Shown: one piece after another, positions 1 to 64,000 of the stretch
Layout: each line of letters begins with the position of its first letter
How positions within the stretch are numbered: position 1 is the stretch's first letter
DNA from: a virus
Strand: one strand, 5' to 3'
Virus record (IMG/VR): IMGVR_UViG_3300047563_000187
Span: 62,001 to 126,000 of that record
Length of the DNA stretch: 64,000 nt
Notes under the pieces: model-generated
Seen by the model: only the letters and a program-made list of their open reading frames with translations
Database searches by the model: none
What the model was told of the DNA's origin: nothing
Translations under genes and position numbers: made by a program

Positions 1-612
1 CATGGCCCATTCAAGTTGGTTACTACGAAGCCAAAGCTGCTCGAGAGTGTTCGAGACTGACTTACTGGTGCCGGCCATAACTTTGAAGCCATGGTCAGAG
101 GCGTTAAGGATTTCGAAGATTGGTGGTAGGGCATCGAAGGAGATGTCCTGTACTTCGTCTACAGTCAGAAGGTCCGCCATGATACCACGAATACGGTCCG
201 CATCAGATTCAGTCTGAGCGTAGGACAGGTAAATCGTGGAGCCGTTGGAGAAGCTCTTTTCGTAAACGTTACGGGAAGTACCGGTGGAGCGGAAGTACTT
301 CTTCACCAAAGGGCTGTCCATGAAGCTATCCAGATAGGCGTTCGAGAAACGCTTGGCCTGAATCTGGAATGGTGCAATGTACAGCGAGTTGAAGTACGGC
401 AACGCAATACTCTTAGACACCAAGCGGCCACCGAGAGATACGGACTTACCGATCTGACGGCCAGCCTTGAACACCATCAACTCCGGGTCGATGTCATAGA
501 TCGCCCGGAAGGGTTCGTACTGGTCGAATCGTAGCGGATATCCCTTCAGCTCCAGCAGGGATGCTGCTAGCTGTGAGGCCGTGGCGATACGAACGCTTTT
601 CTGTTTAATCAT
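1..612 (-). CDS. terL: Terminase large subunit, N-terminal ATPase part (cut by window edge)
   Basis: This is the motor that translocates phage DNA into the prohead. The 204 visible residues begin at an ATG at 612 preceded by AAGGAGAA. They show a Walker A motif AGRQIGKS near residue 52 and a Walker B motif LLTVDEVQD near residue 151, the ATPase signature of tailed-phage terminases. The frame is open to base 1, so the rest of the ATPase and the nuclease domain lie outside the window. It is transcribed away from the ubiquitin-like cassette, with about 180 bases of promoter-like sequence between them. The assignment rests on motif order and spacing; a different phage P-loop ATPase is possible but unlikely. 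Confidence 0.85.
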   Translation of the reverse strand, partial: MIKQKSVRIATASQLAASLLELKGYPLRFDQYEPFRAIYDIDPELMVFKAGRQIGKSVSLGGRLVSKSIALPYFNSLYIAPFQIQAKRFSNAYLDSFMDSPLVKKYFRSTGTSRNVYEKSFSNGSTIYLSYAQTESDADRIRGIMADLLTVDEVQDISFDALPPIFEILNASDHGFKVMAGTSKSVSNTLEQLWLRSNQLEWAM

Positions 613-710
613 TAGGGTTCTCCTTGATTACTGATTATAGTTTAAATCCAGAGATTTCGTTATAGTCATAGCTAAAAATAGATTGGATAAAGTTTCAACA
701 TTTTGAAAAC

Positions 711-735
711 CCCTGGTATAATAACTGTGTAGGCA
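711..735 (+). promoter_or_regulatory. Extended -10 promoter of the ubiquitin-like cassette
   Basis: TGGTATAAT at 714-722 is an extended -10 element, and GTGTAGG follows ten bases after its first T. The same arrangement occurs at 46196-46212. No good -35 hexamer is visible. It lies about 70 bases upstream of the ubiquitin-like gene. The remainder of 613-792 is AT-rich and non-coding. Confidence 0.55.
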
Positions 736-792
736 AGTACGCTACGCTTACACATTTACCGAACCCAAATCATATCTTTTAGGAGAAATGCC

Positions 793-1173
793 ATGTCTAT
801 TACCTCTACCGTAGTTAAGATCCAAGGCCAAGCCGATGTAACCCTGCCGCTGGTTCTGACCGCTCAGGAAGTCATCGCCCAGATGACCAGCCAGGATCTG
901 AACGGTATGAACAACAGCACTTCCGAGTCCGGCTCCGTGCGTACCATCACCTTCACCAAGCGTACCGGTACCAAGGGCGCCGAGATCACCAGCACCGTGC
1001 TGAAGATCGAAGGCTACTCCGACGTGACCCTGCCGATGGCCCTGACCCTGGAGTCTGCTCGTGAGCAGTACCGCTCCGTGGATCTGTCCGGCTACAACGC
1101 CAACGTGACCGAAGACGGCTCTGTCCGTACTCTGTCCTTCACCAAGCGTACTGGTACCAAAGGTAACGATTAA
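793..1173 (+). CDS. Tandem ubiquitin-like modifier precursor (PRTRC protein C-like)
   Basis: The 126-residue protein is two copies of a roughly 60-residue unit. Each runs from ITSTV.KI through DVTLP..LT to GSVRT..FTKRTGTKG. Copy 1 ends at Gly62 and is followed by AE; copy 2 ends at Gly124 and is followed by ND. A GTKG end is what I recall for PRTRC system protein C, a predicted ubiquitin-like protein. Cleavage after each Gly would release two modifiers with a free C-terminal glycine, ready for adenylation. The genes downstream encode the peptidase (3311-4681), E1-like (4685-5827) and E2-like (2628-3305) partners. The start ATG at 793 has an AGGAGAAATGCC leader. The repeat and the tails are seen; the fold and the processing are inferred. 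Confidence 0.75.
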   Translation: MSITSTVVKIQGQADVTLPLVLTAQEVIAQMTSQDLNGMNNSTSESGSVRTITFTKRTGTKGAEITSTVLKIEGYSDVTLPMALTLESAREQYRSVDLSGYNANVTEDGSVRTLSFTKRTGTKGND

Positions 1174-1199
1174 GTTACCTCTGGCCGGTGCCAAAAACG

Positions 1200-1227
1200 G
1201 GGAGCCTTCGGGCTCCCTATTTTTTTA
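1200..1227 (+). terminator. Rho-independent terminator after the ubiquitin-like gene
   Basis: A 7-bp GGGAGCC/GGCTCCC stem with a TTCG loop is followed by a seven-T run. It separates the modifier gene from the enzyme genes, so the modifier may be made in excess and the enzymes by read-through. Confidence 0.9.
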
Positions 1228-1247
1228 GTCTCTGCAGAGAGGTTTCT

Positions 1248-2429
1248 ATGTACTTCTGCTATACGAAAGAGTTTGATATTAGCAGAGCAAGAGCTAACGG
1301 AGTTCCTCGGATCAGCAGCGTATCTCTGGCTACCTTCGGCAGCTGGCAGGTATCTCGCACCCCATCCCCAGAGCACTACGGATTCATCAACTCGCCATCA
1401 CTTGAAGAAGGTCTTAAAGACTTCCTCAATTATGGCTTTGAGGAACTTCGTAAGGTTGAGTTCACAGACTTAGCCGACGGGGAAGTAGAGAACTTCCAAC
1501 GGATGATTGCGATTGACATCCAGAACATCTGTAAGGAGTTCTTACAACAGTCTGATGATAGCGGTTGTTTTTCAATAATCAACGTGATTCAGACGGCACT
1601 GAACGACCTGTACGAAAAACTTGGAGTATCCAGCGGGCCATTCATCATCTCACACCCTCCGGTAACTACTGGAGCCCTGCGAGATTTGGTTCGTGGAATT
1701 ATCTCCAACGCATCTACTGGTATGCGTAAGTTCTTTCCTCCGCGTATTGCGTCGGAAACTACCATGCAGACCTGCCGTCCAATGATCAACACGCATCGCT
1801 TCGAGAGCTCAGAAGGATTTCAGCATTCCATCATCAAATCGCTGCGTCATGGCCCTACTTTGGAAGCCTTAGAATATGTCGGTGAAGATGATGTAATCTC
1901 GCTGAACGGGTTCGAAATCGATCTCGATGATACTCCGCTGACTCGCCGATATGTGCGGTTCATCCAGCATTTGGCACATAAATACTCCCCGTATCGCCTG
2001 CAGGTTCGCCTGCATAGCCAATCCAGGAGTATTCGTATAATGCCACTCATCGAGCAGGATTACATTATCGAGGCAGCGTTCGAACGCTTCCGCGGTCACA
2101 TCCCTTGTGAGTTGCCGGAAGATCTTCCTTTAGAAGACAAATTGGTCTTGAGCTTTATGGTCATCTCTCAGATGAACCTAGCTCCGCGGTGGCCAATAAC
2201 TATCACAGACGCGGACTACCACGAGTACAACCGTGCTGCTATGGTAGAACGCCTGAGTCGTGTAGGCACTGAGGTTAATCTCACACCTATAGATATGACT
2301 CATATCTTCAACCACATCATGCCCCATCTGGTGGAGGTAATATGGTCCATAGGCAAGCTGAAATGGACGCACTTGCAATCAACTTCGCTGAACTTCCCGG
2401 AATTGGCGACGTTTACGCAGAACGCATAG
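1248..2429 (+). CDS. Unknown protein in the PRTRC F position
   Basis: This 393-residue protein starts at ATG 1248 behind AGAGAGG; an upstream in-frame start at 1188 lies inside the terminator and is rejected. I recognise no domain, signal peptide or membrane segment. It sits between the ubiquitin-like gene and the E2-like gene. In the PRTRC order as I remember it (C, F, B, A, ThiF) this slot is held by protein F, so it may be the equivalent, but I cannot show sequence similarity. Its last 88 bases overlap the next gene in another frame. It could be a specificity or adaptor factor for conjugation. Confidence 0.7.
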   Translation: MYFCYTKEFDISRARANGVPRISSVSLATFGSWQVSRTPSPEHYGFINSPSLEEGLKDFLNYGFEELRKVEFTDLADGEVENFQRMIAIDIQNICKEFLQQSDDSGCFSIINVIQTALNDLYEKLGVSSGPFIISHPPVTTGALRDLVRGIISNASTGMRKFFPPRIASETTMQTCRPMINTHRFESSEGFQHSIIKSLRHGPTLEALEYVGEDDVISLNGFEIDLDDTPLTRRYVRFIQHLAHKYSPYRLQVRLHSQSRSIRIMPLIEQDYIIEAAFERFRGHIPCELPEDLPLEDKLVLSFMVISQMNLAPRWPITITDADYHEYNRAAMVERLSRVGTEVNLTPIDMTHIFNHIMPHLVEVIWSIGKLKWTHLQSTSLNFPELATFTQNA

Positions 2430-2620
2430 GTCAGGCTATCGATGATATGGTCTCTCGCATTGGGGGTATCAACTTCGAGGATCGTGCGTATGTCCATGCG
2501 TTATCTATCAATCACATCAGACAGCGTCGTAACGTGCAGATCAACCGGGTCATACCGGTAGAGCAGCGTTTGAACTTCCGGGCCTACCGTCCGGTAATGT
2601 CTGGCATCGTTTTCATCTGA
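2342..2620 (+). CDS. Small unknown protein in the conjugation cassette
   Basis: The 92-residue product starts at ATG 2342, inside the end of the preceding gene, behind a strong GGTGGAGG site ending eight bases before the ATG. The stretch LPGIGDVYAERI resembles a helix-hairpin-helix turn, but one short motif is weak evidence. It ends seven bases before the E2-like gene, so it is co-expressed with the cassette. It could alternatively extend the upstream protein by a frameshift; the good ribosome site makes a separate gene more likely. Confidence 0.6.
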   Translation: MVHRQAEMDALAINFAELPGIGDVYAERIGQAIDDMVSRIGGINFEDRAYVHALSINHIRQRRNVQINRVIPVEQRLNFRAYRPVMSGIVFI

Positions 2621-2627
2621 GGTATCT

Positions 2628-3305
2628 ATGATCGTAGAACTCAAACCCAACGGGGTCCTCGTGGACAATGGCCTCGGTGGCAAGAAGGTCATTTCATATG
2701 AATCCTTCATCGCCGAAATTGCCAAGATGGCAACTGAAGATACTGCCGCTATGGTGCGTACCTTAGGTCTGCCGGAGGGTGCATATGTGCTGGCTCAGAA
2801 TGGTCGTGAAGCGACTATCGGCATGTACTACCCCTCTCGTCGTGCCACTCTGGACTTCAGCGGTACCAAATTCAAGGACGTCCTGTTGCCCAACGTGGTA
2901 ATCATGGTCGGCCTTACCAACTTCGGCGTAGACGGTGACTTTGCCATCCTGGATGGCATTCACTGGTTCTGTACCGATCTCCCTCTGGCGATCATGCCGC
3001 GGGTTACTTTCCGTAGCCTGAATGATCTGCCAGAAGGCCTTGCTGGTCACGTATGGTGCCTGCCGTTCCCCAATATGTATTCGGGGATGGGCTGCTCCAT
3101 GTGTACTGGCAGCAACAGCTTCATTAGCCGCTTCCCAGATAACCAACTGGCAGGCATCTCCTCTTACTATAACGATCTGTTCATCGGTAGTCGCTTTAAC
3201 AACGACTTGGGCCAGTGGATGATTGAGAATGGCAGAGGCTGGCCTGAATGGTTGCGTGAACTGGCGGCTGCTGAAGAATTTCCCTACAATAGACTGCGGA
3301 GTTAA
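2628..3305 (+). CDS. E2-like conjugating protein (PRTRC protein B-like)
   Basis: The 225-residue protein matches the length and late signature of PRTRC system protein B as I recall it: LPFPNMY, then MCTG, then LFIGSRF, near residues 145-190. PRTRC B has been proposed to have an E2-like fold. Candidate thioester cysteines are C156 and C159 in GCSMCTG; C159, in the Cys-x-Gly context, fits the family pattern best. C115 and C144 are other cysteines. By its neighbours it should receive the modifier from the E1-like enzyme at 4685-5827. It ends five bases before the JAMM gene. The E2 role is inferred; no biochemical motif proves it. Confidence 0.65.
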   Translation: MIVELKPNGVLVDNGLGGKKVISYESFIAEIAKMATEDTAAMVRTLGLPEGAYVLAQNGREATIGMYYPSRRATLDFSGTKFKDVLLPNVVIMVGLTNFGVDGDFAILDGIHWFCTDLPLAIMPRVTFRSLNDLPEGLAGHVWCLPFPNMYSGMGCSMCTGSNSFISRFPDNQLAGISSYYNDLFIGSRFNNDLGQWMIENGRGWPEWLRELAAAEEFPYNRLRS

Positions 3306-3310
3306 GTCTG

Positions 3311-4681
3311 ATGATCAATATCACTCTGTTCGAATCCCTGGTAACCGAGCGTGACTTCCTGGATAAGAAGTTCCCGGACCATCACAACGTGATCAACGTA
3401 CTGGCAAACGATGGCAAGCTCTACCGCTACCATCGCTATGCCGGTGAGCGTGAGCTCCTGACGAAGATCGCCGAAACCCCCATCCGTTTCGTCGATAAGA
3501 CTCAGCTCGTAGAGCGTCGTCAAATCGTGCCGGGCGGAGTGCGTGTTCCGATGCAGCTGTTGAAAGACATCGAGAACTTCTTCCGTGCCTTCATGATCAA
3601 GAACGTGACCTCCGCTGCCGGGTATCGCCCGGGCCACGGTGACTACGAGGCTATGGCCTTGATCCTGTACAACCTGGATACACAGCAGTATCGCGTATCC
3701 ATCCCTACCCAGAAAGTCTCCAAAGCATCTGTGTCCTATGACATCGATGACAAGGCTGACAACGAGATCGTGGTAGTGGATATCCACAGCCACAACTCTA
3801 TGGGTGCCTTCTTCTCCGGTGTGGATGATCGTGATGATCGCTCCGGTGCTTGGGTGACGGGCGTACTGGGTAAATTGGATCAGCCAGAGTTCGCCTCGGT
3901 ATGGCGTTTCAACGCCGGTGCTACCAAGGTTCAGCTGACCATCGCTGACATCTTCGAAACCCCGACCATCACCGCTAACCCGGTTGATCAGGCCTGGATG
4001 GACAAGGTGCAAGTAGGCTACTCCAGCTACGGTGGTACTCCGTACTACCAGCGTCCGGTAGGCGGTGCCCAAGTGGGTAACTCCAAAGTAGGGGGTGCCC
4101 AGGTGGGAAACCACAACTTTCAATCCGAAGCCAAAAGCCCCCGCATCTACGGTGCTGAGGTTGGAGGACTTGGTGGGGGAAAATCACAAGGGGGGTTCGG
4201 AAAAAACCCAGCTGGATTCCCCGTTGAAAGTGACTTCTTCGACCAAGAAGCCTACGAAGAACTCATGGACATGCTGGGTGTCGACGGCTTGGGCTCACGC
4301 CTGGACTTGGATGACGACATCCCTTTCGAGGAGGACGAAGTAGTTGGTGAGGCCGATGCTTCTCTCGTCCGTCAAATTGACAAACTTCTCGGCCGAATCG
4401 AAAACGAGCACGCCTATGGGCTCGTAGTGGAGAACATCGTTCAGTACGTGACCGATGAAGCTGTCCTGGTGGATATGGCGGGAGAAGTAGTAGACCGCAT
4501 CACCGATGGCATCCCGGATCTGACTGAGCGTGGTATCTACGTCATCACCGATCCTGAGCAAGTAGTAGATGCTATGGCCGACATGTGCGGCGAGTATCTG
4601 CATGCTGATCAAATTGCTACTGCGTTCAATGAGATCTCAGAAGCTCAGGGTGTCCTCTACACATACACTCCCAAGGAGTAA
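3311..4681 (+). CDS. JAMM/MPN+ metalloprotease (PRTRC protein A-like)
   Basis: A JAB-family zinc isopeptidase is indicated by a perfect JAMM motif: E113, then H159-S-H161, seven residues, S169-x-x-D172. Enzymes of this family trim ubiquitin-like precursors and remove the modifier from targets. The 456-residue protein is longer than a lone JAB domain. Residues about 250-305 are a Gly/Gln/Asn-rich linker with VGGAQVGN twice, and an acidic C-terminal region follows (residues about 310-456). The linker may let the protease reach large substrates. It sits three bases upstream of the E1-like gene. The start ATG at 3311 lies just after the E2-like stop. Confidence 0.85.
   Translation: MINITLFESLVTERDFLDKKFPDHHNVINVLANDGKLYRYHRYAGERELLTKIAETPIRFVDKTQLVERRQIVPGGVRVPMQLLKDIENFFRAFMIKNVTSAAGYRPGHGDYEAMALILYNLDTQQYRVSIPTQKVSKASVSYDIDDKADNEIVVVDIHSHNSMGAFFSGVDDRDDRSGAWVTGVLGKLDQPEFASVWRFNAGATKVQLTIADIFETPTITANPVDQAWMDKVQVGYSSYGGTPYYQRPVGGAQVGNSKVGGAQVGNHNFQSEAKSPRIYGAEVGGLGGGKSQGGFGKNPAGFPVESDFFDQEAYEELMDMLGVDGLGSRLDLDDDIPFEEDEVVGEADASLVRQIDKLLGRIENEHAYGLVVENIVQYVTDEAVLVDMAGEVVDRITDGIPDLTERGIYVITDPEQVVDAMADMCGEYLHADQIATAFNEISEAQGVLYTYTPKE
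4063..4113 (+). repeat. Short in-frame repeat in the JAMM protease linker
   Basis: Two copies of a unit encoding VGGAQVGN lie about 30 bases apart inside the Gly-rich linker of the protease gene. They look like a small internal duplication. Confidence 0.6.
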
Positions 4682-4684
4682 AAG

Positions 4685-5827
4685 ATGTTTCACACTCGAT
4701 TCAACCGGATTGTGTCGAATGTGATCATCGTAGGTTGCGGCGGGACTGGTTCCCGCCTCATTCCTATGGTGGCACAGTTCATGAAAAGCTGCCCGGCTAT
4801 CCTCGATCCGTTCATCACCCTGATCGACGGGGATACAGTGGAGATGAAGAATCTGGCTCGTCAGAACTTCATCAAGCCGGATATCGGCCGTCACAAGTCC
4901 GAAGTGCTGGCGGAGCGTTATGGCGGGGCTATCGAAATCCCCATCGTATCTATCCCGGAATACTACCAGTACTCCAAGTACAAGGACTTCCGCGGCTGGC
5001 TGCAGAACCACTACTCGAAGCTGGATCCGAACCTGGCCAACCGTTCTGTCGGTAGCCCGATCGTCTTCTTCGCAGTGGACTCTATGCAGGCACGGATGGA
5101 GATCTTAGCAGGCATCATGTACTCTCGCTTCCGCAACCACACCTGGGCGTCTGTGATGCCCATCATCGTGGATGCCGGTAACGAGAATACCTTCGGCCAG
5201 GTTAGCGTGTATCACGCGGCTGTCGTACCTGATGATTCCCACTACCTCCATCATCGCCATGTAGAAGAGTTCATTCGCAGCTTCAACTCTCTGAGCACCA
5301 TCAAGAAGGGCTATGTTGGCGGCGATCTCAACTTCCCACTGCGTCCTGCTCCGGTAGACATGCTGGTATCTGCCCTGGAGAACCCCTCCGAGGCTGACGT
5401 ATCGTGTGCCGACTTGGATCAGACTGCTGCGATCAACGCTCAGATGGCTGTAGGTATGTTCACTGCATTCCAGAACATCTGTCTGAACCACAAGATGACG
5501 ATTCTGACTTCCTACTTCGATATTCATAATGGCAACAGTCAGACGAAGATCGATGATTGGCTGCTGAATCTGCCGGAAGAGGATCCCTCTAAAGGTGCTC
5601 GGGTGACCGCTGAGCGTATCGCCAAGGCATTGAAGAAGGCCCGTGATGTGAAGACTTTGGATAATGATTCTTCTGAGATGTGCCGCCTCCTGGCGTCAGG
5701 CACGGTCGATATGGATATGACCATTATCCGTGATGCCCGTCAGGTAGCCCAAGCGGCTATCAAAGATGGATCTATCTCCAAGCGTAACTTGGAGTTGGAA
5801 GCTCTGCTTAACGGCAGGGCAGCATAA
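4685..5827 (+). CDS. E1-like activating enzyme (ThiF/MoeB superfamily, PRTRC ThiF-like)
   Basis: E1-like enzymes adenylate the C-terminal glycine of a ubiquitin-like protein. The 380-residue product has the nucleotide-binding loop G17-CGGTG22, the LIDGDTVEMKNLARQ motif at residues 46-60 with Asp48/Asp50, Asn56 and Arg59, and a conserved Asp132 in FFAVD. C241, in VSCADLDQTAAIN, lies in the region where the catalytic cysteine of related enzymes is found. The gene closes the cassette and is followed by a terminator. The family call is firm; the identity of the catalytic cysteine is inferred. Confidence 0.88.
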   Translation: MFHTRFNRIVSNVIIVGCGGTGSRLIPMVAQFMKSCPAILDPFITLIDGDTVEMKNLARQNFIKPDIGRHKSEVLAERYGGAIEIPIVSIPEYYQYSKYKDFRGWLQNHYSKLDPNLANRSVGSPIVFFAVDSMQARMEILAGIMYSRFRNHTWASVMPIIVDAGNENTFGQVSVYHAAVVPDDSHYLHHRHVEEFIRSFNSLSTIKKGYVGGDLNFPLRPAPVDMLVSALENPSEADVSCADLDQTAAINAQMAVGMFTAFQNICLNHKMTILTSYFDIHNGNSQTKIDDWLLNLPEEDPSKGARVTAERIAKALKKARDVKTLDNDSSEMCRLLASGTVDMDMTIIRDARQVAQAAIKDGSISKRNLELEALLNGRAA

Positions 5828-5828
5828 G

Positions 5829-5853
5829 AAAAGGGCCCATTGGGCCCTTTTTT
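5829..5853. terminator. Bidirectional terminator between convergent units
   Basis: AAAAGGGCCC-ATT-GGGCCCTTTTTT forms a stem with A-rich and T-rich flanks. It can end the conjugation cassette on the plus strand and the fibre operon on the minus strand. Confidence 0.9.
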
Positions 5854-7099
5854 AGCTAGACTCGAGGTCCGTTCTACGTTCACGAGAGGAGACGTCAGGA
5901 GTATCCGTAATGGAGAATACTGCCGCTTCCAAACCGTGAGTATCGAACATAGTCAGAGTACCTGCACGCTTATCCCAGCTCCAAGAGCCCATAGCTTCGG
6001 CGTGAATATCCATGATCATGTCGATGACGTTAGATGGTACACCTTCAATACCTGCCAGAAGAGTCTTCAGCTCGTTTTGATCACTAGACATATGACCATG
6101 TACGCCTTCGATGGCGGACATAACGCCGGAGATCTGGCTACCAGTGCTCGCCATAACAGCCGATGCTTGATCTTGAACTACCTGATTGGTGTTAGTGAAA
6201 CGAGAATTTACGTTATCGAAAAGCCCATTCATGCTGCTTTGCATGCTGGAAATGTGAGAGTGTACACCATTGAACTGGGTATCAGACACATCCTTTACAG
6301 CGTCCACTTGGGCAATTACCAGGTCTACTTTGGCACCCACAGTTTGACTGGTGGAAGTCACGTTAGTGTCTACCGCAGTAACCTGCAGAGCAATAGCATC
6401 CAGCTTATCCAGAATATCCAGAATAGGAGACATGTCTACTGTGCCACCGCCGCAACCGCATCCACCACCATCTCCACTACCCTCGTAGTTATCAGGCACG
6501 AAGAACTTGAACACCTGTTTGGATTCGATCAGCTGAACACCCATAGAGGTATAGGTGAAGGTGTGCCCGCAGATTACGCGGATCTTCAGGAAGGTGTCGA
6601 TAGGCTGCTCTTCAATCACATGTACGTGGTTGAGCGTTAAGTCCCAAGGACGAGTATCGGAGTAGATCTCGCTGTTATGGTTGACCATAACGTGAGTATC
6701 CGGGTATGGCTTAGGGTTGTTCTCGTCGTCGATCACACCATCAGCACGGTATAGGACAAGCTCCCGGGAGCCACTGCCAGTGCGTGTGTTGTAGTGCATG
6801 TCGGTGAAGACTACTGGAGAGTCCAGCAGCCAGCCGCGGTGGTAAATAACGCCGAAAAAGCAGGTGTCGTAACCGCCTTCGATCTCCCAGTTAATCTGCA
6901 CGGTGTGCAGGTCGGTGTAGAAATCGGCCGGAATCCCATTGCCAAAGTTAGGGGTGTACTGAGAGACTGTTACACCTCGCTGGTACAGTTCGATCGTTGG
7001 CGGTTGGGAGATATCCAACGGCAGGATCATCTTGTACACCATCGCTTTGTAGTTAGCCACGTCGCCGTGAACGATGGGGTTAGATGCAATTAGCTTCAT
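5852..7099 (-). CDS. Putative fibre or virion structural protein with Gly/Cys hinge
   Basis: The 415-residue protein has a beta-rich N-terminal half (residues 1-210) and a short hinge, GGGCGCGGG, near residue 218. A long Ser/Thr/Val/Asp-rich segment of coiled-coil character follows, and then a compact end containing GSWSWDKRAGTLTMFD. That layout, shoulder, hinge, rod and tip, is typical of phage fibres, although no named family is recognised. It is last in a four-gene minus-strand operon and overlaps the preceding gene by four bases. Confidence 0.65.
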   Translation of the reverse strand: MKLIASNPIVHGDVANYKAMVYKMILPLDISQPPTIELYQRGVTVSQYTPNFGNGIPADFYTDLHTVQINWEIEGGYDTCFFGVIYHRGWLLDSPVVFTDMHYNTRTGSGSRELVLYRADGVIDDENNPKPYPDTHVMVNHNSEIYSDTRPWDLTLNHVHVIEEQPIDTFLKIRVICGHTFTYTSMGVQLIESKQVFKFFVPDNYEGSGDGGGCGCGGGTVDMSPILDILDKLDAIALQVTAVDTNVTSTSQTVGAKVDLVIAQVDAVKDVSDTQFNGVHSHISSMQSSMNGLFDNVNSRFTNTNQVVQDQASAVMASTGSQISGVMSAIEGVHGHMSSDQNELKTLLAGIEGVPSNVIDMIMDIHAEAMGSWSWDKRAGTLTMFDTHGLEAAVFSITDTPDVSSRERRTDLESS

Positions 7100-7581
7100 A
7101 CAGATTCCTCCATAGCCCGAATGTAGAGACGAATAGCTTTCGCTTTGTTAGCGGTCTCTTGTTCGGTTTGCTCTGTGGTCAGGGGCTCTTTGATGAAGTC
7201 GAATGGTGGAACAGCTTTGGCGTACCCTTCTTCCTGCAGTACGTAATGGCAAATAGTGGCCAGTACGGAGGAGTCTTTGATATCTACCAAGCCCTTCAGT
7301 TCAACTAAAGCCCACGCTAGCTCGAGACTGTTCGGCATGTGCACGAAATCAGGCTCAAGCAGGTGTCCGTTTGCTACTTCTACGAAACGTAGGAAGTAGT
7401 CTGCGTTCTCAAGGAATTCAAGCGGGTTATGCTTGACGGCCTTGATCATTTGGATCTTCTCGACAGTATGGGGGTCGAAAGCGGCCCCCGTATCCAGGGA
7501 GAGCGTCTCTGTTTCCAGAGACGTCCAATCCTGGCCATACCGTCGAGTGAAGAGTTTATCAAGTCTCACTAGAGTGCTCAT
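7096..7581 (-). CDS. Virion-associated protein of unknown function
   Basis: A 161-residue soluble, mostly helical protein without recognised motifs. It overlaps both neighbours by four bases (ATGA type), so the three genes are translationally coupled. Context with fibre and virion genes suggests a structural or assembly role. Confidence 0.6.
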   Translation of the reverse strand: MSTLVRLDKLFTRRYGQDWTSLETETLSLDTGAAFDPHTVEKIQMIKAVKHNPLEFLENADYFLRFVEVANGHLLEPDFVHMPNSLELAWALVELKGLVDIKDSSVLATICHYVLQEEGYAKAVPPFDFIKEPLTTEQTEQETANKAKAIRLYIRAMEESV

Positions 7582-8429
7582 ACGATTCCTGCAAGTGTTT
7601 TCTTCTCAGCCAGAGGAAGTGCCTCAAGGGCATGCTTCATGTTAAGCGGGTCTTCTTTCAGAAGAGCACCGACGTCTGGGCCTAGGATAGCAGAAACCTT
7701 GCTGGAGCCCAAGGCGATAATCTTCTCAACCGGTACGGACTTAGAGCCCAGGTTGACGGTCACACCGGCAAGCTTGGTCATGAAGATGTCCTTGTAGATG
7801 TCACCGAGGTACCCAGCAGTCTTGTCCAGACCCATGATGGTGCTGGCAATGTTCCGCTTGTCTTCAGTGGACAGCTTGTATGGGTCAACGCCTTGGATTA
7901 CGTGAGCAACCTTTTCGAACTCAGAGTTACCGGTCTTCTTAGCACGGTAAGTCAGAGCAGCGACAGCCGCTTCCTTGTTTAGGTGGCCTTCGCCGCCGTA
8001 CAGACGAACAAGAGGAGACTGGATGTGCTCACCGTAGTTGTCTACCAGAGACTCTGCCATAGCGGCCAGCTTTTCCATGTCCGGAATACCGCTCAGGGAG
8101 CCTTCGAAGATCTGTTCGGCCATACGGACTTCAGCAGTCACATCATCAGAGGCTTGCTTTTGAAGGGCTGCAGCCTTGATCATCTTGTGGGCCATGTCTT
8201 CTACTTGATCACGTACGTCGTACAGTTCGACAGCTTTGCCGACACGACGCAGGTGTTCTTCGTCGACCATCTGGTTAGCAACCTTGGTCAGGAAGGTAAT
8301 TTCAAGGGCTGATGCGATAGTGGCATCCCTGGAAGTAGTCGGGAACTCGGTCTCTACGCAGGCCTGCTTGACGATTCCGGCAGCCTCCGGAATCAGTTCG
8401 ATAACGTTCTTAAGTGCATATAGGGACAT
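7578..8429 (-). CDS. Virion protein rich in putative maturation-protease motifs
   Basis: The 283-residue protein is helical and alanine-rich, and contains many hydrophobic-x-Lys-x-Ala motifs: FLTKVA, LQKQAS, MEKLAA, LNKEAA, FEKVAH, LDKTAG, MTKLAG. The same motif fills other capsid-block proteins here, which suggests it is packaged and processed. No domain is recognised. The start at 8429 follows a GAGGA site. Confidence 0.65.
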   Translation of the reverse strand: MSLYALKNVIELIPEAAGIVKQACVETEFPTTSRDATIASALEITFLTKVANQMVDEEHLRRVGKAVELYDVRDQVEDMAHKMIKAAALQKQASDDVTAEVRMAEQIFEGSLSGIPDMEKLAAMAESLVDNYGEHIQSPLVRLYGGEGHLNKEAAVAALTYRAKKTGNSEFEKVAHVIQGVDPYKLSTEDKRNIASTIMGLDKTAGYLGDIYKDIFMTKLAGVTVNLGSKSVPVEKIIALGSSKVSAILGPDVGALLKEDPLNMKHALEALPLAEKKTLAGIV

Positions 8430-8440
8430 AAGTCCTCCTG

Positions 8441-9463
8441 TTACTGCGAATCTCTGTAATGCTTGAGGTAGTTAGCAAGGTCCCCAAGGGTGTCTGATTT
8501 AGACAGTTTCTGTGCATGTTCTGCCAGATCTTGATGTGGCTCGGAAAGGATAGATGCACTGTTAACTTGATCCATCATCCCTTTGAGCATTTTAGCCTTG
8601 TTGGCAATCTCGACAGCCTTGTCAGCATTGGCGATATCTTCGTCAGTAGCGGTTCTGTTCGGGTTGTAGTTGCCGCGGATAGCATGGTCAATCATCTCTC
8701 GCGGGTATGGATTGCCGTCGTCGTCACGAGCGGCCTCGAGAGCACTGTTAACACGCTCGATGACCCCCAAGTCGTGCTCCATACGTGACTGCATGCCATC
8801 TACATCCAGCTCATCTGCTTCATGCAGAAGACGGCCGTAGTTGACCGAGTTGATAGCCTTCTCATATGGCTTGACCAGCTGACCTACTGTGTTGATGATT
8901 GGGTTTGCAAAGGTTACCGGCTTAGGATCATCGTAATGGCGTACGGAACCAAACATGGCACCATAGGCATGAGCATCTGCGTCATCCCCACCTTTACGGA
9001 TGGCCTCTAGTGCGTTGTGAACACGCTGCTTGTCCGACTCCTGGGCTTGGATCTTCTTAACGGCGTTGTAGGCGCCTTGAGCACCACCCATGCCGGCCAT
9101 CAGGCCTACACCCAGTTGAACAGACTTGTCGGCAGCAGCCATACGAAGACCTGTCAACAGAGCTTTAGGACTCTTAGATAGCGGCATGAACCCAGAGCGG
9201 ATAACCATTGCCACCGGTAATCCGGTTACTGCACCGGACAGAGCTCCCCATGCAGCCTTAGCAGCCAGGGCTTTGATCCGTTGCTTAGTGTCCATAGGAC
9301 GTGCCTCGACCTCATGGGCAGAGGCGTACTCCTTCACGACTGCAGCTCGGTCTTTCATATCGAGTGTCGTAAAGTTGCGGTTCTCAAGGATGTCTGACAG
9401 GGGGACTCCGCTATCGCGGGCAAGTCGAACCCCTCGAGCTACGTTAGTAATACTTACAGTCAT
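8441..9463 (-). CDS. Membrane-interacting virion protein, unknown
   Basis: The 340-residue protein has Gly/Ala-rich hydrophobic stretches near residues 68-90 and 110-135 (VQLGVGLMAGMGG), followed by a charged helical half. I chose ATG 9463 because AGAGAGG precedes it; an upstream in-frame ATG at 9505 lacks a good site. Amphipathic proteins of this type are often ejected or internal virion proteins. It is the first gene of the minus-strand unit that runs away from repeat A. Confidence 0.6.
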   Translation of the reverse strand: MTVSITNVARGVRLARDSGVPLSDILENRNFTTLDMKDRAAVVKEYASAHEVEARPMDTKQRIKALAAKAAWGALSGAVTGLPVAMVIRSGFMPLSKSPKALLTGLRMAAADKSVQLGVGLMAGMGGAQGAYNAVKKIQAQESDKQRVHNALEAIRKGGDDADAHAYGAMFGSVRHYDDPKPVTFANPIINTVGQLVKPYEKAINSVNYGRLLHEADELDVDGMQSRMEHDLGVIERVNSALEAARDDDGNPYPREMIDHAIRGNYNPNRTATDEDIANADKAVEIANKAKMLKGMMDQVNSASILSEPHQDLAEHAQKLSKSDTLGDLANYLKHYRDSQ

Positions 9464-9535
9464 GGGTATTCCCTCTCTAAAAAGCTGTAACTCTATTTTA
9501 CCCATCGCATTTGCCCGCCGCTAGAGCTATCTAAT

Positions 9536-9800
9536 CGACACATGTGTCGGGTCATTTCGAGTCCCCACCACACATCAGAATGGCTATTTCATAGGCTTTT
9601 CGCCTGGTATGTGTCGGTTGTGTCGATTGTTCCACCCCAAAATACATACTCACTTCTGTAAAACCTCCGATGTGTCTTATTCTATATATCTCTCTATCTC
9701 TCGTAAGGAAAATAAAAATAAATAAATAAGAAGGGCGGTTGGGGATTTTCCATGTACGGGGTATTTTTAGACCCTGGAACACGCACACATCCGACACATG
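9536..9800 (-). repeat. Repeat A: iteron-rich non-coding element, inverted copy of repeat B
   Basis: Read on the minus strand this element matches 38031-38283 read on the plus strand. Shared blocks include TTTTCCTTACGAGAGATAG, an ATTTATTTATTT-type AT-rich tract, GTATGTATTTTGGGGTGG, CGAAAAGCCTATGAAAT and AATGACCCGACACATG. It holds several copies of TGTGTCG or its complement (9610, 9619, 9792) and a 14-bp palindrome, CGACACATGTGTCG, at 9536-9549. It fills the gap between divergent units. Iterons beside an AT-rich tract suggest a replication origin or a partition or operator site. The open frame across it (9552-9797) has no convincing start. Confidence 0.75.
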
Positions 9801-9886
9801 CTACTAGATATCCTTTAGAGCAACGACATGTTCCGTGTAGCCGCCCCACACGGGTCCGGCACACACGTCAAGAAATCTCGAGATAA

Positions 9887-9905
9887 TGGTATAACTATTG
9901 TAGAG
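9887..9905 (+). promoter_or_regulatory. Extended -10 promoter of the reverse transcriptase operon
   Basis: TGGTATAAC at 9887-9895 matches the extended -10 pattern seen at 714 and 46196. It lies 46 bases before the first small gene of the operon. No clear -35 is visible. Confidence 0.5.
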
Positions 9906-9940
9906 AAGCCTTATTACACTAACCATATTCGAGGTCCCAC

Positions 9941-10063
9941 ATGAACTTCTTCAAGAAAGCTAAATCCGTCAAATTCTCTATGAACCTGGCTCAGTTCCTG
10001 GCAGTCGTCAAGGTCCTGGCATCTACCATCGCCGGCATCGGCGTCCTCGTCGGAGTACTCTAA
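9941..10063 (+). CDS. Small hydrophobic peptide upstream of the reverse transcriptase
   Basis: A 40-residue peptide has a basic N-terminus (MNFFKKAKSVKF) and one hydrophobic segment at about residues 18-40, LAQFLAVVKVLASTIAGIG, ending VLVGVL. It would span or sit on a membrane once. Its stop is followed at once by the GGAGG site of the next gene, so it is first in the reverse transcriptase operon. The size and hydrophobicity resemble small membrane toxins or holin-like peptides; nothing proves a function. Confidence 0.6.
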   Translation: MNFFKKAKSVKFSMNLAQFLAVVKVLASTIAGIGVLVGVL

Positions 10064-10074
10064 GGAGGTACCCA

Positions 10075-10563
10075 TTGGCTAAACCAGCAATCCCGCTACC
10101 ACGACTACTGAGAGGTGGTTCCGCAATGGTCCGGAACGTAAAGCCATCTCACGCAACCGATTCTTTAGTCCTGAAGCCGAACTACTATGTGGTCACGATT
10201 CAGGAAGACGGCTGCCCGACATTCTTCTATTACCCCTGCCGGGTAGTGGAGATGTCTGGCGGGCGAGTAAGAATCACCCGTTATCCACCCGTTGCTTTAC
10301 CTGGAATCCTAATGCTGTCCCGGAAGAGAGTCTACCTTGTCGACAAGGCTGACTATCAACGAGGCGTCCTTGGCGAGAACCGCCGCGTCAAGGATATTCA
10401 AGCATTCTTCAACTTCGTGAGTGAGAAGTATGGAACTCCAGACCAAGAAGCAGCTGCAGCAGCAGTGCAATATCCGTACGCTGCGGACGTTGACCTTCCC
10501 GACAGTCAACAAGACTTTATCCTACGATATCTGTCGGGTACCGAAGAGTTCTGGCGGATTTAG
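10075..10563 (+). CDS. Unknown protein overlapping the reverse transcriptase gene
   Basis: The 162-residue protein uses a TTG start at 10075, six bases after AAGGAGG; the first ATG in frame is at 10126. The central part is beta-rich, with a Tyr/Pro-rich stretch. No family is recognised. Its last 134 bases overlap the reverse transcriptase gene in another frame. Such overlap suggests coupled translation, or a +1 shift that would join it to the polymerase. It could be an accessory factor for the reverse transcriptase. Confidence 0.6.
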   Translation: MAKPAIPLPRLLRGGSAMVRNVKPSHATDSLVLKPNYYVVTIQEDGCPTFFYYPCRVVEMSGGRVRITRYPPVALPGILMLSRKRVYLVDKADYQRGVLGENRRVKDIQAFFNFVSEKYGTPDQEAAAAAVQYPYAADVDLPDSQQDFILRYLSGTEEFWRI

Positions 10564-11434
10564 AACGCTGCACGTGCCAAGACCGCACATGAAGATCGCC
10601 CAGGCAGTGATCCTCAAGTACGTTCTGAACCACCTTAAGGTACCTGACTATCTATGGGCTTTCGAGAAAGGCAGATCGATTCCTCAGATGACACGTCTAC
10701 ATCTGAATAAGGAGTGGGTCCTGTCGCTGGACATCAAGAACTACTTCACCAGCATCAAGCAGGTGAACATCATGTCCATGCTGGAGTCTCACGGCATAAC
10801 CGATGAGGCTGCCCGGTTGATCTCGGAGATCGTTACGTACAAATTCTTTTTGCCCCAAGGTGCGATGACCTCGCCTAAGGTAAGCAATCTGTATGCTGCG
10901 TACACGTTCGGCCCAGAGCTGGAGTCCGCTCTCAAAGAGTTGGACATAACATTCACCATCTATGCAGATGATATCACGTTCTCCTTCGACTACTCCCAAG
11001 GGCTATGGGATGGCGTCAGGGATGTGTACCAAAACGTGCTGCCAGCCGAAGACCGGATCGAGATTCCCTCGGTCGGTTGTGGCAAAGCCATCTGCACCCT
11101 ACTCACAGATATGACCAAAAAGATCCTGAACCGACATCAGCTCCGGCTGAATATGGACAAGGTGAAGGTAATGGGTCCTGGTAGACGACACTGGATCTGT
11201 GGAGTAGTAGCCAACAGAAAACCGAATATCTCAAAGGCTCAGCGAGACTTCTTACGAGCTGTCGTTCACAACATCACTGTGAATGGATTGGAAGTTGAAG
11301 CTGCAAAAGCCGGTCGTGAACCTGGCGAGTTCCTCTCGAACATCAAAGGCCGCATCGGCTGGTATCATCAACTCAATCCTGAGCGTTCACAAAGAATGCT
11401 CGAAACCATCAACTCAATTGGAGTGCAATCATGA
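10430..11434 (+). CDS. Retron-type reverse transcriptase
   Basis: A compact 334-residue reverse transcriptase. The polymerase motifs appear in order: YDICRVPKSSGGFRTLHVP (32-50), catalytic Asp101 in LSLDIKNYF, LPQGAMTSPKVSNL (141-154), and catalytic YADD at 178-181 in IYADDITFS. A region near 255-268 (WICGVVANRKPNIS) sits where retron enzymes carry their VTG motif. The QGxxTSP and YADDxTFS forms favour the retron/Abi group over group II introns or diversity-generating elements. The frame opens with GTG at 10421; ATG 10430 is preferred, though the ribosome site is weak. The stop overlaps the next start (ATGA). Confidence 0.88.
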   Translation: MELQTKKQLQQQCNIRTLRTLTFPTVNKTLSYDICRVPKSSGGFRTLHVPRPHMKIAQAVILKYVLNHLKVPDYLWAFEKGRSIPQMTRLHLNKEWVLSLDIKNYFTSIKQVNIMSMLESHGITDEAARLISEIVTYKFFLPQGAMTSPKVSNLYAAYTFGPELESALKELDITFTIYADDITFSFDYSQGLWDGVRDVYQNVLPAEDRIEIPSVGCGKAICTLLTDMTKKILNRHQLRLNMDKVKVMGPGRRHWICGVVANRKPNISKAQRDFLRAVVHNITVNGLEVEAAKAGREPGEFLSNIKGRIGWYHQLNPERSQRMLETINSIGVQS

Positions 11435-12012
11435 CTATGGTAAACGAAATCCGCGTACAGTTCCGTGGCAACGCTATCCGTACTGGCTTCCTGTGGGGAG
11501 TTCAACTGGTAAACATCACTGACATCTGTGCCGGTCTGGGTATCGATGTGACCCCTACCCGCTTCAACGCCATGCACCTAGATCAGACCCGTTCCTACTG
11601 GGCTCCGATGCAGGATATGGTTGCAGGCCTGGAGGCTCTGCTGGTTGAGATGGAGCCGATGCGGGATGCGTTCCCCGACATGATCAACAACATCGTTGTC
11701 TTCAAGGACATGTTGCCGGCTACCATGAACTTCCCGACTCCGGAGTTCCTGGAATATGCCCGTCAAGGCGGCTCCACCAACTTCGCTCTGTACCCGGCAC
11801 AGATCCGTCGTTGCATCCTGGAAGCTCTGCACGTACCGGTCAGCGGAAACTCCTACACCGTAGATGTTCCGCAGCAGTACTCCACTCAGTATGCCATTAT
11901 GTGGCATGTTGCAGATGCCTCTCTGCGTCGCTCTATGGCAGCCAACAAGGGCTACAAAGAGTGCTACCAGACCATGAAGCAGGACATCACCACTGTAGCT
12001 GCTCTGGTGTAA
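11431..12012 (+). CDS. Protein coupled to the reverse transcriptase, unknown
   Basis: The 193-residue protein begins at an ATG that overlaps the reverse transcriptase stop by four bases, so the two are made together. It starts with a beta-like segment (VNEIRVQFRGNAIRTG) and continues helical. GNAIRTGFLWGVQLVNITDIC has the flavour of a Bro-N or anti-repressor beginning (I recall FxGxxVR and VxDIC patterns), which I hold only loosely. A terminator follows. It is the best candidate for an effector or partner of the reverse transcriptase. Confidence 0.65.
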   Translation: MTMVNEIRVQFRGNAIRTGFLWGVQLVNITDICAGLGIDVTPTRFNAMHLDQTRSYWAPMQDMVAGLEALLVEMEPMRDAFPDMINNIVVFKDMLPATMNFPTPEFLEYARQGGSTNFALYPAQIRRCILEALHVPVSGNSYTVDVPQQYSTQYAIMWHVADASLRRSMAANKGYKECYQTMKQDITTVAALV

Positions 12013-12017
12013 TCCGA

Positions 12018-12043
12018 CAGGGGCCTTCGGGCCCCTGTTGTCT
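12018..12043 (+). terminator. Terminator of the reverse transcriptase operon
   Basis: CAGGGGCC-TTCG-GGCCCCTG followed by TTGTCT. The stem is strong but the T run is poor. Confidence 0.7.
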
Positions 12044-12070
12044 ATCCTATCTCTTTTTAAGGAGTGTATT

Positions 12071-12841
12071 ATGAAAGTGACCGTAGGCGGCAGAGAAGTT
12101 ACAACTAACTTCAAAGGCTATCTGAAAATAACAGACTTCAAGTGGATCGCTCAGTACGTAGATTACGAGGGCTCCATAGTCTCCATATCCGCCCGCACCG
12201 GGTACCATGTAAGAAACCTTCCCGAGTGCATTAAGAAGTACTTCAAACGTGAAAACATCCCACTAAGCGATGTCCGCTGGTCTGATCCAGCAAAAGGCCC
12301 TGGCGGTCCGGCATACGTACACCCGCTGGTATGGATGTATGTGGCTGATCGATTGGGCCCGGTCATCTCCGAGGCTGTATCCGCCAGATATCATATTGCT
12401 CAATACATCGATGGATACAAGGCAAACCTCCGACAGCTCCCACCTCCTCAAGCTCCGGCTGCTCCACGTCCAAAGCTTGACGATCCGCATCAAGTTCCGC
12501 TGGTTGATGATGCTATCGAGGACCTACGTCTGGCCATCCAAGTTCAGCTGAGCCAAGCTATCTCCCCGGCTCAGATCATGTCTGACATCCTCCATGACGC
12601 AGAGAGTCTGGTTCTCCGCGGATACACAGGGGTACGTCTGCCTTTCGAACGTACTGCTATCCCTGAGTTGATCCAGGTGGCGGTCAAGGGGTTCTCCGAT
12701 GGCTTGGCAGCCAAGAAGGTGAGCGAAGCTATGGTCGATCACTTCCTCCATAACATCAATCCGCTCCTTGATGCTCATCGGGAAGTAGCTGGGGTTCTGC
12801 GTCCTACCGGACCTGCGGATCTTCACCTGGCTAAAGGATAA
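12071..12841 (+). CDS. KilA-N-like DNA-binding protein
   Basis: In the 256-residue protein, residues 10-105 resemble a KilA-N domain: an N-terminal beta/turn segment with a polar centre (LKITDFKWIAQYVDY), a basic stretch (CIKKYFKREN), and the closing pattern GPGGPAYVHPLVWMYVADRL at about 76-95. KilA-N proteins bind DNA and are common in large DNA phages. Residues 118-130 are a Pro/Ala-rich linker, and the C-terminal half is helical. ATG 12071 is chosen because AAGGAG stands seven bases upstream. The domain call is by eye and moderate. Confidence 0.55.
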   Translation: MKVTVGGREVTTNFKGYLKITDFKWIAQYVDYEGSIVSISARTGYHVRNLPECIKKYFKRENIPLSDVRWSDPAKGPGGPAYVHPLVWMYVADRLGPVISEAVSARYHIAQYIDGYKANLRQLPPPQAPAAPRPKLDDPHQVPLVDDAIEDLRLAIQVQLSQAISPAQIMSDILHDAESLVLRGYTGVRLPFERTAIPELIQVAVKGFSDGLAAKKVSEAMVDHFLHNINPLLDAHREVAGVLRPTGPADLHLAKG

Positions 12842-12850
12842 TGCGGCAAC

Positions 12851-12860
12851 CGGGTATAAG
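12851..12860 (+). promoter_or_regulatory. Possible -10 element
   Basis: CGGGTATAAG lies 20 bases before the small membrane protein gene and resembles the other GGTATAA elements. There is no visible -35. Confidence 0.3.
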
Positions 12861-12880
12861 TCATATGAAGGGAGGATTCG

Positions 12881-13144
12881 ATGCCCAGAACTTCTACAGA
12901 TAGAGTCTTCGTCAACATCATCATGAGTCTTGTACTAGTCGTACTCATCGTCTTGGTGACGTATATCCTGAGCGGCCTGTTAGGCAAGAATAAAGCAGTA
13001 AATCTCGAGGGACCGTTCTGGTTGGATTCGCTTGTATGCACCGAAAGCGTGTGTACAATGTCCATCCGAAACAGTTATGAAAACCGAATGGAGGTCATTG
13101 TAAGTCGTGAAACAGCAAATCATGTCTATGGTATTAGTCGCTAG
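12881..13144 (+). CDS. Small inner-membrane protein (possible i-spanin-like)
   Basis: The 87-residue protein has one strong transmembrane segment at about residues 12-34 (NIIMSLVLVVLIVLVTYILS) and a short, probably periplasmic domain with two cysteines, CTESVC. A GGGAGG site precedes the ATG. A lipoprotein gene overlaps its end in another frame, which recalls spanin pairs. The periplasmic part is short and lacks an evident coiled coil, so a spanin role is only a possibility. A membrane-linked exclusion function is an alternative. Confidence 0.6.
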   Translation: MPRTSTDRVFVNIIMSLVLVVLIVLVTYILSGLLGKNKAVNLEGPFWLDSLVCTESVCTMSIRNSYENRMEVIVSRETANHVYGISR

Positions 13145-13301
13145 TCTGCTGACTGGCTGCACTCAAACCGCCCCTGAAGAGAGACGCTTCGTGTGCAACA
13201 TCTACACAATCGACTCTATGAAGTCGTTTGCAGTCAACTCTACTGAGGCCAAAGAGTGCCGCCATCAAGGTGGTATCGTGCGGTTCGTAGACACTCCGTA
13301 A
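13107..13301 (+). CDS. Small outer-membrane lipoprotein (possible o-spanin-like)
   Basis: The 64-residue protein starts at GTG 13107 behind GGAGGT. It has a lipoprotein signal peptide ending in the lipobox LLTGC, with the modified cysteine at about residue 18. The mature part is only about 46 residues and has two more cysteines. It overlaps the end of the membrane protein gene by 38 bases in another frame. Lysis spanin and superinfection exclusion lipoprotein are both possible. Confidence 0.6.
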   Translation: MKQQIMSMVLVASLLTGCTQTAPEERRFVCNIYTIDSMKSFAVNSTEAKECRHQGGIVRFVDTP

Positions 13302-13311
13302 TGATCTGAAG

Positions 13312-13340
13312 GTGGACTTTTGTTGATACGTTAGTATAAT
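13312..13340 (+). promoter_or_regulatory. Candidate sigma-70-type promoter for the MazG-like gene
   Basis: TATAAT at 13335-13340 has a partial -35 (TGGACT) 16 bases upstream. It lies 29 bases before the gene start. Confidence 0.5.
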
Positions 13341-13368
13341 CGGCGTACTAACCAACAAGGAGTCCACC

Positions 13369-13743
13369 ATGATCACTATCGAGAAACAAGAGCACATCGA
13401 CGCAATCAAGGCTGAGGCAGAAATTTTTACCCAGTCCTGGAAGCGAATCGCCCATTCCGCCCAGCAGATCAATGCCCTGAACGGGTTTTGGGATGGTGAG
13501 CGTAACAAGGGTGAGATGATTGCTCTCATGCACTCCGAGCTGTCTGAAGCTCTTGAAGCCCTTCGTAAAGATGCGAATGACGACAAGATCCCTCAGTACC
13601 TCGGAGAAGAAGCTGAGCTGGCAGATGCCGTGATCCGCGTAATGGATTACGACGCAGGGTTCTCTCTGCGTATTGCGGAAGCGATCATCGACAAGCTCGT
13701 GTTCAATGCAGGCCGGGAGCCTAAGCATGGCAAGAAGTTCTGA
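13369..13743 (+). CDS. MazG-like nucleotide pyrophosphohydrolase
   Basis: The 124-residue all-alpha protein has the paired acidic motifs of the MazG/dUTPase-C superfamily: MHSELSEALEALRK near residues 48-61 and EEAELADAVIRVMDY near 81-95. These residues bind magnesium and hydrolyse NTPs or dNTPs to monophosphates. Phages use such enzymes to shape nucleotide or alarmone pools. It has an AAGGAG site and its own promoter-like element upstream. Confidence 0.8.
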   Translation: MITIEKQEHIDAIKAEAEIFTQSWKRIAHSAQQINALNGFWDGERNKGEMIALMHSELSEALEALRKDANDDKIPQYLGEEAELADAVIRVMDYDAGFSLRIAEAIIDKLVFNAGREPKHGKKF

Positions 13744-14083
13744 TCGTCTGATTGACAGAGATCTGTATTACAAAGGGGCTCCTCGCGGGCCCCTTCTTGA
13801 TTTCAAGGCAATCATTTTCGCTAACTTACTGACGTACCTCAACGAAGATCTAGAGGATTCCGACAGCATTCGCAAGGATGATCGAGGCATCTCTTACTGG
13901 GGCCGGTACGGTGTGTTCGAGTTCTACATGGGCAGCGATAGCGTAAGCATCCGCTACTCTGAAGCGTTCCCAGCACACAGACCTCTACTAGTACTGTTCG
14001 AGTATCTCGAAGGTTACGTTGATATCATCAAAGTAGTCATGGAGATTGAGAAAGCCTATGCAGACTATACTCACAGTGGCTAA
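13727..14083 (+). CDS. Hypothetical protein overlapping the MazG-like gene
   Basis: A 118-residue acidic protein. ATG 13727 follows GGGAG and lies inside the end of the MazG-like gene, a 17-base overlap. It has no recognised domain, and mixed alpha/beta composition with many aromatic residues. It overlaps the next gene by 26 bases, so the three are translated as a coupled set. Confidence 0.6.
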   Translation: MARSSDRLIDRDLYYKGAPRGPLLDFKAIIFANLLTYLNEDLEDSDSIRKDDRGISYWGRYGVFEFYMGSDSVSIRYSEAFPAHRPLLVLFEYLEGYVDIIKVVMEIEKAYADYTHSG

Positions 14084-14426
14084 GCGATTCAGCGGACATG
14101 TGCCTACCCATATGGCCGCAGACTTCGAGCATATCCTCAACCGGATAGGTGGAGGCGATGCCCGTTGTAAGATCGAGAAGATCATCGAGATTGACGGCAA
14201 CCCTCGAATGTTCTTCGAAGTCAGTATCTCCCCTCGTCGTCCGTTTGAACTGAGAATGAGGTTCACATCAGCCGGTTGGTTGCATATGGAAGTAGCAGCA
14301 ACCCGGGATGGTGCAGCTTTGTTCTTTGGACTTGCGGACATCCTTTTACAAGTCGGCGTTGATATATGGGAAGGGGTAACTCCTCAGAACATGCGTACCC
14401 TTGCCGAAGGACTTGAAACTACCTGA
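14058..14426 (+). CDS. Hypothetical protein
   Basis: The 122-residue product has no recognised family. ATG 14058 is preferred over an upstream TTG. The centre has a beta-rich stretch followed by hydrophobic ALFFGLADILLQVGVDIW. It belongs to a string of small overlapping accessory genes. Confidence 0.55.
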   Translation: MQTILTVAKRFSGHVPTHMAADFEHILNRIGGGDARCKIEKIIEIDGNPRMFFEVSISPRRPFELRMRFTSAGWLHMEVAATRDGAALFFGLADILLQVGVDIWEGVTPQNMRTLAEGLETT

Positions 14427-14430
14427 AGTA

Positions 14431-14450
14431 AAATGTCACATCTGACATTT
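14431..14450. promoter_or_regulatory. Palindrome upstream of the glutaredoxin gene
   Basis: AAATGTCA-CATC-TGACATTT is a perfect 8-bp inverted repeat ending 13 bases before the gene. It could be an operator or an RNA hairpin that affects translation. It lacks a T run, so it is not a typical terminator. Confidence 0.5.
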
Positions 14451-14463
14451 AAGGACCTATTAC

Positions 14464-14700
14464 ATGAAGATCGAAATCTTTGGCCGTTCGGCCCCTCATT
14501 GCCCATTCTGTGAAGCCGCTAAGAGTTTCTGCGAGCGTTTCGGTAAGGAGTTCACCTACTCCGACATGTCGAAAGGCGAGTGGGATCCTGCTCAAATGGC
14601 TGAGCGTCTGGGTCATCCCGTACGTACAGTTCCGGCTGTATTCGTCGATGACAAGTTCATCGGTGGTGCAGCAGAACTCGGGGATCTTCTCCGCAAGTAA
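14464..14700 (+). CDS. Glutaredoxin
   Basis: A 78-residue thioredoxin-fold oxidoreductase with the dithiol active site CPFC (Cys13, Cys16), the cis-proline motif TVPAVFV near residue 58 and the GG pair of the glutathione site (FIGGAAEL). Phage glutaredoxins typically supply electrons to ribonucleotide reductase; no reductase is in this window. It is a single gene bounded by a palindrome and a terminator. Confidence 0.92.
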   Translation: MKIEIFGRSAPHCPFCEAAKSFCERFGKEFTYSDMSKGEWDPAQMAERLGHPVRTVPAVFVDDKFIGGAAELGDLLRK

Positions 14701-14703
14701 ACC

Positions 14704-14727
14704 AAAAGGCTCCTTCGGGAGCCTTTT
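14704..14727 (+). terminator. Terminator after glutaredoxin
   Basis: AAAAGGCTCC-TTCG-GGAGCCTTTT, a strong stem with a short T run. Confidence 0.85.
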
Positions 14728-14743
14728 ACATTAGGGTTAGAGT

Positions 14744-15130
14744 ATGTTCTACGACAACTTTCGCTTGAACAATCGCAACTACACCTTGGCCAACATGGAC
14801 TTCAATCACATCAGCATCGAGCGGATGATCGAGGCGGCCAGAGCCAAGCTAGGTTTCCCGTTCAGAGATCTGATAGTAGAAGGACATGACTGGCCTGGTG
14901 CCATCAACGTTTCCTACTACGAGCGTCTGCGGGAAGCTTACGAGACCGCTCGTTACCCAGAGCTCGAGTTGGAAGATGCTCTGCGGCATATCGATGGTTA
15001 TGTAATCCTCGATGATGAGGACAGCATCGTAACCCTCCTCAACGCTTACTTATCTGTCGGTGCTGGCCGGGAAGTCTGCCTGCACGACGTTTCACCCCAC
15101 AAGGTCATTCGCTTCGACCTTTCACACTAA
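14744..15130 (+). CDS. Hypothetical protein preceding the DGHG paralogue array
   Basis: This 128-residue acidic protein begins MFYDN, as does its neighbour at 15141, but is otherwise different. It has helical segments with many Glu/Asp/Arg and ends in VIRFDLSH. No domain is recognised. It is ten bases upstream of the first of three paralogous genes and likely shares their transcript. Confidence 0.6.
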   Translation: MFYDNFRLNNRNYTLANMDFNHISIERMIEAARAKLGFPFRDLIVEGHDWPGAINVSYYERLREAYETARYPELELEDALRHIDGYVILDDEDSIVTLLNAYLSVGAGREVCLHDVSPHKVIRFDLSH

Positions 15131-15140
15131 GGAGAACACC

Positions 15141-15632
15141 ATGTTCTACGATAACAATCCTTCACTGATCCCTTCCCTGCTCCTCGTAGAGGTAGGCGAT
15201 TGGTCCCGAGATGGGCACAACGAATCCACAGTTTATCCACTGCACTGGGAGGGTCTGCATCCTGGCGACAATGCCCAGAAGATGTTCGAAAACTTCCTGG
15301 ACGTAGGTGCCAAGAAGATGGGTGTAGATCTGCGTGAAGAGATCTGCTCTGACTACGAGGACGACAAGCTGCCGGTCAAGAAGATCCAGCCTCTGTACGA
15401 CGCCATCATGGACCTGCGGATCAACGTAAGTCTGCTGGCTCCGTTCAAACGTATGGGCCTGGAGTTCATCGACAGTGTTCTCCAAAAGGATGGTGGGGTA
15501 GCTGATAAGAAAGACTACGTCTTCTTGATCTACCTGCAGGCATGCGTAGGGGCAGGCGTAGCTTTGCCGATTACTCTGGTAGATCGCTCTTCCTGCAAGA
15601 TTGGCGGTTATGGCCTGTTCAGTGTGGGGTAA
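15141..15632 (+). CDS. DGHG-family protein, paralogue 1
   Basis: This 163-residue protein is the first of three tandem relatives. The shared pattern is an N-terminal VGDWSRDGHNEST motif, a middle helical region, a hydrophobic segment (YLQACVGAGVALP) and an end in GGYGLFS. ATG 15141 follows AAGGAGAA; an earlier in-frame start lies inside the preceding gene and is rejected. I know no family with this pattern. Confidence 0.65.
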   Translation: MFYDNNPSLIPSLLLVEVGDWSRDGHNESTVYPLHWEGLHPGDNAQKMFENFLDVGAKKMGVDLREEICSDYEDDKLPVKKIQPLYDAIMDLRINVSLLAPFKRMGLEFIDSVLQKDGGVADKKDYVFLIYLQACVGAGVALPITLVDRSSCKIGGYGLFSVG

Positions 15633-15635
15633 TCT

Positions 15636-16121
15636 ATGATCTCCGTATTCGATTCGTGGAAGGATGAGGTCCAACCGGGCCTCTTTAACATCTTCGTAGG
15701 GGATGACAGTGGGGATGGCCATGGGCATTGCTTCCGCACCACTATAGCCTGGCCGGATTTCGCACCTGAGTTCTCCCATAAGGAGATGAAAGAGCGTTTC
15801 AATGAGATGCTCACTAAGGGTGACGAGATCCTTCAGACGCAACTGCTTAGTCTGTGCTCTGCGTATGGTGACATTGAAATCCCGATGAGCTATATCAAAC
15901 GCTTGCTCGGGTACATCGAGGATATGGGATACATTGATGAGGCTGACAGCATCCGCAAGGAGGTAGCTCTCAGCTCCGACCCAGAAATCTACTACGCCGA
16001 CACCTGCACTTGGATCTACTTGATCCTCTGGCATGCTATCGTCGGTAATGGCCATTTCATCCCGTTCAAGATCGTCAACATCGTAGAAGTAGATGGCGGC
16101 GGTTACGGGTTCTTCTCATAG
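15636..16121 (+). CDS. DGHG-family protein, paralogue 2
   Basis: The 161-residue second copy carries VGDDSGDGHGHCFRTT near residues 21-36, a hydrophobic WIYLILWHAIVGNGHFIP stretch and the same GGGYGFFS end. It starts three bases after the stop of copy 1. Identity between copies looks low outside these motifs, so the duplication is old or under diversifying pressure. Confidence 0.65.
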   Translation: MISVFDSWKDEVQPGLFNIFVGDDSGDGHGHCFRTTIAWPDFAPEFSHKEMKERFNEMLTKGDEILQTQLLSLCSAYGDIEIPMSYIKRLLGYIEDMGYIDEADSIRKEVALSSDPEIYYADTCTWIYLILWHAIVGNGHFIPFKIVNIVEVDGGGYGFFS

Positions 16122-16128
16122 GTAACTT

Positions 16129-16563
16129 ATGAACTTCAACAGTCTGTTTGAACTCCTGATCGGCGATACCAGCCATGACGGACACGGCCAGGTCAGCTGC
16201 TACGCATACCAATGGGTGGGTGATATGGCAGATCTGGACTACGACTCTGCAAGCGAGGCTTTCGAGAACCTCCTGGCTCTGGGGCGTAACATCATGTCTA
16301 TCCCGAAAAACATGATCTACGAGAAGTACATCCCTGAGGCCTACTACTCCAAGATTCTGGAGTATGCCGAGCAGTTCAACCCTGATCTCGTAGAACACAT
16401 CAAGGGTGAGTGTGAGATCATATCTGGTAACGTGAACCTGCATGAAGATGCCTATCTGAGCATCATGCTGGCCATCGCTACTGTGGGCTACGGGAGTCCT
16501 CTCCCGATCAAGTCTGTCGAGATCCCAGCTATTGACCTGGGTGGATACGACATTCTGGCGTAA
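16129..16563 (+). CDS. DGHG-family protein, paralogue 3
   Basis: The 144-residue third copy has IGDTSHDGHGQVS near residues 11-23, the hydrophobic AYLSIMLAIATVGYGSPLP segment and the end LGGYDILA. It is followed by a terminator. It is the shortest of the three and lacks the N-terminal dozen residues of copy 2. Confidence 0.65.
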   Translation: MNFNSLFELLIGDTSHDGHGQVSCYAYQWVGDMADLDYDSASEAFENLLALGRNIMSIPKNMIYEKYIPEAYYSKILEYAEQFNPDLVEHIKGECEIISGNVNLHEDAYLSIMLAIATVGYGSPLPIKSVEIPAIDLGGYDILA

Positions 16564-16568
16564 CTGAT

Positions 16569-16592
16569 AGAGGGCTCAACGGCCCTCTTTCT
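16569..16592 (+). terminator. Terminator after the DGHG array
   Basis: AGAGGGC-TCAACG-GCCCTCT followed by TTCTT. Confidence 0.75.
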
Positions 16593-16601
16593 TGGTATAA
16601 G
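16593..16601 (+). promoter_or_regulatory. Candidate extended -10 promoter for the Nudix gene
   Basis: TGGTATAAG directly after the terminator and 50 bases before the Nudix gene, of the same form as the elements at 714 and 9887. Confidence 0.45.
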
Positions 16602-16650
16602 TACCTTGGAGTCGATGAGATCGACCTAATCATAACTAAAAGAGGCTATT

Positions 16651-17370
16651 ATGAAATTTCATCTGTACGTACCTGTGGAAGAAGAAGGTAAAGAGCCGCC
16701 TACCCGCATCCGTACCTTGATCGGTCAGATGCACCTGGCTGGTCACACCTTCTGCTCAGAAGTAGGAGATACTGCTGACGGCTCTATCACCTTCCATCAG
16801 TTCACCGATGTAGAAGATCCGGCATGCACCCTGTTCTTCATGACACTCGAGAACAAATACGGCAAGTTCCTGTGTGACTCTACCGTTACTAGCTATCCCC
16901 TGCTCATGCAGTGGATCGACGAGTGCTTCGTAGAGCCTCAAGGCCTTGGTGCTGCTCTGTATGTCCTGTTCAGCCCGAACAAAGGCTTCGCCATGCTGAT
17001 GAGCGAGAAGCGTGGCCTCACTTTCCCGGGTGGTAAGATCGAAGAAGGGGAGGAACCCTACGAGGCGTGTATCAGGGAGGTGATGGAGGAGACTGGTATG
17101 ATTGCCAAGATCCATCCCAAAGCATCCTTCCAGATGATGTGTGGTACATGCCGGTGCCACGTACATGTCTGCATCGAGGATAGTGCAGAGGTTCTTCCAA
17201 ATGAGTTCGGTCCTCAACCTGAATTCGCTCATGAAGGTAAGGGCGTTTGGAATCCGTACACTCTTCCGAGCAAGTACTGTGGGTTCAACGAGCGGGTATA
17301 TCAGACCGTTCTGTCTATGGCTGGCATCTGGGGTCACGTACGTGAGCATGGAATCACAGCTGCTGACTGA
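16651..17370 (+). CDS. Nudix hydrolase
   Basis: The 239-residue protein contains a complete Nudix box at residues 127-149: GGKIEEG then EACIREVMEETG, fitting G-x5-E-x7-REUxEExGU. The helix coordinates magnesium for cleavage of a nucleoside diphosphate bond. The N-terminal 100 residues are outside the usual Nudix domain and unrecognised. The C-terminal part has a Cys-rich beta segment (MMCGTCRCHVHVC). The substrate cannot be told from sequence; phage Nudix enzymes act on nucleotide sugars, NAD-type compounds or damaged dNTPs. Confidence 0.88.
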   Translation: MKFHLYVPVEEEGKEPPTRIRTLIGQMHLAGHTFCSEVGDTADGSITFHQFTDVEDPACTLFFMTLENKYGKFLCDSTVTSYPLLMQWIDECFVEPQGLGAALYVLFSPNKGFAMLMSEKRGLTFPGGKIEEGEEPYEACIREVMEETGMIAKIHPKASFQMMCGTCRCHVHVCIEDSAEVLPNEFGPQPEFAHEGKGVWNPYTLPSKYCGFNERVYQTVLSMAGIWGHVREHGITAAD

Positions 17371-17566
17371 GATTCGTCTCGGGATAGCTCTAGGCGGTCG
17401 TCCTAAGGTGATCGTCGCCAACTTGGCCAAAAGCGGGAGGTATCCCGCTTCTGCCCTTCTCATCGGACTCTTGAAGTCCAAGCATCCAGAACAGATCGTG
17501 GAGGAGCTCATACCTGCACACGATCAAGCACTCCAGGAGGAGAAATGCAGTCTGTTAATGATTTAG
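17348..17566 (+). CDS. Small hypothetical protein
   Basis: A 72-residue protein starting at ATG 17348 within the last codons of the Nudix gene. It is helical and basic in the centre, with no recognised motif. The ribosome site is weak, so translation is probably coupled. It overlaps the next gene by 22 bases. Confidence 0.45.
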   Translation: MESQLLTEIRLGIALGGRPKVIVANLAKSGRYPASALLIGLLKSKHPEQIVEELIPAHDQALQEEKCSLLMI

Positions 17567-17757
17567 TGATGTCGTATGACGAGATGAACGCCATGGTAGG
17601 CGAGATGCTCAAGAAGAAAGGTTTCATAGGTCCAGGTAACTCTGTCGCCGTCAATGTGTTGACAGTAGATCGTCACCAAGGTGAGGGGTTCAAGCTGCGG
17701 GTCTCTGTAACGACTCCAGACGTCCCTGAGAAGCCAGAGGGGCCTATCTCGCGGTAA
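17545..17757 (+). CDS. Small hypothetical protein
   Basis: The 70-residue product starts at ATG 17545 with a strong AGGAGGAG site. It has a helical acidic first half and a beta-rich Val/Pro-rich second half. No family is known. It is last before the operon terminator. Confidence 0.6.
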   Translation: MQSVNDLVMSYDEMNAMVGEMLKKKGFIGPGNSVAVNVLTVDRHQGEGFKLRVSVTTPDVPEKPEGPISR

Positions 17758-17806
17758 CCATATTGCCGAACTCTCAGAATCGCTCCTAGAGCGTCTGAGA
17801 GCGTCT

Positions 17807-17831
17807 GAGGGGGCGTTGCACCCCCTCTTTT
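17807..17831. terminator. Terminator between convergent units
   Basis: GAGGGGG then a 7-base loop then CCCCCTC and TTTTA. Just before it, GCGTCTGAGA and GCGTCTGAGG form a 10-base direct repeat. Confidence 0.8.
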
Positions 17832-18120
17832 AGCCTACGTTCACATTCCCAGAGCACCCCCCGGCAATCTTATCTCCGCATCCACAAGAACTTCCCATCT
17901 TTGCCAACGGTTTCCCGTTAACGAAGACGGTTCCAGACCCTGCAGATACAGTTACGGCGTGCGGAGGGTTATCCGGCTTGCTGTGACTGACAGAGTTATG
18001 ACCTACAGTTACTGCTCCGACACCATTGATATTGACGTTAGGAGAGCAATCAGGGATGGATACGGGTGGGAATCCATCATGACCTGCTGTAGTACACCCT
18101 TTTTTAGCTGCTGCTGCCAT
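17830..18120 (-). CDS. PAAR-type spike tip protein
   Basis: The 96-residue protein is Gly/Cys/His-rich with the PAAR layout: GHDGFPP, NVNINGVGAVTVGH, AVTVSAGSGTVFVNGKPLAKMGS, a CGCGD cluster, and NVNVG at the end. PAAR proteins form a metal-bound cone that sharpens the spike of contractile tails. It lies directly after the spike gene, as expected. Conserved His and Cys residues would bind zinc or iron. Confidence 0.85.
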   Translation of the reverse strand: MAAAAKKGCTTAGHDGFPPVSIPDCSPNVNINGVGAVTVGHNSVSHSKPDNPPHAVTVSAGSGTVFVNGKPLAKMGSSCGCGDKIAGGCSGNVNVG

Positions 18121-18129
18121 ATCTACTCC

Positions 18130-19245
18130 TTAGTTCAGGTTGATAGTCGATGCTTTCACGTCAAAGGAACCGCCTGCGTTGAACTTCACGTTACCGGATG
18201 CATTAAATTGCATATCCCCGGATGTGGTGACTGTAAGCTTGCCATTGGTGTTTGCATCGATAACCACAGCACCATTGGAGTTAATTCTGATTCCCCGCTT
18301 GTCGATGTCGACTTTCCAGTTTGTTCCGACATCCAGGTGGATAGAGGTTTCGTCCATCTTATAGTAAGAGGTGTCTCCTCCATGGACTTTGATAGAGGCG
18401 ATATTCTCCGCACGGATCTCTTCCATCCGGCTAGATCCTCCTGCGTTCTGGGAAAGTACTCTGACACGACCTGTAATAAACTTCTCAGTGGTGCGTCTAA
18501 GAGCGTTGGCGGCATCATAGAGATATTCTCTGAAGTAGGATCCGTCATCTGCAGCACTAGATCCAGCACCTGCTGTCGCGTATCCCTTTCCGATAGACTC
18601 CCCTGCTTGAGCCATTCCTTCAAAGCGTTTGACGGTTGCTCTCTCACTTCTCGAATCGGCTTGAGATCGATATAGCTCGTAAACGGAGAATAGTTTTCCA
18701 CGTGTGCTTACCTTGTAAGTTGCGTCCATATCCGTGAAGAGCTCGTAGTTACGAGACACTACGCGAACCAAGTCTCCTAGCTTAGAGACGATGATCTGAG
18801 ACATGGAGGAGGACTTAAGGATGGCCGTACCAGATCTCAGCAATGCGATGATACCACCCATCTTGTTGGATAGCACGCGGTCACCTGGACGTACATCTTG
18901 AGGATTCTTGCGGTCACCCTTGATCCCGTTACTCTTCATAGGAGAGTAGTCGGCGATGTCAGGAGTTGCCGATGCGGCACCCTTAATGCCGGGCATTGGG
19001 ACGTCACCAACAGATGCTACCGGTAGGTATCCGGTAATGTAGAAACTGCCGTTTCTCTGCTCGATTTGAACCTCATCACCTTCGGATGGGATCGATACGT
19101 CTGAACTGGAGGGGGACATCCAGCGAACGTTGGAGATAGGACGTCTATCTCGAGTCAGGCATTTGCACACACTACGCTGAACGTCTACGGCGATTACCGT
19201 AGCTTCATTCGTGCTGCTTACGTCAGGTTTGCTTTGTCCGAACAT
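18130..19245 (-). CDS. Baseplate central spike protein (gp5/gpV-like)
   Basis: The 371-residue protein has an OB-fold-like region near residues 55-75 (EGDEVQIEQRNGSFYITGY). It ends in a repetitive beta-helix at about 300-371, with INSNGAVVIDANTNGKLTV, TTSGDMQFNASGNV and KFNAGG as successive rungs. That is the architecture of contractile-tail spikes that pierce the outer membrane. A PAAR tip gene follows ten bases downstream. No lysozyme domain is visible. The middle (130-290) is unassigned. Confidence 0.78.
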   Translation of the reverse strand: MFGQSKPDVSSTNEATVIAVDVQRSVCKCLTRDRRPISNVRWMSPSSSDVSIPSEGDEVQIEQRNGSFYITGYLPVASVGDVPMPGIKGAASATPDIADYSPMKSNGIKGDRKNPQDVRPGDRVLSNKMGGIIALLRSGTAILKSSSMSQIIVSKLGDLVRVVSRNYELFTDMDATYKVSTRGKLFSVYELYRSQADSRSERATVKRFEGMAQAGESIGKGYATAGAGSSAADDGSYFREYLYDAANALRRTTEKFITGRVRVLSQNAGGSSRMEEIRAENIASIKVHGGDTSYYKMDETSIHLDVGTNWKVDIDKRGIRINSNGAVVIDANTNGKLTVTTSGDMQFNASGNVKFNAGGSFDVKASTINLN

Positions 19246-19260
19246 GATTACTCCAAACTA

Positions 19261-19285
19261 GAAGGGCCCCGAAGGGCCCTATCTT
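19261..19285. terminator. Hairpin after the tail tube gene
   Basis: AGGGCCC-CGA-AGGGCCCT stem with T-rich sequence on the plus-strand side; termination on the minus strand would rest on a weak T run. Confidence 0.55.
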
Positions 19286-19987
19286 TTAGCGAAGGTCGAC
19301 TGGGACAACCCGGTCGAATTCGATCGATAGACTTTCCGCGATCACCGGAGACTGGCTCTGAACGTTGAACTGGAAGTTCGACATCATGCAGTATTCCAGG
19401 TACGCAGCACCCAGGATCTTACCACGCAGGCCTACGTTGCCTTGAGCACCCTTGGTCTTGAACAGCAGCAACATACCGAACGGCACGCCGAGAGCTTCGG
19501 AGTCCAGGTTCATGTAGAAGTTGTTCACGCCAGGAGCCTTAGTACCACCTGCGTTAACAGTGTACTTGCCATCTTCCATACCTGCAATCAGGTTAGGAGT
19601 CACGGACTCTTGGGTCAGTACCTTCATCAGGTTTTGCTGATCCGCAAGCATAGCTTGGATCTGCATCTGATGCATGGTCTTACCGCGTGTGAAGAAGCTA
19701 CGGTTAGAACCGATCTCGAACAGACGTTGCAGCTGGGCAGAAGAGCCGAAGCTGAAGCCGTCGATCAGACCGATCGGGTGAAGCTTCTTGGTATCCTTGC
19801 CGATACCAGTGAAACGTGCAGGGCCTCCGAACACCAAAGTGGTGTCTGGAGTAGCGGAACCTTGACTGAAACGCTCAAGACCGTCGCCAGAGGCGAGGTT
19901 GTTGATGTATTCACCCTTCCAGTCCCAACCCGCAGATAGGCCTTCAGTCTGGGTGACGATGCCTAGTGCGTCTTTTGGTGTACTCAT
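19286..19987 (-). CDS. Tail tube protein (probable)
   Basis: A 233-residue beta-rich protein placed between sheath and spike genes. The C-terminus (NFQFNVQSQSPVIAESLSIEF) has the alternating pattern common to tube proteins. Size and place fit a tail tube subunit; no diagnostic motif is visible. A tape measure gene is not found beside it, which is unusual for a myovirus tail module. Confidence 0.6.
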   Translation of the reverse strand: MSTPKDALGIVTQTEGLSAGWDWKGEYINNLASGDGLERFSQGSATPDTTLVFGGPARFTGIGKDTKKLHPIGLIDGFSFGSSAQLQRLFEIGSNRSFFTRGKTMHQMQIQAMLADQQNLMKVLTQESVTPNLIAGMEDGKYTVNAGGTKAPGVNNFYMNLDSEALGVPFGMLLLFKTKGAQGNVGLRGKILGAAYLEYCMMSNFQFNVQSQSPVIAESLSIEFDRVVPVDLR

Positions 19988-20041
19988 TTAATCTCTCCTA
20001 TCTAGACAGTGAGAGCAGTCCGCCCTCTACTGTTGATGATT

Positions 20042-20539
20042 TTAAGCTGATCTGTATTTCCGAAGCTGATCTTCAAGCTCTACGTGCCGTTTAAACGCTT
20101 TTCCATGGGCGTATAGCTGAGCACCCTTCAAAGCTAAGCCACCTACAAGTGCAGATTTACCTACGGCTTTCCCCACACTCTTAAGGGTGGGTTTTGACTT
20201 AAAGGCTGTGTGAAGTGCTCCGCCTAATGCCCCGCCAGCAATGGCCCCGTGGGTAAAACCGCTAACCTTGTGGTCATCTAGCCGCTTCAGATCACGTGCT
20301 CTATCTGCAAGTTCGCTTTCTGCTACCCCTTCGTGGAAGTCAGCAGGTAACCCAGTCTTAGCCAAAATAGCCTTATGAGCTTTATGACTAGCCTGATAGT
20401 GCCCTGTTTGAGCCTTAGCTACCTCGTGGATAGACGTGTACTTCTTATGGTTACGCTTATGATCTAACGCCTCGTATTCCTTGGCGTGATGAGTTCTCTG
20501 ATCATACAGCTCCCCAGCGATCTTCAGTAATCCACTCAT
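20042..20539 (-). CDS. LLK-A family small protein 1 (Gly-rich hairpin)
   Basis: A 165-residue basic protein starting MSGLLKIAGEL, the same opening as three adjacent genes. It is rich in His and Lys in its first half and has Gly-rich hydrophobic stretches at about 95-140 (GAIAGGALGGALHTAF). It may associate with membrane or line the virion. It overlaps the preceding small gene by four bases. Confidence 0.6.
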   Translation of the reverse strand: MSGLLKIAGELYDQRTHHAKEYEALDHKRNHKKYTSIHEVAKAQTGHYQASHKAHKAILAKTGLPADFHEGVAESELADRARDLKRLDDHKVSGFTHGAIAGGALGGALHTAFKSKPTLKSVGKAVGKSALVGGLALKGAQLYAHGKAFKRHVELEDQLRKYRSA

Positions 20540-20685
20540 TTCTTGTGTTCCTTTTTCTGCTTGCGGCGTTTAACTGCATGCTCGCCACCTGATACTGCCA
20601 GGTTGAAGGCCTCATCTGCATAATCTTTATGGCCATTGTGGTGCTTCATATGCAGATGCTTAGCGAGCTTCAATAGGCCGTTCAT
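20536..20685 (-). CDS. LLK-A family small protein 2
   Basis: A 49-residue protein opening MNGLLKLAKHL and otherwise very rich in His and Lys, ending in a Lys-rich tail. It overlaps both neighbours by four bases (ATGA). It lacks the Gly-rich hydrophobic part of its relatives, so it may be a shortened copy. A small nucleic-acid-binding or internal virion protein is possible. Confidence 0.6.
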   Translation of the reverse strand: MNGLLKLAKHLHMKHHNGHKDYADEAFNLAVSGGEHAVKRRKQKKEHKK

Positions 20686-20981
20686 TTCTTGTGGCTAGCC
20701 TTAGCGGTATCGTACTCAGCGGTGGCTTTAGCGAGGTTCTTTGCGGCACGCTGCTTGTTCAAGTGGCCGCCGGCAACCCCGCCACCTATTAACGCCCCCA
20801 GGAACATATTCTTGGAGAGCTTTTTAGTCAGTCTAGGGGCTAGTAGATCTACGCCTGCAACGGTTCCTACACCAGCAGCTGTACCGACAAATCTAGCATG
20901 CTTGTTAGCATTCTCTGCTTGGTTTTTGGCGTGACGCTTAATAAATAGCTCGGAAGCGGCAATCTTCAATAGTGCATTCAT
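20682..20981 (-). CDS. LLK-A family small protein 3 (Gly-rich hairpin)
   Basis: A 99-residue protein opening MNALLKIAASEL, with Gly/Ala-rich hydrophobic segments at about 29-45 (FVGTAAGVGTVAGVDLL) and 55-72. ATG 20981 is chosen for its AGAGGA site. The layout, a short amphipathic start followed by a glycine-zipper hairpin, is shared with the gene at 21020. Confidence 0.6.
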   Translation of the reverse strand: MNALLKIAASELFIKRHAKNQAENANKHARFVGTAAGVGTVAGVDLLAPRLTKKLSKNMFLGALIGGGVAGGHLNKQRAAKNLAKATAEYDTAKASHKK

Positions 20982-21019
20982 TAGAACCAATCCTCTTCTC
21001 TAAACATATAAGCCGTTCA

Positions 21020-21334
21020 TTAGCCTTGCTTAATCTTCTTAAGGATATAGCGGTGCTCCGCATCCTTATAAGCAGCATCTGCTTTCTTTACCTTACGAGC
21101 GTTGTGAAGGTGAGCGGCAGCAGCCCCGAGGCCAGTACCTACACCTGCTCCGGAAAGAGGGCCTAGTCGTTTTACCGCTAGACCTGTGGCTCCGCCCACT
21201 AGGGCACCAGCCAAAGATCCCTTGACGATACTGCCCTTACGTTCAGCTTGAGCCTTATGCTTATCCGACGCGGCATGAATCATATCTAGATCTTCGGCTG
21301 ATAATTGATATGCGAGTTTAAGTAGAGTGTTCAT
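21020..21334 (-). CDS. LLK-A family small protein 4 (Gly-rich hairpin)
   Basis: A 104-residue protein opening MNTLLKLAYQL, with a Gly-rich hydrophobic hairpin at about 38-78 (GALVGGATGLAV and GAGVGTGLGAAAA) and a basic tail. It is the first of four related genes after the sheath gene and terminator. Glycine-zipper hairpins of this type occur in pore-forming or membrane-inserted virion proteins; the role here is unknown. Confidence 0.6.
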   Translation of the reverse strand: MNTLLKLAYQLSAEDLDMIHAASDKHKAQAERKGSIVKGSLAGALVGGATGLAVKRLGPLSGAGVGTGLGAAAAHLHNARKVKKADAAYKDAEHRYILKKIKQG

Positions 21335-21349
21335 GATCTCTCCTATCAG

Positions 21350-21371
21350 AAAGGGCCCCGAAGGGCCCTTT
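21350..21371. terminator. Terminator after the tail sheath gene
   Basis: AAAGGGCCC-CG-AAGGGCCCTTT stem immediately after the sheath stop. Confidence 0.75.
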
Positions 21372-21374
21372 GGG

Positions 21375-23438
21375 TTAGATAACCAGCTGAACGTCGTTGT
21401 AGTTGTTCGGAGATACGATCTCCGTCTTGATACGAACGTCGATGGTGTCCTTGTTGGTGGCGTTTTGCTCCAACTTCTGGATCTCGTAGGAGATCAGAGG
21501 GGCACCGATCTTCGGCAGCTTTTGGGTTAGCAGGTTCTCGGATGCCGAGATGATGGTCTGACGGATAGTAGTCAGAGTATCCTCGGTGATGTTCCACTGA
21601 CCGATGAAGTCGTCCAGCAGGTCGTGGTAGAAGTAGGACAGGTAGTCCCAGTTCTTGACCTTCAGGATTTCACGGTACTCAAGAACGCTCATGTCCGTGG
21701 TCAGCTCGTGACGGCAGTAAGGCATGCCACCCTGAGTGTCCTGTACGAACAAGCAGGTACCAGCACCAGCCATCAGGTTCAGCTCTTCACGAGTGAAGTA
21801 GTAGTTGGACAGGGACAGGTCGTCGATGCCTACTACGCCGATGTTGGTGAAGCCTTGCTGTACTGGGAAACCAGCAACCATACCTGCGATACCGCAAGCC
21901 AGGTAGTAGCCTGGCAGGTACTTCATGACACCGCCGATCTTGATGCCAACTTTCGGAGGCATTACGTGAACGACACGGTTGGACTTGAAGTTTTCGCTGG
22001 TAGCAGCAACACGTTCAGCCTGCTGACGACGGCTCAGATCACGACGTACGTAGTAAGTAGTGTTCTGGGCTACCGGTACAACTTCTTTCAGTTGGACCAT
22101 GGTGTTGTTCAGTGCACGAACGACAGTGAACTCACCCTTAGCAGCGTCATCTGTCCCTGTAGAGATGACTACCTTGTCACCGGCCTGGATCTTGTCAGAG
22201 ATGAACTGAGCACCCTTGTCTTCCAGTACTGCAGAGCCGTCATCACCCTTGATGATGTGAGCGGTTTCAGTAGCCGGCTTGTCCTCAGGACGGCGGGCAC
22301 CGATGTAGTCGAACTCCGGCAGAGCGGTGTTCACGATGGCCATACGCCACATTGCTTCTACAGGCTGGGACAGCTGCACGCAGTGTGCCTTCAGCATGTT
22401 GGCAATGTTGATGTCCTGGTTCAGAGCTACCAGGCAGTAAACCTTCTCGGTTTCGATCAGGTCAAGAGCCTTGCTGTAACCTTCAGCGTCATCACTTTCT
22501 ACCGCTAGAGCACGGATAGAAGTGGTGGTGTTCTGCTGAGCGATGGAGACGCCCAGGGACAGCGGGTTCAGCTCGGAAGCCACGCCCAGCTTGCCAGTAC
22601 GATCGGATGGATCGTTGATGGTCAGCAGGGTGCTCACGGTATCCAGACGCTGTGCACGGTAGCCTACGTAGGTCTCGATCACGTCGTAACCAGTGGTTTC
22701 TGACGGTGCACGGAACACGTAGTCAGACGGGTTAGCAGCGTTCGGGAACGGACGTGCGGTACGAGACAAGGTGACCTTGGCAACCGCATCTTGGATGTGG
22801 TTGAAGGACAGGTACTGCTTGTCCACCTGCAGGAAGTCGAAGGTGTGGTAGATCTTGAAGGTAGCCAGCAGCGGAGTGTTGTCTACGTAATCGATCGGGT
22901 TAGCCACACGCAGATACTTCTTGCCGTTAGCAGACTCGACACCAACTACGATAGTGGTGTAGGTCTTGGCAGTAGTCTCAACGATTACCAGGTCGCCGGC
23001 ACGTACGTGAGCACCGCGGTTGCCTGGGAGGGCAGCGGTAGGATCATACTCGGTGTCACCGAACTTGGAACCAGTCACCGGAATCTCAAACAGAGACTTA
23101 TCCACTTTGTCCTTGTTCTTCAACAGGTCGAAAGTGAACTCGTAGGTTTGAACCTGTGCGTTCTTCAGCAGAACTTCTACTTCCGCAGTCACGACCTTCT
23201 GGCCAGGGAAGGCGGTGGAGTCGTTCAGCGGCAGCTCGAAATCTGCAGTTGCTCCACTCCAGTTAGTGATGTCGATCGACTTGCTCTTAGTCAGAGAAGT
23301 AGAATCGGTCGGATCCGCCTTCACAATGTTGTAAAGAGGACCGATGATCACGGACTGGAGATCAGGAGTTGCGTTAGCTGCACCGCCAGCATTCTCAAGA
23401 ATCTGGTAGATGGCAACGCTGGGTTTTCTGTAAGCCAT
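21375..23438 (-). CDS. Tail sheath protein
   Basis: The 687-residue protein is the contractile sheath subunit. The N-terminus (MAYRKPSVAIYQILENAGG) and early segment with VIIGPLYNI are typical of sheath proteins. The C-terminal domain contains GIAGMVAGFPVQQGFTNIGVVG, a tail with ETYVG-type strands, and a final segment ending in EIVSPNNYNDVQLVI. Size is that of large-phage sheaths. It sits between neck genes and the tube gene. It has an AAGGAG site and few or none of the Lys-x-Ala motifs seen in capsid proteins. Confidence 0.85.
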   Translation of the reverse strand: MAYRKPSVAIYQILENAGGAANATPDLQSVIIGPLYNIVKADPTDSTSLTKSKSIDITNWSGATADFELPLNDSTAFPGQKVVTAEVEVLLKNAQVQTYEFTFDLLKNKDKVDKSLFEIPVTGSKFGDTEYDPTAALPGNRGAHVRAGDLVIVETTAKTYTTIVVGVESANGKKYLRVANPIDYVDNTPLLATFKIYHTFDFLQVDKQYLSFNHIQDAVAKVTLSRTARPFPNAANPSDYVFRAPSETTGYDVIETYVGYRAQRLDTVSTLLTINDPSDRTGKLGVASELNPLSLGVSIAQQNTTTSIRALAVESDDAEGYSKALDLIETEKVYCLVALNQDINIANMLKAHCVQLSQPVEAMWRMAIVNTALPEFDYIGARRPEDKPATETAHIIKGDDGSAVLEDKGAQFISDKIQAGDKVVISTGTDDAAKGEFTVVRALNNTMVQLKEVVPVAQNTTYYVRRDLSRRQQAERVAATSENFKSNRVVHVMPPKVGIKIGGVMKYLPGYYLACGIAGMVAGFPVQQGFTNIGVVGIDDLSLSNYYFTREELNLMAGAGTCLFVQDTQGGMPYCRHELTTDMSVLEYREILKVKNWDYLSYFYHDLLDDFIGQWNITEDTLTTIRQTIISASENLLTQKLPKIGAPLISYEIQKLEQNATNKDTIDVRIKTEIVSPNNYNDVQLVI

Positions 23439-23458
23439 GGATACTCCTTAGTCGCTTC

Positions 23459-24031
23459 TTAACTGGACTTCAGGTCCAGGAAGATATTCTTCAGACGGAA
23501 AGCATCGCTTTCAGTCATCCACCCGTCTTCAACTCGATACGGGATGGTTACCACTATTTTAAATTTCTCTTTGTCTTCTCTGTCCGGCATACACTCAGAC
23601 AATTGCATTTCACGAGCATAAGCTTGGAATCCAAAGTCGAGCTCCAGGTACGGTTTAGACCAAGAGATAAGAATTCTGACGAAATCGCCGATTACCTCGC
23701 AGGTTCCCTCGTTAGTGGCTTCGACGATGATCTGGATAGATCCGTCGATGTCCTGGCGTTTGATCCGTTGCTTCTCACTCTTCTCTCCTACTACCTCTTT
23801 GAGGTTCTCGGAGATTGAAGTCATCCGCTGCGTGACCATACCACGCTGTACGAGGATTCTCGGGAATTGCTGAACACCGTCACGAGAGTGGTAATCGTTG
23901 GCAGTGCCGATAACAATTTTACTCTTCTTTTCGTCAGGATCCCACTTGAGGTCATCAGGAGCGAACTCCCGAAAGAGACGCCGTAAGACGTCTCGAGTGA
24001 TAGTGGCTGTTGATAGCGGGTTGAATCGCAT
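23459..24031 (-). CDS. Tail terminator or neck protein (probable)
   Basis: A 190-residue mixed alpha/beta protein. Position just before the sheath gene and size fit a tail-completion (terminator) protein. Features include VLRRLFREFAPDD near the start and a beta-rich centre (SIQIIVEATNEGTCEVIGDFVRI, read in parts). No diagnostic motif. Confidence 0.5.
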   Translation of the reverse strand: MRFNPLSTATITRDVLRRLFREFAPDDLKWDPDEKKSKIVIGTANDYHSRDGVQQFPRILVQRGMVTQRMTSISENLKEVVGEKSEKQRIKRQDIDGSIQIIVEATNEGTCEVIGDFVRILISWSKPYLELDFGFQAYAREMQLSECMPDREDKEKFKIVVTIPYRVEDGWMTESDAFRLKNIFLDLKSS

Positions 24032-24040
24032 GATTGGTCC

Positions 24041-24937
24041 TTAAGAGTGCTGATGTGGAGGACGTGGTCGTAACTCCACCGTCTCTGCATTATGCAGCAG
24101 CTTGTTCTCGATTGATAGTCGTGGAAGCTCCACTAGCTGCATAATCTGTCTCAAGTGAGCAGTCATCATCTCAGTGTTCTGCAGGGCTTCTACACGGAAG
24201 ATCCGGTAGTCCGACAGACGGATGATGATGTCATGCGGCTGGATAGTCGGGTAGGCGATAGTCCATCCGATCAACCCGTTAGGTTCAAACTTACCGAAGT
24301 AGGTCAGCTTACGGTTGTCGTTGGTACTATCGTACTGCACAAGCGTCTTGATGCCAGTGTAGTAGCCGCCCACAAAGCTCGTCCCGTAGCACACTTCACA
24401 GTGATCTTTGACGATCTTCTCAGTGCGAGCATCCCAGCAGTTAGGGCAACGAGTACCGTAATCACGCTTACGGAACACGATGCTGGGGATGCCTGCAAAC
24501 TTATCCAGGAGAATCCATTCACGACGAATGATCTCGGACCAGCGAATGTGCTGCCATCTAGGCAAAGCACGCCCGATAGTCAGTGGTTGTGACTTGTAGA
24601 TCTTCCCATCAGACAGCATGGCTTGTACAACGAAGAACTCGCCACTGAATCTGGTGGAGTCTACAGTCTCACGCACTAGGTAGTGCGGATCACTTGTCGG
24701 CTCTGCGTTCACTTCTCGGAAAGGACCCTCTTCGGAGTTACCGATAAACACGGTGAACTTCGGATCAAGGGTCTTCCATTCTTCCGGGACTACCCACTCC
24801 AAGTAGATCGAATCGAACCACTTAGGCAGGAACTTCACGTCCATCCAGTACTCATCAACCTCCTGGCCAACGATCGTCTTCATCTCACGGTGATCGGAGA
24901 AGTTAATCCAATCGATAGACATTGGGTTTAAGAGCAT
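24041..24937 (-). CDS. Neck/connector protein with a zinc ribbon
   Basis: The 298-residue protein has an immunoglobulin-like beta-rich first half (residues about 40-125). A CPNC...CEVC zinc ribbon follows at C164, C167, C180 and C183. The latter half is beta-rich with YPTIQPHDIIIRLSDYRIFRVE. The position among neck genes and this layout suggest a head-tail connector or neck fibre. ATG 24937 follows CGGAGG. The zinc site is unusual in a neck protein and may stabilise it in place of a disulphide. Confidence 0.55.
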   Translation of the reverse strand: MLLNPMSIDWINFSDHREMKTIVGQEVDEYWMDVKFLPKWFDSIYLEWVVPEEWKTLDPKFTVFIGNSEEGPFREVNAEPTSDPHYLVRETVDSTRFSGEFFVVQAMLSDGKIYKSQPLTIGRALPRWQHIRWSEIIRREWILLDKFAGIPSIVFRKRDYGTRCPNCWDARTEKIVKDHCEVCYGTSFVGGYYTGIKTLVQYDSTNDNRKLTYFGKFEPNGLIGWTIAYPTIQPHDIIIRLSDYRIFRVEALQNTEMMTAHLRQIMQLVELPRLSIENKLLHNAETVELRPRPPHQHS

Positions 24938-24939
24938 GA

Positions 24940-25254
24940 TCAGCCTCCGTAAATTCTACGTTCAGTCTGTTCGGTACCCTTCTTCTTGCCCATGTGATAG
25001 GCAGTAAGAGCAGTACCACCTAGGACTACACCGTTGCGAATCTTACGCATCTGACGTGCTTCGTCTGCCAGACGTTGCTGACGACGTTGTTCCCGGATGT
25101 TGCCGATACCGTTCTGACGGTATCTGTACAGTTTATCAGAAGGGGCCTCGGTCTTTACGAAAGACGCAGGGTCAACCTTCTGACTCTTCTTGCGGATCTT
25201 GTCGACAATGCGACGGATTCTTCCGCTGTTCTTGAAAACAATCTTCGGCTTCAT
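24940..25254 (-). CDS. Small basic protein with a glycine-rich end
   Basis: A 104-residue highly basic, helical protein. ATG 25254 follows AAGGTGG and lies eight bases after the previous stop. Central Arg/Gln-rich stretch (EQRRQQRLADEARQMRK), then GVVLGGTALTAYHMGKKKG. It could bind DNA or membrane inside the virion. No family recognised. Confidence 0.55.
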   Translation of the reverse strand: MKPKIVFKNSGRIRRIVDKIRKKSQKVDPASFVKTEAPSDKLYRYRQNGIGNIREQRRQQRLADEARQMRKIRNGVVLGGTALTAYHMGKKKGTEQTERRIYGG

Positions 25255-25262
25255 ATACCACC

Positions 25263-25724
25263 TTACCAGTTCGGGAACGTCGCATAGTCCGAGTGGACCA
25301 TGTTCCAACCGTTCTCCATGTTCATGTGGATCTTGAGCTCTTTAGCCTTACGCTGGAACTCTTGGCCGTAGAAGCCCATGAGTTGCTCGTAGTACTGGTA
25401 ACGCTCTTCGATCGGGATAGTAAGTCCGCCGTCAGTGTACGACATTTGGTTACGAGCCGATAGAGCTACTTGACCCTTGAAGAGATTGTAGCAGGTACCA
25501 TCTAGCAACACTGACAGAGATGGGAAGTCCCGCCCCTGGAACATCGTTGCTGGAGACATCGTGTTGTAATCCGAGATCGCCATCTTCATAGCCAGAAGAA
25601 TGCGGTTGTCGGAGAACTCGATGCTATCTAAAAGGTGGTTGTCCTGCACGGAATCAGAGAGGTACGTACGTACCTCCTCTGGGGTTAGGATAACTCCATC
25701 AAGACTCGGATTAGTTGCACTCAT
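25263..25724 (-). CDS. Head completion protein (probable)
   Basis: A 153-residue helical protein opening with LTPEEVRTYLSDSVQDN, a pattern of a short helical bundle often found in gp6-like head-completion proteins. It lies between capsid and neck genes. The call is by position and composition. Confidence 0.45.
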   Translation of the reverse strand: MSATNPSLDGVILTPEEVRTYLSDSVQDNHLLDSIEFSDNRILLAMKMAISDYNTMSPATMFQGRDFPSLSVLLDGTCYNLFKGQVALSARNQMSYTDGGLTIPIEERYQYYEQLMGFYGQEFQRKAKELKIHMNMENGWNMVHSDYATFPNW

Positions 25725-25731
25725 ATGATCC

Positions 25732-26385
25732 TCACTTGCTAGACAGCATGCCAGATAGCTTGTATGACAGCAGCTGCATATCCAATTTGTACTCAGGATG
25801 CTTCTTGTCTTCGATGTCGTCAGCCCATTGGGTCATAACCAGACCTACTAGACGTTCGTCATCTGGAGAGCTAATTGGGCAGATCCCGAGAGATCCGACG
25901 CCATTAGAAGACATCCAGTCAGTGATCGACGGCGTGGCATACGTGTTGAATGTCGGATCGACGAACACACATTTGCCTTCAAGGAGTGGGCCCCAGTCAC
26001 CGGCTAGAAGGGATGTAGGTAGGTTTTGAGTATCCAGGAGGATCTTTGCAAAACCTGGCTTCACAACTTCGTAGCTCGAGGAGATGTACGCGAAGTGCAC
26101 TCCTGAGGCGTTTACCTTGCCGTTATGCAGCTCGAAGATCATGACGCGATCCGCATCGATCTTGGTCTGCAGGGTTAGGATAGCCGAGGTGATCGGACCA
26201 TCCATTTTGATTCTATTCTCCATGGAGATGTAGGCATCCATCGAGTCAACATAACGCTGAGCAATTGGGAATACCAGGTACCCCACTGTCAGGAACGTAA
26301 CGAAGAAAGCTACGATGAAGGCTCGTTTCCAGGAATCAATAGCCCCTAAGATAGGGGAGATTACACTGATAATGTGTTGCCACAT
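25732..26385 (-). CDS. Membrane-anchored GAF-like protein
   Basis: In the 217-residue protein, an N-terminal transmembrane helix (AFIVAFFVTFLTVGYLVFPI, residues 27-46) is followed by a domain of GAF appearance: ADRVMIFELHNGKVNASGVHF near 78-98, an acidic loop, and SLGICPISSPDDERLVGLV near 168-186. GAF domains bind small ligands. Similar anchored proteins occur in large phages, as I recall, without a known role. A virion location is uncertain. Confidence 0.6.
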   Translation of the reverse strand: MWQHIISVISPILGAIDSWKRAFIVAFFVTFLTVGYLVFPIAQRYVDSMDAYISMENRIKMDGPITSAILTLQTKIDADRVMIFELHNGKVNASGVHFAYISSSYEVVKPGFAKILLDTQNLPTSLLAGDWGPLLEGKCVFVDPTFNTYATPSITDWMSSNGVGSLGICPISSPDDERLVGLVMTQWADDIEDKKHPEYKLDMQLLSYKLSGMLSSK

Positions 26386-26392
26386 CAGAACC

Positions 26393-26746
26393 TCACTTAA
26401 GAGGGTCGTGGCCCCAAATGTACAGAGACATAGCCTTACGAGTAAGACTACCCTTTCCGTCCATCAAGGGGCCTTGAACCCCTCTCATTCTCTTGATGAA
26501 GCGAATCTGCCGGTTAGCCCATTCTCACTCATCTTCAGTCCACTGCTCGGGAGGAACCTGCTTCATCTTGATGATGTTCCTGGCAGATTCTCTCCCGGAC
26601 TTAATGCTTAAGGATTTGGCGGCTAATCTGCTCAACCCACTCTTTTGCCCAAGAGGAGAGTCGTAATACTCTTGCAGCTCGTTGTCCGTCATGTTGACTA
26701 GGCGGAGCCATTCCTCGTATGTAGCCTTCTGGGAGTCGGTTAGCAT
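26393..26746 (-). CDS. Hypothetical protein with an in-frame TGA
   Basis: The frame from ATG 26746 runs 73 residues to a TGA at 26525-26527. It then stays open in the same frame for 43 more codons to a TGA at 26393-26395. The extension reads like real protein: EWANRQIRFIKRM, GPLMDGKGSLTRKAMSLYIW and GHDPLK. It fills an otherwise empty 140-base gap and stops eight bases before the next gene. Decoding the TGA as Trp would give WTEDEWEWANRQ. It could be read-through, a nonsense mutation or a sequence error. TGA ends many other genes here, so the code itself is standard. Confidence 0.6.
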
Positions 26747-26757
26747 ACTAGCTCCTA

Positions 26758-27078
26758 TTACTCAGCAGCCTTCTTTGCAGCTGGCTTGCGAGTCTTAGGT
26801 GCCGGGGCCTCTACCTTCGGTTCTTCTGCAGGCTTCTCTTCAGCCTTAGGCTCTTCTACTGGCTTTTCAGCCGGCTTGACTGGAGCCACGTCGATCACCT
26901 GCTTCTCCATCCATGCATAGAAGCTCTGACCGCGGTCATACAGATCACCGTTAGGGAGAATCACGCCGTCCTTTTGAGAGACGAAGTGAGCAGGATCACC
27001 TGCATACATGACCACAGTGCCATCTTCCAGACCCTTCTTCAGGTACTCAATTACGCTTTCGCTTTGGTAAATTGCCAT
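26758..27078 (-). CDS. Small capsid-block protein with Glu/Lys/Pro-rich tail
   Basis: The 106-residue protein has a folded first half (VIEYLKKGLEDGTVVMYAGDP near 10-30) and a low-complexity tail of repeated EEPKAEEKPAEEPKVEAP type, ending in a basic segment. It lies between the capsid gene and the neck genes. No family is recognised. The tail resembles flexible linkers used for capsid decoration or DNA contact. Confidence 0.55.
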   Translation of the reverse strand: MAIYQSESVIEYLKKGLEDGTVVMYAGDPAHFVSQKDGVILPNGDLYDRGQSFYAWMEKQVIDVAPVKPAEKPVEEPKAEEKPAEEPKVEAPAPKTRKPAAKKAAE

Positions 27079-27125
27079 TGGGGAAATCTCCTATTGTAAA
27101 TGACTACTAGTATTTTACGCACAAA

Positions 27126-27154
27126 CAAAAAGGGCCCCCGGAGGGGCCCTTTTT
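27126..27154. terminator. Terminator after the major capsid gene
   Basis: AAAAAGGGCCCC-CGGA-GGGGCCCTTTTT, a strong bidirectional stem just after the capsid stop. It would limit read-through from the highly expressed capsid gene. Confidence 0.9.
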
Positions 27155-27164
27155 AGGGGTTGGC

Positions 27165-28082
27165 TTAGCCTTCGATGGAGCCGAGTACGAAGCCCTTGAC
27201 GTTACCGATACCGATACCGATGGACTCGTAAGTTTCGAACTCGATCATGTCCGCTTCGGCCTTCAGGAACACAGTCGGTTCTTGCAGGCTGTAGAACTGG
27301 CCAAGGTAAGCTTCTGGAGCGAAGACCGCTACCAGGTCGCCCTTCTTGACGCCGTCAGAGGACAGGATGCTGGCCTTGTTGGAGGTCACGATGTCGAAAC
27401 CGTAGAAACCTTCCATGGAACCAGACTTGAAGTGCTCGGATGCCACAGCATCACCCAGCTGGGTAGCAGGTTCGCGAAGCATGGTCAGATACAGCTGATG
27501 GGACATCAGGATCTTGGACGGCTTCTGCTCGTCAGTTACCAGAACCTTCACCAGGTTCATCAGCTTGTCAGTGACACGGTCACCGGTAGGCTTAACGAAC
27601 GCTTCACCGCGGGATTCGGTCTGAATTGCCTTCAGGCCGGCGATGAAGTTCTCGTCTTCCTGCTTCTGGATGTCCTTCACGCTGTTGTCTTGCAGGATCT
27701 GACGGATGTCAGTCTTGTAAGTAGCCAGCTCGAACTTGGACTTCTTGAAACGCTGGGAAGAGATCTTGTAGAACGGAACTTCGTAGCGGGAACCACGGAA
27801 GTAACGTACTTCAGTCTTACCAGACAGGGACATGCTTGCTGCCACGGAGTCCGGTTCCTTTTCGACGATCACACGAGGTTGGTCGTCCAGGCCGCGGTCC
27901 AGGTCAGACGCAGTGATGGTCTGAGGCTGCATGATCTTACGGGTGAACCCGTCTTCACGTAGCTTTTGGCGAACGAATGCAGACATAGCTGCACCAGCTT
28001 CCTTCTCCAGGCCCTGGTCGATCTTGTCGATGAAGGCTTGGTTCAGGAATTGTACGTTCATAGTTTCAACGTTGTAGCTCAT
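27165..28082 (-). CDS. Major capsid protein (HK97 fold, probable)
   Basis: The 305-residue protein follows protease, scaffold-like and decoration genes, the usual head order. Its N-terminal 29 residues look like a short prodomain ending in LEKEA, the putative cleavage motif; cutting would leave Gly30 first. The body has RYEVPFYKISSQRFKKS, an E-loop/P-domain-like region and a spine helix with DIRQILQDNSVKDIQKQEDENF. The end, FETYESIGIGIGNVKGFVLG, resembles an A-domain strand. Strong codon bias (CTG, GGT, AAG) agrees with high expression. Confidence 0.78.
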   Translation of the reverse strand: MSYNVETMNVQFLNQAFIDKIDQGLEKEAGAAMSAFVRQKLREDGFTRKIMQPQTITASDLDRGLDDQPRVIVEKEPDSVAASMSLSGKTEVRYFRGSRYEVPFYKISSQRFKKSKFELATYKTDIRQILQDNSVKDIQKQEDENFIAGLKAIQTESRGEAFVKPTGDRVTDKLMNLVKVLVTDEQKPSKILMSHQLYLTMLREPATQLGDAVASEHFKSGSMEGFYGFDIVTSNKASILSSDGVKKGDLVAVFAPEAYLGQFYSLQEPTVFLKAEADMIEFETYESIGIGIGNVKGFVLGSIEG

Positions 28083-28094
28083 CTTATTCTCCTA

Positions 28095-28580
28095 TTAGCG
28101 TACCAGAACAACCAGAGCCTTCTTGCCGTCGGCAAGAGTGTCTACTTCCAGCACGTGGCCCAGAACTGGGGTGGAACCGTCGCCGGCACCCTTAGCCAGG
28201 GTAGCAGATGCGTTAGCGTAGACTTCGTCGCCCGGGGCGAACACGTCGTCTTGCTTGAAGTTGTTGGTACGAACAACGTAGTGACCCCACAGGACGATAC
28301 ATTTGTTACCACCACCAACTACTTTGGTGCCATCACCAGCAGCAATGCCACCAGTTACACGTACAGATTTGTCGTCCACGGGTCCGCGAACAACGATACC
28401 GACCTTACCGGCACCGGCAGGGGCAGATACTTTGGCAACCTTTGCCCCGGCTACCATCTTAACCAGATCACCATTGGTGATAGTGGCGTCATCGGTAGCG
28501 TAGTTAAGGTCCAGAGCACCTTCTTGAGGCCATCCACGCAGGAACTCGGCACGGTATTCAAGATTTTGCAGTCTGCTCAT
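28095..28580 (-). CDS. Head decoration or stabilising protein (probable)
   Basis: The 161-residue beta-rich, Gly/Val/Ala-rich protein lies directly upstream of the capsid gene. It resembles lambda gpD-like or capsid-stabilising proteins: ITNGDLVKMVAGAKVAKV, GKVGIVVRGPVDD, VFAPGDEVYANAS. It lacks the Lys-x-Ala motif, so it probably escapes maturation and binds from outside. Confidence 0.6.
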   Translation of the reverse strand: MSRLQNLEYRAEFLRGWPQEGALDLNYATDDATITNGDLVKMVAGAKVAKVSAPAGAGKVGIVVRGPVDDKSVRVTGGIAAGDGTKVVGGGNKCIVLWGHYVVRTNNFKQDDVFAPGDEVYANASATLAKGAGDGSTPVLGHVLEVDTLADGKKALVVLVR

Positions 28581-28597
28581 CTCGTTTTATCTCCTGA

Positions 28598-29119
28598 TTA
28601 ATTCATTAGGAATTCAAGTAAAGCGTCACCGCCTCGAGATGGGATGCTGGATGCAGATCCAATCTCCCACGGGCTGCCGCTGGTACTGCTAGCAATCTTC
28701 TTCAGAGTGCCTTCTGACAGAGAGTTTAACTCATCCAGTTCGCCTTGGCCGAGATGTAGGTTTTTTGCCAGTACATTCAGTTCAGGTGACACGTTAGCCT
28801 TCTTCTCCATGTCAGAGATTTTAGCTTGTGCTGAGTTAAGTTTAGCTTCCAGTTCGTCGATGTATGCTGCAGTCTTTTCCAGTACCTGGACTTCTGTACG
28901 AAGTTCAGCAACCTTCTGCATCATTTTATCCGATTCTGGGGCTACTTGGGCTTTCAGGCCATCGAGAACTTCAGAAGCAACAGCTTCTTCCATTCCGCCC
29001 TCTACCAGAGAGTTTACTGCAGCCTGCTTGATCAGGGCAAAATTGTTGCCTTCTTCAAGTGCTGCGGCACGCTGTTCCAAATCGTTAGCATGGTTACGAA
29101 GGATTTGGCTAAAAGTCAT
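28598..29119 (-). CDS. Coiled-coil scaffold-like protein
   Basis: The 173-residue all-helical protein has heptad-like coiled coil over residues 60-110 and several putative protease sites: LIKQAAV, MQKVAEL, LEKTAAY, MEKKANV, LKKIASS. A coiled coil studded with cleavage motifs, encoded just before the capsid genes, is what a degradable scaffold looks like. It overlaps its upstream neighbour by four bases. Confidence 0.6.
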   Translation of the reverse strand: MTFSQILRNHANDLEQRAAALEEGNNFALIKQAAVNSLVEGGMEEAVASEVLDGLKAQVAPESDKMMQKVAELRTEVQVLEKTAAYIDELEAKLNSAQAKISDMEKKANVSPELNVLAKNLHLGQGELDELNSLSEGTLKKIASSTSGSPWEIGSASSIPSRGGDALLEFLMN

Positions 29120-29502
29120 TTTAACTCTCCGTTCTTACGCTGCTGTTTGATTCCGCCGTGTTCGCCGATCAAGTTGTTAACCTTACGGTCTACTGCTGCT
29201 GTGACGAAGTGAGCTCCGACACCTGCTGCTGCACCTGATCCGACTACTTTGGCGATCTTCTTGGCTGACGCCGCAAGATTAGCAGCTCGTTTCTGCATCC
29301 CATCCTTCACGCCTTCGTTATAAGCGTCAAGTTGGGATTTACGAGTGCCCTCGAGGCCGCCAGTAAAGTATCCGATACCCGCTCCGGTTACAGCTCCGGC
29401 CGGAGATACCTTTTTGATGGTCTTTTTCACACCATCAAGTTTACCCTTAGCAGTGCCGTAAAGGCCCTTGGCTTTGGATACTAGGCTAGATACATTCGGC
29501 AT
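29116..29502 (-). CDS. Gly-rich hairpin virion protein
   Basis: The 128-residue basic protein has two glycine-rich hydrophobic stretches, at about 35-50 (GAVTGAGIGYFTGGLEG) and 88-105 (VVGSGAAAGVGAHFVTAAV). A segment with the motif MQKRAAN lies between. It is similar in design to the LLK-A proteins at 20042-21334. It may be an internal virion protein that inserts into membrane on ejection. Confidence 0.55.
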   Translation of the reverse strand: MPNVSSLVSKAKGLYGTAKGKLDGVKKTIKKVSPAGAVTGAGIGYFTGGLEGTRKSQLDAYNEGVKDGMQKRAANLAASAKKIAKVVGSGAAAGVGAHFVTAAVDRKVNNLIGEHGGIKQQRKNGELK

Positions 29503-29513
29503 GTTTACCTCGA

Positions 29514-29533
29514 AAGGCCCCCGGAGGGGCCTT
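29514..29533. terminator. Hairpin between head genes
   Basis: AAGGCCCC-CGGA-GGGGCCTT without a good T run; it may attenuate transcription or protect an RNA end. Confidence 0.5.
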
Positions 29534-29541
29534 AGTGATGA

Positions 29542-30471
29542 TTACTGAGCTTTCTTCTTGCGGTTGTAGGCGTAAGCACCTGCACCGGCAGCACCAGCAG
29601 CTACGCCACCAGCGATTGCAGCCTTAGCAGCACGGCCAAGACCCTTCTTGCCCGGGATTACCGCAGGCAGGGCCTTCTTAACTACTGCCGGCAGAGCAGC
29701 AGCTTGCTTAACCAGCTCAGCTGCTTCTTCGAAGTCGATGCCTTCGGAGACCAGTTGTGCTACAGCAGCGGACTTCTCGATGTCGGTATAGTCACCTTCA
29801 ACTTCTTCACCGAACAGTTCGGCGGAAGCTTGCTTGACCAGCTCAGCAGCGTCTTCGAAATCGACGCCTTCAGCGATCAGAGCGTCGAAGGCAGCAGCCT
29901 TTTCCAGCTCGATGGACAGGATGTCAGAAGCCTGCTTAACCAGCTCAACAGCTTCGTCGAAAGCAACGCCTTCACCGATCAGAGCATGGATAGCTTCGGA
30001 AGCTTCCTTGGACAGGTTGGAGGCAACAGGGGTACCTTCGTACTGCTCTTTACCTTCGGCCGCAGCTTCGTCGAAGCCTGGCTCTTGTACGCCACCTTCA
30101 GCAGCACCACGCTCCAGGAGAGCCTTGGCTACTTCGGTAACAGTCTTGCCTTCGCGAGGAGTCGCTTGATCACGCTTCTCGTCGTCAGCTACCATTTGGT
30201 TCAGGTCAGCTTGAACCATGTTCTCGGCTTGCTTGTTCATGCCACCGATTTGGGCCAGGATAGCTTCGGCAATGCTGGAACCCAGTGCGTTTTCTTTGCT
30301 CATGTTAGGAGTCTCTCCGTTCACTTCAGATGCTTGTTTGGTCAGAAGGTTTTGAAGCTGATCAGCAGCGGATTCAGAACCCGCAGCGTCCGACGCTTCC
30401 TTGTTTAGCCCTTGCTCGTCGGCAACTTGCAGGCCTTCAAGCAGTTTCTCTAGGCTAAGTGGTTGATCCAT
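29542..30471 (-). CDS. Internal head or scaffold protein with three repeats
   Basis: The 309-residue acidic protein has three repeats of about 40 residues over residues 152-258. Each contains LI.EG..F.EA.ELVKQA, and each ends in the putative cleavage motif. Further motifs (LNKEAS, LTKQAS, MNKQAE, LSKEAS, LEKAAA, IEKSAA) lie across the chain. The C-terminus is a Gly/Ala-rich hydrophobic segment (AAIAGGVAAGAAGAGAY) with a basic end. It lies directly after the protease gene and is a good candidate for a scaffold or core protein chopped during maturation. Confidence 0.6.
   Translation of the reverse strand: MDQPLSLEKLLEGLQVADEQGLNKEASDAAGSESAADQLQNLLTKQASEVNGETPNMSKENALGSSIAEAILAQIGGMNKQAENMVQADLNQMVADDEKRDQATPREGKTVTEVAKALLERGAAEGGVQEPGFDEAAAEGKEQYEGTPVASNLSKEASEAIHALIGEGVAFDEAVELVKQASDILSIELEKAAAFDALIAEGVDFEDAAELVKQASAELFGEEVEGDYTDIEKSAAVAQLVSEGIDFEEAAELVKQAAALPAVVKKALPAVIPGKKGLGRAAKAAIAGGVAAGAAGAGAYAYNRKKKAQ
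29698..30018 (-). repeat. Coding repeats (three copies of about 40 codons)
   Basis: Three related segments in the scaffold-like gene, each encoding a helix ending LVKQA. The copies have diverged at the DNA level. Confidence 0.7.
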
Positions 30472-30475
30472 GACG

Positions 30476-31966
30476 TTATCCTCTACGTTTTCTGTCCGCT
30501 TTTGCGAATTCTCGCTCCACGGAACTATTCATAAGTTTAGCCGTAATAGATGCACTCTTGGTAAAAGAGTTACCTACAGATGATTTTAGCCAACTTTGTG
30601 CTTTCTCTAGTTTACTTTGAACCAGGGAGTTGATGACATATTTCAGCACCAACGCACTTCCAGCTACAGTCAGAAGCAATTTTAAACCGCTCGGCTGCTC
30701 TACTGGGGCTGCAATCACCGGCTTCTCGATTGGCTTTCTGCCAGGTTCGAAGTTAGTGTATCCCGTAGGACGGGTAGGTGGAGGCATTACGTACGTGGCA
30801 GCACGCTTTTCCACTACACTTGGAGCCAACGATGACCCTTCAATGAATTTGGTAAGCAGCTTAACCAGTAACGGGTTGGCTTCCTTTTCTTCCACCTGAG
30901 GAACTAGAATGAAGTGTTCTTGAGTCAGTGCCTCCGGTCCCATCTCTAGCAGGATCTTGATTGCCTCTACACCTAAGTGGGAGTGCTCATGACCTGCACC
31001 TTTGGATACTAGCAGGGTAGCTAGGAACTCTAAGGATGGGGAGATGCCCAACTCAGCGAACGCATTCGCTAAATCCTCGACAGAATATTGGCACAGTACA
31101 GGGATAATGTCCATATCCGGATCAACTACGCGATCTAGAATGGTATCCAAATTCTCTGCACCAGCTGCAACCTCACCGTCGATATGCTTGATCAGGTCGG
31201 CGACCTTCTCAACGGCAATCTTCTTGAGACTTGCAGACTTTACTCGACCCTCGAACTGTACACCTTCCATCTCAGCCTGCTCGACAGAGCCGATGGCTGA
31301 TACGTCAGATGCCACCTTCTGAAGTACAGAAGAGGTGACGTCTGCAGGGCGGATAACGATGGAGATGTCGAAGAACTTCAGCGGACCGACGTTCAGGGAC
31401 ATAACCTTGCGACCATCCGGCAGGAGTTCGTTCAGGTGGTTGTTCAAGTGCTCACAGTACATGCTACGAGAGGTAGCCTTGTTACCGCAAACACTGCAGA
31501 CGTCGAACGGCGTATGGCATGCCATCGAGGTCATTGGGAAGTCGCCAGCCATGATCCGGGAGTACTCGGCAGAGGCTTTAGTCTTATCGACCTCGGCTAC
31601 TAGTTCCACACGGTGCATGCGTGGGTTGTAGTACGAGAAGATTACCTTACCGATGGCAATCGCTGGATCTTTGTTGACGTGGTGACGGAAGACGTGTGCG
31701 GGAGATGTTTCGAACGTCTTGTGCCACTTGATAAGCTGAGATTCTGGGAAGTAGTCGCCGTTACGGTTGGACCCATACCACTCACCTGCCCCCATCGCAT
31801 TGATGTGCAGGTAGAAGAACCCTTCTCTCGGCTCGATGGCCTTAACGAAATCATCGATCTCCGCCGCAGCTGCTTCCTTAGTTAGCCCACCATCTTCCTG
31901 GAATAGCAGACGGACTTGCATCTCGTCTTCTTGGAAGAAAGATTGACTATCAAGCAGTTTATCCAT
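30476..31966 (-). CDS. Prohead maturation protease with zinc-binding insert
   Basis: The 496-residue protein has an assemblin-like protease core at residues 45-215. Candidate catalytic residues are H95 or H96 in VFRHHVNKDPAIAIGKV and S147 in FPMTSMAC, matching the His...Ser order of phage prohead proteases. A cysteine-rich insert follows (C150, C157, C160, C171, H173), a likely zinc site. Possible self-cleavage motifs include LTKEA at 28-32, LQKVAS, LKKIAV, VEKVAD, VEKRAA and FTKSAS. The C-terminus is basic and membrane-like. The length suggests a protease fused to scaffold-like domains that are trimmed off. Confidence 0.7.
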   Translation of the reverse strand: MDKLLDSQSFFQEDEMQVRLLFQEDGGLTKEAAAAEIDDFVKAIEPREGFFYLHINAMGAGEWYGSNRNGDYFPESQLIKWHKTFETSPAHVFRHHVNKDPAIAIGKVIFSYYNPRMHRVELVAEVDKTKASAEYSRIMAGDFPMTSMACHTPFDVCSVCGNKATSRSMYCEHLNNHLNELLPDGRKVMSLNVGPLKFFDISIVIRPADVTSSVLQKVASDVSAIGSVEQAEMEGVQFEGRVKSASLKKIAVEKVADLIKHIDGEVAAGAENLDTILDRVVDPDMDIIPVLCQYSVEDLANAFAELGISPSLEFLATLLVSKGAGHEHSHLGVEAIKILLEMGPEALTQEHFILVPQVEEKEANPLLVKLLTKFIEGSSLAPSVVEKRAATYVMPPPTRPTGYTNFEPGRKPIEKPVIAAPVEQPSGLKLLLTVAGSALVLKYVINSLVQSKLEKAQSWLKSSVGNSFTKSASITAKLMNSSVEREFAKADRKRRG

Positions 31967-31985
31967 TGGAGACTCCTATAGGGAT

Positions 31986-32005
31986 GAAGGCCCCGAAGGG
32001 CCTTC
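31986..32005. terminator. Hairpin after the 200-residue head gene
   Basis: GAAGGCCC-CGAA-GGGCCTTC between head genes, with a weak T run. Confidence 0.5.
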
Positions 32006-32011
32006 TTGGGA

Positions 32012-32614
32012 TTACATGGTCAGGTTCTTCGGACGGAAGTCACCCTTACCATCCTTCATACGTGCTTCGAGGTCTGCCAGGGTACGAAGAGTCTGGAGGT
32101 CCATAGTCTCGTAGTGAACAGCACCATCAAGCACATTCTGCAGGATGTTCGGGTCCTGGGCAACAGTCGGAGCGATGTTATAGATGGTATCGCCCAGACG
32201 CTTAACCTTAGCAGGATCCTGGCCGGACAGAGTTTCGGAGTGAGCGATGGCTTGAGCCAGAGCACGCTCGTACTTAGCCTTGTCGGCCATACTGGAAACT
32301 GCCTTCACGGCAGATACCGCGGCCAGAGCACCTAGGCCCAGACCAAGAGCACCGATACCGGTACCCAGAGAGTTACCCAGACCCTTGGCAGCAGCTTCAC
32401 CGGCATGCATACCGCCAGAGTGACGCAGAGCATCACCTACGCCACGCATGAAGGATTCCGGGCCGAAGGATGCTTGCTTCTCAATCTCTTCGATGGCTGC
32501 ATCGATGAAAGTCTTGTGTTCATCGGTCAGCTCTTCGACGCTGGCCTGCTTCTTCAGACCAACTTCCAGCTCACCGCGAACGGACGCCAGCAGATCTTGT
32601 AGTTCTTGATTCAT
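32012..32614 (-). CDS. Capsid-block protein with Gly-rich segment
   Basis: A 200-residue protein with cleavage-like motifs LKKQAS and IEKQAS in its first 55 residues. A Gly/Ala-rich hydrophobic region spans about 80-115 (LGNSLGTGIGALGLGLGALA), and a helical end follows. The design resembles the other packaged proteins here. No family is known. Confidence 0.55.
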   Translation of the reverse strand: MNQELQDLLASVRGELEVGLKKQASVEELTDEHKTFIDAAIEEIEKQASFGPESFMRGVGDALRHSGGMHAGEAAAKGLGNSLGTGIGALGLGLGALAAVSAVKAVSSMADKAKYERALAQAIAHSETLSGQDPAKVKRLGDTIYNIAPTVAQDPNILQNVLDGAVHYETMDLQTLRTLADLEARMKDGKGDFRPKNLTM

Positions 32615-32623
32615 GATTACCTC

Positions 32624-33556
32624 TTAGCCGTGCAGGCTTTTCCAGACGTCATTGTTAGGACGGGCACCTTGGGAGATTTGTGCCACTTCCATACCAGCCA
32701 TACCTAAGGTACCTACGCCACCTACTGCCTTAGCAGCACGGGCTACACCTGGAGAGATGACCTTTTTCAGAGCACCGGCAGCTCGTAGAGCAGGTCCGAT
32801 GAACGCCTCTTTGGTCATTCCGGTGTGCTGGGAGAGAACGGATGCAACCTTATCGAGGGTTGCTTCGGTTTCCTTTGTCTTGGCCACCAGGTCACGACTT
32901 TGGGAAACGCTTTCCTGTAAGGATTTTACATTCAAAACGTCTCCAGCAGGGAAGCTTCTCACACGAGAAGCGGCCTTCACGTGACCTAGTACCAGATGGC
33001 ATAGCTCGGCGTACTGGTTAGGGTCGTCTTTGGCTACAAAGGCGATCTTCTCCATGACGTCTTGATCACGACGCAGCTGTTCAGCCTGCTTGATCAGGTC
33101 TACCATGCTGTCTTGCTGGGCCATGTACAGGTCTTGGGCCTGTTTGACCAGCTTAGAGCACTCTGCACGCAGAGCTACCAGCATGTCCTTTTGGTCCATC
33201 TGCGGTTCTACCGGAGCAGATGCCTTCTTCTCCATCGGCTTAGTCAGCACGATAGCTAAAGGAGAGGGCTTGTAGGCAGAAGCTTGCTTCTCGACCCCAG
33301 GAGCTGCTGTGATGATGCTGATGACATCATCATAGTTAGCTGTCTGGAACTCGAAAGTGCGGTCATCTGCAGATGCCATCTTGCTCAGGTAGGCAATCTG
33401 GTTGCCAGCTTCGACAAGACGCTTCACTTGCTCGACATTCATGTCTTGGTCGCAAGCAATCTTGGCGATACCTTCGCTCATTGTGTGTACACCCGCGTTA
33501 GCACCGGCAACCACTTGGGCTGCCATCTGCTTAAGGGCTTCAGTTGTCAGATTCAT
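32624..33556 (-). CDS. Capsid-block protein with many cleavage-like motifs
   Basis: The 310-residue helical protein has VEKQAS, MEKKAS, LVKQAQ, LIKQAE, VMEKIAF, LDKVAS and MTKEAF spaced along its length. A Gly-rich hydrophobic end (VGGVGTLGMAGMEVAQ) closes it. It overlaps the previous gene by 17 bases. A packaged internal protein or scaffold is likely. Confidence 0.55.
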   Translation of the reverse strand: MNLTTEALKQMAAQVVAGANAGVHTMSEGIAKIACDQDMNVEQVKRLVEAGNQIAYLSKMASADDRTFEFQTANYDDVISIITAAPGVEKQASAYKPSPLAIVLTKPMEKKASAPVEPQMDQKDMLVALRAECSKLVKQAQDLYMAQQDSMVDLIKQAEQLRRDQDVMEKIAFVAKDDPNQYAELCHLVLGHVKAASRVRSFPAGDVLNVKSLQESVSQSRDLVAKTKETEATLDKVASVLSQHTGMTKEAFIGPALRAAGALKKVISPGVARAAKAVGGVGTLGMAGMEVAQISQGARPNNDVWKSLHG

Positions 33557-34187
33557 TGTTCAAATCCTCGATAGATGGGAACTGGATATCATCACCAGTG
33601 AACTTCTGCAGTGCAATCTCAATGTCCTTCATCGCTTCTTCACCGTCGGTTACCCACAGCTTCAGCAGACGAGCGATATCAGTTGCCTGTTTTGCCCACT
33701 TAATTCCTTCCTTCGACGCTTCCGCCGAGTTAGGGTTAAAGTATGCCTCTTTGCTCTTGTAGTAGCAGTCGGAGAATAGGCTGGTGAGGCCGGAAACCGG
33801 TGAAATGTTTACCGCGTTACCGAAACGCCACTCAATGAACTGCAGGCCCTGAGCGAGTGCCCACATCTTCATACCTTTCTCATAGCCATCCTTCACCCTT
33901 TCGATGTGGGACAGTTTCTGCAGCTTAGTCACTTCAGCTACATCAAAGTACACGTCCCGATACAGACGTACGCCGTCAACTGGAAGTTCCAGCAGTTCAG
34001 CGATGACATCCTCATCGTTAGATGCAAGTAGGGCTGCCTCTAGGAAAGACCGTTGAATCTTATCCTTGTGGATAATCTCAATCAGGTCTACCAAGGACCG
34101 TTCTACTTTACCCTCAAGCAGAGCATCTACTAGAGGGTCGGCCTCCTTAGTGGAGGCCTTCCAGAGCTTGTATCTGTGATCAAACAT
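33540..34187 (-). CDS. Hypothetical protein in the head/RNA polymerase operon
   Basis: A 215-residue helical protein. ATG 34187 overlaps the stop of the 600-residue gene (ATG-TT-TGA), so the two are coupled. It is rich in Leu, Lys and Glu, with an acidic end, and lacks cleavage motifs. No domain is recognised. It may be an assembly factor or a polymerase partner. Confidence 0.55.
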   Translation of the reverse strand: MFDHRYKLWKASTKEADPLVDALLEGKVERSLVDLIEIIHKDKIQRSFLEAALLASNDEDVIAELLELPVDGVRLYRDVYFDVAEVTKLQKLSHIERVKDGYEKGMKMWALAQGLQFIEWRFGNAVNISPVSGLTSLFSDCYYKSKEAYFNPNSAEASKEGIKWAKQATDIARLLKLWVTDGEEAMKDIEIALQKFTGDDIQFPSIEDLNNESDN

Positions 34188-35982
34188 CTCGTGACAGTTG
34201 TTCGAGGCGTACGCAGTTCTCACCTAGTGAACGGTAAGTGTTGCGGATAGCCGTAATCAGGTCGCTCAGTGCTTCAGGATCCATGTCGTCGGACAGCTTG
34301 TCGGACTTCAGACGGGCCAGGAACAGGATACGTCCCATCTTGTCTACCGCCTGGAGGATATCCGGCAGGTATTCACCGATGGTCTCGTACATGTCAGGGT
34401 CAGACAGCAGTTCTGACATGATAGTAGCTTCAACTACCTGCTTGTCCTTGGTGTCAGTCGCCTTGCGGATAGCCAGGTTGGCACCACGCAGACGCTGATC
34501 CTTATTACCGGTGTATGGCTCATCCGGAGAGATACGCTCACCGTACTGCGGCATCGGAGTTACACGTTGCTTCTCTGCAGACTTCTGCATAGGAGCGGAC
34601 ATGACGATCTCCACCTTACCCTTCTCTTCGGCAGACTTCATGAAGCGTTCTGCATCACCCAGTTGCAGACCTTGGTCGACAACCATGATGCGAACTACGT
34701 CAGCCTTGCCACCTACTTCACGGCCGTCAATAGAGAACACACCGCCGCGGGCAACCAGAGTGTGACGCTCAGCCAGGTGAGACATAGCACGCATCTCGTG
34801 ACGACGTAGGGCTACGCCCAGGTCAGTCTCGAACTCGTTGCTCACGTGGGTGTACGGAGCATAGGTGCACACCGGGTTCAGGAACCATACATCGCGTTCC
34901 TTGACGGATAGGCCATGCATGTTGTTCAGGACTTCGATACGCTCTACACCATCACGGCAGGAGATGGTCAGACCTTGAGGGGTACGCAGGACGGAGCGGA
35001 TGGAGGCTGTGTCGTAGTTGGTACCGTTAAAGATAACAACACGACCGTCTACCTGGCCGATTTCACCGATCTTCTTCAACTTAAGACGGTCGATGATGTC
35101 CTTGTAGTTGATCTCTTGATCCACGATCACTGGAGGACGGCTGTGAGTGAAGTCACGCACGGAGCCATCTTCGAAGGCAACGAGGAACTTCAGGTCGTTG
35201 GTCGGCAGGATTGCACCACCGATCAGGTTACCGTCACGCTTAACGAACATGTAGCCGCGGCCAGAGTCGTTACGCTTAGCGTAGCCGAAGTTGTTTGCAC
35301 CAAAGCTTTCCACCGCAACGCGAAGAGTAGCCGGAGCACCCTTAACGTGGTAGCCCTTCTGGAGGATGTCCTGAATAGCTTGTTCATCCAGACCCTTACC
35401 GGAAGTGATCACCTGGGGGATCTCTACGGACACGGTCTCTTCGACAGGCAGATTGCTCTTAACTGCTTCAACCAAGCCCTCTACGTCGAGGAACTTGGAG
35501 AGAGTAGCTACGAGGCTAGCGTCTTCAGTCAGAAGCTGCAGGAGCTCCTTACGCATCTCAGGATTCATAGCTGCCGCCATGTCAGCAATTCGGCTACCGG
35601 ATGCATAGACGTACTTGCCGGTACGGGGCGGCACGATTACGTCTTTAAGGTCAGGGTTACGGACGGCAGAAGACGGAGTCTTAGCCTTACGACCCATGTT
35701 TTCGTTCTGGTTAGCGGTAATCTGTTCGACGGTCTTCTTGGTCAGAGGCATGAATTGCTTCTTGTCTGCCATGAAGATGGAGTCGATGGGATACACAGTA
35801 CCGTCTTTGGCGATAACCGGAACGAAGAAGTTGCTGCCGCCTTGGGCAAGCACGAAGCAGCCAACCTGCACGCCGGAGTTTTCTGGAAGCTCTTCAGTCA
35901 TGTCGTTGAACGACAGGATGAACTTCGTCAGCTCCGGGGCAATCTTGGCCAGCTTCTCTTGAGCTAGTTCGCCTAAATTCAT
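34180..35982 (-). CDS. Large unknown protein after beta' (possible polymerase partner)
   Basis: The 600-residue protein lies directly downstream of the beta' C-terminal gene in the same operon. It opens with LAQEKLAKIAPEL and contains MQKSAEK, both similar to the putative cleavage motif, so it may be packaged. The central part (residues about 200-400) is beta-rich with a run of short strands (VIFNGTNYDTASIRSV). The C-terminal 100 residues are helical. I find no known domain. Large phage polymerases have a fifth, phage-specific subunit, so that is one possibility; a plain virion protein is another. Confidence 0.6.
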   Translation of the reverse strand: MNLGELAQEKLAKIAPELTKFILSFNDMTEELPENSGVQVGCFVLAQGGSNFFVPVIAKDGTVYPIDSIFMADKKQFMPLTKKTVEQITANQNENMGRKAKTPSSAVRNPDLKDVIVPPRTGKYVYASGSRIADMAAAMNPEMRKELLQLLTEDASLVATLSKFLDVEGLVEAVKSNLPVEETVSVEIPQVITSGKGLDEQAIQDILQKGYHVKGAPATLRVAVESFGANNFGYAKRNDSGRGYMFVKRDGNLIGGAILPTNDLKFLVAFEDGSVRDFTHSRPPVIVDQEINYKDIIDRLKLKKIGEIGQVDGRVVIFNGTNYDTASIRSVLRTPQGLTISCRDGVERIEVLNNMHGLSVKERDVWFLNPVCTYAPYTHVSNEFETDLGVALRRHEMRAMSHLAERHTLVARGGVFSIDGREVGGKADVVRIMVVDQGLQLGDAERFMKSAEEKGKVEIVMSAPMQKSAEKQRVTPMPQYGERISPDEPYTGNKDQRLRGANLAIRKATDTKDKQVVEATIMSELLSDPDMYETIGEYLPDILQAVDKMGRILFLARLKSDKLSDDMDPEALSDLITAIRNTYRSLGENCVRLEQLSRDV

Positions 35983-36026
35983 CGATGGATTCTCCTAGGT
36001 AATCATCAATAGTTTATCATTGACGA

Positions 36027-36046
36027 AGGGGTTGTTGCCAACCCCT
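36027..36046. terminator. Hairpin after the beta' C-terminal gene
   Basis: GGGGTTG-TTGC-CAACCCC at the end of the gene; the T run is weak. Confidence 0.45.
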
Positions 36047-36053
36047 ATCAGAA

Positions 36054-37889
36054 TTAGTACTTACCGTCCTTGCCTTCACCGAACGCCCCACCGATCATGT
36101 ATGGAGTAATCGGGTCGGTACCGCTGGTTTCAGCCTTGTGGCCCATAACCATGGCTTCACGCAGGCTCTTACCGAGCTGTTTGAACGCCAGACGGGATAC
36201 CCAGTTGTCATCGTACAGCTTGGCAGTCTTGATGCCAGGTACGAGTGGGGTGATGGATAGACCGCTCTTAGATACCACTACGTTCTTCACGCCGTGAGAT
36301 ACTAAGTATGCCACATGGTTCTTATCCAGCAGAGTACCCGGGGTGTATTCCAGAGCATGCTCAGCCAGTTGGCGACCAAAGGCCTTTTCAGTAGGGATGG
36401 TTTCCGCATCTTCACGCAGAGCGTTGTGGATGTGGTTGATGGAAACTACCTGGCCAGGCAGGAAGCCTGTGTTACCAGCGTCCTTGACTGTCACATACTT
36501 GACCAGGTTGCGAGCAATCAGGTCGAAGTGACGAGGATCCAGCTTGTTGCCGCCTTCTTGGTAGATGTGACGCAGCTGGTTGGACATGTAGGCACGACCA
36601 GTACCGATACCTCTTAATGAAGTCAGTTTACGCGGGTTTACAGTACCACTGGACAGAGGATCACCCTGTTTGATGGCATCACCTACGTGAACCTCTACAT
36701 CCTGGCTGTTAGGAACGAAGTGCATGGTGTTACCCACGAATACTCGGTGGTCCTTCAGTTCAGTCTGCTCGATCTTGCTCACGACACCGTCTACAGTGGA
36801 GATAACGGCTTCATCCTGGAAGTTCTCCGGGTTGGTCAGCAGGTTATCTGTCAGTTCGTACGGGTTGCTTGCCTTACCGGCTTTCGCATCGTGCTTGGTA
36901 GACAGGATCATCTGGGTCAGAACTTCGGATGCTGACTGAGCAGCTACTACACCTACGTTCTCCCCGATTTCCGGAACCTTACCGCGGGCGTTCAGCCCGT
37001 AGCACTTGCAGCACACGCCATCCTTAGCTTCACAGGTAAGTGTGGTGCGGATCTTGATGTTCGTCTTACCGGAGTGCTTGAGCTCGGAGTAATACGCCTC
37101 ATCGATCAGCTTGTTGGTGCCGGCTTCGTAGTGGAACATGACACGCTTCTTGTCAGCTACTGGATACATCATACCGTTAGCAGTATGACAATCAGGTACG
37201 GTCACAACCTCATGATAGAGGTTAGGAGTGATCGACTTGAACATGTCACCTGGCTTACTGGTAGACAGCTGTGCCTGTACAACGTTACCACGACCCCAAT
37301 AGGACATCGCCAGCTGCTCAGCAGCAGACAGACCTTCAGCGAAGGAGTGAGTGATGGCCAGAGGGATAGGAGTCCCGTCGATCTTCTTACTTTGGATAGG
37401 AGAAGAAGTACCTTGTTGCAGCTGGGATGGGTTACCACGAGCACCGGTCTGAGCCATGATTGCCGCGGTAGACTTCTTACCGAGCATGTACTCCAGGTTC
37501 TGCTTAGTCAGCAGCCCTTGATACTTAGTGGTCGTGTCGATCAGCTTCTCGTTACGCTCACGAGTAGAGATATCTCCCAGGCCCATAATGTGGTTAACCT
37601 GTGTCTCATACTCCGCCAGCATAGCCTTACGCTCTTCACTGTCGTTGTAGTAGTCGGACAGCGGAGTGGAGTAGCCATGGTCAGTAGCAGTATTGAAGAA
37701 CAGATTGGACACAGCAGTAATGGCACGAGGGGCATCTTCTCCGCCGTGCGTAACGATGTCAGCGATAAGGTCCTTCACGCCGTTCTTGTCCAGAACACGG
37801 GTAGGATCGAATCGCTTTTGCACTTCCGGAGGCAGAAGACGCTTAACGCGAAGAGCTCCGGGTGTGATGATTCTTTCTGAATTGCTCAT
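36054..37889 (-). CDS. RNA polymerase beta' subunit, C-terminal half
   Basis: The 611-residue protein matches the second half of bacterial beta'. It has a bridge-helix region (IMAQTGARGNPSQLQQ near 140-155), then FAEGLSAAEQLAMSYWGRG, then TSKPGDM. A cysteine motif (C-E-A-x-x-G-V-C-C-x-C) follows, and the late signature GENVGVVAAQSASEVLTQM as in GEAVGIIAAQSIGEPGTQ. ATG 37889 follows AAGGTG; the frame opens with GTG 37898. The first half of beta' is fused to beta in the gene at 39371-43960, so beta' is split after the active-site domain. Repeat B lies immediately upstream. Confidence 0.88.
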   Translation of the reverse strand: MSNSERIITPGALRVKRLLPPEVQKRFDPTRVLDKNGVKDLIADIVTHGGEDAPRAITAVSNLFFNTATDHGYSTPLSDYYNDSEERKAMLAEYETQVNHIMGLGDISTRERNEKLIDTTTKYQGLLTKQNLEYMLGKKSTAAIMAQTGARGNPSQLQQGTSSPIQSKKIDGTPIPLAITHSFAEGLSAAEQLAMSYWGRGNVVQAQLSTSKPGDMFKSITPNLYHEVVTVPDCHTANGMMYPVADKKRVMFHYEAGTNKLIDEAYYSELKHSGKTNIKIRTTLTCEAKDGVCCKCYGLNARGKVPEIGENVGVVAAQSASEVLTQMILSTKHDAKAGKASNPYELTDNLLTNPENFQDEAVISTVDGVVSKIEQTELKDHRVFVGNTMHFVPNSQDVEVHVGDAIKQGDPLSSGTVNPRKLTSLRGIGTGRAYMSNQLRHIYQEGGNKLDPRHFDLIARNLVKYVTVKDAGNTGFLPGQVVSINHIHNALREDAETIPTEKAFGRQLAEHALEYTPGTLLDKNHVAYLVSHGVKNVVVSKSGLSITPLVPGIKTAKLYDDNWVSRLAFKQLGKSLREAMVMGHKAETSGTDPITPYMIGGAFGEGKDGKY

Positions 37890-38030
37890 TGCACACACCT
37901 TCTTGGTTGATCAACTAGCTCTATTTTAGAGCTTACTGGTTTAGGCACATGTGTGTGGCCTCTTTGGGTCTGTGGCCGGTGTGTTCCAGGCCTCAAACCG
38001 CGTCCTGACAGCATTCTACTACAAAATGTG

Positions 38031-38283
38031 TGCGATGTGTCGATGTTCCACCTCCCAAACACACCCTATATCAGAAAATCCCAACCACCCCTCTCTATTT
38101 ATTTATTTATATTTTCCTTACGAGAGATAGAGAGATATATAGAGAACGACACATTAGGTGTTTTAAGGAAGTAGGTATGTATTTTGGGGTGGAACACACG
38201 ACACAACCGACACATACTGGCCGAAAAGCCTATGAAATCGTTGTTTTATGTGTCGATTAGACTCAAAATGACCCGACACATGA
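38031..38283 (+). repeat. Repeat B: iteron-rich non-coding element
   Basis: Plus-strand copy of the element found inverted at 9536-9800. It holds TGTGTCG or its complement at 38036, 38147, 38199, 38208, 38249 and 38274, an ATTTATTTATTTAT tract and the same conserved blocks. It lies in the 456-base space between the beta' C-terminal gene and the next gene. Flanking bases 37936-38030 and 38284-38345 add more GTGTG/CACAC stretches, such as CACATGTGTGTGG and TGTGCACA. No gene is supported here; the open frame has no convincing start. Confidence 0.75.
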
Positions 38284-38345
38284 CCTAAAAATGTTCCAGT
38301 TAGAAAGCAAAATGTGCACATCAGGAGGCCTGTGTGCACACTTTC

Positions 38346-38570
38346 TTACTTGATGATCCGATTTAGGATCCGATTGTCTGGCGAGAAGTTGACTGGTTTG
38401 CCATCCCGGGAGACCGGACGTGTAGTTCCACCATATGAGGACGACTTTGGAGAGAAGTCCGTAGGTTTTCCTACCTTAGCTTGCGTTAAGTTGGCCGGAA
38501 TACGGGTTGTCGGAGTCGACGTCTTCGGATTGGTCATCTGTCTGACCTTCGCCAGTAGTCTTGCTGACAT
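38346..38570 (-). CDS. Small unknown protein in the beta' gap
   Basis: A 74-residue basic, Ser/Thr/Pro-rich protein. ATG 38570 follows GGAGG, which is why it is accepted despite a 95-base overlap with the gene at 38476. It opens MSARLLAKVRQM, again a Leu-x-Lys start, and is otherwise probably disordered. No family known. Confidence 0.55.
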   Translation of the reverse strand: MSARLLAKVRQMTNPKTSTPTTRIPANLTQAKVGKPTDFSPKSSSYGGTTRPVSRDGKPVNFSPDNRILNRIIK

Positions 38571-39183
38571 AGTAACCTCCAATGCTACCTACGGCTCTGC
38601 CGATTAGGTTGCCTGTAGCTGCACTGTTCAGAACAGTGCTCAATCTGGCCAGTTGTGACACCTTACCAGCTGCCGGCATGGCCTTAGCAGCGTACAAACC
38701 ACGAGCCAAACCTGCCAGAATACCTACATTGCCGCCCATTTCGACGCCACGACGGTGAATTTCGTCTCTTGGAGCCTGCAGGACTCCAGGAAGCTTGTTC
38801 TTGTAGTCTAGATACGCCATGGTGCCGCCAGTAGCCAGTCCGCCAAGCATGCCACCTACCAGCATCGGTCCAAAAGTCCCGACTGTGGAGCTCATAGGTG
38901 TGAATAGACGAGCTTTGTGAACTAGTGCATTGCCTGCACGAGCCCCTAGCTTCAATCCACCCAGTACACCAGCTTGTACAATGGCATCCTGAAGAGGATT
39001 ATCTTCAGCCAGCTTGGTGAAATTACCAGTTTGGCTGTTGGAGCCATTGCGGTTGAACACTGACATCATCTTTGAGCGGACATATAGACCAAAACGGCGA
39101 CGTGGGTCACCGTGCTGGAGGTATTGTGCCACCTGTTTGACCTCAGGGGTCAAAACGGTAGAGTTGTTGGTGCTGTCTGCCAT
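38476..39183 (-). CDS. Gly-rich membrane-like virion protein in the beta' gap
   Basis: The 235-residue protein has a basic N-terminal third and a long Gly-rich hydrophobic region at about 85-125 (LVGGMLGGLATGGTMAY). A second hydrophobic stretch lies near 145-165, and the tail is acidic. FTKLAED near residue 56 is a cleavage-like motif. It lies between the two halves of beta' and looks like a packaged virion protein. Confidence 0.6.
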   Translation of the reverse strand: MADSTNNSTVLTPEVKQVAQYLQHGDPRRRFGLYVRSKMMSVFNRNGSNSQTGNFTKLAEDNPLQDAIVQAGVLGGLKLGARAGNALVHKARLFTPMSSTVGTFGPMLVGGMLGGLATGGTMAYLDYKNKLPGVLQAPRDEIHRRGVEMGGNVGILAGLARGLYAAKAMPAAGKVSQLARLSTVLNSAATGNLIGRAVGSIGGYYVSKTTGEGQTDDQSEDVDSDNPYSGQLNAS

Positions 39184-39335
39184 TATAACCCCTTCATTCT
39201 TCGTAGCAGCTTGATCACCCTGTTAGCCGTATGACGTCTCTCTTTGTTGAACGTACGGATTGCCTTGATGGCACCGATGCTCATACCTAGAGTCATCCCT
39301 TGGCGTAGGTAATCTGGGCTGTAGTTATCGTTCAT
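39183..39335 (-). CDS. Small basic protein downstream of the RNA polymerase gene
   Basis: A 50-residue protein starting at ATG 39335 behind GAGGTG. It has a short hydrophobic stretch (TLGMSIGAIKAI) and a strongly basic second half (FNKERRHTANRVIKLLRRM). It lies just after a hairpin that follows the beta-beta' gene. Function unknown. Confidence 0.55.
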   Translation of the reverse strand: MNDNYSPDYLRQGMTLGMSIGAIKAIRTFNKERRHTANRVIKLLRRMKGL

Positions 39336-39348
39336 AGACACCTCAATA

Positions 39349-39366
39349 GAGGGCCCGAAGGCCCTC
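39349..39366. terminator. Hairpin after the beta-beta' fusion gene
   Basis: GAGGGCC-CGAA-GGCCCTC with little T run. Confidence 0.5.
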
Positions 39367-39370
39367 ATCC

Positions 39371-42300
39371 TTACCCCTTGATCTTAATCGGAGTATTGTC
39401 GTCAATCTCGCCGCGTTCAAGAGCCTTCATAGCTTCATCTTCCGATGCAAACTCGACGACTGCCTTCTCGTGGTCCGGCTTGGTCAGGTGTACAGAACCC
39501 AGGATAGCTTCGTGACCAGGAGCAAACATCGGGTTACCGAAGCCCTTACGAGCATCGTGTAGGTGGTGTTCTGGCAACAGCTTCTCTTTCGCTTCCTTGA
39601 TGGCCTCTGGGGACATCGGAACGAACGCAGACATAGCGTCACCGTCATAGTCAGCAGCATAACCCGGCAGGTGCAGAATGTTAAGACCGATAGTCTTACC
39701 TGCAACTGGAATCGGCTTCAGGGCCATGATGTTGGTACGCATCAGGGTTGGAGCACGGTTCAGGATCAGCGGAACCTCGTCTACCATCTTGTTGAAGGAC
39801 GCAGTAGCAGCGGTGTTACGCTCTTCGTACGCCTTCTTAGCAGCAGCCAGGTCGTAACCCTTCTGAGACAGGTCGCGGATGATGTGCATCTTGTACATCT
39901 CCCACAGCTGCTCTTTAGGGAACTTCGCTTCGTTGAAGCCTACGTCCGGAGCCGCGTAGATTACAGCACGACCAGAGAAGTCCTGCTTCTTACGCAGAAT
40001 CTTGTCGTGGAAGTAACCGTACTTCGGAGAGGTAGTACCTGTGATGGAAGTCATCAGGCCCTTCACACCCTTCTGCTTGGATTCATAGTCGATAGGGTCA
40101 CCACCGGCCATGATAGCCTTCGCACCGGCATACAGGTCACGACGCAGATCCGCCATACCTTCCATATCCGGCAGTACCATATCCTTTCCGCCTGCCTCTT
40201 CGTAGATCTTGTTGATCCGATTGGAGACCAGCATGTGGTGTTGGTACAGCTTGTTCACGTCACCATACTCGATGTTCTGGTTGGTGATGGAGATTGGACG
40301 CATCTTCGGAGGGATGACCGGTACATGGTGCAGAACCATCGCCTTATCCAGCTCCTTGTGACCCTGAGAGTGCAGACCGTGCAGGAACTTCAGACGCTTG
40401 ATGGCGTCGTTACGCTTGCTCACGGAGGTGCTCTTCTTGATAGCCTCTTTCAGGGCTTCAATTTCCTCTGCAGGATCGATGTCTTGAAGCATCTGCTTGA
40501 ATGCTTCGCCGCCAACCTGAGGCTCGACGTACTCGTCGTACTTCTCGGCCTTCTTGGTGATGCCACCAATGATGCCTACCTGACGTAGAACCTTGTCGTT
40601 ATCGTGGGTGTCGACGATGTCGTACAGACCCTTCTCACGACGAACCACACCGTAACGGCCAGAAGTGATGTTGTCGAACTCCTTCTGGTTGATGTTCAGG
40701 ATGGTCTTCAGCGGGTTCTCCAGGTTCGGGTTAACGATTGGCTCCGCCAGAGTGTAGTGAGACCACTTGCTCCCTTCGAAACCACCAGTGATGGTCTGGT
40801 CGAAGATAGAGCCAGGTTCGCCCTTCTGAGTACGAGCTTTCATGCTGATGGTGTTAGTCACCTGACCCTTGGAAAGGTTCAGCACGTCGTTATCGGTCAT
40901 CGGACCGGCCTGCAGGAAACCTTCCTTATGGCTTACCTTGATACCAGAACCACGCAGGTAGTCCAGGAACTTCTTGGTAGCGAAGGTAGTCTTCGGCTGT
41001 GGCAGAGGCATACCCTTCATCAGACGTTCCCAGTAATCGTGGGTGTCGGAGTTGATACCACCTTCGGACTTCACAGTGCCAATTTCCTTCAGGTTCTTAC
41101 GAGCATCGGAGCCCAGCAGACCCAGGAATTCCATGTAAGACACGGCCTTGGCACCATCGTCACCGCCTTTGGTAGGTTGTGCGTTGTTGTCATAGCCACC
41201 TACGGAACGGGCAGAGTAGTTCGCGTCGGTAGTCTTGTTCAGCTTGATGATGTACTGAGGACCTGCAAGAACCTTGTCACCGATGGTCTTCCCGGAAACC
41301 GGGTCGTAAATTTCTTCGGTGTCAGACAGGTTGTGCTTCTTCAGATCATCCATCACTTTGACGATGTTGTTCTGGTTTTCGTAAACGACAGTCTTGTAAG
41401 GCTCGCCGGTCTTCTTGGCGATCTTCGCAGCTGCAGTTTCCAGAACTTGGCCCAGGTTGATACGAGAAGTAACAGACGCAGGGTTCAGCACCAGATCAAC
41501 AGGCTTACCTGTATCACGGCTGTGCGGCATCTCGTGGTCTTCCATGATGTGGGAGATAACCCCCTTGTTACCGTGCAGACCAGTGATCTTGTCACCAATC
41601 TCCAGGTCACGCTCACAGCGAACCAGGATACGTACGTTCTCGGAGTCGGTGTAGACGTCTACAACTTCGCCCGGCTCTTCGTGATCCCACACCTCGGACA
41701 CAACCTTGTACGGGTTGGTCAGAGTCTTGTAGAGACGACCTAGGACCTTGTCGGTCTCGGTAGCCTGACGCTCTTCCAGAACTGCAAAGACCGGATCACC
41801 GTACTCCAGCTTAGTGCCCTTCTTAGGGAAACCACGCTCATCCAGCTTAGCCAGCTGAGACGGAGTGAACTTGGAAGTCTGCTTGGACAGCAGAGCCTTG
41901 TTCGTCTTGGTAATCTTGGTGATGGTGTAGTCGAACTTGTAGGCATGGTGGCTACGCAGAGACTTAGTCGCAGAGCGAGATGCGACGATACCATCTTCGT
42001 GGTTGTAACCCTTGTAAGGCATGTAGGCCACGTGCAGGTTCTTACCGATGGCCAGTACGCCATCCTTGGTGTAGTTGTTGTCAGCCAGAGTCTGGCCGGC
42101 AGTCACCTTGTCACCTACCTTGTGCTGGTACGGTTCGTCATCATGGAATCCTTTCATGTTGAACGGCAGGTTCTTCACGAAGTCAACTACATGGTTCTTA
42201 CCATCAGCACCCTTGATGTGGACTTCCTCGTCGGTAGCCTTGGTGATGATGCCGTCGGTAGGAGCCAGAGTAGAGATGATCTTCCCGATGTGGTGAACAT

Positions 42301-43960
42301 AGGAGTGACCAGAGTTCGGATCCACGGTTTGCACCAGCGGAGCTTCGCGACCAACCAGAGACAGAGCCTGCGGCAGTGCTTTACCAGCCATGGTCAGACG
42401 ACCTGGGTGGTTACTGTTCAGGAACGGCACAAGGTTAGTGGTGATGGTGTACATATCTGTACCAGACGGGATCCAGTACTGTACTTGCTCACGAGGAACT
42501 TTACGGAATTCCCCATTGACCTGGGCAGTAACGACAGGTTTGCCGTTATCTTTTTCTCCCGGGAAGCCAACTACGTGAACCATCAGCTCGTGGGTAGACA
42601 GGTACACTTCCTTGCCAGTCTTCGCATCGAGTGCACGGGAGTACATGGTACCCTCTTTGTCACGACGAGCGGTGATAGTGAAGCGTTGGTCCAGACCAGC
42701 CATACGGGATTCAGGCGTACGGGACGGGTCGATGATGCCCAGATGGGATGGGTGCACGTTACGTGACTCCATAGGGGCAGACTGGTCGTCCTTGATACCA
42801 CCCTCACCTTGACCGATGATGGTTACCTTACCGACGTTCTCGAGGGATTCGATAGGGTTGGTTTCGTCCGGAGTACTTGCCAGCTGGGACTTGATGATGA
42901 AGTCTTCGAAGACGCGATTAAACGGCTTGGAAGGCAGAACCTTACGCAGGTCAGGAGCTGCATCATCGAGACGGCTCAGGTTGTACTTGATACGGTCGAA
43001 GCTACGGGTAACAGTCTGGTGTGCCTTGTTCTCGTCAAAACGACGAGCAATGAAGTCAGGCAGGTTCTGTACACGCTTGAACTGGAGGCTGTCACGGTTA
43101 TCTTCCGGACGCTCACGACGGTACAGAGCAACCAGGTTGCTGATGGCACGCAGGAAGACTTCACCATTCACATGGCTGAAGGATTTACCCAGGGTGATGC
43201 CAGTAGTGTCTTCGTTCAGAGAACCTTCTTGGATACGACGACGAAGAGCCTCGATACGTTCCTCGTAAGAAGCGTTAGGGTTCATGTCACGTTGGTTCAT
43301 CATACGGCGATACAGATCGCGGATGATGCGGTCTTTCTGAGGCAGAACGGCCTTGTTGGCCTCCCAGATTTCCTTACGGATGAACTGGGTGATCTGAGCA
43401 TCAGTGTAGCCGAAGACCTCGGTCAGTACTGGAGCTACAGGGAGCTTCACAGACTTATCGCCGATCTTGCTGAAGGTGATGATGTAAGTAGTCGGGTCCA
43501 TCGCAATGGAGTAGCCCACACCGACACCCGTGTTGAAATGGTTCTCTGGCTCGCCTGTGTTCTTACGGCGAGTGTACACACCAGGACGCAGCTGGATCAG
43601 GTTGGCAACGGAGTAGTTGTTACCCTTGTAGATCAGCGTGTGCTTGTTGGTGATGTGGAAAGTATCAGCCAGAGAGAAACGCTCGATCTTGTCGACGAGT
43701 TCTCCAGAGGCGATATCGTACAGAAGCAGAGTACCTTTCACCGGATAGGTTAGGGAGCCGGATTTCAGAATGGCTTCCTTCTCATGCTTATGAGAGAAAT
43801 CCTTCTTGTCAACGTACAGGTCCTTTACATCAAGACGGTACTTGCCCGTCTCGATAGGGAACTGACGTTTGATCCCGTCCAGCATAGCCTGGTCGGTAGA
43901 CTCGTTCATGTCTACTGGGCTGCTGAAAATAGGGATCAGTTGGTCAGGGCTCTTAGGCAT
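39371..43960 (-). CDS. RNA polymerase beta fused to the N-terminal half of beta'
   Basis: A single 1529-residue chain. Beta signatures come first: RNVHPSHLGIIDPSRTPES, NHEDGIVASRSATKS, ITGLHGNKGVISHI with MPHSRDTGKPVDLVLNP and RINLGQVLE. Beta' signatures follow: WSHYTLAEP, HHVPVIPPKMRPI, KKQDFSGRAVIYAAP, LNRAPTLMRTNIMA, and the metal-binding YAADYDGDAMSAF with Asp1438, Asp1440 and Asp1442. The chain ends just after the active-site domain; the rest of beta' is at 36054-37889. The N-terminal beta lobe appears short, and the zinc-binding start of beta' seems absent. ITKKAEKY is a cleavage-like motif. The gene lies in the virion block next to portal, so the enzyme may be packaged. Confidence 0.9.
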   Translation of the reverse strand: MPKSPDQLIPIFSSPVDMNESTDQAMLDGIKRQFPIETGKYRLDVKDLYVDKKDFSHKHEKEAILKSGSLTYPVKGTLLLYDIASGELVDKIERFSLADTFHITNKHTLIYKGNNYSVANLIQLRPGVYTRRKNTGEPENHFNTGVGVGYSIAMDPTTYIITFSKIGDKSVKLPVAPVLTEVFGYTDAQITQFIRKEIWEANKAVLPQKDRIIRDLYRRMMNQRDMNPNASYEERIEALRRRIQEGSLNEDTTGITLGKSFSHVNGEVFLRAISNLVALYRRERPEDNRDSLQFKRVQNLPDFIARRFDENKAHQTVTRSFDRIKYNLSRLDDAAPDLRKVLPSKPFNRVFEDFIIKSQLASTPDETNPIESLENVGKVTIIGQGEGGIKDDQSAPMESRNVHPSHLGIIDPSRTPESRMAGLDQRFTITARRDKEGTMYSRALDAKTGKEVYLSTHELMVHVVGFPGEKDNGKPVVTAQVNGEFRKVPREQVQYWIPSGTDMYTITTNLVPFLNSNHPGRLTMAGKALPQALSLVGREAPLVQTVDPNSGHSYVHHIGKIISTLAPTDGIITKATDEEVHIKGADGKNHVVDFVKNLPFNMKGFHDDEPYQHKVGDKVTAGQTLADNNYTKDGVLAIGKNLHVAYMPYKGYNHEDGIVASRSATKSLRSHHAYKFDYTITKITKTNKALLSKQTSKFTPSQLAKLDERGFPKKGTKLEYGDPVFAVLEERQATETDKVLGRLYKTLTNPYKVVSEVWDHEEPGEVVDVYTDSENVRILVRCERDLEIGDKITGLHGNKGVISHIMEDHEMPHSRDTGKPVDLVLNPASVTSRINLGQVLETAAAKIAKKTGEPYKTVVYENQNNIVKVMDDLKKHNLSDTEEIYDPVSGKTIGDKVLAGPQYIIKLNKTTDANYSARSVGGYDNNAQPTKGGDDGAKAVSYMEFLGLLGSDARKNLKEIGTVKSEGGINSDTHDYWERLMKGMPLPQPKTTFATKKFLDYLRGSGIKVSHKEGFLQAGPMTDNDVLNLSKGQVTNTISMKARTQKGEPGSIFDQTITGGFEGSKWSHYTLAEPIVNPNLENPLKTILNINQKEFDNITSGRYGVVRREKGLYDIVDTHDNDKVLRQVGIIGGITKKAEKYDEYVEPQVGGEAFKQMLQDIDPAEEIEALKEAIKKSTSVSKRNDAIKRLKFLHGLHSQGHKELDKAMVLHHVPVIPPKMRPISITNQNIEYGDVNKLYQHHMLVSNRINKIYEEAGGKDMVLPDMEGMADLRRDLYAGAKAIMAGGDPIDYESKQKGVKGLMTSITGTTSPKYGYFHDKILRKKQDFSGRAVIYAAPDVGFNEAKFPKEQLWEMYKMHIIRDLSQKGYDLAAAKKAYEERNTAATASFNKMVDEVPLILNRAPTLMRTNIMALKPIPVAGKTIGLNILHLPGYAADYDGDAMSAFVPMSPEAIKEAKEKLLPEHHLHDARKGFGNPMFAPGHEAILGSVHLTKPDHEKAVVEFASEDEAMKALERGEIDDNTPIKIKG

Positions 43961-44246
43961 TTAAGCGTCTCTCCAAATAAGTAACAACAATGGTGTAAGT
44001 ACCAGTAGCCGGAGAGATGGAGTCTTTACGTTCAACGATCATGACACCACCGTCCGGGCGGATGCTACGGGTCATCAAAGCTTCAAGTTCGGCTTGGGAA
44101 TCAAAGCCGTTCTCTCCGCCAATCTGGTAGTAGCCAATGCGGTACTGGAACTCATCGGGGCTTGGTTTCTGAGAAACACCCCCGGTCGTTAGACCGGGAA
44201 GTGATACTTCTTGGGAAACCGAATCAAACGGATTCAGTCCACTCAT
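43953..44246 (-). CDS. Small protein between portal and RNA polymerase genes
   Basis: A 97-residue protein overlapping both neighbours by a few bases. The first half is Ser/Pro/Gly-rich, and the second half has a beta-alpha look ending SPATGTYTIVVTYLERRL. No family is recognised. Tight coupling to portal suggests a head-assembly role. Confidence 0.55.
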   Translation of the reverse strand: MSGLNPFDSVSQEVSLPGLTTGGVSQKPSPDEFQYRIGYYQIGGENGFDSQAELEALMTRSIRPDGGVMIVERKDSISPATGTYTIVVTYLERRLNA

Positions 44247-46066
44247 TCCTTATCTCCACTCTTCTTAGGAGCCGGCTTCTTCTCAGCAGGCTTCTTCGGT
44301 TCAGGCTTCTTGGCTTCCGGCTTAGGAGCCGGAGCTCCACCGCCTTCTTCCATTTCCTCTTCCGGCATACCTTGAGCAACCATAGAGTGGTCGCTCAGCA
44401 TCTGCTGGATGATCTCTAGAACGCTATTGTACAGCGTAGGATCGCTTTGTTGAAGCTGAGTTAGAGCTGCACGCTGCTCGGCAGGGTCAGTCATCTGGTT
44501 CAGGATCTTGTTGGCGATCTGGTACGCTTGCTGCTGGTTCTGTTGGAAACCGTTATCGTCTTGGTTCTCAGAGTTCACGTCCTTGGACTTCATGAACTTG
44601 GCAATCTTCAGTTCGTGTTCGACCTGAACATCACTTTCAACCTTAGCGACAGCATCCTTACGCATCTTCTCCAGCTCTTCGCTGTACTCGATGCCGCTAG
44701 CTTCCAGGAAGGTGCTAGTGGAGATAAGTTGAGCCTTCCACATCTCGAGCATGAGCTGCTTCAGGTTCTCGTTATCCGTAAGTTTAAACGGAACGAGGCT
44801 GATCGGAACGATTTCCAGACCGAGGTATTGGGAGATCTTCTCCATTACCCACTTGATGAAGTCTTCGATCTGACCAACGTAGTTGTTCATAGTGTTTTCC
44901 AGCAGGCGTAGGCCTACAGTGGAGCTGGTCCAGTTGGTAGTACCGGACAGAAGCTCGCGGGAAACACCCATAGACATCAGCATTGTCTCTTCAGCGAACT
45001 GCAGTTCCTGGCTAACCAGCAGGGATTTACCCTGACCGCCCAGGTTCTGGTAACCCACCGGCACTGGAGCGATGATTACGTGGTTCGGGTCCTTCTTGAA
45101 GTGACGGATGTTCTGCTTCATCTGGTCCGCAAAGTTACGCATAGACATCATCGCAACCGGGTCACCTTGACCGGAGGACTGCTGAGGGAACATTACTCGC
45201 AGAGGAGTCATGTGCTCAGAGGCTACCGCTTCGTTTGCCTTACGCAGCATTGCTTGGTAGAACACCAGGCCGTACTGGGAGATGAGCGGAGGCACACCCA
45301 TACCGTCAATCATGCCACCCATAGAGATGGTCTTCAGGTGGTACACGTTAGAGCGGTCGAACAGGAAGTCCGTATTGCTCTTAACTGCATCCACGAAAGG
45401 CCACGGCACAGAGGAGATGAACAGGGGGTCACCTGTCATGATCTTCCGCTTCACATCACCTGGGATGGTGTAGTAGTAGTCAGCCTCATCGGTGATCGGG
45501 TTGTGGTTGATCGCGATGTTTTCAGGCTTCCACTTCACCAAGTTGATGCGGGAGATGTCCATGCTCTTCTTGTCGATGCGATTGAAGATGCCTTTCATAG
45601 CACAACGAGGGCATTCACCCACGAACTCATAACGTTTGAACTTGACGAAGCCCTTAGTAAGAGCGTTCTTGGCTTCATAGGAGCTCTTGCAGCTAGGGCA
45701 CTCGACGTAGCGATCGACCGGGAAGTAGATCGAGGAGATCACGTTACCCAGAGTGTAGTAGTCAAAGCCGATGTCCGTCAGCTTGTACTTCAGACGGATG
45801 CTGTCGATGATCTTGCGGTACGATGCACGAGTCTTTTCCTGCTTGGTATCGATAACGAAGTCCGTGATCGGGTACGAGGAAAGCTTCCGGATTACCTCAG
45901 TGGTAGTCGGAGCCTGAGTCGTGATGTAACGAGACCATTTGATCACGTCATGGAAGTTGCGAGGGACGAACTGGTTGGCAACCGTGAAGAACGGGTTGGG
46001 CAACTGGCCAATGCCATATTGTTCGTACATACCCGCCATTTGTGGCGCCATGCCTGGAATATTCAT
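44243..46066 (-). CDS. Portal protein with an inserted zinc ribbon
   Basis: The 607-residue protein has portal character: a beta-rich wing, then VYHLKTISMGGMIDGMGVPP (the central region of portals), LRKANEAVASEHMTPLRVMF and a long helical stem. The C-terminus is Gln-rich and ends in a Lys/Pro/Glu-rich tail. A zinc ribbon, C123-PSC126 and C152-PRC155, lies within the wing, which is unusual for portals. ATG 46066 follows GAGG; a TTG six bases upstream is less likely. It is the first gene of the minus-strand virion operon. Confidence 0.82.
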   Translation of the reverse strand: MNIPGMAPQMAGMYEQYGIGQLPNPFFTVANQFVPRNFHDVIKWSRYITTQAPTTTEVIRKLSSYPITDFVIDTKQEKTRASYRKIIDSIRLKYKLTDIGFDYYTLGNVISSIYFPVDRYVECPSCKSSYEAKNALTKGFVKFKRYEFVGECPRCAMKGIFNRIDKKSMDISRINLVKWKPENIAINHNPITDEADYYYTIPGDVKRKIMTGDPLFISSVPWPFVDAVKSNTDFLFDRSNVYHLKTISMGGMIDGMGVPPLISQYGLVFYQAMLRKANEAVASEHMTPLRVMFPQQSSGQGDPVAMMSMRNFADQMKQNIRHFKKDPNHVIIAPVPVGYQNLGGQGKSLLVSQELQFAEETMLMSMGVSRELLSGTTNWTSSTVGLRLLENTMNNYVGQIEDFIKWVMEKISQYLGLEIVPISLVPFKLTDNENLKQLMLEMWKAQLISTSTFLEASGIEYSEELEKMRKDAVAKVESDVQVEHELKIAKFMKSKDVNSENQDDNGFQQNQQQAYQIANKILNQMTDPAEQRAALTQLQQSDPTLYNSVLEIIQQMLSDHSMVAQGMPEEEMEEGGGAPAPKPEAKKPEPKKPAEKKPAPKKSGDKE

Positions 46067-46129
46067 TATCAAACCTCACTTAGCTAGTCTGCTTTAAGTT
46101 TAAGTGGATTCAATTCTACACTGTGGCTC

Positions 46130-46138
46130 CGGTATAAG
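46130..46138 (+). promoter_or_regulatory. Candidate promoter element, upstream copy
   Basis: CGGTATAAG, the first of two similar elements 63 bases apart before the gene at 46247. Confidence 0.35.
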
Positions 46139-46177
46139 GAAGATAGAGTGGAGCAATAGGTTCACTTCTAAACCATT

Positions 46178-46215
46178 TTTCCTACACCTTACCGGTATAA
46201 GATCAGTGTAGGAAA
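46178..46215 (+). promoter_or_regulatory. Promoter framed by a 10-bp inverted repeat
   Basis: TTTCCTACAC (46178-46187) and GTGTAGGAAA (46206-46215) are perfect inverted arms around CCGGTATAAG, with TATAAG at 46196-46201. The right arm lies where transcription would start. GTGTAGG stands at the same distance from the -10 as in the promoter at 714. A repressor or activator site overlapping the promoter is likely. Confidence 0.55.
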
Positions 46216-46246
46216 CCTTACATATACTCAATTGAGGAATTTTGCT

Positions 46247-46744
46247 ATGAACAACTCCAACAAGAAAGCCCAAGGTCAACAAGGTCAATCCACCGAAGCC
46301 AAAGATCTGCTCGACGCCTTGGCAGGCAAGACAGCAGAAGAACAGAACCAGATTCTGGCTGCTGCCATCGAAGGCACCCGTCAGACCATGGAAGATGACA
46401 TTGGTAAGCTGACCCGCAGCCAAGAAGAGATGGCTCGCAAGCTGGATGCTCTGGCCGGTGCGGCTGTGAAAGGTCAAGTAGACGAGACCGCCAAGGTCGA
46501 GAAGAAAGGCCTGGCCTCCAGTGCTCTGGACACCATCAAGAACCGTCCGATCGTGGTTGGTGCTGCTGTGGCTACTACTGTGGCCGTCGGCGTAGGCGGC
46601 GTGTATGCCTACAAGAAGTATCAGGAAAGCAAAGCTGCAGCCACCACTGGCGAGACCAGCGAAGCCGTACTGCTGCTGGACCAACCGTCTGCTGTTGAAG
46701 TCAGCAAAGACGCAGCTGTAGCGGCCGCCCTGGGCGATCGCTAA
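46247..46744 (+). CDS. Small membrane-anchored helical protein
   Basis: The 165-residue protein has an N-terminal Gln/Glu/Lys-rich helical half with coiled-coil character. One transmembrane segment follows at about 98-118 (PIVVGAAVATTVAVGVGGVYAY), then an Ala/Ser/Val-rich end. Its own promoter with an inverted repeat and a terminator isolate it as a single, probably strongly expressed gene. Codon use is biased as in structural genes. Function unknown. Confidence 0.65.
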   Translation: MNNSNKKAQGQQGQSTEAKDLLDALAGKTAEEQNQILAAAIEGTRQTMEDDIGKLTRSQEEMARKLDALAGAAVKGQVDETAKVEKKGLASSALDTIKNRPIVVGAAVATTVAVGVGGVYAYKKYQESKAAATTGETSEAVLLLDQPSAVEVSKDAAVAAALGDR

Positions 46745-46756
46745 GCTGTAAACTAA

Positions 46757-46783
46757 AGAGGGGGCACATGCCCCTTCTTTTTT
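46757..46783 (+). terminator. Terminator after the membrane-anchored protein gene
   Basis: GGGGC-ACAT-GCCCC with flanking AAG/CTT pairs and a TTTTTT run. Confidence 0.8.
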
Positions 46784-46797
46784 ACTAGGAGATGGTT

Positions 46798-47085
46798 ATG
46801 ACACCAATGGAAATGCTGGAGTACATTAGGGTTCCCGGTTTGCCCGGTAATCCATTCCAGGAGTTGACCGCTAAGGTCGACAAAGTGATCGCAAAGTTGC
46901 GTTGGGGGCAGGATGGTGGAGGCCTAGTTAAGCGTATCGGCAACAATGTCGACCGTTTGAACAAGCTGAAGTACGTATTGATGTCCAACTCAGTCTCGGA
47001 AGACGAGCTCAAAAAAGCCGCCGAGGAGATTGAACCCCTCATGGCGGCTATTCACAGAGATGCTGACCTATTGCTTACGCTTTAG
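46798..47085 (+). CDS. Small hypothetical protein
   Basis: A 95-residue helical protein without recognised motifs. ATG 46798 is seven bases from AGGAG; an ATG at 46792 is too close to the site. Its 3' end overlaps the opposing structural gene by 11 bases. The downstream part has heptad-like spacing. Confidence 0.55.
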   Translation: MTPMEMLEYIRVPGLPGNPFQELTAKVDKVIAKLRWGQDGGGLVKRIGNNVDRLNKLKYVLMSNSVSEDELKKAAEEIEPLMAAIHRDADLLLTL

Positions 47086-47989
47086 GGAGAATCTTCGTTT
47101 GCTGAATCAGAACCGTACCATTCTGAACCATCGGACCACCAAGCGAAACAGTCTTCGCGGTGGCGTTGATGGTGAAGGTCGTCTGATACAGACCTGAGAC
47201 GTATACTTCGATACTGTCTTTACCTAGTCCCAAGTCCATGCCGGCCACGGCACCTACGTTGATCACCTGGTCACCCTTAGCAAGGGAGACTTCGTGGCGG
47301 ATCTTCGTGATACGTGCGTCGGCAAGGGATACTGGACCCAGGGTACCAATCGCAATCAGCTTGGACATGTCCTTCATGTTCAGCATCTTGATATCAGCTG
47401 CTGTCAGAGCGGTTTGACCATAGCCAAGAGTGAAGCTCAGGACCGGAATCTGACCGGAGTCAGGAGCAAGACCTGGTTCAGTACCAGTTTCTACGTACTC
47501 AGCGGTGTTCTTGATGGACAAGCGGCACACCTTGATCAGGGAGTTGTTAGATGGCACCCGATCGTTTTCAGTAGGCTCATCTAGACGTGCCTGTACCAAG
47601 TACTTGATACGGCGGCCTGGAGTGGAAGACGCCTGGATGTTCGAGAAGGTAGTCGGCTTGTCATGGATGCCCAGTACCGGGATCTTGAAATCCGGATCCT
47701 GAGGGTTGATGATCTGGCTTTGTACCATGTATCCGAACATGAACTTCAGACGGAGTCCGCCCGGGTAGTTCAGTAATCCCGCGAATTGGTCAAGACCAAC
47801 GATGGACATCGCAGTAGCTGCGGCACCAAGAGCGGAACGGTCAGCACCACCAGTAACAAGGTCAAGCTCGTTACAGATGGTCAGCATGTTCTGGTGCAGG
47901 TCCTGCAGTGGACGGTTATCCACTGTGTAGTAGTACGGATCTAGCGGGGTGTAGAAACGTACGGCGGTAAGTTTGCTTGCGGTTGTCAT
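47075..47989 (-). CDS. Virion structural protein (fibre or baseplate related)
   Basis: A 304-residue beta-rich protein. The N-terminus (VRFYTPLDPYYYTVDNRPLQ, residues 9-28) matches a pattern I recall from phage structural proteins that anchor fibres or plates. The C-terminal 80 residues look like a beta-sandwich. It is a single minus-strand gene between two plus-strand units. The exact place in the virion is unknown. Confidence 0.6.
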   Translation of the reverse strand: MTTASKLTAVRFYTPLDPYYYTVDNRPLQDLHQNMLTICNELDLVTGGADRSALGAAATAMSIVGLDQFAGLLNYPGGLRLKFMFGYMVQSQIINPQDPDFKIPVLGIHDKPTTFSNIQASSTPGRRIKYLVQARLDEPTENDRVPSNNSLIKVCRLSIKNTAEYVETGTEPGLAPDSGQIPVLSFTLGYGQTALTAADIKMLNMKDMSKLIAIGTLGPVSLADARITKIRHEVSLAKGDQVINVGAVAGMDLGLGKDSIEVYVSGLYQTTFTINATAKTVSLGGPMVQNGTVLIQQTKILPKA

Positions 47990-48033
47990 ATAGTGGTATC
48001 CTCTTAACCGTGCTTATTTTACGAGAGAATGGT

Positions 48034-49941
48034 ATGCGTCTCAACTTAACAGAAGATCAGCGATACATCGAGTTTAGGCCGGCGGATGCGGTAGAGCGTA
48101 ATATGCTCGACAACTTCCCCGCCTTTATCCGAAAGGCTGGCCGGAGATTACTCCCAGCCAAGCCACATGTTGTCCAGAGTGTAATCTCTCGCTTGAAGAA
48201 GATCTACAAAAAGCCGATCAAGGTCGATCAAAAAGAGATCGTCGATATGGTTCGTAGTCAGCTCAAGCTGAAAGAGATTCCCTCTGATTTTACCTATTTC
48301 ACAAACCCTCTTGAACACCAAGAGATTGCCTTGCGGTACATGTACACCGTAGGCTCTGCTGGTTTGCTGCTTGACCCGGGCCTGGGTAAGACCAAAGTGA
48401 TTCTCGACTTCATTGCTCTGATGAAGTTCGCCAAGTCACTGATCGTCTGTCCGAAGGCTCTCTTGTTCGTCTGGGAAGATGAGCAGAAGAAGCATCGTCC
48501 GGATAAGTCCATCTATGTAATCGAGTCCACCTCTTGGGGTGAACGGATTCAGGGTGCCCAGAAGCGGAAGATCAAGTGGGAAGAGGAGATGTTGGCATGC
48601 AAGGAAGGCTCTGACGAGTACAAGCGTGCACGCATCAACTTCAACAAGGCCTGCAAGGACCTTGAAGAGCTCCCGAAGGCAGCTGCTGCTGACCTGGAGC
48701 GTGCTAAGGCTGCTGATATCGTGGTCGTGAACTACGACAAAGTGGCTAACGGCTTGGATTACTTCAAGCGGCACTTCAAGTTCGACTTCATGGCTCTGGA
48801 TGAAGGTCTCATCAAGTCTCACGACTCCAAGCGTACCAAGGCAGTGACTGAGCTGGGTGCCAAGACTCCATACCGCTGTGTGATGTCTGGTACTTTGATC
48901 AACAACACTGCTCTGGATGCATACTCCCCTATCCGCTTCATCGAGCCGGCTCTAGTAGGTACTGGTCACGGTCGCTTCGTGAACAAGTACGCCAAGCGGA
49001 TTGACCTTAAGGATGGCCGTTCGTTCATTGCCGGCGTCAGTAAGGAAAACATCGAGGAGATTCGAACAATCCTTGAGTCGTGCTCTATCGTTATGCGGAA
49101 GGAAGAGTGGCTGAAGAATCTGCCTGGCAAGACCTTCAACGTCATTACTTCGGAGATGACACAAGAGCAAAAAGACGTCTTGGAACCCCTGGTTTCTACC
49201 TACATCACAAGGTTCCAAGAGAAGGAGGTGGCAGTTGAGAACCCCCTGAGCCTCATGGCTAAGGTCTCACAGATCACCAACGGATTCCTGTACGTTTACG
49301 ACGAGGTGAAAGATGAAGATGACTATCTGGCAGACCTATTTGGCCTTCAAGACGATGCCAAACCCAAGACTAAGGGCCCGCGGGAAACGCTGTACTTCGG
49401 GCAGCAGCCGAAGCTTCAGAGTCTTATCGATCTGGTTACGGGCCCTCTCCGTCAGCGAAAAGCCATCGTATGGTATAACTGCACGGCTGAGTTCGATCTG
49501 TTGTCTCAAACGTTCAAGCGACTGGGTATCAAGTTCCTATCCATCCGTGGCGGCAGTAAGACGACAGGTGAAGTGGTCCGGATGTTCAACCAAAGCGATG
49601 AGTACCAGTTCCTTATCTGCCAAGCCAAGGCGGTTAACTATGGGATCACGGTACTCGGGAAGAACCCTGAGGCGTTAGAGGGTGACATCGATGGCTTGAT
49701 GCCTGAGATTGACACTCGGGTTTACACCCACATCTTCTACAGCCTCAACTACAGTCTGGAGGTTTTCCTACAGCAACAGGACCGATCTCACCGTATCGGT
49801 CAGACCATGCCTGTGGATTACTACATCCTACTCTCTGACTGCTATGCCGATCAGGCCATCTACAACGCCCTGTCTACCAAGATGGAGGTGCGAGAGGCGA
49901 CTCTGATCGACATCTCAAGAAGATTGAAGGAACTGGTATAA
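48034..49941 (+). CDS. SNF2/Swi2-like DNA helicase
   Basis: The 635-residue superfamily 2 ATPase has Walker A LDPGLGKT at residues 113-120, a motif II of form ALDEGL (in place of the usual DEAH), a motif III region MSGTLINN, and motif VI in QQQDRSHRIGQTMPVDYY near 575-592. The HRIGQ form is diagnostic for the SNF2 family. SNF2 proteins translocate on double-stranded DNA. ATG 48034 is chosen over an earlier in-frame start that lies in the opposing gene. It opens the replication and repair block. Confidence 0.88.
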   Translation: MRLNLTEDQRYIEFRPADAVERNMLDNFPAFIRKAGRRLLPAKPHVVQSVISRLKKIYKKPIKVDQKEIVDMVRSQLKLKEIPSDFTYFTNPLEHQEIALRYMYTVGSAGLLLDPGLGKTKVILDFIALMKFAKSLIVCPKALLFVWEDEQKKHRPDKSIYVIESTSWGERIQGAQKRKIKWEEEMLACKEGSDEYKRARINFNKACKDLEELPKAAAADLERAKAADIVVVNYDKVANGLDYFKRHFKFDFMALDEGLIKSHDSKRTKAVTELGAKTPYRCVMSGTLINNTALDAYSPIRFIEPALVGTGHGRFVNKYAKRIDLKDGRSFIAGVSKENIEEIRTILESCSIVMRKEEWLKNLPGKTFNVITSEMTQEQKDVLEPLVSTYITRFQEKEVAVENPLSLMAKVSQITNGFLYVYDEVKDEDDYLADLFGLQDDAKPKTKGPRETLYFGQQPKLQSLIDLVTGPLRQRKAIVWYNCTAEFDLLSQTFKRLGIKFLSIRGGSKTTGEVVRMFNQSDEYQFLICQAKAVNYGITVLGKNPEALEGDIDGLMPEIDTRVYTHIFYSLNYSLEVFLQQQDRSHRIGQTMPVDYYILLSDCYADQAIYNALSTKMEVREATLIDISRRLKELV

Positions 49942-49947
49942 CCACTA

Positions 49948-49972
49948 AGGGGCACCATCACGGTGCCCTTTG
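49948..49972 (+). terminator. Weak terminator between the helicase genes
   Basis: GGGCACC-ATCAC-GGTGCCC then TTTGT. Confidence 0.55.
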
Positions 49973-49987
49973 TCTAAGGAGGTTTTG

Positions 49988-51580
49988 ATGATCAACATTC
50001 AAAACGTCTTCCCCTTTGCAGAACCGCGAGATACTCAAATAGATGTCATTGAGCAGATCGACTATCACTTCTCGAGGGGGAAGCGTTTCATCGTCTTGCA
50101 GAGTCCAGTTGGCTCGGGTAAGAGTGCGATTGCTTTAGCTGTGGCTCGCCACTTCCAGAGCTCGTACATCCTGACGCCGAGGAAGTCCCTGCAAGACCAG
50201 TACTATGAGGACTTCGGGCAATACGTCACCCTGCTGAAGGGTCGTGCAGCCTATCCATGTCCTCGTATCTGTACGGTCACGCAGGAGGATTACGCCATTG
50301 TGCAGTCTGGCGGGTCACCTATGACGCCGGCAGTTCTGTCCTGTGCACGAGGCCCATGTGTATCGGAGACAGATGTGCCTCGGGAGGACCGGGAGTATGG
50401 TCCAGAAGAGTGTGCTCGGGAAGGGTACCCATGCCCCTACCAGATGGCCCTAGATCGAGCTCTGAGCCATCCGCACGTAGTCTGTAACCTCCACTCCTTC
50501 ATCTTCCAGGCGGCGTTCCTAGGACGCTTCCAGAGGCGTCCTGTGCTGATTATCGATGAGGCCCATGACGTGGAGGGGATCATCCGGGATTTCCTGGACA
50601 AGACCTTCTTCTGCTACGGGCAGTTCTTCGATAACCAGCTAGTAGATGACTTCCCCAACGCGGCATCCATCCGCACTTATCTGCTTAGGCATGCTAAACC
50701 GCCGCTCGAGTATGGACGTTCTCGTGACGACCCTGCTTACCGGGCTAAGGTGGAGGCCTTCGAGGCGAACGTAGCGACCATCACTGACGATTCTTTACGT
50801 TACATGGTGGCCACTACGGAAGAGGACCGCAATGGTACTCGTATCCGCTTCAAGCAGAAGAACATCGGGATGAAGGCTCATGAGTACATGTTCGATATGG
50901 CCGATCGAGTGCTCTTGATGTCCGGCACTATCTATGACCATCGCGAGTACTGTCAGCGTCTTGGCATTAACCCCAACGTTACTGCCTTCATTGACGTCGA
51001 TAGTGAGTTCCCGTTAGAGACCAGACCAATCGTCATTGACCGAAACCTCACGGTCAATACGAGCTTTTCTGACTGGTATAAGAATAATGGGAAGGAAGAT
51101 GCAATACTTTCACTGCGTGAGGTGATGAGGGGCAACCCAGATAAGGGGCTCATACACGCATCTTCCTATGCGATGGCACGCGAACTAGCGGAAGGCCTAG
51201 CTGACACTGGACGGGTAATTACACACGAACCCCATGACTTCCAGAGTCAGCTAGAGCTCTTCCGCAACTCGCGTAACGGAGCCGTTTTTATCTCCCCCGT
51301 ATGTTCCCAAGGCGTAGACTTCAAATATGACTACGCAAGATGGCAAGCCATCGTCAGAGTACCGCACCCGAATTACGGGGATCGCCTAGTTTCGTCCATG
51401 AGTTTCAACTGGAAAAACTGGGTGGCATTGGTCACGTTCGGTCAGCAGATCGGACGGATCAACCGTGCTCCTGATGATTTCGGTGTGACTTATCTAATCG
51501 ACGCTAGATTTGATTCCTGGATTCGTTCCAACAGAGTCAGACTTCCACGATGGCTACGAGAGGCCATCGAGATTAGATAA
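49988..51580 (+). CDS. XPD/DinG-like helicase with a cysteine cluster
   Basis: The 530-residue superfamily 2 helicase has Walker A SPVGSGKS (39-46), a DEAH box in LIIDEAHD, a motif III-like LLMSGTIYD, and motif VI QQIGRINRAPDD. Between motifs I and II it has many cysteines (PCPRIC, SCARGPC, ECAREGYPC), as in the Fe-S cluster of XPD/DinG enzymes that unwind 5' to 3'. ATG 49988 follows AAGGAGG. It is paired with the SNF2 gene. Confidence 0.85.
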   Translation: MINIQNVFPFAEPRDTQIDVIEQIDYHFSRGKRFIVLQSPVGSGKSAIALAVARHFQSSYILTPRKSLQDQYYEDFGQYVTLLKGRAAYPCPRICTVTQEDYAIVQSGGSPMTPAVLSCARGPCVSETDVPREDREYGPEECAREGYPCPYQMALDRALSHPHVVCNLHSFIFQAAFLGRFQRRPVLIIDEAHDVEGIIRDFLDKTFFCYGQFFDNQLVDDFPNAASIRTYLLRHAKPPLEYGRSRDDPAYRAKVEAFEANVATITDDSLRYMVATTEEDRNGTRIRFKQKNIGMKAHEYMFDMADRVLLMSGTIYDHREYCQRLGINPNVTAFIDVDSEFPLETRPIVIDRNLTVNTSFSDWYKNNGKEDAILSLREVMRGNPDKGLIHASSYAMARELAEGLADTGRVITHEPHDFQSQLELFRNSRNGAVFISPVCSQGVDFKYDYARWQAIVRVPHPNYGDRLVSSMSFNWKNWVALVTFGQQIGRINRAPDDFGVTYLIDARFDSWIRSNRVRLPRWLREAIEIR

Positions 51581-51592
51581 GGAGAAATGCAC

Positions 51593-51706
51593 ATGTCTAC
51601 TACTTCCATCTGGAATTGGGGCTTCATGCCCAATGGTGGCGGCAATGGTAATCAACATCAACCAAAACCCACTTCCGGAGGTAGTAGACCGCGACCGAAG
51701 AAGTAA
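51593..51706 (+). CDS. Small Gly/Asn/Pro-rich peptide
   Basis: A 37-residue peptide with an AAGGAG site and a terminator just after its stop. The start MSTTSIWNWGFMPNGGGNG has two Trp; the end is Pro/Arg/Lys-rich. Likely disordered. The combination of ribosome site and terminator supports expression. Confidence 0.5.
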   Translation: MSTTSIWNWGFMPNGGGNGNQHQPKPTSGGSRPRPKK

Positions 51707-51711
51707 TAGAG

Positions 51712-51735
51712 AGGCCTCCGCTTGGAGGCCTTTTA
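51712..51735. terminator. Bidirectional terminator between convergent genes
   Basis: AGGCCTCC-GCTT-GGAGGCCT plus TTTT on the plus strand. Confidence 0.8.
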
Positions 51736-51743
51736 CTCTTGGG

Positions 51744-52532
51744 TTACTCTTTTAGGTTTGGGTCTGATTCGAGGATTTGGTAGACACGTTTACGTACATC
51801 CCGTACGTACTCAGCGGTCACTTCTGGATCGTTAAGGATCTCGACGATCTCGAGAGGTCTTTTCTCCACGCCGTCTTCAATACCGAACAGCATGATGGCA
51901 ATGTGGCAATCTCGCGGAGGAAGCTCCTTCAGCTTGCCCATAATGTATGCCTCCATATTGTCTTGCTCTACAAGCTCAAATGGATTGTCTTCAGGCATAT
52001 CAGTCGGGTTCATCTCTTCGAAGTAGAAGGTCAGATATTGGGTTTGACTGAGTTCATTGAGATCCTTCACCGGTACGTTAGGGAACTCCTTCTGCAGATC
52101 TCGCAGCGGTGGATGGCGTTCGCACGAATCCATGTAGCGTTTGATCTTGGCGGCCAGTTGCTGTTTCTGCGTGGGCAGTGACACAAGACGCCATCTCGAC
52201 ATCTCCTTGAGCTGACGCTGCATGACCCACCATCCAGAGTACGTCAAAAGTCTGACGCCTGAGTTCGGATCATACTTATCCAGACCGACAATGAGCCCTT
52301 CGTTTCCCACTGCGATCAGCTCTTCGAGTTGGTCTGCATTACCTTTGGCGTACTTCTTTGCCTTCTTAAAGACGTAGCGTAGGTTGGCGTTGATCAGGCG
52401 ATCTCGGACAACCTTCTTCCTGGTAGGGGAAACATCGGGGTCAAAGTACTCGCCTAGTAGAACTTGCTCCTCCTCCTTACTTAGAGGGGGATGCTTTCGA
52501 TAAATCTCTTCGTAATATTGTGATAATTCCAT
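51744..52532 (-). CDS. Sigma-70 family RNA polymerase sigma factor
   Basis: The 262-residue protein has sigma domains in order. A region 1.2-like start (YYEEIYRKHPPLSKEEEQVLL) is followed by region 2 at about 43-112, with RDRLINANLRYVFKKAKKY, ELIAVGNEGLIVGLDKYDP and LLTYSGWWVMQRQLKEM; the paired Trp residues are those that melt promoters. Region 3 follows, and then a region 4-like end with helix-turn-helix spacing (VTAEYVRDVRKRVYQIL). ATG 52532 follows GGAG; an earlier ATG at 52589 lacks a site. With phage beta and beta' genes nearby it could direct either the phage or the host polymerase to late promoters. Confidence 0.85.
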   Translation of the reverse strand: MELSQYYEEIYRKHPPLSKEEEQVLLGEYFDPDVSPTRKKVVRDRLINANLRYVFKKAKKYAKGNADQLEELIAVGNEGLIVGLDKYDPNSGVRLLTYSGWWVMQRQLKEMSRWRLVSLPTQKQQLAAKIKRYMDSCERHPPLRDLQKEFPNVPVKDLNELSQTQYLTFYFEEMNPTDMPEDNPFELVEQDNMEAYIMGKLKELPPRDCHIAIMLFGIEDGVEKRPLEIVEILNDPEVTAEYVRDVRKRVYQILESDPNLKE

Positions 52533-52559
52533 GGTGGCTTGATCTCCGATGACCAAGCG

Positions 52560-52565
52560 TATAGT
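52560..52565 (+). promoter_or_regulatory. Possible -10 element in a divergent intergenic region
   Basis: TATAGT lies upstream of the gene at 52604. The stretch around it is partly self-complementary and also offers TACTAT on the minus strand for the sigma factor gene. Confidence 0.3.
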
Positions 52566-52603
52566 ATCTACCCGGACATGTTTAGTCAAACAAAGGAGTT
52601 TAC

Positions 52604-52825
52604 ATGATCAAGGTAACTGCACGCCAACTAGATAACGGAATTGTCCGTTTGACCTTCCAAAGCAACTCTCCTGAGGCTGATAAAGATCAGCTGGATCTTA
52701 TCGGAGCATCAGTCGTCAATGCCGAATACGTTCGTCGTGGTGGCTTTTCCATCTCTACACCTGGTACGCTAACTATCGAAGCCCTCGATACGACCTTTTC
52801 AACAAAAACGCATACGGAGGTATAA
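52604..52825 (+). CDS. Small hypothetical protein
   Basis: A 73-residue beta-rich protein with an AAGGAG site. It has alternating hydrophobic strands (NGIVRLTFQSNS, STPGTLTIEALDTTF). No family recognised. It starts a run of three genes that ends with the single-stranded DNA-binding protein. Confidence 0.6.
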   Translation: MIKVTARQLDNGIVRLTFQSNSPEADKDQLDLIGASVVNAEYVRRGGFSISTPGTLTIEALDTTFSTKTHTEV

Positions 52826-52830
52826 CTACT

Positions 52831-53004
52831 ATGGAGAAATCGGGATCTGTCACGCTGACGATGACTCCGGAGGACTGGTCTTATTTCGAAAAAGGCCTAG
52901 TATCTCCGCGAATTCACCGTGATTGGGGATTGACTTTTAGTGAGCTTCGAGCTATGATCCAAGCACAATCTGACAACACGAAACCTCAAGAGGTAAATAT
53001 CTAA
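52831..53004 (+). CDS. Small hypothetical protein upstream of SSB
   Basis: A 57-residue protein. Its ATG at 52831 is ten bases downstream of GGAGG, and its stop directly abuts the start codon of the SSB gene. It has a helical centre (EDWSYFEKGL) and a second helix (FSELRAMIQAQ). Tight coupling suggests a role with SSB. Confidence 0.6.
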   Translation: MEKSGSVTLTMTPEDWSYFEKGLVSPRIHRDWGLTFSELRAMIQAQSDNTKPQEVNI

Positions 53005-53670
53005 ATGGCTGAACAACAGAAGTACCCCCGCGTTAAGCTGCCGAAGTCTACTCTGTCCTGGGCTTACCTGGTAAACCCTGACACCAAGTTCAACGAACTG
53101 GGTGACTTCAAGGCTAACGCCACCGTGCCTGGTGAAATCGGTAAAGCTTTCATTGCTGAAGTCCTGCAGCCTCTGCTGGATGCCGCTCTGGTGGAAGCTC
53201 AAGAAGAAGCCAAGTCCAAAGCTACCGGCGGCCGCAAGCCGAAGGAAGTTCGCATCTCCGAGTTCCTCCCTTGGGAAGAGCTGGAAAACGGCGACATCAT
53301 GTTCAAGGTCAAGCGTAAGGCCAAGATCGTGAAAGACGACGGCTCCGTTCAGGAGTTCCGCGTTGATCTGATCAAGCCGGATCGCAAGATCTTCACCGAA
53401 GAAGAAAAGGCTGCACTGAACATCGGCAACGGTACCATCGGTATCCCGCTTGTCACTGTTGTTCCGTACAACATGCCGACTCAAGGTGTTGGTCTGACTC
53501 TGCGTCTCGAGAAGATGCAGCTGCTGGAAATCAAGGAATACAGCCGTGACTCCGATAACGAGTTCGACGACGAATCCGGTGAGTACGAAGTGCCCGTAGT
53601 GGCAACTGGTGCTCCGGCCGGTGATTCCGAGTTCCAGGATGAAGAAGCCGGTCAAGGCTACACCGTCTAA
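53005..53670 (+). CDS. Single-stranded DNA-binding protein (T7 gp2.5-like)
   Basis: The 221-residue protein resembles T7 gp2.5/DUF2815 proteins: PRVKLPKSTLSWAYLVNPD at the start, a beta-barrel-like middle (DIMFKVKRKAKIVKDDGS, GVGLTLRLEKMQLLEIKEY) and a strongly acidic C-terminal tail with an aromatic near the end. The tail recruits replication partners in known members. It sits between small coupled genes and a nuclease. Confidence 0.8.
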   Translation: MAEQQKYPRVKLPKSTLSWAYLVNPDTKFNELGDFKANATVPGEIGKAFIAEVLQPLLDAALVEAQEEAKSKATGGRKPKEVRISEFLPWEELENGDIMFKVKRKAKIVKDDGSVQEFRVDLIKPDRKIFTEEEKAALNIGNGTIGIPLVTVVPYNMPTQGVGLTLRLEKMQLLEIKEYSRDSDNEFDDESGEYEVPVVATGAPAGDSEFQDEEAGQGYTV

Positions 53671-53689
53671 CTTTAGGTTAGGCTGTGAG

Positions 53690-53716
53690 AAGGGGGCGAT
53701 GAGCCCCCTTTGTTTT
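53690..53716 (+). terminator. Terminator after SSB
   Basis: AGGGGGC-GATGA-GCCCCCT then TTGTTTT. Confidence 0.75.
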
Positions 53717-53726
53717 AGGAGTAAAC

Positions 53727-54626
53727 ATGGACCTATCCTACCTTGCGGACGCACCGGTACTTGCTGAGATTACGCCGGAAGCCCTAGGGCCCTGGTCTCC
53801 ATCTCGGATGAAGTGCCTTGAGAAATGTCCACTTCAGTTCTACCTCAAGTACATCGCTAAAGTAAGCATCCCGGATGAAGAAATGGGCGATGTGGATACG
53901 CTTAACCGAGACATCGGTACAGCAGCCCACCTGGTCATTGAGTTGATGATCCAGAAGAACCTCACCGCTAATGACGCATTCGATATGGTGAAGCACATCT
54001 ATCGGACTCGCTTTAACGAGGAGGAAATGGAGTACTTCGAAGGTCTACGGCAGACCATCCGTGAGTTCAAGTATTGGCTGTTCCAACTTGAAGAGTCCAG
54101 ACCAGAAGGTCGAATCAAGGATGCCATTGCAGAGCTGGAGTTAGCGGTCGACAAGAACTTCTTGCCGGTGCCTTATGATTCTCCCAAAGCATTCCTGCGT
54201 GGCAGTATCGACTTGAAGCTGGATTTCTTCGATGGTGGTCGCATTCTGCTTGACCATAAGCACGGGGGGAACCCTGCCTTCGGCATCAAGTACCACATGC
54301 CTCAACTCAACATCTACACGCTGCTTGCTCACTTCGGCCATGAAGCTTGCAAGTACTCATCTTCCGGGATCAACTTCCTCCGTCAAGCAGGCCGTACTAT
54401 CAGCCCTACAGCTCACCGCGACGAGATTGAGAAGGTTCTGACCGTGTGGTTCCATAACCGCATGAAGAAGATGTTCGACGCCATCTATGATGCCGGCGAG
54501 ATGTTCTACAAGCGTAGCAGTATGTGTCAGTATTGTGAGTTCCAGGCGATGTGTACTAACGGTAAACGAGGGACCTCTGGTGAACTGCATAACCTGCAGA
54601 TCGCTACGAGAGTACTCTTCAGCTAA
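53727..54626 (+). CDS. PD-(D/E)xK nuclease with Fe-S cysteines (Cas4/RecB-like)
   Basis: The 299-residue protein opens with WSPSRMKCLEKCPLQFYLKY (residues 19-38), the entry motif of RecB-type nucleases. GTAAHLVIE follows (the His that binds metal), then GSIDLKLDFF and LLDHKHG with the catalytic Asp and Lys. The end has CQYCEFQAMC. One cysteine near residue 27-32 plus the three at the end give the four ligands of an Fe-S cluster, as in Cas4 and AddB. It is likely a 5'-3' exonuclease for replication or recombination. Confidence 0.85.
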   Translation: MDLSYLADAPVLAEITPEALGPWSPSRMKCLEKCPLQFYLKYIAKVSIPDEEMGDVDTLNRDIGTAAHLVIELMIQKNLTANDAFDMVKHIYRTRFNEEEMEYFEGLRQTIREFKYWLFQLEESRPEGRIKDAIAELELAVDKNFLPVPYDSPKAFLRGSIDLKLDFFDGGRILLDHKHGGNPAFGIKYHMPQLNIYTLLAHFGHEACKYSSSGINFLRQAGRTISPTAHRDEIEKVLTVWFHNRMKKMFDAIYDAGEMFYKRSSMCQYCEFQAMCTNGKRGTSGELHNLQIATRVLFS

Positions 54627-54629
54627 AAC

Positions 54630-54653
54630 AAAGGAGGCCTAGGCCTCCTTTTT
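54630..54653. terminator. Bidirectional terminator between convergent units
   Basis: AAAGGAGGCC-TA-GGCCTCCTTTTT, a nearly perfect palindrome with A and T flanks. Confidence 0.88.
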
Positions 54654-55595
54654 AGCTTCCAAGATGCAATCTAAGCACTTATGACTGATAACCCCTACTT
54701 TGAGATAGAATTCATCCACCGCTGATAGGAATTCTGGCTCTAGAAGTTCTGCATACTGATGACACTTATCTCGATACATAAAGTACGGCATGCTGATAAC
54801 TCTATGGGCCACAGCTTCTATGTGTAGAGCAACCTTAGGTTTAGACCAAGGCTTCAATCCTCCAGCGAAATGAACGACGCCAACATCTCCATTAACCGCT
54901 TTGAAAAGCATGAGAAGGGAGTAGTTGATGTGATTAGCTGCCCTAGATCTTGGGTCGCCGAAGTAGTTGTATCTACTGCTCAGAAGTGTGACGTCTTCTT
55001 TTAGCTTACGGAACAGATACTCTTGATCCGGCAGTAGGAATTCCTTGAATCCATATCGATCTGGAGTTAACCCCTCTGGATACTTCCTTCTAACCTGCTC
55101 GAGATCTACTAGCATCAATCCGCTGTTGAAGGTGGCGAAAGGATCTTTGTACACATACATATAGGCGGAGTCTGCCGCATACATAGAGTTGCTGGCTGGA
55201 CCGATATCTCTAACGGCCCCTAGCGTACGGCCTTGAAGATCTACGTTCCAAATGTCTAGAAGAGATGGGCGTAGAACCATATCTGCATCAAGATATAGCA
55301 CCTTATCCACACCTCTAGCTGCCAACTCATCTATAGCCAAGATCCTCATGACTAATGGGTTGGGGTCGCCGTAGATTATAGGCACATCCGCATGGAACTC
55401 GAAATCCCGATACTCTATGTGCATAGTCTCAATGCAACTCTTGCCGAATTTATCCCGCACATAGGACTCTAAGTCGTCACTGGATGTGGCCAAGTAGATG
55501 TAGGCAGAGGGGTCCACCTCCATGATATTGGCCATTAGAAGAACTACTTGGTTTCTCCAATTCCAGTCTGATGTGACCAGGTACCGTCTAGTCAT
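54639..55595 (-). CDS. GT8-family glycosyltransferase 1
   Basis: The 318-residue GT-A-fold enzyme has a DxD site in VLYLDADMVL near residues 97-106, the acceptor-side FNSGLMLVDL near 156, DQEYL near 190 and the late VHFAGGLKPW near 240. This order is the GT8 (LgtC/glycogenin) signature. It would transfer a hexose from a nucleotide sugar, retaining configuration. Its 5' end overlaps the radical SAM gene by four bases. Two relatives lie upstream in the same operon. Confidence 0.82.
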   Translation of the reverse strand: MTRRYLVTSDWNWRNQVVLLMANIMEVDPSAYIYLATSSDDLESYVRDKFGKSCIETMHIEYRDFEFHADVPIIYGDPNPLVMRILAIDELAARGVDKVLYLDADMVLRPSLLDIWNVDLQGRTLGAVRDIGPASNSMYAADSAYMYVYKDPFATFNSGLMLVDLEQVRRKYPEGLTPDRYGFKEFLLPDQEYLFRKLKEDVTLLSSRYNYFGDPRSRAANHINYSLLMLFKAVNGDVGVVHFAGGLKPWSKPKVALHIEAVAHRVISMPYFMYRDKCHQYAELLEPEFLSAVDEFYLKVGVISHKCLDCILEAKKEA

Positions 55596-56674
55596 ACCTG
55601 GGCATCCATGTAGGTCGTAACGTCTTCAAACTTCTTCATTACCCTTAGGTCTCTGGGATGAGTCATCTTGTGGATGGCCGACAAGACTGACTTATTGACG
55701 TCCGCAGTCATCTCACCCTTCATCATCTTATTCCAGTAGTACTTGAGGTACGTCAGACGCACATCATCGATGTCATCCCGTAGCTGCGGTACGAAGTGTA
55801 CCGGATACTCCAAGGAGGCGATGTTGAAGCGGAACTGCTTGCCAAACTCAGAGTACAGGAACTCGATGTAGTCAGGCAGGTCGTGGGCGTTCATATTGCT
55901 CATCGTGAAGTGCGATTCGCAGTAGATACCCAGACGCTGGCAGAGGGCTACGTTCTTGGCGATCAGGTCGTTCTTCACCTTTACACGGATCTTCTCGTTC
56001 ACCTCAGGAGAGCCATCAATGGAGAACGTGATGGTAATACGGCAGGCGTTGTCCCTCAAGATGGGGAACACACGATGCTTCTCAATGTCCACAGAACCGT
56101 TGCTCAGGAAGGAGACAGTAGCGTTGGTGCGGGTAATCACCTGCTCGACGATGTCATAGATGTCACGAGTCATGAACGGCTCACCTCCATACAGGATTAC
56201 CTGCTTGGGGTTCGACTTGATGATATGCTCGAGGTCACTACGGTGTTGCTTGTACGGCTCATAGTCTTGACGTACCGGGATGATGAGCTCAGGGAAGATC
56301 TTCTCGAACATGTCGCTGTACGAGTTATCGCAGGTACGGCACGCCAAGTTGCACTTGTTGCCTAGGAAGTAGAAGATCTGGCCAGGCTGAGCTGCAACTT
56401 CACCAGTCTCAGGGTTGTAGCCGACTTCCTTCACGACGTTCATAGTCGGAGAGTAGGTGTGGTCACCAGTATCACCAGACGCCATGCACTTCTTGCAGTC
56501 ATCTGGCACATCGCCTGACAGCATCTGTTTGCGGAAGTTCTTCAGGTACTCTGAGTTCCACCATTCGTCTACGCTATCCATAGACTGAGGGGTCGCCCGG
56601 CGAGAGCAGCATGGACGGAAACCATCCGGCTTCACCGAGAAGACGTAAAACGGGGCACTGCATAGTGGGATCAT
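55592..56674 (-). CDS. Radical SAM protein with a twitch-like auxiliary cluster
   Basis: The 360-residue protein has the radical SAM motif C108-NLA-C112-RT-C115, preceded by FYFLGNK. Extra cysteines at C5, C22, C23, C60 and C63 could bind an auxiliary cluster. GGEPFM near 160 is the usual SAM-binding GGE motif. Such twitch-type enzymes modify peptides or sugars. It is nested between two GT8 genes with four-base overlaps, so it acts in the same pathway. The substrate is unknown. Confidence 0.85.
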   Translation of the reverse strand: MIPLCSAPFYVFSVKPDGFRPCCSRRATPQSMDSVDEWWNSEYLKNFRKQMLSGDVPDDCKKCMASGDTGDHTYSPTMNVVKEVGYNPETGEVAAQPGQIFYFLGNKCNLACRTCDNSYSDMFEKIFPELIIPVRQDYEPYKQHRSDLEHIIKSNPKQVILYGGEPFMTRDIYDIVEQVITRTNATVSFLSNGSVDIEKHRVFPILRDNACRITITFSIDGSPEVNEKIRVKVKNDLIAKNVALCQRLGIYCESHFTMSNMNAHDLPDYIEFLYSEFGKQFRFNIASLEYPVHFVPQLRDDIDDVRLTYLKYYWNKMMKGEMTADVNKSVLSAIHKMTHPRDLRVMKKFEDVTTYMDAQV

Positions 56675-57627
56675 TCTAATAAGTCTCCTACGATACGCCC
56701 GATAAAGGCGTAGTTATCATGATTGTCACGGCAAGCGTACAGGAACCTAGTGTCGATACAGCCTACCTCTTCGACAGCCTCGTTGCATGCCTTATAGTAC
56801 ACATCGTATCGGATGTGGGCAAATACCTCTCTCGGGATGGCTCCTGTGAATGCCACCCAAGGCTTAAGCTTACCTGCAAAGTGCATCACCCGGGCGGTGT
56901 GATAGGCAGCCACTCGGTCCTGCAGTAGGGTCACTGCACTCATAGCCTCTGCGACCAACAGCTCTGGCATCCAGTTGAACACTCTGGGCAGGATCACTGT
57001 AGGCTTCCTGGACAAGATCTTGTTCAGATAGTCTTGATCTGGAAGGATCCAGCGACCGTCATACGACTCGATGAACCCATTGGCAATTCCCTGTGGGAAA
57101 TCCTGCCGGATGAGGTCTAAGTTGAGCATCATTACGCCACTATTGAAGTAGTTACGATTGAGGCTCATACGGCGGTTCCAGTCGAAATGCTTGCGGTACA
57201 GATTCGGCATCTCTTGGACTCTCTGGTAATCCAGAGCAGCAGCCACATACGAGTTGTCTAACGGGGCATTCCAGATTCCAGCCAGGCTCGTTCTGACAAC
57301 GATATCACTATCTAAATAGAATAGCCGAGAGACGTCTGGTCTATGCTCGGCTAGGTAATCGATAGCCTTGAGTCTCAAGCACATTCCTTCCACTTCAATC
57401 GGGCAGAAGTAACTATTTGGGAACCAAGAGGTATCGTTGGGTTCCAACAGGACGACTGACACCTTGTACTTGCTGAGTACTTCCTTGTACTTAAGGGCAT
57501 TCTGCGTGGCGGTGGTAGCGAATACCATCACCTCATCATCGGGGTTGTGCCGCAGGTAACTGTTGATAGTCACCACGCCTTGATTCAGATACGCACCGTT
57601 GATGGTAAAGATTGTCAGACGTCCCAT
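56671..57627 (-). CDS. GT8-family glycosyltransferase 2
   Basis: A 318-residue GT8 enzyme with FYLDSDIVVR near residue 96 (DxD), FNSGVMMLNL near 165, DQDYLNK near 195 and MHFAGKLKPW near 249. It begins MGRLTIFTINGAYLNQGVVT, the nucleotide-binding start. It is related to the genes on each side but clearly diverged, so the three may add different sugars. The stop overlaps the next gene by four bases. Confidence 0.82.
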   Translation of the reverse strand: MGRLTIFTINGAYLNQGVVTINSYLRHNPDDEVMVFATTATQNALKYKEVLSKYKVSVVLLEPNDTSWFPNSYFCPIEVEGMCLRLKAIDYLAEHRPDVSRLFYLDSDIVVRTSLAGIWNAPLDNSYVAAALDYQRVQEMPNLYRKHFDWNRRMSLNRNYFNSGVMMLNLDLIRQDFPQGIANGFIESYDGRWILPDQDYLNKILSRKPTVILPRVFNWMPELLVAEAMSAVTLLQDRVAAYHTARVMHFAGKLKPWVAFTGAIPREVFAHIRYDVYYKACNEAVEEVGCIDTRFLYACRDNHDNYAFIGRIVGDLLE

Positions 57628-57630
57628 TGC

Positions 57631-58578
57631 TTACTCCATGTAATCTCTCAAGAACTTGCCTACGAAAGAGTTCAGATCTGCGTTCACTTGGACTTGGCCT
57701 ACGAATGTGTTGCACAGCTTCACATCAGAGACCAGCAGGCGCTTGACGATAGCGTAGTACACGTCATAGCGGATGGTTCCTGCCCGCTCATCTGGGATGA
57801 GACGAGGTTGAGACCATGGCTTCAGTCTGCCTGCATAGTGATACAGGAGAGCGTTAGAGCCCAAGTCTCGCTGACCAATCAGCATGGAGCTCGACATCTG
57901 GCGGAACATCTGGATCTCCGGCATGAAGTTGAAGATCCGCGGCATGATCAGAGTCGGAGTGTTCTCCGAGAACACCATGTTCAGGTAATCCTGGTCATCT
58001 TGCTTCCAGCTTGGGTCGTAGCGATCCTTGAAGCCTTGCTCAAGTTTGCCTTTGAACACTTCGCGGATACGCGGCATGTTCAGCAGCATGACTCCACTGT
58101 TGAAGTAGTTGTCATTGATATCCAATCTGCGGTCCCAATCCGGGTGCAACTTGTACAGGTGCTCCAGTTCAGGCAGAGCTGGGTAGTCCAGAGCAGCAGC
58201 CACAAGGGAATTCCGCAGAGGTGCTGCCCATACGCTTGCCATGGGACGCATACAGACGGTATCGGAATCCAGATACAACGCCAGACGTACGTCAGGCATC
58301 TGAGTGTCGATGTAGTCGATAGCAGCCAGGCGTAGCAGGGCTCCATTGACCTCGTCCGGTGCGAAGACCGAACTCTTATGCCAAGAGCTGTCCATAGGGG
58401 TGAGCACTTGGGTTTCAATCTCAATCTTTCCGAGATCTGCTTTGAACTTCTCGGCATCCACATCGGGCGTGTGGAACACCATTACTGGGATACTTGGATT
58501 GACCTTCTTAAAGGAGGCCACTGCGACTTTGGCAGGTTCCAAGTACAGATTGTTAATGCAGAAGAAGGTTAAGTTCAT
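57631..58578 (-). CDS. GT8-family glycosyltransferase 3
   Basis: A 315-residue GT8 enzyme with LYLDSDTVCM near residue 99, FNSGVMLLNM near 160, DQDYLNM near 195 and YHYAGRLKPW near 246. It opens MNLTFFCINNLYLEPAKVAV. It is closest to copy 2. Start ATG 58578 overlaps the GT2 gene by four bases. Confidence 0.82.
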   Translation of the reverse strand: MNLTFFCINNLYLEPAKVAVASFKKVNPSIPVMVFHTPDVDAEKFKADLGKIEIETQVLTPMDSSWHKSSVFAPDEVNGALLRLAAIDYIDTQMPDVRLALYLDSDTVCMRPMASVWAAPLRNSLVAAALDYPALPELEHLYKLHPDWDRRLDINDNYFNSGVMLLNMPRIREVFKGKLEQGFKDRYDPSWKQDDQDYLNMVFSENTPTLIMPRIFNFMPEIQMFRQMSSSMLIGQRDLGSNALLYHYAGRLKPWSQPRLIPDERAGTIRYDVYYAIVKRLLVSDVKLCNTFVGQVQVNADLNSFVGKFLRDYME

Positions 58579-59279
58579 CGTAAGACTTTCCTTAAGTGGT
58601 TCGAACGGTCATTAAAGTATCGGTACACATGATAATCCAATACTCCTCGAAAATCTTGTGATAATAGCTGTCTGACCCTTCTTTTTAGCCCCTCCGGCAG
58701 CGGGACGTCCTTGAACATCTCTCCGGAGATCATCAATCGCTGTACCGAAGAGTCGTGGTGCACGAAGTCCCGGTAACCCAACGCAAAGGCTTGCAGCATA
58801 AAGAAGAAGCACTCGTTGTAGTTATGGCGGCCTACCGTGAACGACTCCATGACTTCCCGTGCCATTTTGGTACGGAAGATCTGGCAGCTACAGGCCGTCA
58901 GGAAGGCCCTTGAGAGCTCGTCTACGACGACGCTGCCGTTGAAGACTCTAGGTATCAGCTGGTACATGTCGTGGCCTCCTGGAGCGTCGTAGGCGTCCTC
59001 AGAGAGGTAATCGTCCGCATCCAGGAAGTGTACGTACTCGGTGTCGACATGTGCCAACCCTTCACGTCTAGTCTCCCACTGCCCTAAGTTCTGCTCCCGA
59101 TAGATCAGCTTCTTGACGTTGCTTTGATCGATCAATGGGAGCAGGTCAGGATCTCCACTATCAACAATGACAATGTTATTGCCAGATGGAATTCGAGATA
59201 GTGTTTCGTTAAGAGCGTAGAGACGGTCTTGCTGAAGGAGAACCGGTACGATAGTCGTGATAGAATCTTTGATAAGCAT
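58575..59279 (-). CDS. GT2-like glycosyltransferase
   Basis: A 234-residue GT-A enzyme of the GT2 type: TTIVPVLLQQDRLYALNETL at the start, IVIVDSGD near 36, REQNLGQWETRREGL near 61 and the DxD motif FLDADDYL near 85. ATG 59279 has GGAGGAA upstream and lies 71 bases inside the previous gene. The enzyme would add a sugar with inversion. It could prime the glycan that the GT8 enzymes extend. Confidence 0.78.
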   Translation of the reverse strand: MLIKDSITTIVPVLLQQDRLYALNETLSRIPSGNNIVIVDSGDPDLLPLIDQSNVKKLIYREQNLGQWETRREGLAHVDTEYVHFLDADDYLSEDAYDAPGGHDMYQLIPRVFNGSVVVDELSRAFLTACSCQIFRTKMAREVMESFTVGRHNYNECFFFMLQAFALGYRDFVHHDSSVQRLMISGEMFKDVPLPEGLKRRVRQLLSQDFRGVLDYHVYRYFNDRSNHLRKVLR

Positions 59280-60069
59280 CCAGATATTCCTCCATTCTCT
59301 CCTCTACTCCTGGGACATCCAGGAACAGCCCGGACTCCGGGAACTCGATCATATCCCATAGATATCCTCTAAACAACGCATGATAGAAGGCATAGTAGGG
59401 GCCTGTGTGCTCACGAGAAGGGATAATGTGCACGTTCTTCTCTAAGATGCCTGCAGTAAGGCCTACCTCAGAGCACTTCAAGGTGTACACGTTCTGACTA
59501 CGCTCAACCAGATACATGCCGGAGAACTGAGGTGCCATTACATATGCTCCAGTCCCTCTCAAGAACCCCTCCAGCTGAGCATAATCCTGAGCTAGGATCA
59601 GAGGATGCGGCTTGAAGATAGCCCCGGGGTGGCGAAGAGCAATGTCGATAAGGTCTTGCTGGGCGATTGTCTTAATGATATTCGAACCTGGCAGGATCAC
59701 TACGGTGTCCGAGTGATACAGAGGAAGCAGCTGATTGCTGTACTTGTCACCTACATGGTCTGCAATGAGATTGCGGTAAGAGAGGCCGATACAGCCACGC
59801 TCTTTAAGCGAGTCCACCATGTTCAACGTGAAGGCGTTATCGCACGGACGAACATATAGTCCGCCGAGGTTGACGAACATCTCGGTGTACGTGAGGTTTT
59901 CAGGACGTCCAGGGTAGGACATATCGTATTCGATGAAGATGCCGCGGGCTCTAGCCTTGGCAACGAAGATATCCGCTAGCTTCTTACTGCTAGCGAATCC
60001 ATCTTTAGGTGCGGTAAAACCGCAGCGGCCCATAAGGACCGCTGGGGAGTTGTGATCATTTAGTAGCAT
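59209..60069 (-). CDS. Probable GT-B glycan or polysaccharide transferase
   Basis: A 286-residue protein. The motif IFKPHPLI near residue 155 is the KPHP signature of GT-B enzymes such as capsule and CDP-glycerol transferases. Other features are SDTVVILPGSNI and GPYYAFYHALF. ATG 60069 is used; a TTG upstream at 60087 is an alternative. It overlaps the GT2 gene by 71 bases. The call rests on one motif and context. Confidence 0.5.
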   Translation of the reverse strand: MLLNDHNSPAVLMGRCGFTAPKDGFASSKKLADIFVAKARARGIFIEYDMSYPGRPENLTYTEMFVNLGGLYVRPCDNAFTLNMVDSLKERGCIGLSYRNLIADHVGDKYSNQLLPLYHSDTVVILPGSNIIKTIAQQDLIDIALRHPGAIFKPHPLILAQDYAQLEGFLRGTGAYVMAPQFSGMYLVERSQNVYTLKCSEVGLTAGILEKNVHIIPSREHTGPYYAFYHALFRGYLWDMIEFPESGLFLDVPGVEERMEEYLDAYQRFYHDYRTGSPSARPSLRS

Positions 60070-60235
60070 TGGCCAGCACCAACTCAACTTGCTTTCTGTA
60101 GTGAGACAGCACGTCGTTCATGCGGGTTTCGTACTTCAAAATGAACTCGAGGAATGCAGCTGCTTGAGCATCCTGAGAGCGGATGACTTCGTTCAGCTTG
60201 GCTTCCAATTCTGCAACTTTAGCTTCAAGACTCAT
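60056..60235 (-). CDS. Small coiled-coil protein
   Basis: A 59-residue, all-helical protein with heptad spacing (LEAKVAELEAKLNEVIRS). It starts at ATG 60235 behind AAGGAGA and overlaps the next gene by 14 bases. It may be a trimerisation or assembly factor for the fibres or a partner of the transferases. Confidence 0.6.
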   Translation of the reverse strand: MSLEAKVAELEAKLNEVIRSQDAQAAAFLEFILKYETRMNDVLSHYRKQVELVLANATK

Positions 60236-60269
60236 GGTAATCTCCTTATGTCGGTGCGGTAACTATACA

Positions 60270-60689
60270 TCAACGCCAGAAGGTTGACCAGTACGAAGTC
60301 CATGCTGTTGTGGTTGGTCTGCTCTTCCAAGCTGACTTGGCCAAGGATTTACCGATAGCGGTCCCTCGAGAAACCTGCCAACTAGTCGTAGTAGTACTAT
60401 TACTACACCCACCAGAGGCAGTTTGCTGAGAGGTAGTCCAATAGGTCGTCCAGTACGAGGTCCAGTAGGAAGTCCAGTATGAAGTCCAACCAGTGGTCGT
60501 AGATCTGCTTACTGCTAAGCTAGTCGTGTGGTAAGCACTCTTGCTGTAGAAGTGAGAAAGACTGATCGAGCCACTTGCGGGGATTCCAGGAGCTGCTCCG
60601 TAGTATTCATTAAGGGAGATCGGGTTTGTACCCCCGAACTCCGCTTGAACTTGAGCCATTGTGATGGCCCCACTCGCTTGCATAACCAT
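60270..60689 (-). CDS. Tail tip-like protein with Trp/Thr/Ser repeats, copy 1
   Basis: The 139-residue protein opens with a conserved phage motif (ITMAQVQAEFGGTNPISLNE, then YYG) found in tail or fibre proteins. A short LSHFYSKSAYHTTS segment follows, and then a long Thr/Ser/Trp-rich part with WTSYWTSYWTSYW. A second cluster ends the chain (WTSYWSTFWR). The repeat arises from a 12-base DNA repeat. The protein is paralogous to the next gene. Its Ser/Thr richness and place next to the glycosyltransferases make it a candidate acceptor. Confidence 0.65.
   Translation of the reverse strand: MVMQASGAITMAQVQAEFGGTNPISLNEYYGAAPGIPASGSISLSHFYSKSAYHTTSLAVSRSTTTGWTSYWTSYWTSYWTTYWTTSQQTASGGCSNSTTTTSWQVSRGTAIGKSLAKSAWKSRPTTTAWTSYWSTFWR
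60437..60490 (-). repeat. 12-bp tandem repeat encoding Trp-Thr-Ser-Tyr
   Basis: About 4.5 imperfect copies of a 12-base unit of type GTCCAGTAGGAA in the plus-strand view. They encode successive W-T-(S/T)-Y blocks. Copy number could change by slippage without breaking the frame. Confidence 0.7.
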
Positions 60690-60692
60690 GAT

Positions 60693-61094
60693 TTATCTCC
60701 AGAATGTTGCCCAGGAGGTCCACCACGCAGTGCTTGTACTCATGCTCTTAGGGATCGACGTAGATTGGGAAGTCGTACGGGAAACCTGCCAGGTTGTCGT
60801 GTAGTAGATGGTGGAACCACAGCTACCAGACATTGTGGTTTGACGGCTTGTATTCCAAGTCGTTACCCATGCAGTCGTCCAGAAAGACACCCAAGAGGTT
60901 GTGGTATTCTGGCTGGTTACGCGGCTGGTCGTGTGATACGCACTCTTACCGTAGAACTGGGAGATGCTGATGGTACCGCTGCCAGGGATCCCAGCAGCAG
61001 CTCCGTAGTACTCGCCAAGATCGATAGGGGCAGTTCCTCCGAATTCGTTTTGAATGTCGAGGAATCCAATTAAGCCACTAGATGGAAGTGTCAT
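60693..61094 (-). CDS. Tail tip-like protein with Trp/Thr/Ser-rich end, copy 2
   Basis: A 133-residue paralogue of the previous protein. It has the same start pattern (LIGFLDIQNEFGGTAPIDLG, then EYYG), FYGKSAYHTTS and an end rich in Thr, Ser and Trp (WVSFWTTAWVTTWNTS). The repeats are less regular at the DNA level, so copy 1 may be a younger expansion. It lies four bases upstream of copy 1. Confidence 0.65.
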   Translation of the reverse strand: MTLPSSGLIGFLDIQNEFGGTAPIDLGEYYGAAAGIPGSGTISISQFYGKSAYHTTSRVTSQNTTTSWVSFWTTAWVTTWNTSRQTTMSGSCGSTIYYTTTWQVSRTTSQSTSIPKSMSTSTAWWTSWATFWR

Positions 61095-61105
61095 AGATTG
61101 CTCCG

Positions 61106-61720
61106 TTAGTTGTACTGCCAGATATCGTCGGGGATCTGGCTGGAAATGTCAGAGTAATCAACGGTGATAGCCTGAACATCGTCTAGCGTCTTAGCCTTCT
61201 GAAGTCTATCCTCCAGGCCTTGACGGCGTCCGAAGGTGGCACCGGAGATTTGTGCGAACAGATTTGCCTTCTCGATGATCCGATCGACCAGAATCTCCTT
61301 GTCGATGCCGCGGTAAAGGGCGATAGCATCAGTCATAGGAGTCGGGTAGTTCGGGTCTCTGCGATAGTGCAAAGCTTCGATCTCTTGCTTGTACCATGAG
61401 ACGATCTCCATCACAGGATAGATGGAGGTCACCTTGGATAAGGCCTCATCGGCCTTCAAATTGATCTCATTGAGTTTAGATCTTTTGGCCAAATCAAGAG
61501 TGTTGTAGATGGTATCACGGAATTCTAACCGGCCACTAACAACATACACGACTTTCCCTTTGTTTTGCTGACGGATGGCCGTGTCATAGACGTCATAGCT
61601 CACCTCTAGCGATGGGTACGGGACTGTCGGAGAGGTGTTGGTGTCATAGAACCCCTTCACCTTGCCTGTACCTACGTCGTAGTGGATGTAATAGTAGATT
61701 ACACCTTGAGAATCAGACAT
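61106..61720 (-). CDS. Fibre-associated or fibre assembly protein (probable)
   Basis: A 204-residue protein with a beta-rich first half and a helical second half (VMEIVSWYKQEIEALHYRRD near 104-123). The layout and its place after a fibre gene resemble tail fibre assembly proteins. It overlaps the fibre gene by eight bases. The family is not certain. Confidence 0.5.
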   Translation of the reverse strand: MSDSQGVIYYYIHYDVGTGKVKGFYDTNTSPTVPYPSLEVSYDVYDTAIRQQNKGKVVYVVSGRLEFRDTIYNTLDLAKRSKLNEINLKADEALSKVTSIYPVMEIVSWYKQEIEALHYRRDPNYPTPMTDAIALYRGIDKEILVDRIIEKANLFAQISGATFGRRQGLEDRLQKAKTLDDVQAITVDYSDISSQIPDDIWQYN

Positions 61721-63095
61721 TTTGCTTACCCTCCAGCTTTTCCAGACGACGAGTCAGAGCAGTAATCGCAGCAGCTTGTACAGCAACGACACGCTCGTAA
61801 GTCATAGTCTTGTAGTTCTCCCCAGATTTAGAGACGATGGAGCCATCTTCTAAGGTTTCGTAATCGAACGGGGCGAGCGGAGTCAGCTCTGGGAAGTCCT
61901 TATTGACCTCGCCGGCCAACAGGCCTACTTCCAGCTTCCTAGGGTCATATCCGTACTTAGCACCTAGATCGTTAGCGTGGTAGCGAACTTTACGCCAGCG
62001 GTTCACAGCATCCAGGCAGAACTCCGGATCTAGCTCTTCGATAACCTCTTTGAGGCGCTCATCGGAGTAGTACGCAGTTACGTTGCTACCGAAAGCCCCT
62101 TCGCCTGCCGTGTAGAAGTTCTTACCGTTGTACACACGGACCCAGGTGGTGTCGGTCATGTGCATGCCGCCACCGTAGGTTTCACTGTACCAACCGGAAC
62201 CACCAATAGATCTGAACCAGTTATTCGTGTACACGGTTCCGTAAGATCCGCCGTCTGCCATAGCACCGATTTCTGCCGGAGTAGGTTTTTGGTTACCGTT
62301 GTAGTTGACTACCCAGGCAGTCCAAGCCCCAGCGTTTACCTTGTAGCGGTAAGCGTGGCGTCCACTGGTATCCATGTAGTCCTGCCAGATCCAGTTGTTA
62401 GTGTTGTTGTGCGTGCCACCATCTGAAACCATGACCATAAGACGACCATAGATACCGCCGGCCCATGGGGCGTTAGGGACGTTAGCAGCTGATCCGAAGG
62501 TGTAGAAACCGTCAGAAAGTGCTGCGTTGAAGTCAGTCAGACTACCTCTATTTGTGTTGAAGTAGAGGGCATCGTGGTTGTGACTTGCAGACGCCGCACC
62601 GAGCCACGTCATCACCGCGGCAGGGTTGCTGCAGTATCGGGTGTAGTTATCCGTGCTGCTATTGGTGCGAAAAGCAATAGCACCATTCATAGTAGTCTGA
62701 TCCGCGTAGCTAGCCCGCAGTAGACGCACACTAATATCAGCACTGCCGTCGCGAAGGGCTAGTGTATTAGCAGTTGCGGCAGATGACTGATTGTTCAGGT
62801 CAGTGATATCAGCAGCAGTATGCGTGTGGGCAGTAGCTGGGAAAGTAGATGGCTTACCAGTGATACTCCCCCAGGCCGGAGACCCGAGGCCTGCAATGGC
62901 CGCCATGGCAGCGTCATAGGCTGCCTTTACGGCAGCACTTGTTGCGTACGTAGTAGAAGACGCAGTCGTGTAGCTATCAGACGCACCCCAGTTGTTAACA
63001 CTGCCAAGACCGACAGTGGTTTTATCCGGGAAGTAGTTCCCTGCGTGGTACGCAGCGAACCCCCCGATAGTTGTTCCAATTGATAAATCAGCCAT
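61713..63095 (-). CDS. Tail fibre with S74-type intramolecular chaperone end
   Basis: The 460-residue protein is repetitive and Asn/Thr/Gly-rich for 330 residues. It then has YSDERLKEVIEELDPE, VGLLAGEVNKDFPEL and NYKTMTYERVVAVQAAAITAL at the end. This is the peptidase S74 chaperone domain of endosialidase-like fibres, which aids trimer folding and then cleaves itself off. Cleavage should be near SDERLK. It is between fibre-associated genes. Confidence 0.85.
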   Translation of the reverse strand: MADLSIGTTIGGFAAYHAGNYFPDKTTVGLGSVNNWGASDSYTTASSTTYATSAAVKAAYDAAMAAIAGLGSPAWGSITGKPSTFPATAHTHTAADITDLNNQSSAATANTLALRDGSADISVRLLRASYADQTTMNGAIAFRTNSSTDNYTRYCSNPAAVMTWLGAASASHNHDALYFNTNRGSLTDFNAALSDGFYTFGSAANVPNAPWAGGIYGRLMVMVSDGGTHNNTNNWIWQDYMDTSGRHAYRYKVNAGAWTAWVVNYNGNQKPTPAEIGAMADGGSYGTVYTNNWFRSIGGSGWYSETYGGGMHMTDTTWVRVYNGKNFYTAGEGAFGSNVTAYYSDERLKEVIEELDPEFCLDAVNRWRKVRYHANDLGAKYGYDPRKLEVGLLAGEVNKDFPELTPLAPFDYETLEDGSIVSKSGENYKTMTYERVVAVQAAAITALTRRLEKLEGKQNV

Positions 63096-63124
63096 GAAAA
63101 TGTCCTCTTAGGTCTACGTCTAGT

Positions 63125-64000
63125 TTAGATTTCCTTCAGACGGAATGCGTTCACACCATCGCGTTTACTCATACGCAAAGTGTTGAGTGGGATAAGCATT
63201 GGCATCGCCCACTGAGATTTAGCTACTGCGTTTCCGTTGTAGTAATCCAAGAAGCGAAGTCTCAGCTTAGCGGTCGAGTTGGCCAGCTTAAAGAAGCCTT
63301 GACCTCCTGCGTTCGGAGCCACGATCATACTGGCAAACATGCGGTCACTGGAGATGTCAGCTTTGACAAACTCTGTGACTTGAGCAGCCGTCCAAGATTC
63401 CGGCAGGATCAATCCTACCATAAGTCTCCACTCAGATAACCCGTTGTTAGCAACCTCAGCTGCACTATGGATGTTGAAGTACTGGTTGCTATCTACTGCC
63501 GCGGTAGCCCGCTGTAAAGACCCTACTTGCGTATCTTTGACGTCATACGTATACATGCCGAAATAGAGAGATCCAGCAGTCTTAATCTCCGACTTAACCC
63601 AGATAGCTGCTAAATACGGAGTATCAGGCTTGATACTTACGATAGGTAGAAGGAACTGAGTATCTGCGTTAGAGGTATCAGTTGCCAGCTTGCTGTAGCG
63701 AGTACAATCAGCATTCGCCAAGGTTCTCGTGAAGATCTTTACCGGCTCAGCTGTGGCGCCGCCGTTGAGCATATCTGCAGGCATCACACCTGTGTAGAGG
63801 TTCTGGGCACTGCTGTAGATCTCCCAGTAGCTATCACGATTGAACAAATCAAACGGAAGCCCTTCGTGGAATCCTCTGGCTGAAAGGATATGGTCACTTG
63901 TGATCACGCGGTTCACAAAAGAAGATGCTGTAGGAGATACTCCAGAGCGGACAACTGTTAGGTTGCGGAACTCCGACTTACCTACGGAGATGTTGCTGGG
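63125..64000 (-). CDS. Tail fibre protein, C-terminal part (cut by window edge)
   Basis: The frame is open to base 64000, giving 292 residues of a longer protein. The visible part is beta-rich with YWEIYSSAQNLYTGV, TPYLAAIWVKSEI and an end in KRDGVNAFRLKEI. It looks like a carbohydrate-binding or fibre head domain. A GTG at 63916 is not the real start because the frame is open upstream with protein-like composition. It is the upstream neighbour of the S74 fibre. Confidence 0.7.
   Translation of the reverse strand, partial: PSNISVGKSEFRNLTVVRSGVSPTASSFVNRVITSDHILSARGFHEGLPFDLFNRDSYWEIYSSAQNLYTGVMPADMLNGGATAEPVKIFTRTLANADCTRYSKLATDTSNADTQFLLPIVSIKPDTPYLAAIWVKSEIKTAGSLYFGMYTYDVKDTQVGSLQRATAAVDSNQYFNIHSAAEVANNGLSEWRLMVGLILPESWTAAQVTEFVKADISSDRMFASMIVAPNAGGQGFFKLANSTAKLRLRFLDYYNGNAVAKSQWAMPMLIPLNTLRMSKRDGVNAFRLKEI

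Follow-up and report, generated by a model that had tools for sequence, protein, structure and literature searches.

Viral DNA that encodes a ubiquitin-like protein (Ubl) together with E1-like, E2-like and JAMM proteins raises the question of whether the virus has captured a bacterial defence or plasmid operon, or whether it carries a conjugation system as a function of its own. The window analysed here, 64,000 nucleotides covering positions 62,001 to 126,000 of IMG/VR virus record IMGVR_UViG_3300047563_000187, holds six open reading frames (ORFs) between 793 and 5827, all on the plus strand, in the order Ubl, F, S, E2, JAMM, E1. The first-pass annotation had described a tandem Ubl, an E2, a JAMM peptidase, an E1 and two further genes in one plus-strand block; every ORF was found, with unchanged coordinates, and the two further genes are F and S.

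Organization of the locus and its proteins

The cassette lies between two minus-strand genes. Divergent from it is the 5′ part of terL, the terminase large subunit gene (1–612); the full gene (543 aa, L188:5982-7613) encodes a protein that matches Pfam GpA_ATPase (2.6e-9) and the PHROG terminase large subunit family (6.9e-44) and is 72.6% identical to TerL of Salmonella phage Arash. Convergent with it is a gene at 5852–7099, whose C-terminal GSWxWDK segment adjoins the cassette in related phages and whose Arash counterpart, gp245, is labelled a structural protein. The six-gene order is kept in 10 close phages, and many viral contigs contain the array, so the cassette is not a chance assembly. 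A PHROGs search left five of the six cassette proteins without a match under 0.05, and E1 matched a weak family of unknown function (8.2e-4).

The Ubl gene (793–1173, 126 aa) contains two repeats that are 59% identical. Repeat 1 (793–978, 62 aa) ends in RTGTKG, and repeat 2 (979–1173) ends in the same residues followed by ND and the stop codon. Among related proteins, 121 of 123 Ubl domains end in xxKG, 97 of these 121 in GTKG, and the number of copies per gene ranges from 1 to 6, as in polyubiquitin. A ubiquitin-like fold had been named beforehand as decisive for this protein: the AF2 model has a pLDDT of 89.1 and a β-β-α-β-β order, and the protein models as a member of the β-grasp class, although the structural match is modest. 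VIA-align placed the Dvl DIX domain and protein G best (Z ≤5.4), with MoaD entry 6jc0 at Z 4.8 and no ubiquitin among the 50 matches listed; Foldseek gave zero matches at E ≤ 0.001. Similarity to PRTRC protein C was faint against the curated profile (E 0.048, 13.8 bits versus the TIGR03738 cut-off of 45.95) and was also seen in a profile-profile comparison (60.9%, E 8.2e-5). A Pfam match to Reprolysin_4 (0.0064) fell below the cut-off and was taken as chance.

The HPN motif, with its Asn, is a hallmark of E2 (UBC) enzymes. The E2-like protein (2628–3305, 225 aa) contains PFPN-x9-C, with Asn149 and Cys159, both present in all 128 aligned sequences; the spacing in the window is N-x9-C, and that in 110 of the 128 is N-x7-C. 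Its AF2 model (pLDDT 91.2) bears on the second fold named in advance, that of an E2: E2 enzymes fill VIA-align ranks 1–23, the top match having Z 4.8 over 115 aligned residues (rmsd 3.8), a middling score by the tool's scale. Foldseek returned nothing at E ≤ 0.001 and no E2 among the 50 matches listed, and an NCBIfam search gave the protein no match at all; profile-profile comparison linked it to PRTRC protein B (85%, E 5.9e-6). We regard it as a probable UBC-fold enzyme with an HPN-like Asn and a catalytic Cys, the fold match being modest. Profile support within the window itself is weak for the Ubl and nil for E2, and both identities needed structural and family-level work; neither of the two folds named in advance was missing. 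A sequence search of solved structures with the Ubl, E2 and JAMM alignments yielded nothing relevant.

The two remaining enzymes exceed Pfam cut-offs, as Prok-JAB and ThiF, respectively, and carry the motifs first ascribed to them. JAMM (3311–4681, 456 aa) has H159-S-H161-x7-S169-x2-D172 together with E113; of 126 aligned sequences, E113, H161 and S169 are each kept in 124 and H159 and D172 in 125, the remainder being gaps. It has an N-terminal region, with R47 in 3/3 close sequences and no invariant Trp. E1 (4685–5827, 380 aa) has the adenylation motifs G17CGGTG22 and DGDTVEMKNLARQ (residues 48–60), which fit GxGGxG and DGDxVxxxNLxRQ; D48, D50, N56 and K71 are kept in 140/141 sequences, with one gap, and C241, a candidate catalytic cysteine, in all 132 aligned, with nine gaps. 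A single ThiF match (residues 11–182 of 380) is the only Pfam family over cut-off, and the enzyme thus has no rhodanese domain.

F (1248–2429, 393 aa) occupies the position of PRTRC_F, and S (2342–2620, 92 aa) is a small ORF that overlaps it. A GTG at 1188 would extend F to 413 aa; the ATG at 1248 is the likelier start, because the GTG precedes a terminator-like hairpin. Neither F nor S matched the NCBIfam PRTRC profiles. By hhalign, F scored 0.07% against PRTRC_F; comparison with PRTRC_F and other middle proteins gave no homology apart from 34 columns that link it with the next phage group, and S showed none to the S-like ORFs of that group.

Linkage to terL, expression signals and virion proteins

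An independent search based on TerL found Ubl, E2, JAMM and E1 adjoining terL in 23 of 24 distinct loci with terL identity of at least 44% and at least 8 kb of upstream sequence, and in none of 9 more distant terL loci. In L230 (terL 44%), Ubl alone is visible, right where the retrieved sequence ends, and any enzymes would fall outside it. These counts cover 33 of 55 loci; the others were dropped for having less than 8 kb of upstream sequence or for exactly repeating a counted or shorter locus. Among dropped loci with terL identity of at least 44%, all three enzymes are present in L193, L206 and L194; no cassette enzymes are seen in the shortest, L203, L208 and L219 (<1 kb upstream). In Vibrio D69, about 8.6 kb would separate terL from the cassette, assuming that the two ends of the record join. 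Of 119 distinct loci, 24 had no detected Ubl upstream of E2, in some cases because the contig stops at that point. The relatives were recovered only by alignment-based searches; an earlier scan, in which the E1 protein alone was run against viral contigs, confirmed 0 of 4 candidates.

The enzymes diverge together with terL (Mantel r of 0.94 for E1, 0.92 for JAMM and 0.86 for E2; 0/2000 permutations, n = 18), the cassette changing faster than terL, and dN/dS values of 0.09 to 0.28 for all six genes in three pairs indicate purifying selection. The cassette thus has the features of a core locus linked to terL and inherited vertically within a phage clade, and does not resemble a defence or plasmid operon captured on one occasion. 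The first-pass reading is borne out in part: a full conjugation set in a phage, with a PRTRC-like gene order, is supported, and the counter-defence, virion-modification or regulatory role that it raised is possible.

A likely promoter, TCAACA-16-TATAAT, lies at 695–722 (plus strand), with the extended −10 element TGGTATAAT at 714–722, and a ribosome-binding site, AGGAG, at 781–785. By itself the promoter scan was not significant (3 sites in the region versus 5.3 expected by shuffling). Of 21 loci, 19 have the motif TGGTATAA upstream of Ubl, compared with 231 of 10,500 random stretches, and its exact form is absent at L016 and L099; it was first spotted in the same sequences later used for this count. 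The promoter motif occurs six times on the plus strand of the window and never on the minus strand, being absent before the minus-strand structural genes; a near form, counted across the entire record, is split 6 to 1, and the backwards control 3 and 3. In the gap between Ubl and F, a terminator-like hairpin followed by a T run (1199–1218, plus strand) may be an attenuator. A terminator site was found behind Ubl in 17 of 25 loci, versus 16 of 1,000 shuffled and 25 of 1,000 random stretches; the strict scan was negative in the other 8, some of which have bulged hairpins by eye. The 25 terminator loci and 21 promoter loci were hand-picked, close phages plus others, from a set of 95.

Arash, an isolated and growable phage without apparent lysogeny genes, has a published virion proteome of 116 proteins, for which its authors allow for carry-over (PMC10585845). 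By our mapping, E1, E2 and JAMM are all in that list, with at least two unique peptides each (PMC10585845 Table 2); there are few unique peptides, and the coverage values, which reach 100% with 2 unique peptides, are unreliable at face value. The mapping matters because PMC10585845 counts 252 coding sequences and the record 251. Shifting the numbers by one after gp239 agrees with the record labels in 5/5 cases (no offset, 3/5; offset of two, 4/5) and gives the best protein-length fit (Spearman 0.76, versus 0.42 and −0.10 for the alternatives), so table entries Gp247, Gp248, Gp249 and Gp251 are read as E1, JAMM, E2 and F. Without the offset, E1, JAMM and E2 would be Gp246, Gp247 and Gp248, likewise in the list; S (Gp249) and a wrong-frame gp251 would then be in it, and F would not. 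The Ubl ORF of Arash (L001:107-307) lacks an annotation, and gp251 of the record covers its place in a different frame.

Proposed working and competing explanations

On balance we favour a complete, reversible Ubl conjugation machine that serves the phage itself as a core function, as opposed to a defence island that it has captured; the core status of the locus points to a basic role in the phage. Against this count the modest fold matches of the E2 and Ubl models and two departures of the E2, its N-x9-C spacing and its missing downstream His. The catalytic motifs are intact and the chemistry of the families is known, which suggests all but the first of the following steps. Ubl would be transcribed from its own promoter, and the terminator behind it would pass little RNA polymerase, leaving Ubl in probable excess over the enzymes; the promoter and terminator sequence elements for this were found. 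JAMM would cut the tandem precursor after each GTKG to release monomers with a free C-terminal glycine. E1 would adenylate that glycine with ATP and take Ubl onto a cysteine, perhaps C241, from which it would move to Cys159 of E2 and then onto lysines of its protein targets. These may be selected by F and S, and JAMM would remove Ubl from them again. Protein conjugation by the cassette is in this sense predicted from sequence. As targets we would guess first the phage's own proteins (virion, assembly or packaged enzymes) and then those of the host. A bolder form of the proposal, put forward tentatively as a possibility, is a hallmark and perhaps essential module of a whole clade of large phages, in which polyubiquitin-like precursors of one to five Ubls, attenuation-driven Ubl excess and enzymes delivered by the virion along with the DNA would together tag proteins of phage or host as infection begins.

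Bil is a host Ubl system that acts on phages. Counter-defence genes are typically patchy in distribution. Both points bear on a rather unlikely alternative, that the cassette is directed at the host, either by tagging host proteins for takeover or counter-defence or through JAMM stripping host-made Ubl from virions. The existence of systems such as Bil (operon described in part of PMC11354881) would suit this explanation, as would the faster evolution of the cassette relative to terL and the σ70-type extended −10 motif that it shares with other plus-strand places; against it, 23 of the 24 distinct terL loci have the set, which is far from patchy, and a mere stripping enzyme would need no Ubl, E1 or E2 of its own. 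We consider it very improbable that the cassette defends against other phages or excludes superinfection: PMC1779556, in the passages concerned, discusses bacterial Ubl-E1-E2-JAMM operons as mobile modules for regulation, addiction or protection, but the locus here is vertical and linked to terL, not a variable cargo site, and PADLOC matched E1 alone, with weak E1-E2 hits. Sulfur transfer or cofactor chemistry of the ThiS/MoaD kind, without protein conjugation, deserves hardly any credence, since the ThiF-like E1, the β-grasp carrier and the fold match to MoaD 6jc0 that favour it come with an E2 bearing an HPN-like Asn and an invariant Cys, a JAMM and tandem precursors, which belong to conjugation.

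Relation to PRTRC, class 6d and other known systems

Profile searches against the PRTRC families, proposed at the outset, matched A, ThiF and C, all below curated cut-offs: JAMM reached E 1.4e-18 and 67.2 bits against PRTRC_A (TIGR03735 cut-off, 101.8) and E1 E 7e-16 and 58.3 bits against PRTRC_ThiF (TIGR03736 cut-off, 144.75). A true PRTRC plasmid-stability system residing on a phage would explain the C-F-B-A-ThiF order, as in plasmids such as Polaromonas pPNAP01, and the profile-profile links for C, B, A and ThiF; this explanation, already disfavoured, is scarcely credible given the missed cut-offs and the missing partners. Protein E was matched in 0/9 phage records and over cut-off in 3/3 positive controls, which makes the zero meaningful; F was matched in 0/7 phage records and in three control records, two over cut-off. 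ParB was matched in 0/9 phage records and, always below cut-off, in 8 of 14 control genomes, these controls having no PRTRC plasmid. The plasmid systems resemble the window in order, with F by position only, in C proteins that end in, for example, GTKG or GAKG, and in a B protein with conserved N and C-x-G. The window cassette differs in that no ParB, E or homologous F was found, and in its small ORF between F and E2, tandem Ubls, an E2 without FTHPN, and linkage to terL in phages. To judge from its genes, it is PRTRC-like but not PRTRC.

As described in part of PMC1779556 (Iyer 2006), class 6d operons encode a small Ubl with a C-terminal Gly, an extra, largely α-helical protein, an E2 with Cys, a JAB with an N-terminal domain in which an Arg and a Trp are conserved, and an E1 without rhodanese. 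The window shares the Ubl Gly, the E2 Cys and the E1 without rhodanese, and has F in the place of the extra protein; it differs in its multicopy Ubl, in its setting as a viral core locus and in its E2, which lacks the downstream His of 6d and PRTRC E2s (FNNDL where those have FTHPN, a sequence found in 17 of 128 E2s). We infer that PRTRC and class 6d are the same class.

Other phage and bacterial systems are less close. Burkholderia phage BgVeeders33 has a phage-borne PRTRC with Ubl, E2, JAMM and E1 in the shared order, but its genome is 33 kb long and its PRTRC E and F both score over cut-off. The large phages Bacillus KLEB27-3 and Acinetobacter ME3 have Ubl, JAMM and E1 genes together; KLEB27-3 also has an E2-like gene and a four-copy Ubl, whereas the middle protein of its group shows no sign of homology to F, and in ME3 the E2 profile fails to match the protein at the E2 place. 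The TAPI-TAPK proteins of lambda/T1 tail assembly likewise pair a phage Ubl with a JAB peptidase, but they belong to a tail module, and the passages of PMC1779556 concerned give no E1 or E2. Bil and CBASS Cap2 share Ubl-type chemistry (PMC11354881 and PMC12355090, each in part), but both are bacterial, and Cap2 is described as an E1-E2 fusion, whereas the window E1 is a separate 380-aa ORF. The Bil E1 has one inactive and one active adenylation domain; the window E1 gave one ThiF match.

No title describing a phage Ubl/E1/E2/JAMM cassette was among the matches listed in open-licence PMC, preprints excluded. What is new here is that a Ubl-E1-E2-JAMM set has the behaviour of a viral core locus and is linked to the terminase gene. 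Trypsin would leave a single glycine (+57.02) on a modified lysine, which equals the carbamidomethyl mass, so trypsin/iodoacetamide proteomics could hide conjugates. The role of the PRTRC/6d class was left as a question in 2006 (PMC1779556, in part); a phage lineage with an apparently obligatory set and a published virion proteome makes that role directly testable.

Linkage of the cassette to terL and its spread

The six-gene block lies on the plus strand within the first 6 kb of the window (positions 793-5827), flanked by terL, which is divergent on the minus strand, and by a convergent gene at 5852-7099; the window is 62001-126000 of an IMG/VR virus record of 175,261 bases. Salmonella phage Arash has a similar genome (TerL 73%, major capsid protein 77%, RNA polymerase beta 67% over the part compared). 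The convergent neighbor gave weak matches to a tape-measure family and a Baculo_PEP_C match below its cut-off, and the C-terminal segment of its product is a separate 77-residue protein in Arash.

The cassette loci had been collected by the cassette itself, so a separate search was carried out with TerL, which gave 55 loci. Genes for E1, JAMM, E2, and the ubiquitin-like protein (Ubl) were divergent from terL in 23 of 24 distinct loci with TerL at ≥44% and ≥8 kb upstream, the effective number being smaller, since many of the contigs overlap the cassette-found set and a few are near-identical; the remaining locus has just a Ubl, at the flank edge. The cassette was found in none of the nine distinct loci from this search with TerL at ≤33%. 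Among isolates, TerL matched four records at ≥52% and 68 more distant ones; the four, which the comparison covered, were the same four that gave the close E1, JAMM, and E2 set. Across 18 loci, TerL distances correlated with those of E1 (r = 0.94), JAMM (0.92), and E2 (0.86), a result matched in 0 of 2,000 permutations. In three close pairs, dN/dS for the six cassette genes was 0.09 to 0.28, indicating purifying selection on each (0.02 to 0.08 for TerL), with some dS values approaching saturation.

Viral contigs were scanned with E1 and JAMM alignments (best 80 of 91 and best 80 of 104 relatives). At least 170 loci had any match, counting repeats of the same contig; E1, E2, and JAMM occurred together in 134, and 17 (10 distinct) additionally had F, the 393-residue protein, and S, the ORF overlapping it. 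Partial sets comprised E1 with JAMM (10), E1 with E2 (8), and E1 alone (1). Among the matches listed, the order E2-JAMM-E1 was kept in 112 of 119 distinct loci with all three enzymes on the plus strand; a Ubl lay upstream in 95 of the 119, with an intervening ORF of ≥200 residues in 82. Some short IMG/VR contigs may be plasmids or temperate phages; phage records proper among the carriers are Arash and Vibrio phages D69, D181, and D148. In seven variant loci (L132, L133, L135, L139, L141, L143, and L155), the E2 profile matches proteins of ∼800 to 860 residues, and two E1-like ORFs follow JAMM.

The E2-like and ubiquitin-like proteins

The identities of E1 and JAMM were clear from profile searches. 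E2 had no match in NCBIfam, Pfam, PHROGs, or PADLOC, and its AlphaFold2 model (pLDDT 91.2, 42-row alignment) had no significant Foldseek match. When the 1,000 best Foldseek chains were re-examined with VIA-align, ranks 1 to 23 of the best 50 were E2 enzymes, including Ubc2/Rad6, UBE2A, Pex4, Cdc34, Ubc12, and UFC1. The best match (115 residues) had a Z of 4.8, a level that may reflect no more than a shared arrangement; the first non-E2 match listed had a Z of 3.2, equal to the two UFC1 entries directly above it. E2 enzymes carry an HPN...C pattern, and C159 and N149 were kept in all 128 aligned sequences, 110 of them with N-x7-C spacing, as in Arash PFPNQYGDGNMCVG, which conforms to the E2 pattern, unlike the N-x9-C of the window. 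This sequence evidence is more telling than the fold match, and together the two bear out the first-pass annotation of an E2-like protein, the structural part modestly.

The Ubl repeat was modeled as β-β-α-β-β with a loose tail. Foldseek matches, all nonsignificant, included a diubiquitin-derived binder, SUMO, NEDD8, ISG15, and protein G; VIA-align placed a DIX domain and protein G on top and MoaD further down. The predicted fold class is β-grasp, which is as fine as the model allows. A six-repeat relative (L145) matched Pfam Prok_Ub at 5.9e-30. Among 100 distinct Ubl ORFs near cassettes (E ≤ 0.01), 88 had one domain, seven had two, two had three, and one each had four, five, and six; one three-domain ORF, from Bacillus phage KLEB27-3, is clipped by the locus edge, the full gene having four. 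Domain tails read xxKG in 121 of 123 (GTKG in 97 of these), a count that depends on a search by iterated profile seeded with such tails, and 35 of the 100 ORFs terminate directly after the tail. Copies were mutually 89 to 100% identical, as in polyubiquitin, in 7 of 12 arrays, but just 59% identical in the window. Polyubiquitin-like genes with near-identical repeats lie at L145:1764-2843 (six) and, in KLEB27-3, at L010:931-1680 (four).

Putative expression signals and interrupted genes

Of 21 loci examined for the motif TGGTATAA, 19 had it 66 to 113 bases upstream of the Ubl start, versus 231 of 10,500 random stretches. Of 25 loci examined for terminators, 17 had a terminator-like hairpin between Ubl and F, among them all 10 members of the closest group (controls: 16 of 1,000 single-base shuffles and 25 of 1,000 random sequences). 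From sequence, we read the two as a putative means of making Ubl abundant and enzyme scarce. The motif, which may mark one promoter class in the phage, has six plus-strand sites in the window (714, 9887, 16593, 49471, 49934, and 51074) and none on the minus strand, which carries the structural genes; the cassette may therefore stand outside late transcription.

JAMM is interrupted at its HSH metal-binding motif, or a few codons away, in phage ME3 (L007:2170-4196) and at L201:5986-6320, L206:5784-6902, and L231:5769-6887; L201 and L231 are counted among the 23 terL-linked loci. In ME3, Rfam identified a group I intron (81 bits) within the insert, which also contains a tRNA; at the other three breaks, Rfam detected no intron at gathering score. 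The L206 and L231 inserts carry a 293-residue ORF on the opposite strand, at a guess a homing endonuclease. The E1 of Vibrio phage D69 (L002:8992-9978) has no ATG, GTG, or TTG before its conserved N terminus, and the annotated start is an internal ATG; a rare start codon such as ATT is possible.

Virion proteome and relation to PRTRC

The Arash virion study (PMC10585845) reports 116 proteins in gradient-purified particles and labels the cassette products structural proteins; the enzyme identities are our mapping. Under the better-fitting numbering, the list gives unique peptides for E1 (3), JAMM (2), E2 (5), and F (2); under the alternative, E1, JAMM, and E2 are still listed (5, 3, and 2). Coverage values there seem excessive for the peptide counts, and the authors allow for carry-over of abundant enzymes (PMC10585845). 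The conserved Arash Ubl ORF (L001:107-307) is missing from the record annotation, where gp251 (L001:102-320) is annotated in another frame, so Ubl would be undetectable in any search of the spectra that relied on the record as annotated. One tryptic glycine has the same mass as carbamidomethyl.

The gene order had been likened to that of PRTRC, and this was borne out. In profile-profile comparisons against PRTRC sets from plasmids and phages, Ubl paired with C (61%), E2 with B (85%), JAMM with A (97%), and E1 with ThiF (99.8%); F against PRTRC F reached 0.07%, and all remaining cross-pairings were <1%, so that the links are specific at the profile level. However, defining features of PRTRC (scores at cut-off, ParB, E, and F) are missing, as is the E2 histidine of operon class 6d, and we therefore file the cassette as a new, phage-core variant. 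In Burkholderia phage BgVeeders33 (L005:453-4939), PRTRC E and F score above cut-offs and adjoin its Ubl, E2, JAMM, and E1. We conclude that the cassette works like a 6d/PRTRC-type conjugation system and very probably carries out conjugation, with about an even chance that the phage's own proteins are its main targets.

Follow-up and report, generated by a model that had tools for sequence, protein, structure and literature searches.

We identified, in the window analyzed here (64,000 nucleotides, bases 62001–126000 of a 175,261-base IMG/VR virus record), an operon that we read, with a probability of roughly two-thirds, as a tail-adhesin glycosylation cassette: it would comprise the acceptor proteins, a GT-B-like glycosyltransferase for initiation, GT2 and GT8 enzymes for extension, and a radical SAM enzyme for a further change. 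Because members of the GT-B-like family lie directly behind repeat-containing tail proteins in hundreds of phage sequences, this phage is likely to decorate its own tail tip with sugar.

An operon of tail proteins and glycosyltransferases at the tail fiber locus

In its portal protein the phage shares 61.5% identity with Salmonella phage Arash, its closest cultured relative, and about 52% with Vibrio phages D69, D148 and D181, from which we conclude that the sequence belongs to a large phage of this kind. The phage encodes its own multisubunit RNA polymerase. The genes of interest are all on the minus strand and are listed in the order in which they follow the tail fiber gene:

61713–63095, minus strand: tail fiber with an S74 intramolecular chaperone domain (PF13884, 5e-7; several PHROG tail fiber families), upstream context
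61106–61720, minus strand: 204-aa protein (phrog_2618, 1e-31, annotated as of unknown function), in the position of the Arash tail fiber assembly gene gp189
60693–61094, minus strand: p2, 133 aa, an N-terminal tail module followed by a Thr/Ser/Trp tetrad-repeat tail
60270–60689, minus strand: p1, 139 aa, tandem paralog of p2 with the same module and TSYW tetrads
60056–60235, minus strand: 59-aa ORF between p1 and the GT-B-like gene, with an AAGGAG ribosome-binding site and a coiled coil predicted by eye
59209–60069, minus strand: GT-B-like glycosyltransferase (phrog_26179, 3e-21), ATG at 60069; KPHP (59602–59613) and SE (59467–59472) invariant
58575–59279, minus strand: GT2 glycosyltransferase (PF00535, 8e-9, 36.1 bits against a cut-off of 23.3; PDB 3bcv, 0.0026) with a DADD motif
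57631–58578, minus strand: GT8 glycosyltransferase (PF01501, 1e-20) with DSD and H.AG..KPW, 44% identical to the next GT8
56671–57627, minus strand: GT8 glycosyltransferase (PF01501, 2e-26; PDB LgtC, 5e-13) with DSD and H.AG..KPW
55592–56674, minus strand: radical SAM protein of the N-terminal twitch type (phrog_14086, 1e-44) with CNLACRTC (56330–56353), GGEP and a further N-terminal Cys
54639–55595, minus strand: more divergent GT8 glycosyltransferase (PF01501, 5e-18) with DAD and H.AGG.KPW
54630–54651, minus strand: terminator-like hairpin AAAGGAGGCC/GGCCTCCTTT, 9 bp and GC-rich, which closes the operon before a nuclease gene

A prior reading of the sequence alone (hereafter, the sequence-only reading) had described three GT8 enzymes, a radical SAM protein, a GT2 enzyme and a probable GT-B enzyme as a coupled operon behind two tail proteins with Thr/Ser/Trp-rich ends, and both descriptions hold. 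The GT2, GT8, GT8, radical SAM and GT8 genes are joined by 4-nt ATGA overlaps or 3-nt gaps, the GT-B-like and GT2 genes overlap by 71 nt, and the C-terminal parts of the two tail proteins consist of 47–50% serine and threonine and contain 9–10 tryptophans. All genes named in that reading lie where it had placed them, and only the 59-aa ORF had been overlooked. Small ORFs of 56–62 aa also precede the GT-B-like gene in phages of the Stenotrophomonas phage DLP_6 type, resembling the 59-aa ORF in size and position only. Promoter-like sites on the operon strand are fewer than in shuffled sequences; the lone match lies where p1 ends (60290–60262) and is weak (9 of 12).

The setting of the operon was compared with that of Arash, in which the flanking nuclease-type gene and its neighbor are conserved (34% and 38%). 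Arash gp190–gp192 sit between these two genes and the tail fiber block, and in the window phage the same place is occupied by the operon of p2, p1 and the enzymes. The adjoining 204-aa protein has no detectable similarity to Arash gp189, so that their equivalence is one of gene order only. Since mass spectrometry has identified the tail proteins Gp190 and Gp191 as constituents of Arash virions (PMC10585845), the operon locus is, as judged from gene order, a tail fiber and host-recognition site.

The tail proteins combine a recurrent N-terminal module with Thr-rich tetrad repeats

p1 and p2 share 55% identity. Their residues 1–53 form a module (in p2, SG.I...IQ.EFGG..PI.L.EYYG...IP.SG.IS..QFYGK) shared with tail proteins of Rhizobium, Lentibacter, Synechococcus and Vibrio phages, where the genes are often near or directly behind a tail fiber gene. 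In Vibrio phages D484, F86 and KVP40 (KVP40.0254), a module of the p1/p2 type is likewise combined with tetrads, the gene having been overlooked by annotation in D484 and F86. An alignment of the module proved too divergent for scanning sequence collections, and an AlphaFold2 model of p1 built from two sequences was uninformative (pLDDT 32).

Tryptophans in p1 and p2 are spaced by 4, 8 or 12 residues more often than in shuffled sequences (P of about 1e-4 and 1e-3). C-mannosylation of these tryptophans was considered and rejected, as the main spacing is 4 (WxxxW) rather than that of the WxxW motif, with a single WTSW in p2.

Tetrad tail proteins and the GT-B-like family are found together from both directions

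We defined the tetrad unit as x-Thr-[Ser/Thr]-[Trp/Arg/Tyr/Phe/Lys/Gln] and fetched loci by DNA patterns for Thr/Ser/Trp tetrads, which returned many phage contigs encoding tetrad proteins of 100 to 1700 aa. Although the pattern permitted serine at position 2, this residue is nearly always threonine (118 of 119 tetrads in locus L082 and 187 of 197 in L133). The enzyme family was found separately: an alignment of the window GT-B-like protein with its relative from phage DLP_6 led to a locus (L330) in which the GT-B-like gene lies directly behind a tetrad protein, and the resulting family profile then matched loci that had earlier been fetched for their tetrads alone. Counting only loci fetched independently of the enzyme and having at least 500 nt downstream, a family gene is present in 21 of 25 tetrad loci and in none of 193 non-tetrad loci (Fisher, 1e-25); many of the tetrad-pattern loci are near-duplicates, and the 21 represent, by eye, about 15 distinct lines. 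When whole records were searched, the enzyme was found in 33 of 37 tetrad records, the exceptions being L036, L135, L139 and L224, some of which are fragments, and in 0 of 23 control records.

The reverse search gave a corresponding result. Among 257 relatives of the enzyme, 80 loci had been fetched by the enzyme alone, and 74 of these contained enough DNA for the analysis; a tetrad ORF lies 15–124 nt upstream of the enzyme in 69 of the 74, compared with none among 305 control ORFs. By eye, tetrads can also be seen in the DNA preceding the enzyme in at least four of the remaining five loci.

The pair of tetrad protein and GT-B-like gene is also found in KVP40 and its relatives, in D484 and F86, and in Caulobacter podophages such as BL199 (gp042 and gp043). 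Caulobacter phage Cr30 has the enzyme with an upstream protein that is Thr/Tyr-rich but falls under the tetrad score. The pairs in KVP40 and its relatives, the Caulobacter podophages and Cr30 are all annotated as hypothetical. In DLP_6-type phages the enzyme lies behind a large tail protein that lacks tetrads. No relative of the gene is present in Arash or D69. Phages having the module without tetrads (Lentibacter phages, S-CREM2 and phiM9) lack the enzyme, and we therefore conclude that the enzyme tracks the repeats rather than the module. Searches of open-access papers gave no description of the pair of tetrad protein and GT-B-like gene.

The GT2 and GT8 enzymes are an addition seen here and, in part, at one parallel locus

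The sequence motifs of the GT8, GT2 and radical SAM proteins are intact, and the three GT8 proteins score 66, 94 and 75 bits against PF01501, all above the cut-off of 24.3. A general enrichment of tetrad contigs in such enzymes was rejected: GT8 genes were found in none of 24 other tetrad contigs, and GT2 in one of 24, a frequency lower than in the controls. Thus, GT2 and GT8 are an add-on, seen only in the window phage and, in part, in the L282 locus described below.

Enzymes of this kind raise the question of whether the operon might instead alter the lipopolysaccharide or capsule of the host, directed against superinfection or competitors, its adjacency to tail genes being fortuitous. GT8 enzymes and relatives of Kdo- and sialyltransferases are typical lipopolysaccharide enzymes, the PDB relatives of the GT8 proteins are lipopolysaccharide galactosyltransferases, and a study of pelagiphages has proposed that GT8 genes located in a host recognition island modify the O-chain (PMC7029224). 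However, chance adjacency does not account for the pairing of the GT-B-like gene with tetrad proteins in unrelated phages and in both search directions. Moreover, all three GT8 genes and the sole GT2 gene of the whole 175-kb record lie within this one tail operon, and neither membrane nor O-antigen genes were seen there. We consider a host-surface role unlikely, though it is the strongest of the alternatives.

The GT-B-like protein is related to CMP-sugar transferases

The family corresponds to phrog_26179/30602, annotated as of unknown function, and neither the window protein nor 21 aligned members, which are 18–26% identical to it, match a glycosyltransferase model in Pfam or NCBIfam. As a single-sequence query in viral scans the window protein retrieved no relatives, so that alignments were needed; the 21-member alignment itself is too divergent for scanning sequence collections. 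The AlphaFold2 model of the window protein (pLDDT 80, pTM 0.79) was searched against the PDB, and the sole match below E 0.001 was KrkA (2e-4), a retaining Kdo transferase whose GT-B fold is modified, at a low TM-score of 0.39. The family profile matched KrkA (E 1.3e-3) and KpsC (0.044) among PDB sequences. The KVP40 member matched the GT52 family (PF07922) at 5e-4, its 19.8 bits being below the cut-off of 26.1; none of the 21 aligned members matched it.

Residues K159, H161 and P162 (KxHP) are invariant in the 21 members, as are SE, D and K residues. The motif (K/R)xHP is described as binding CMP in sialyl- and Kdo-transferases (PMC12887879), and the window protein carries it in the C-terminal domain of its predicted GT-B fold. 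The same study gives a QxxxD nucleophile motif (GT99/107/140) as a feature of retaining Kdo transferases (PMC12887879); no invariant Q...D precedes KxHP in the 21-member alignment, and we therefore do not file the protein under these enzymes. It thus has the modified GT-B fold, as predicted, and the (K/R)xHP motif in common with KrkA (GT140), KpsC (GT107) and the GT52 sialyltransferases, but differs from them in the absence of a conserved QxxxD, in its length of about 290 aa and in its pairing with phage tail proteins. Profile and predicted fold agree in pointing to a relationship with CMP-sugar transferases, and a CMP-sugar is the likely donor. No CMP-sugar synthetase was matched in the whole 175-kb record.

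Since tail fiber chaperones are usually encoded directly behind the fiber gene, where this gene lies, and since the KrkA fold match is weak, the protein could conceivably be an inactive, glycosyltransferase-derived chaperone for the folding of repeat-containing tail proteins. We find this somewhat less plausible even than a host-surface role: conservation of KxHP, SE, D and K without exception in 21 such divergent members would fit catalysis, and the gene heads a row of four further glycosyltransferases.

The radical SAM protein

The radical SAM protein matches the N_Twi_rSAM model (NF033640) over its full length (164.3 bits, E 5e-48, just under the cut-off of 170) and PF04055 at E 3.5e-12 (47.2 bits, cut-off 29.5). 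Like the N_Twi proteins it has N-terminal cysteines and the CX3CX2C motif, whose C108, C112 and C115 are invariant in the alignment. A phmmer search of the PDB gave no match, and in viral scans the single sequence retrieved no relatives, alignments again being needed.

The sequence-only reading had suggested that this enzyme acts on a sugar or on Trp/Ser/Thr residues, and action on the residues finds no support in its relatives. A tie between the tetrad repeats and the radical SAM family was rejected (1 of 24 tetrad contigs, 3 of 24 controls), and no tetrad protein was found within 10 kb of 77 phage relatives. Most phage relatives lie in tandem radical SAM arrays without glycosyltransferases, unlike the gene in the window operon, and a general association of the family with glycosyltransferases in phages was likewise rejected: 65 of 118 neighbors are radical SAM genes and only one is a GT8. 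This GT8, the only one above the cut-off among 49 radical SAM-bearing records, belongs to locus L282, in which the order is S74 fiber, module tail protein, glycosyltransferase-like gene, radical SAM, radical SAM and GT8. The 454-aa glycosyltransferase-like protein there, so called by eye, has no match in Pfam, NCBIfam or the PDB. By analogy, the L282 parallel leaves room for a sugar- or protein-modifying role of the radical SAM enzyme.

Phage glycosyltransferases and radical SAM enzymes take part in DNA hypermodification elsewhere, which would favor a role of the present enzymes in glycosylating bases of the phage DNA, with the radical SAM enzyme in base modification. We regard such a role as highly improbable: some KVP40-type phages do carry dPreQ1 DNA (PMC12028318), but this is explained by FolE, QueD, QueE, QueC, QueF and DpdA rather than by the pair of tetrad protein and glycosyltransferase, and the window operon is embedded in tail genes, with a terminator preceding the nuclease gene.

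Comparison with known glycosylation systems

In the loci of Gram-positive serine-rich repeat (SRR) adhesins of the PsrP/Fap1 type, a Ser/Thr-repeat adhesin is accompanied by a cytoplasmic GT-B enzyme for initiation and, in the larger loci, by GT2 and GT8 enzymes for extension. The window locus is similar, by gene linkage only, in placing a repeat protein beside a dedicated, putatively initiating glycosyltransferase. It differs in that (i) the candidate initiating enzyme, which resembles KrkA/KpsC, would probably be of another type than the GT4 enzymes GtfA/GtfB; (ii) its Thr tetrad repeats have an aromatic or basic residue in the fourth position; and (iii) the target would be a virion tail protein rather than a surface adhesin, so that an accessory Sec system is not expected. 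Maf and FlmG act in the cytoplasm, where they attach a nonulosonic acid activated with CMP to serine or threonine of flagellin, a surface filament protein; the reaction proposed for the GT-B-like enzyme would be alike in its chemistry, with a tail protein as target. Mycobacteriophage glycosyltransferases decorate virion proteins (capsid and tail tube C-termini), according to work cited in PMC12619734. Phage-encoded glycosyltransferases acting on virion proteins are also proposed here, from the gene content; the differences from the mycobacteriophage system would lie in the target, which would be repeats at the tail fiber tip, in the enzyme family and in the widespread two-gene pairing.

A model for glycosylation of the tail tip

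The suggestion of the sequence-only reading that the tail tip receives a dedicated glycan modification is well supported at the level of genes by the two-way linkage, the confinement of GT8 and GT2 to one operon and the correspondence to the Arash tail fiber locus. The linkage is evidence independent of that reading, and it comes from the gene that had been rated there as no more than a probable GT-B. In the tail-adhesin glycosylation cassette that we propose, p2 and p1 would be tail fiber-associated proteins, fixed to the tail by their N-terminal module, and their Thr-rich C-terminal tetrad repeats would serve as the sugar acceptor. The GT-B-like enzyme, as their dedicated partner, would add the first sugar to threonine (tetrad position 2) or serine, in the cytoplasm and ahead of virion assembly; its donor would probably be a CMP-sugar supplied by the host, for example that of Kdo or of a sialic-acid-like sugar. 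With UDP-sugars from the host, the GT2 and the three GT8 enzymes may then extend this sugar into a short glycan. A single additional alteration may come from the radical SAM enzyme, the glycan or the protein being a likelier substrate than DNA. Displayed at the tail tip, the decorated repeats would function in host binding or in shielding.

A broader reading, to which we give even odds, is that the pairing of a Thr-tetrad tail protein with its own CMP-sugar-type transferase represents a widespread, undescribed form of phage virion glycosylation that occurs across unrelated phages, with Gram-negative and uncultivated hosts. In that case the window phage would carry an elaborated version, a multi-sugar tail-tip glycan altered by a radical SAM enzyme, and host binding at this locus would occur via this glycan rather than via a folded receptor-binding domain. 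If this is correct, hundreds of phage tail proteins annotated as hypothetical, including those of model phages such as KVP40 and Cr30, would be glycoproteins with a dedicated enzyme, and two PHROG families of unknown function would gain one. It would also change the sequence-based prediction of host range from tail fibers, and would provide a compact two-gene tool for protein glycosylation that is testable in laboratory phages.

Genomic context in other phages and in the window phage

Twitch-type radical SAM genes occur in phages in tandem arrays (comparison loci L243-L319), where radical SAM genes make up 65 of the 118 neighbours and B12-binding, JmjC or Asp/Arg hydroxylase genes lie nearby in places. 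In the four DLP_6-type phages seen (4/4), the GT-B gene is followed by an unnamed protein of 250-290 aa with HHG near its N-terminus, and the L333 member has no match in Pfam or PHROG:

L332:10726-11484
L333:1411-2181
L334:10530-11399
L328:2696-3448

Elsewhere in the window phage's genome (whole record outside 54500-61100, alignment A3), TROVE/Ro60-type domains, an RtcB RNA ligase, NAMPT/NAPRT-type genes and a reverse transcriptase domain are encoded.

Interruptions of the tetrads

Public annotation of two Vibrio phages shows short spurious ORFs in place of the module-plus-tetrad genes:

L002:11871-12404, phage D484
L003:9251-9808, phage F86

In the short module-type tetrad proteins of these two phages and in the window's tandem tail paralogues p1 and p2, the tetrads (x-Thr-[Ser/Thr]-[Trp/Arg/Tyr/Phe/Lys/Gln] units) are broken mid-length by a Cys-Gly/Ser turn, near residue 95 in p1 and p2; among these proteins the turn reads SGGCSNS, SGSCGS, GCGKGVCGS or TCSKGGCGS.

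Several long tetrad proteins carry an intein/Hint-like segment, internally or at their end (example, NDTFFANGILTHN), which suggests that these tail proteins undergo protein splicing or self-cleavage:

L133:5264-8713
L169:3020-6655
L196:5039-6748
L153:4590-9695
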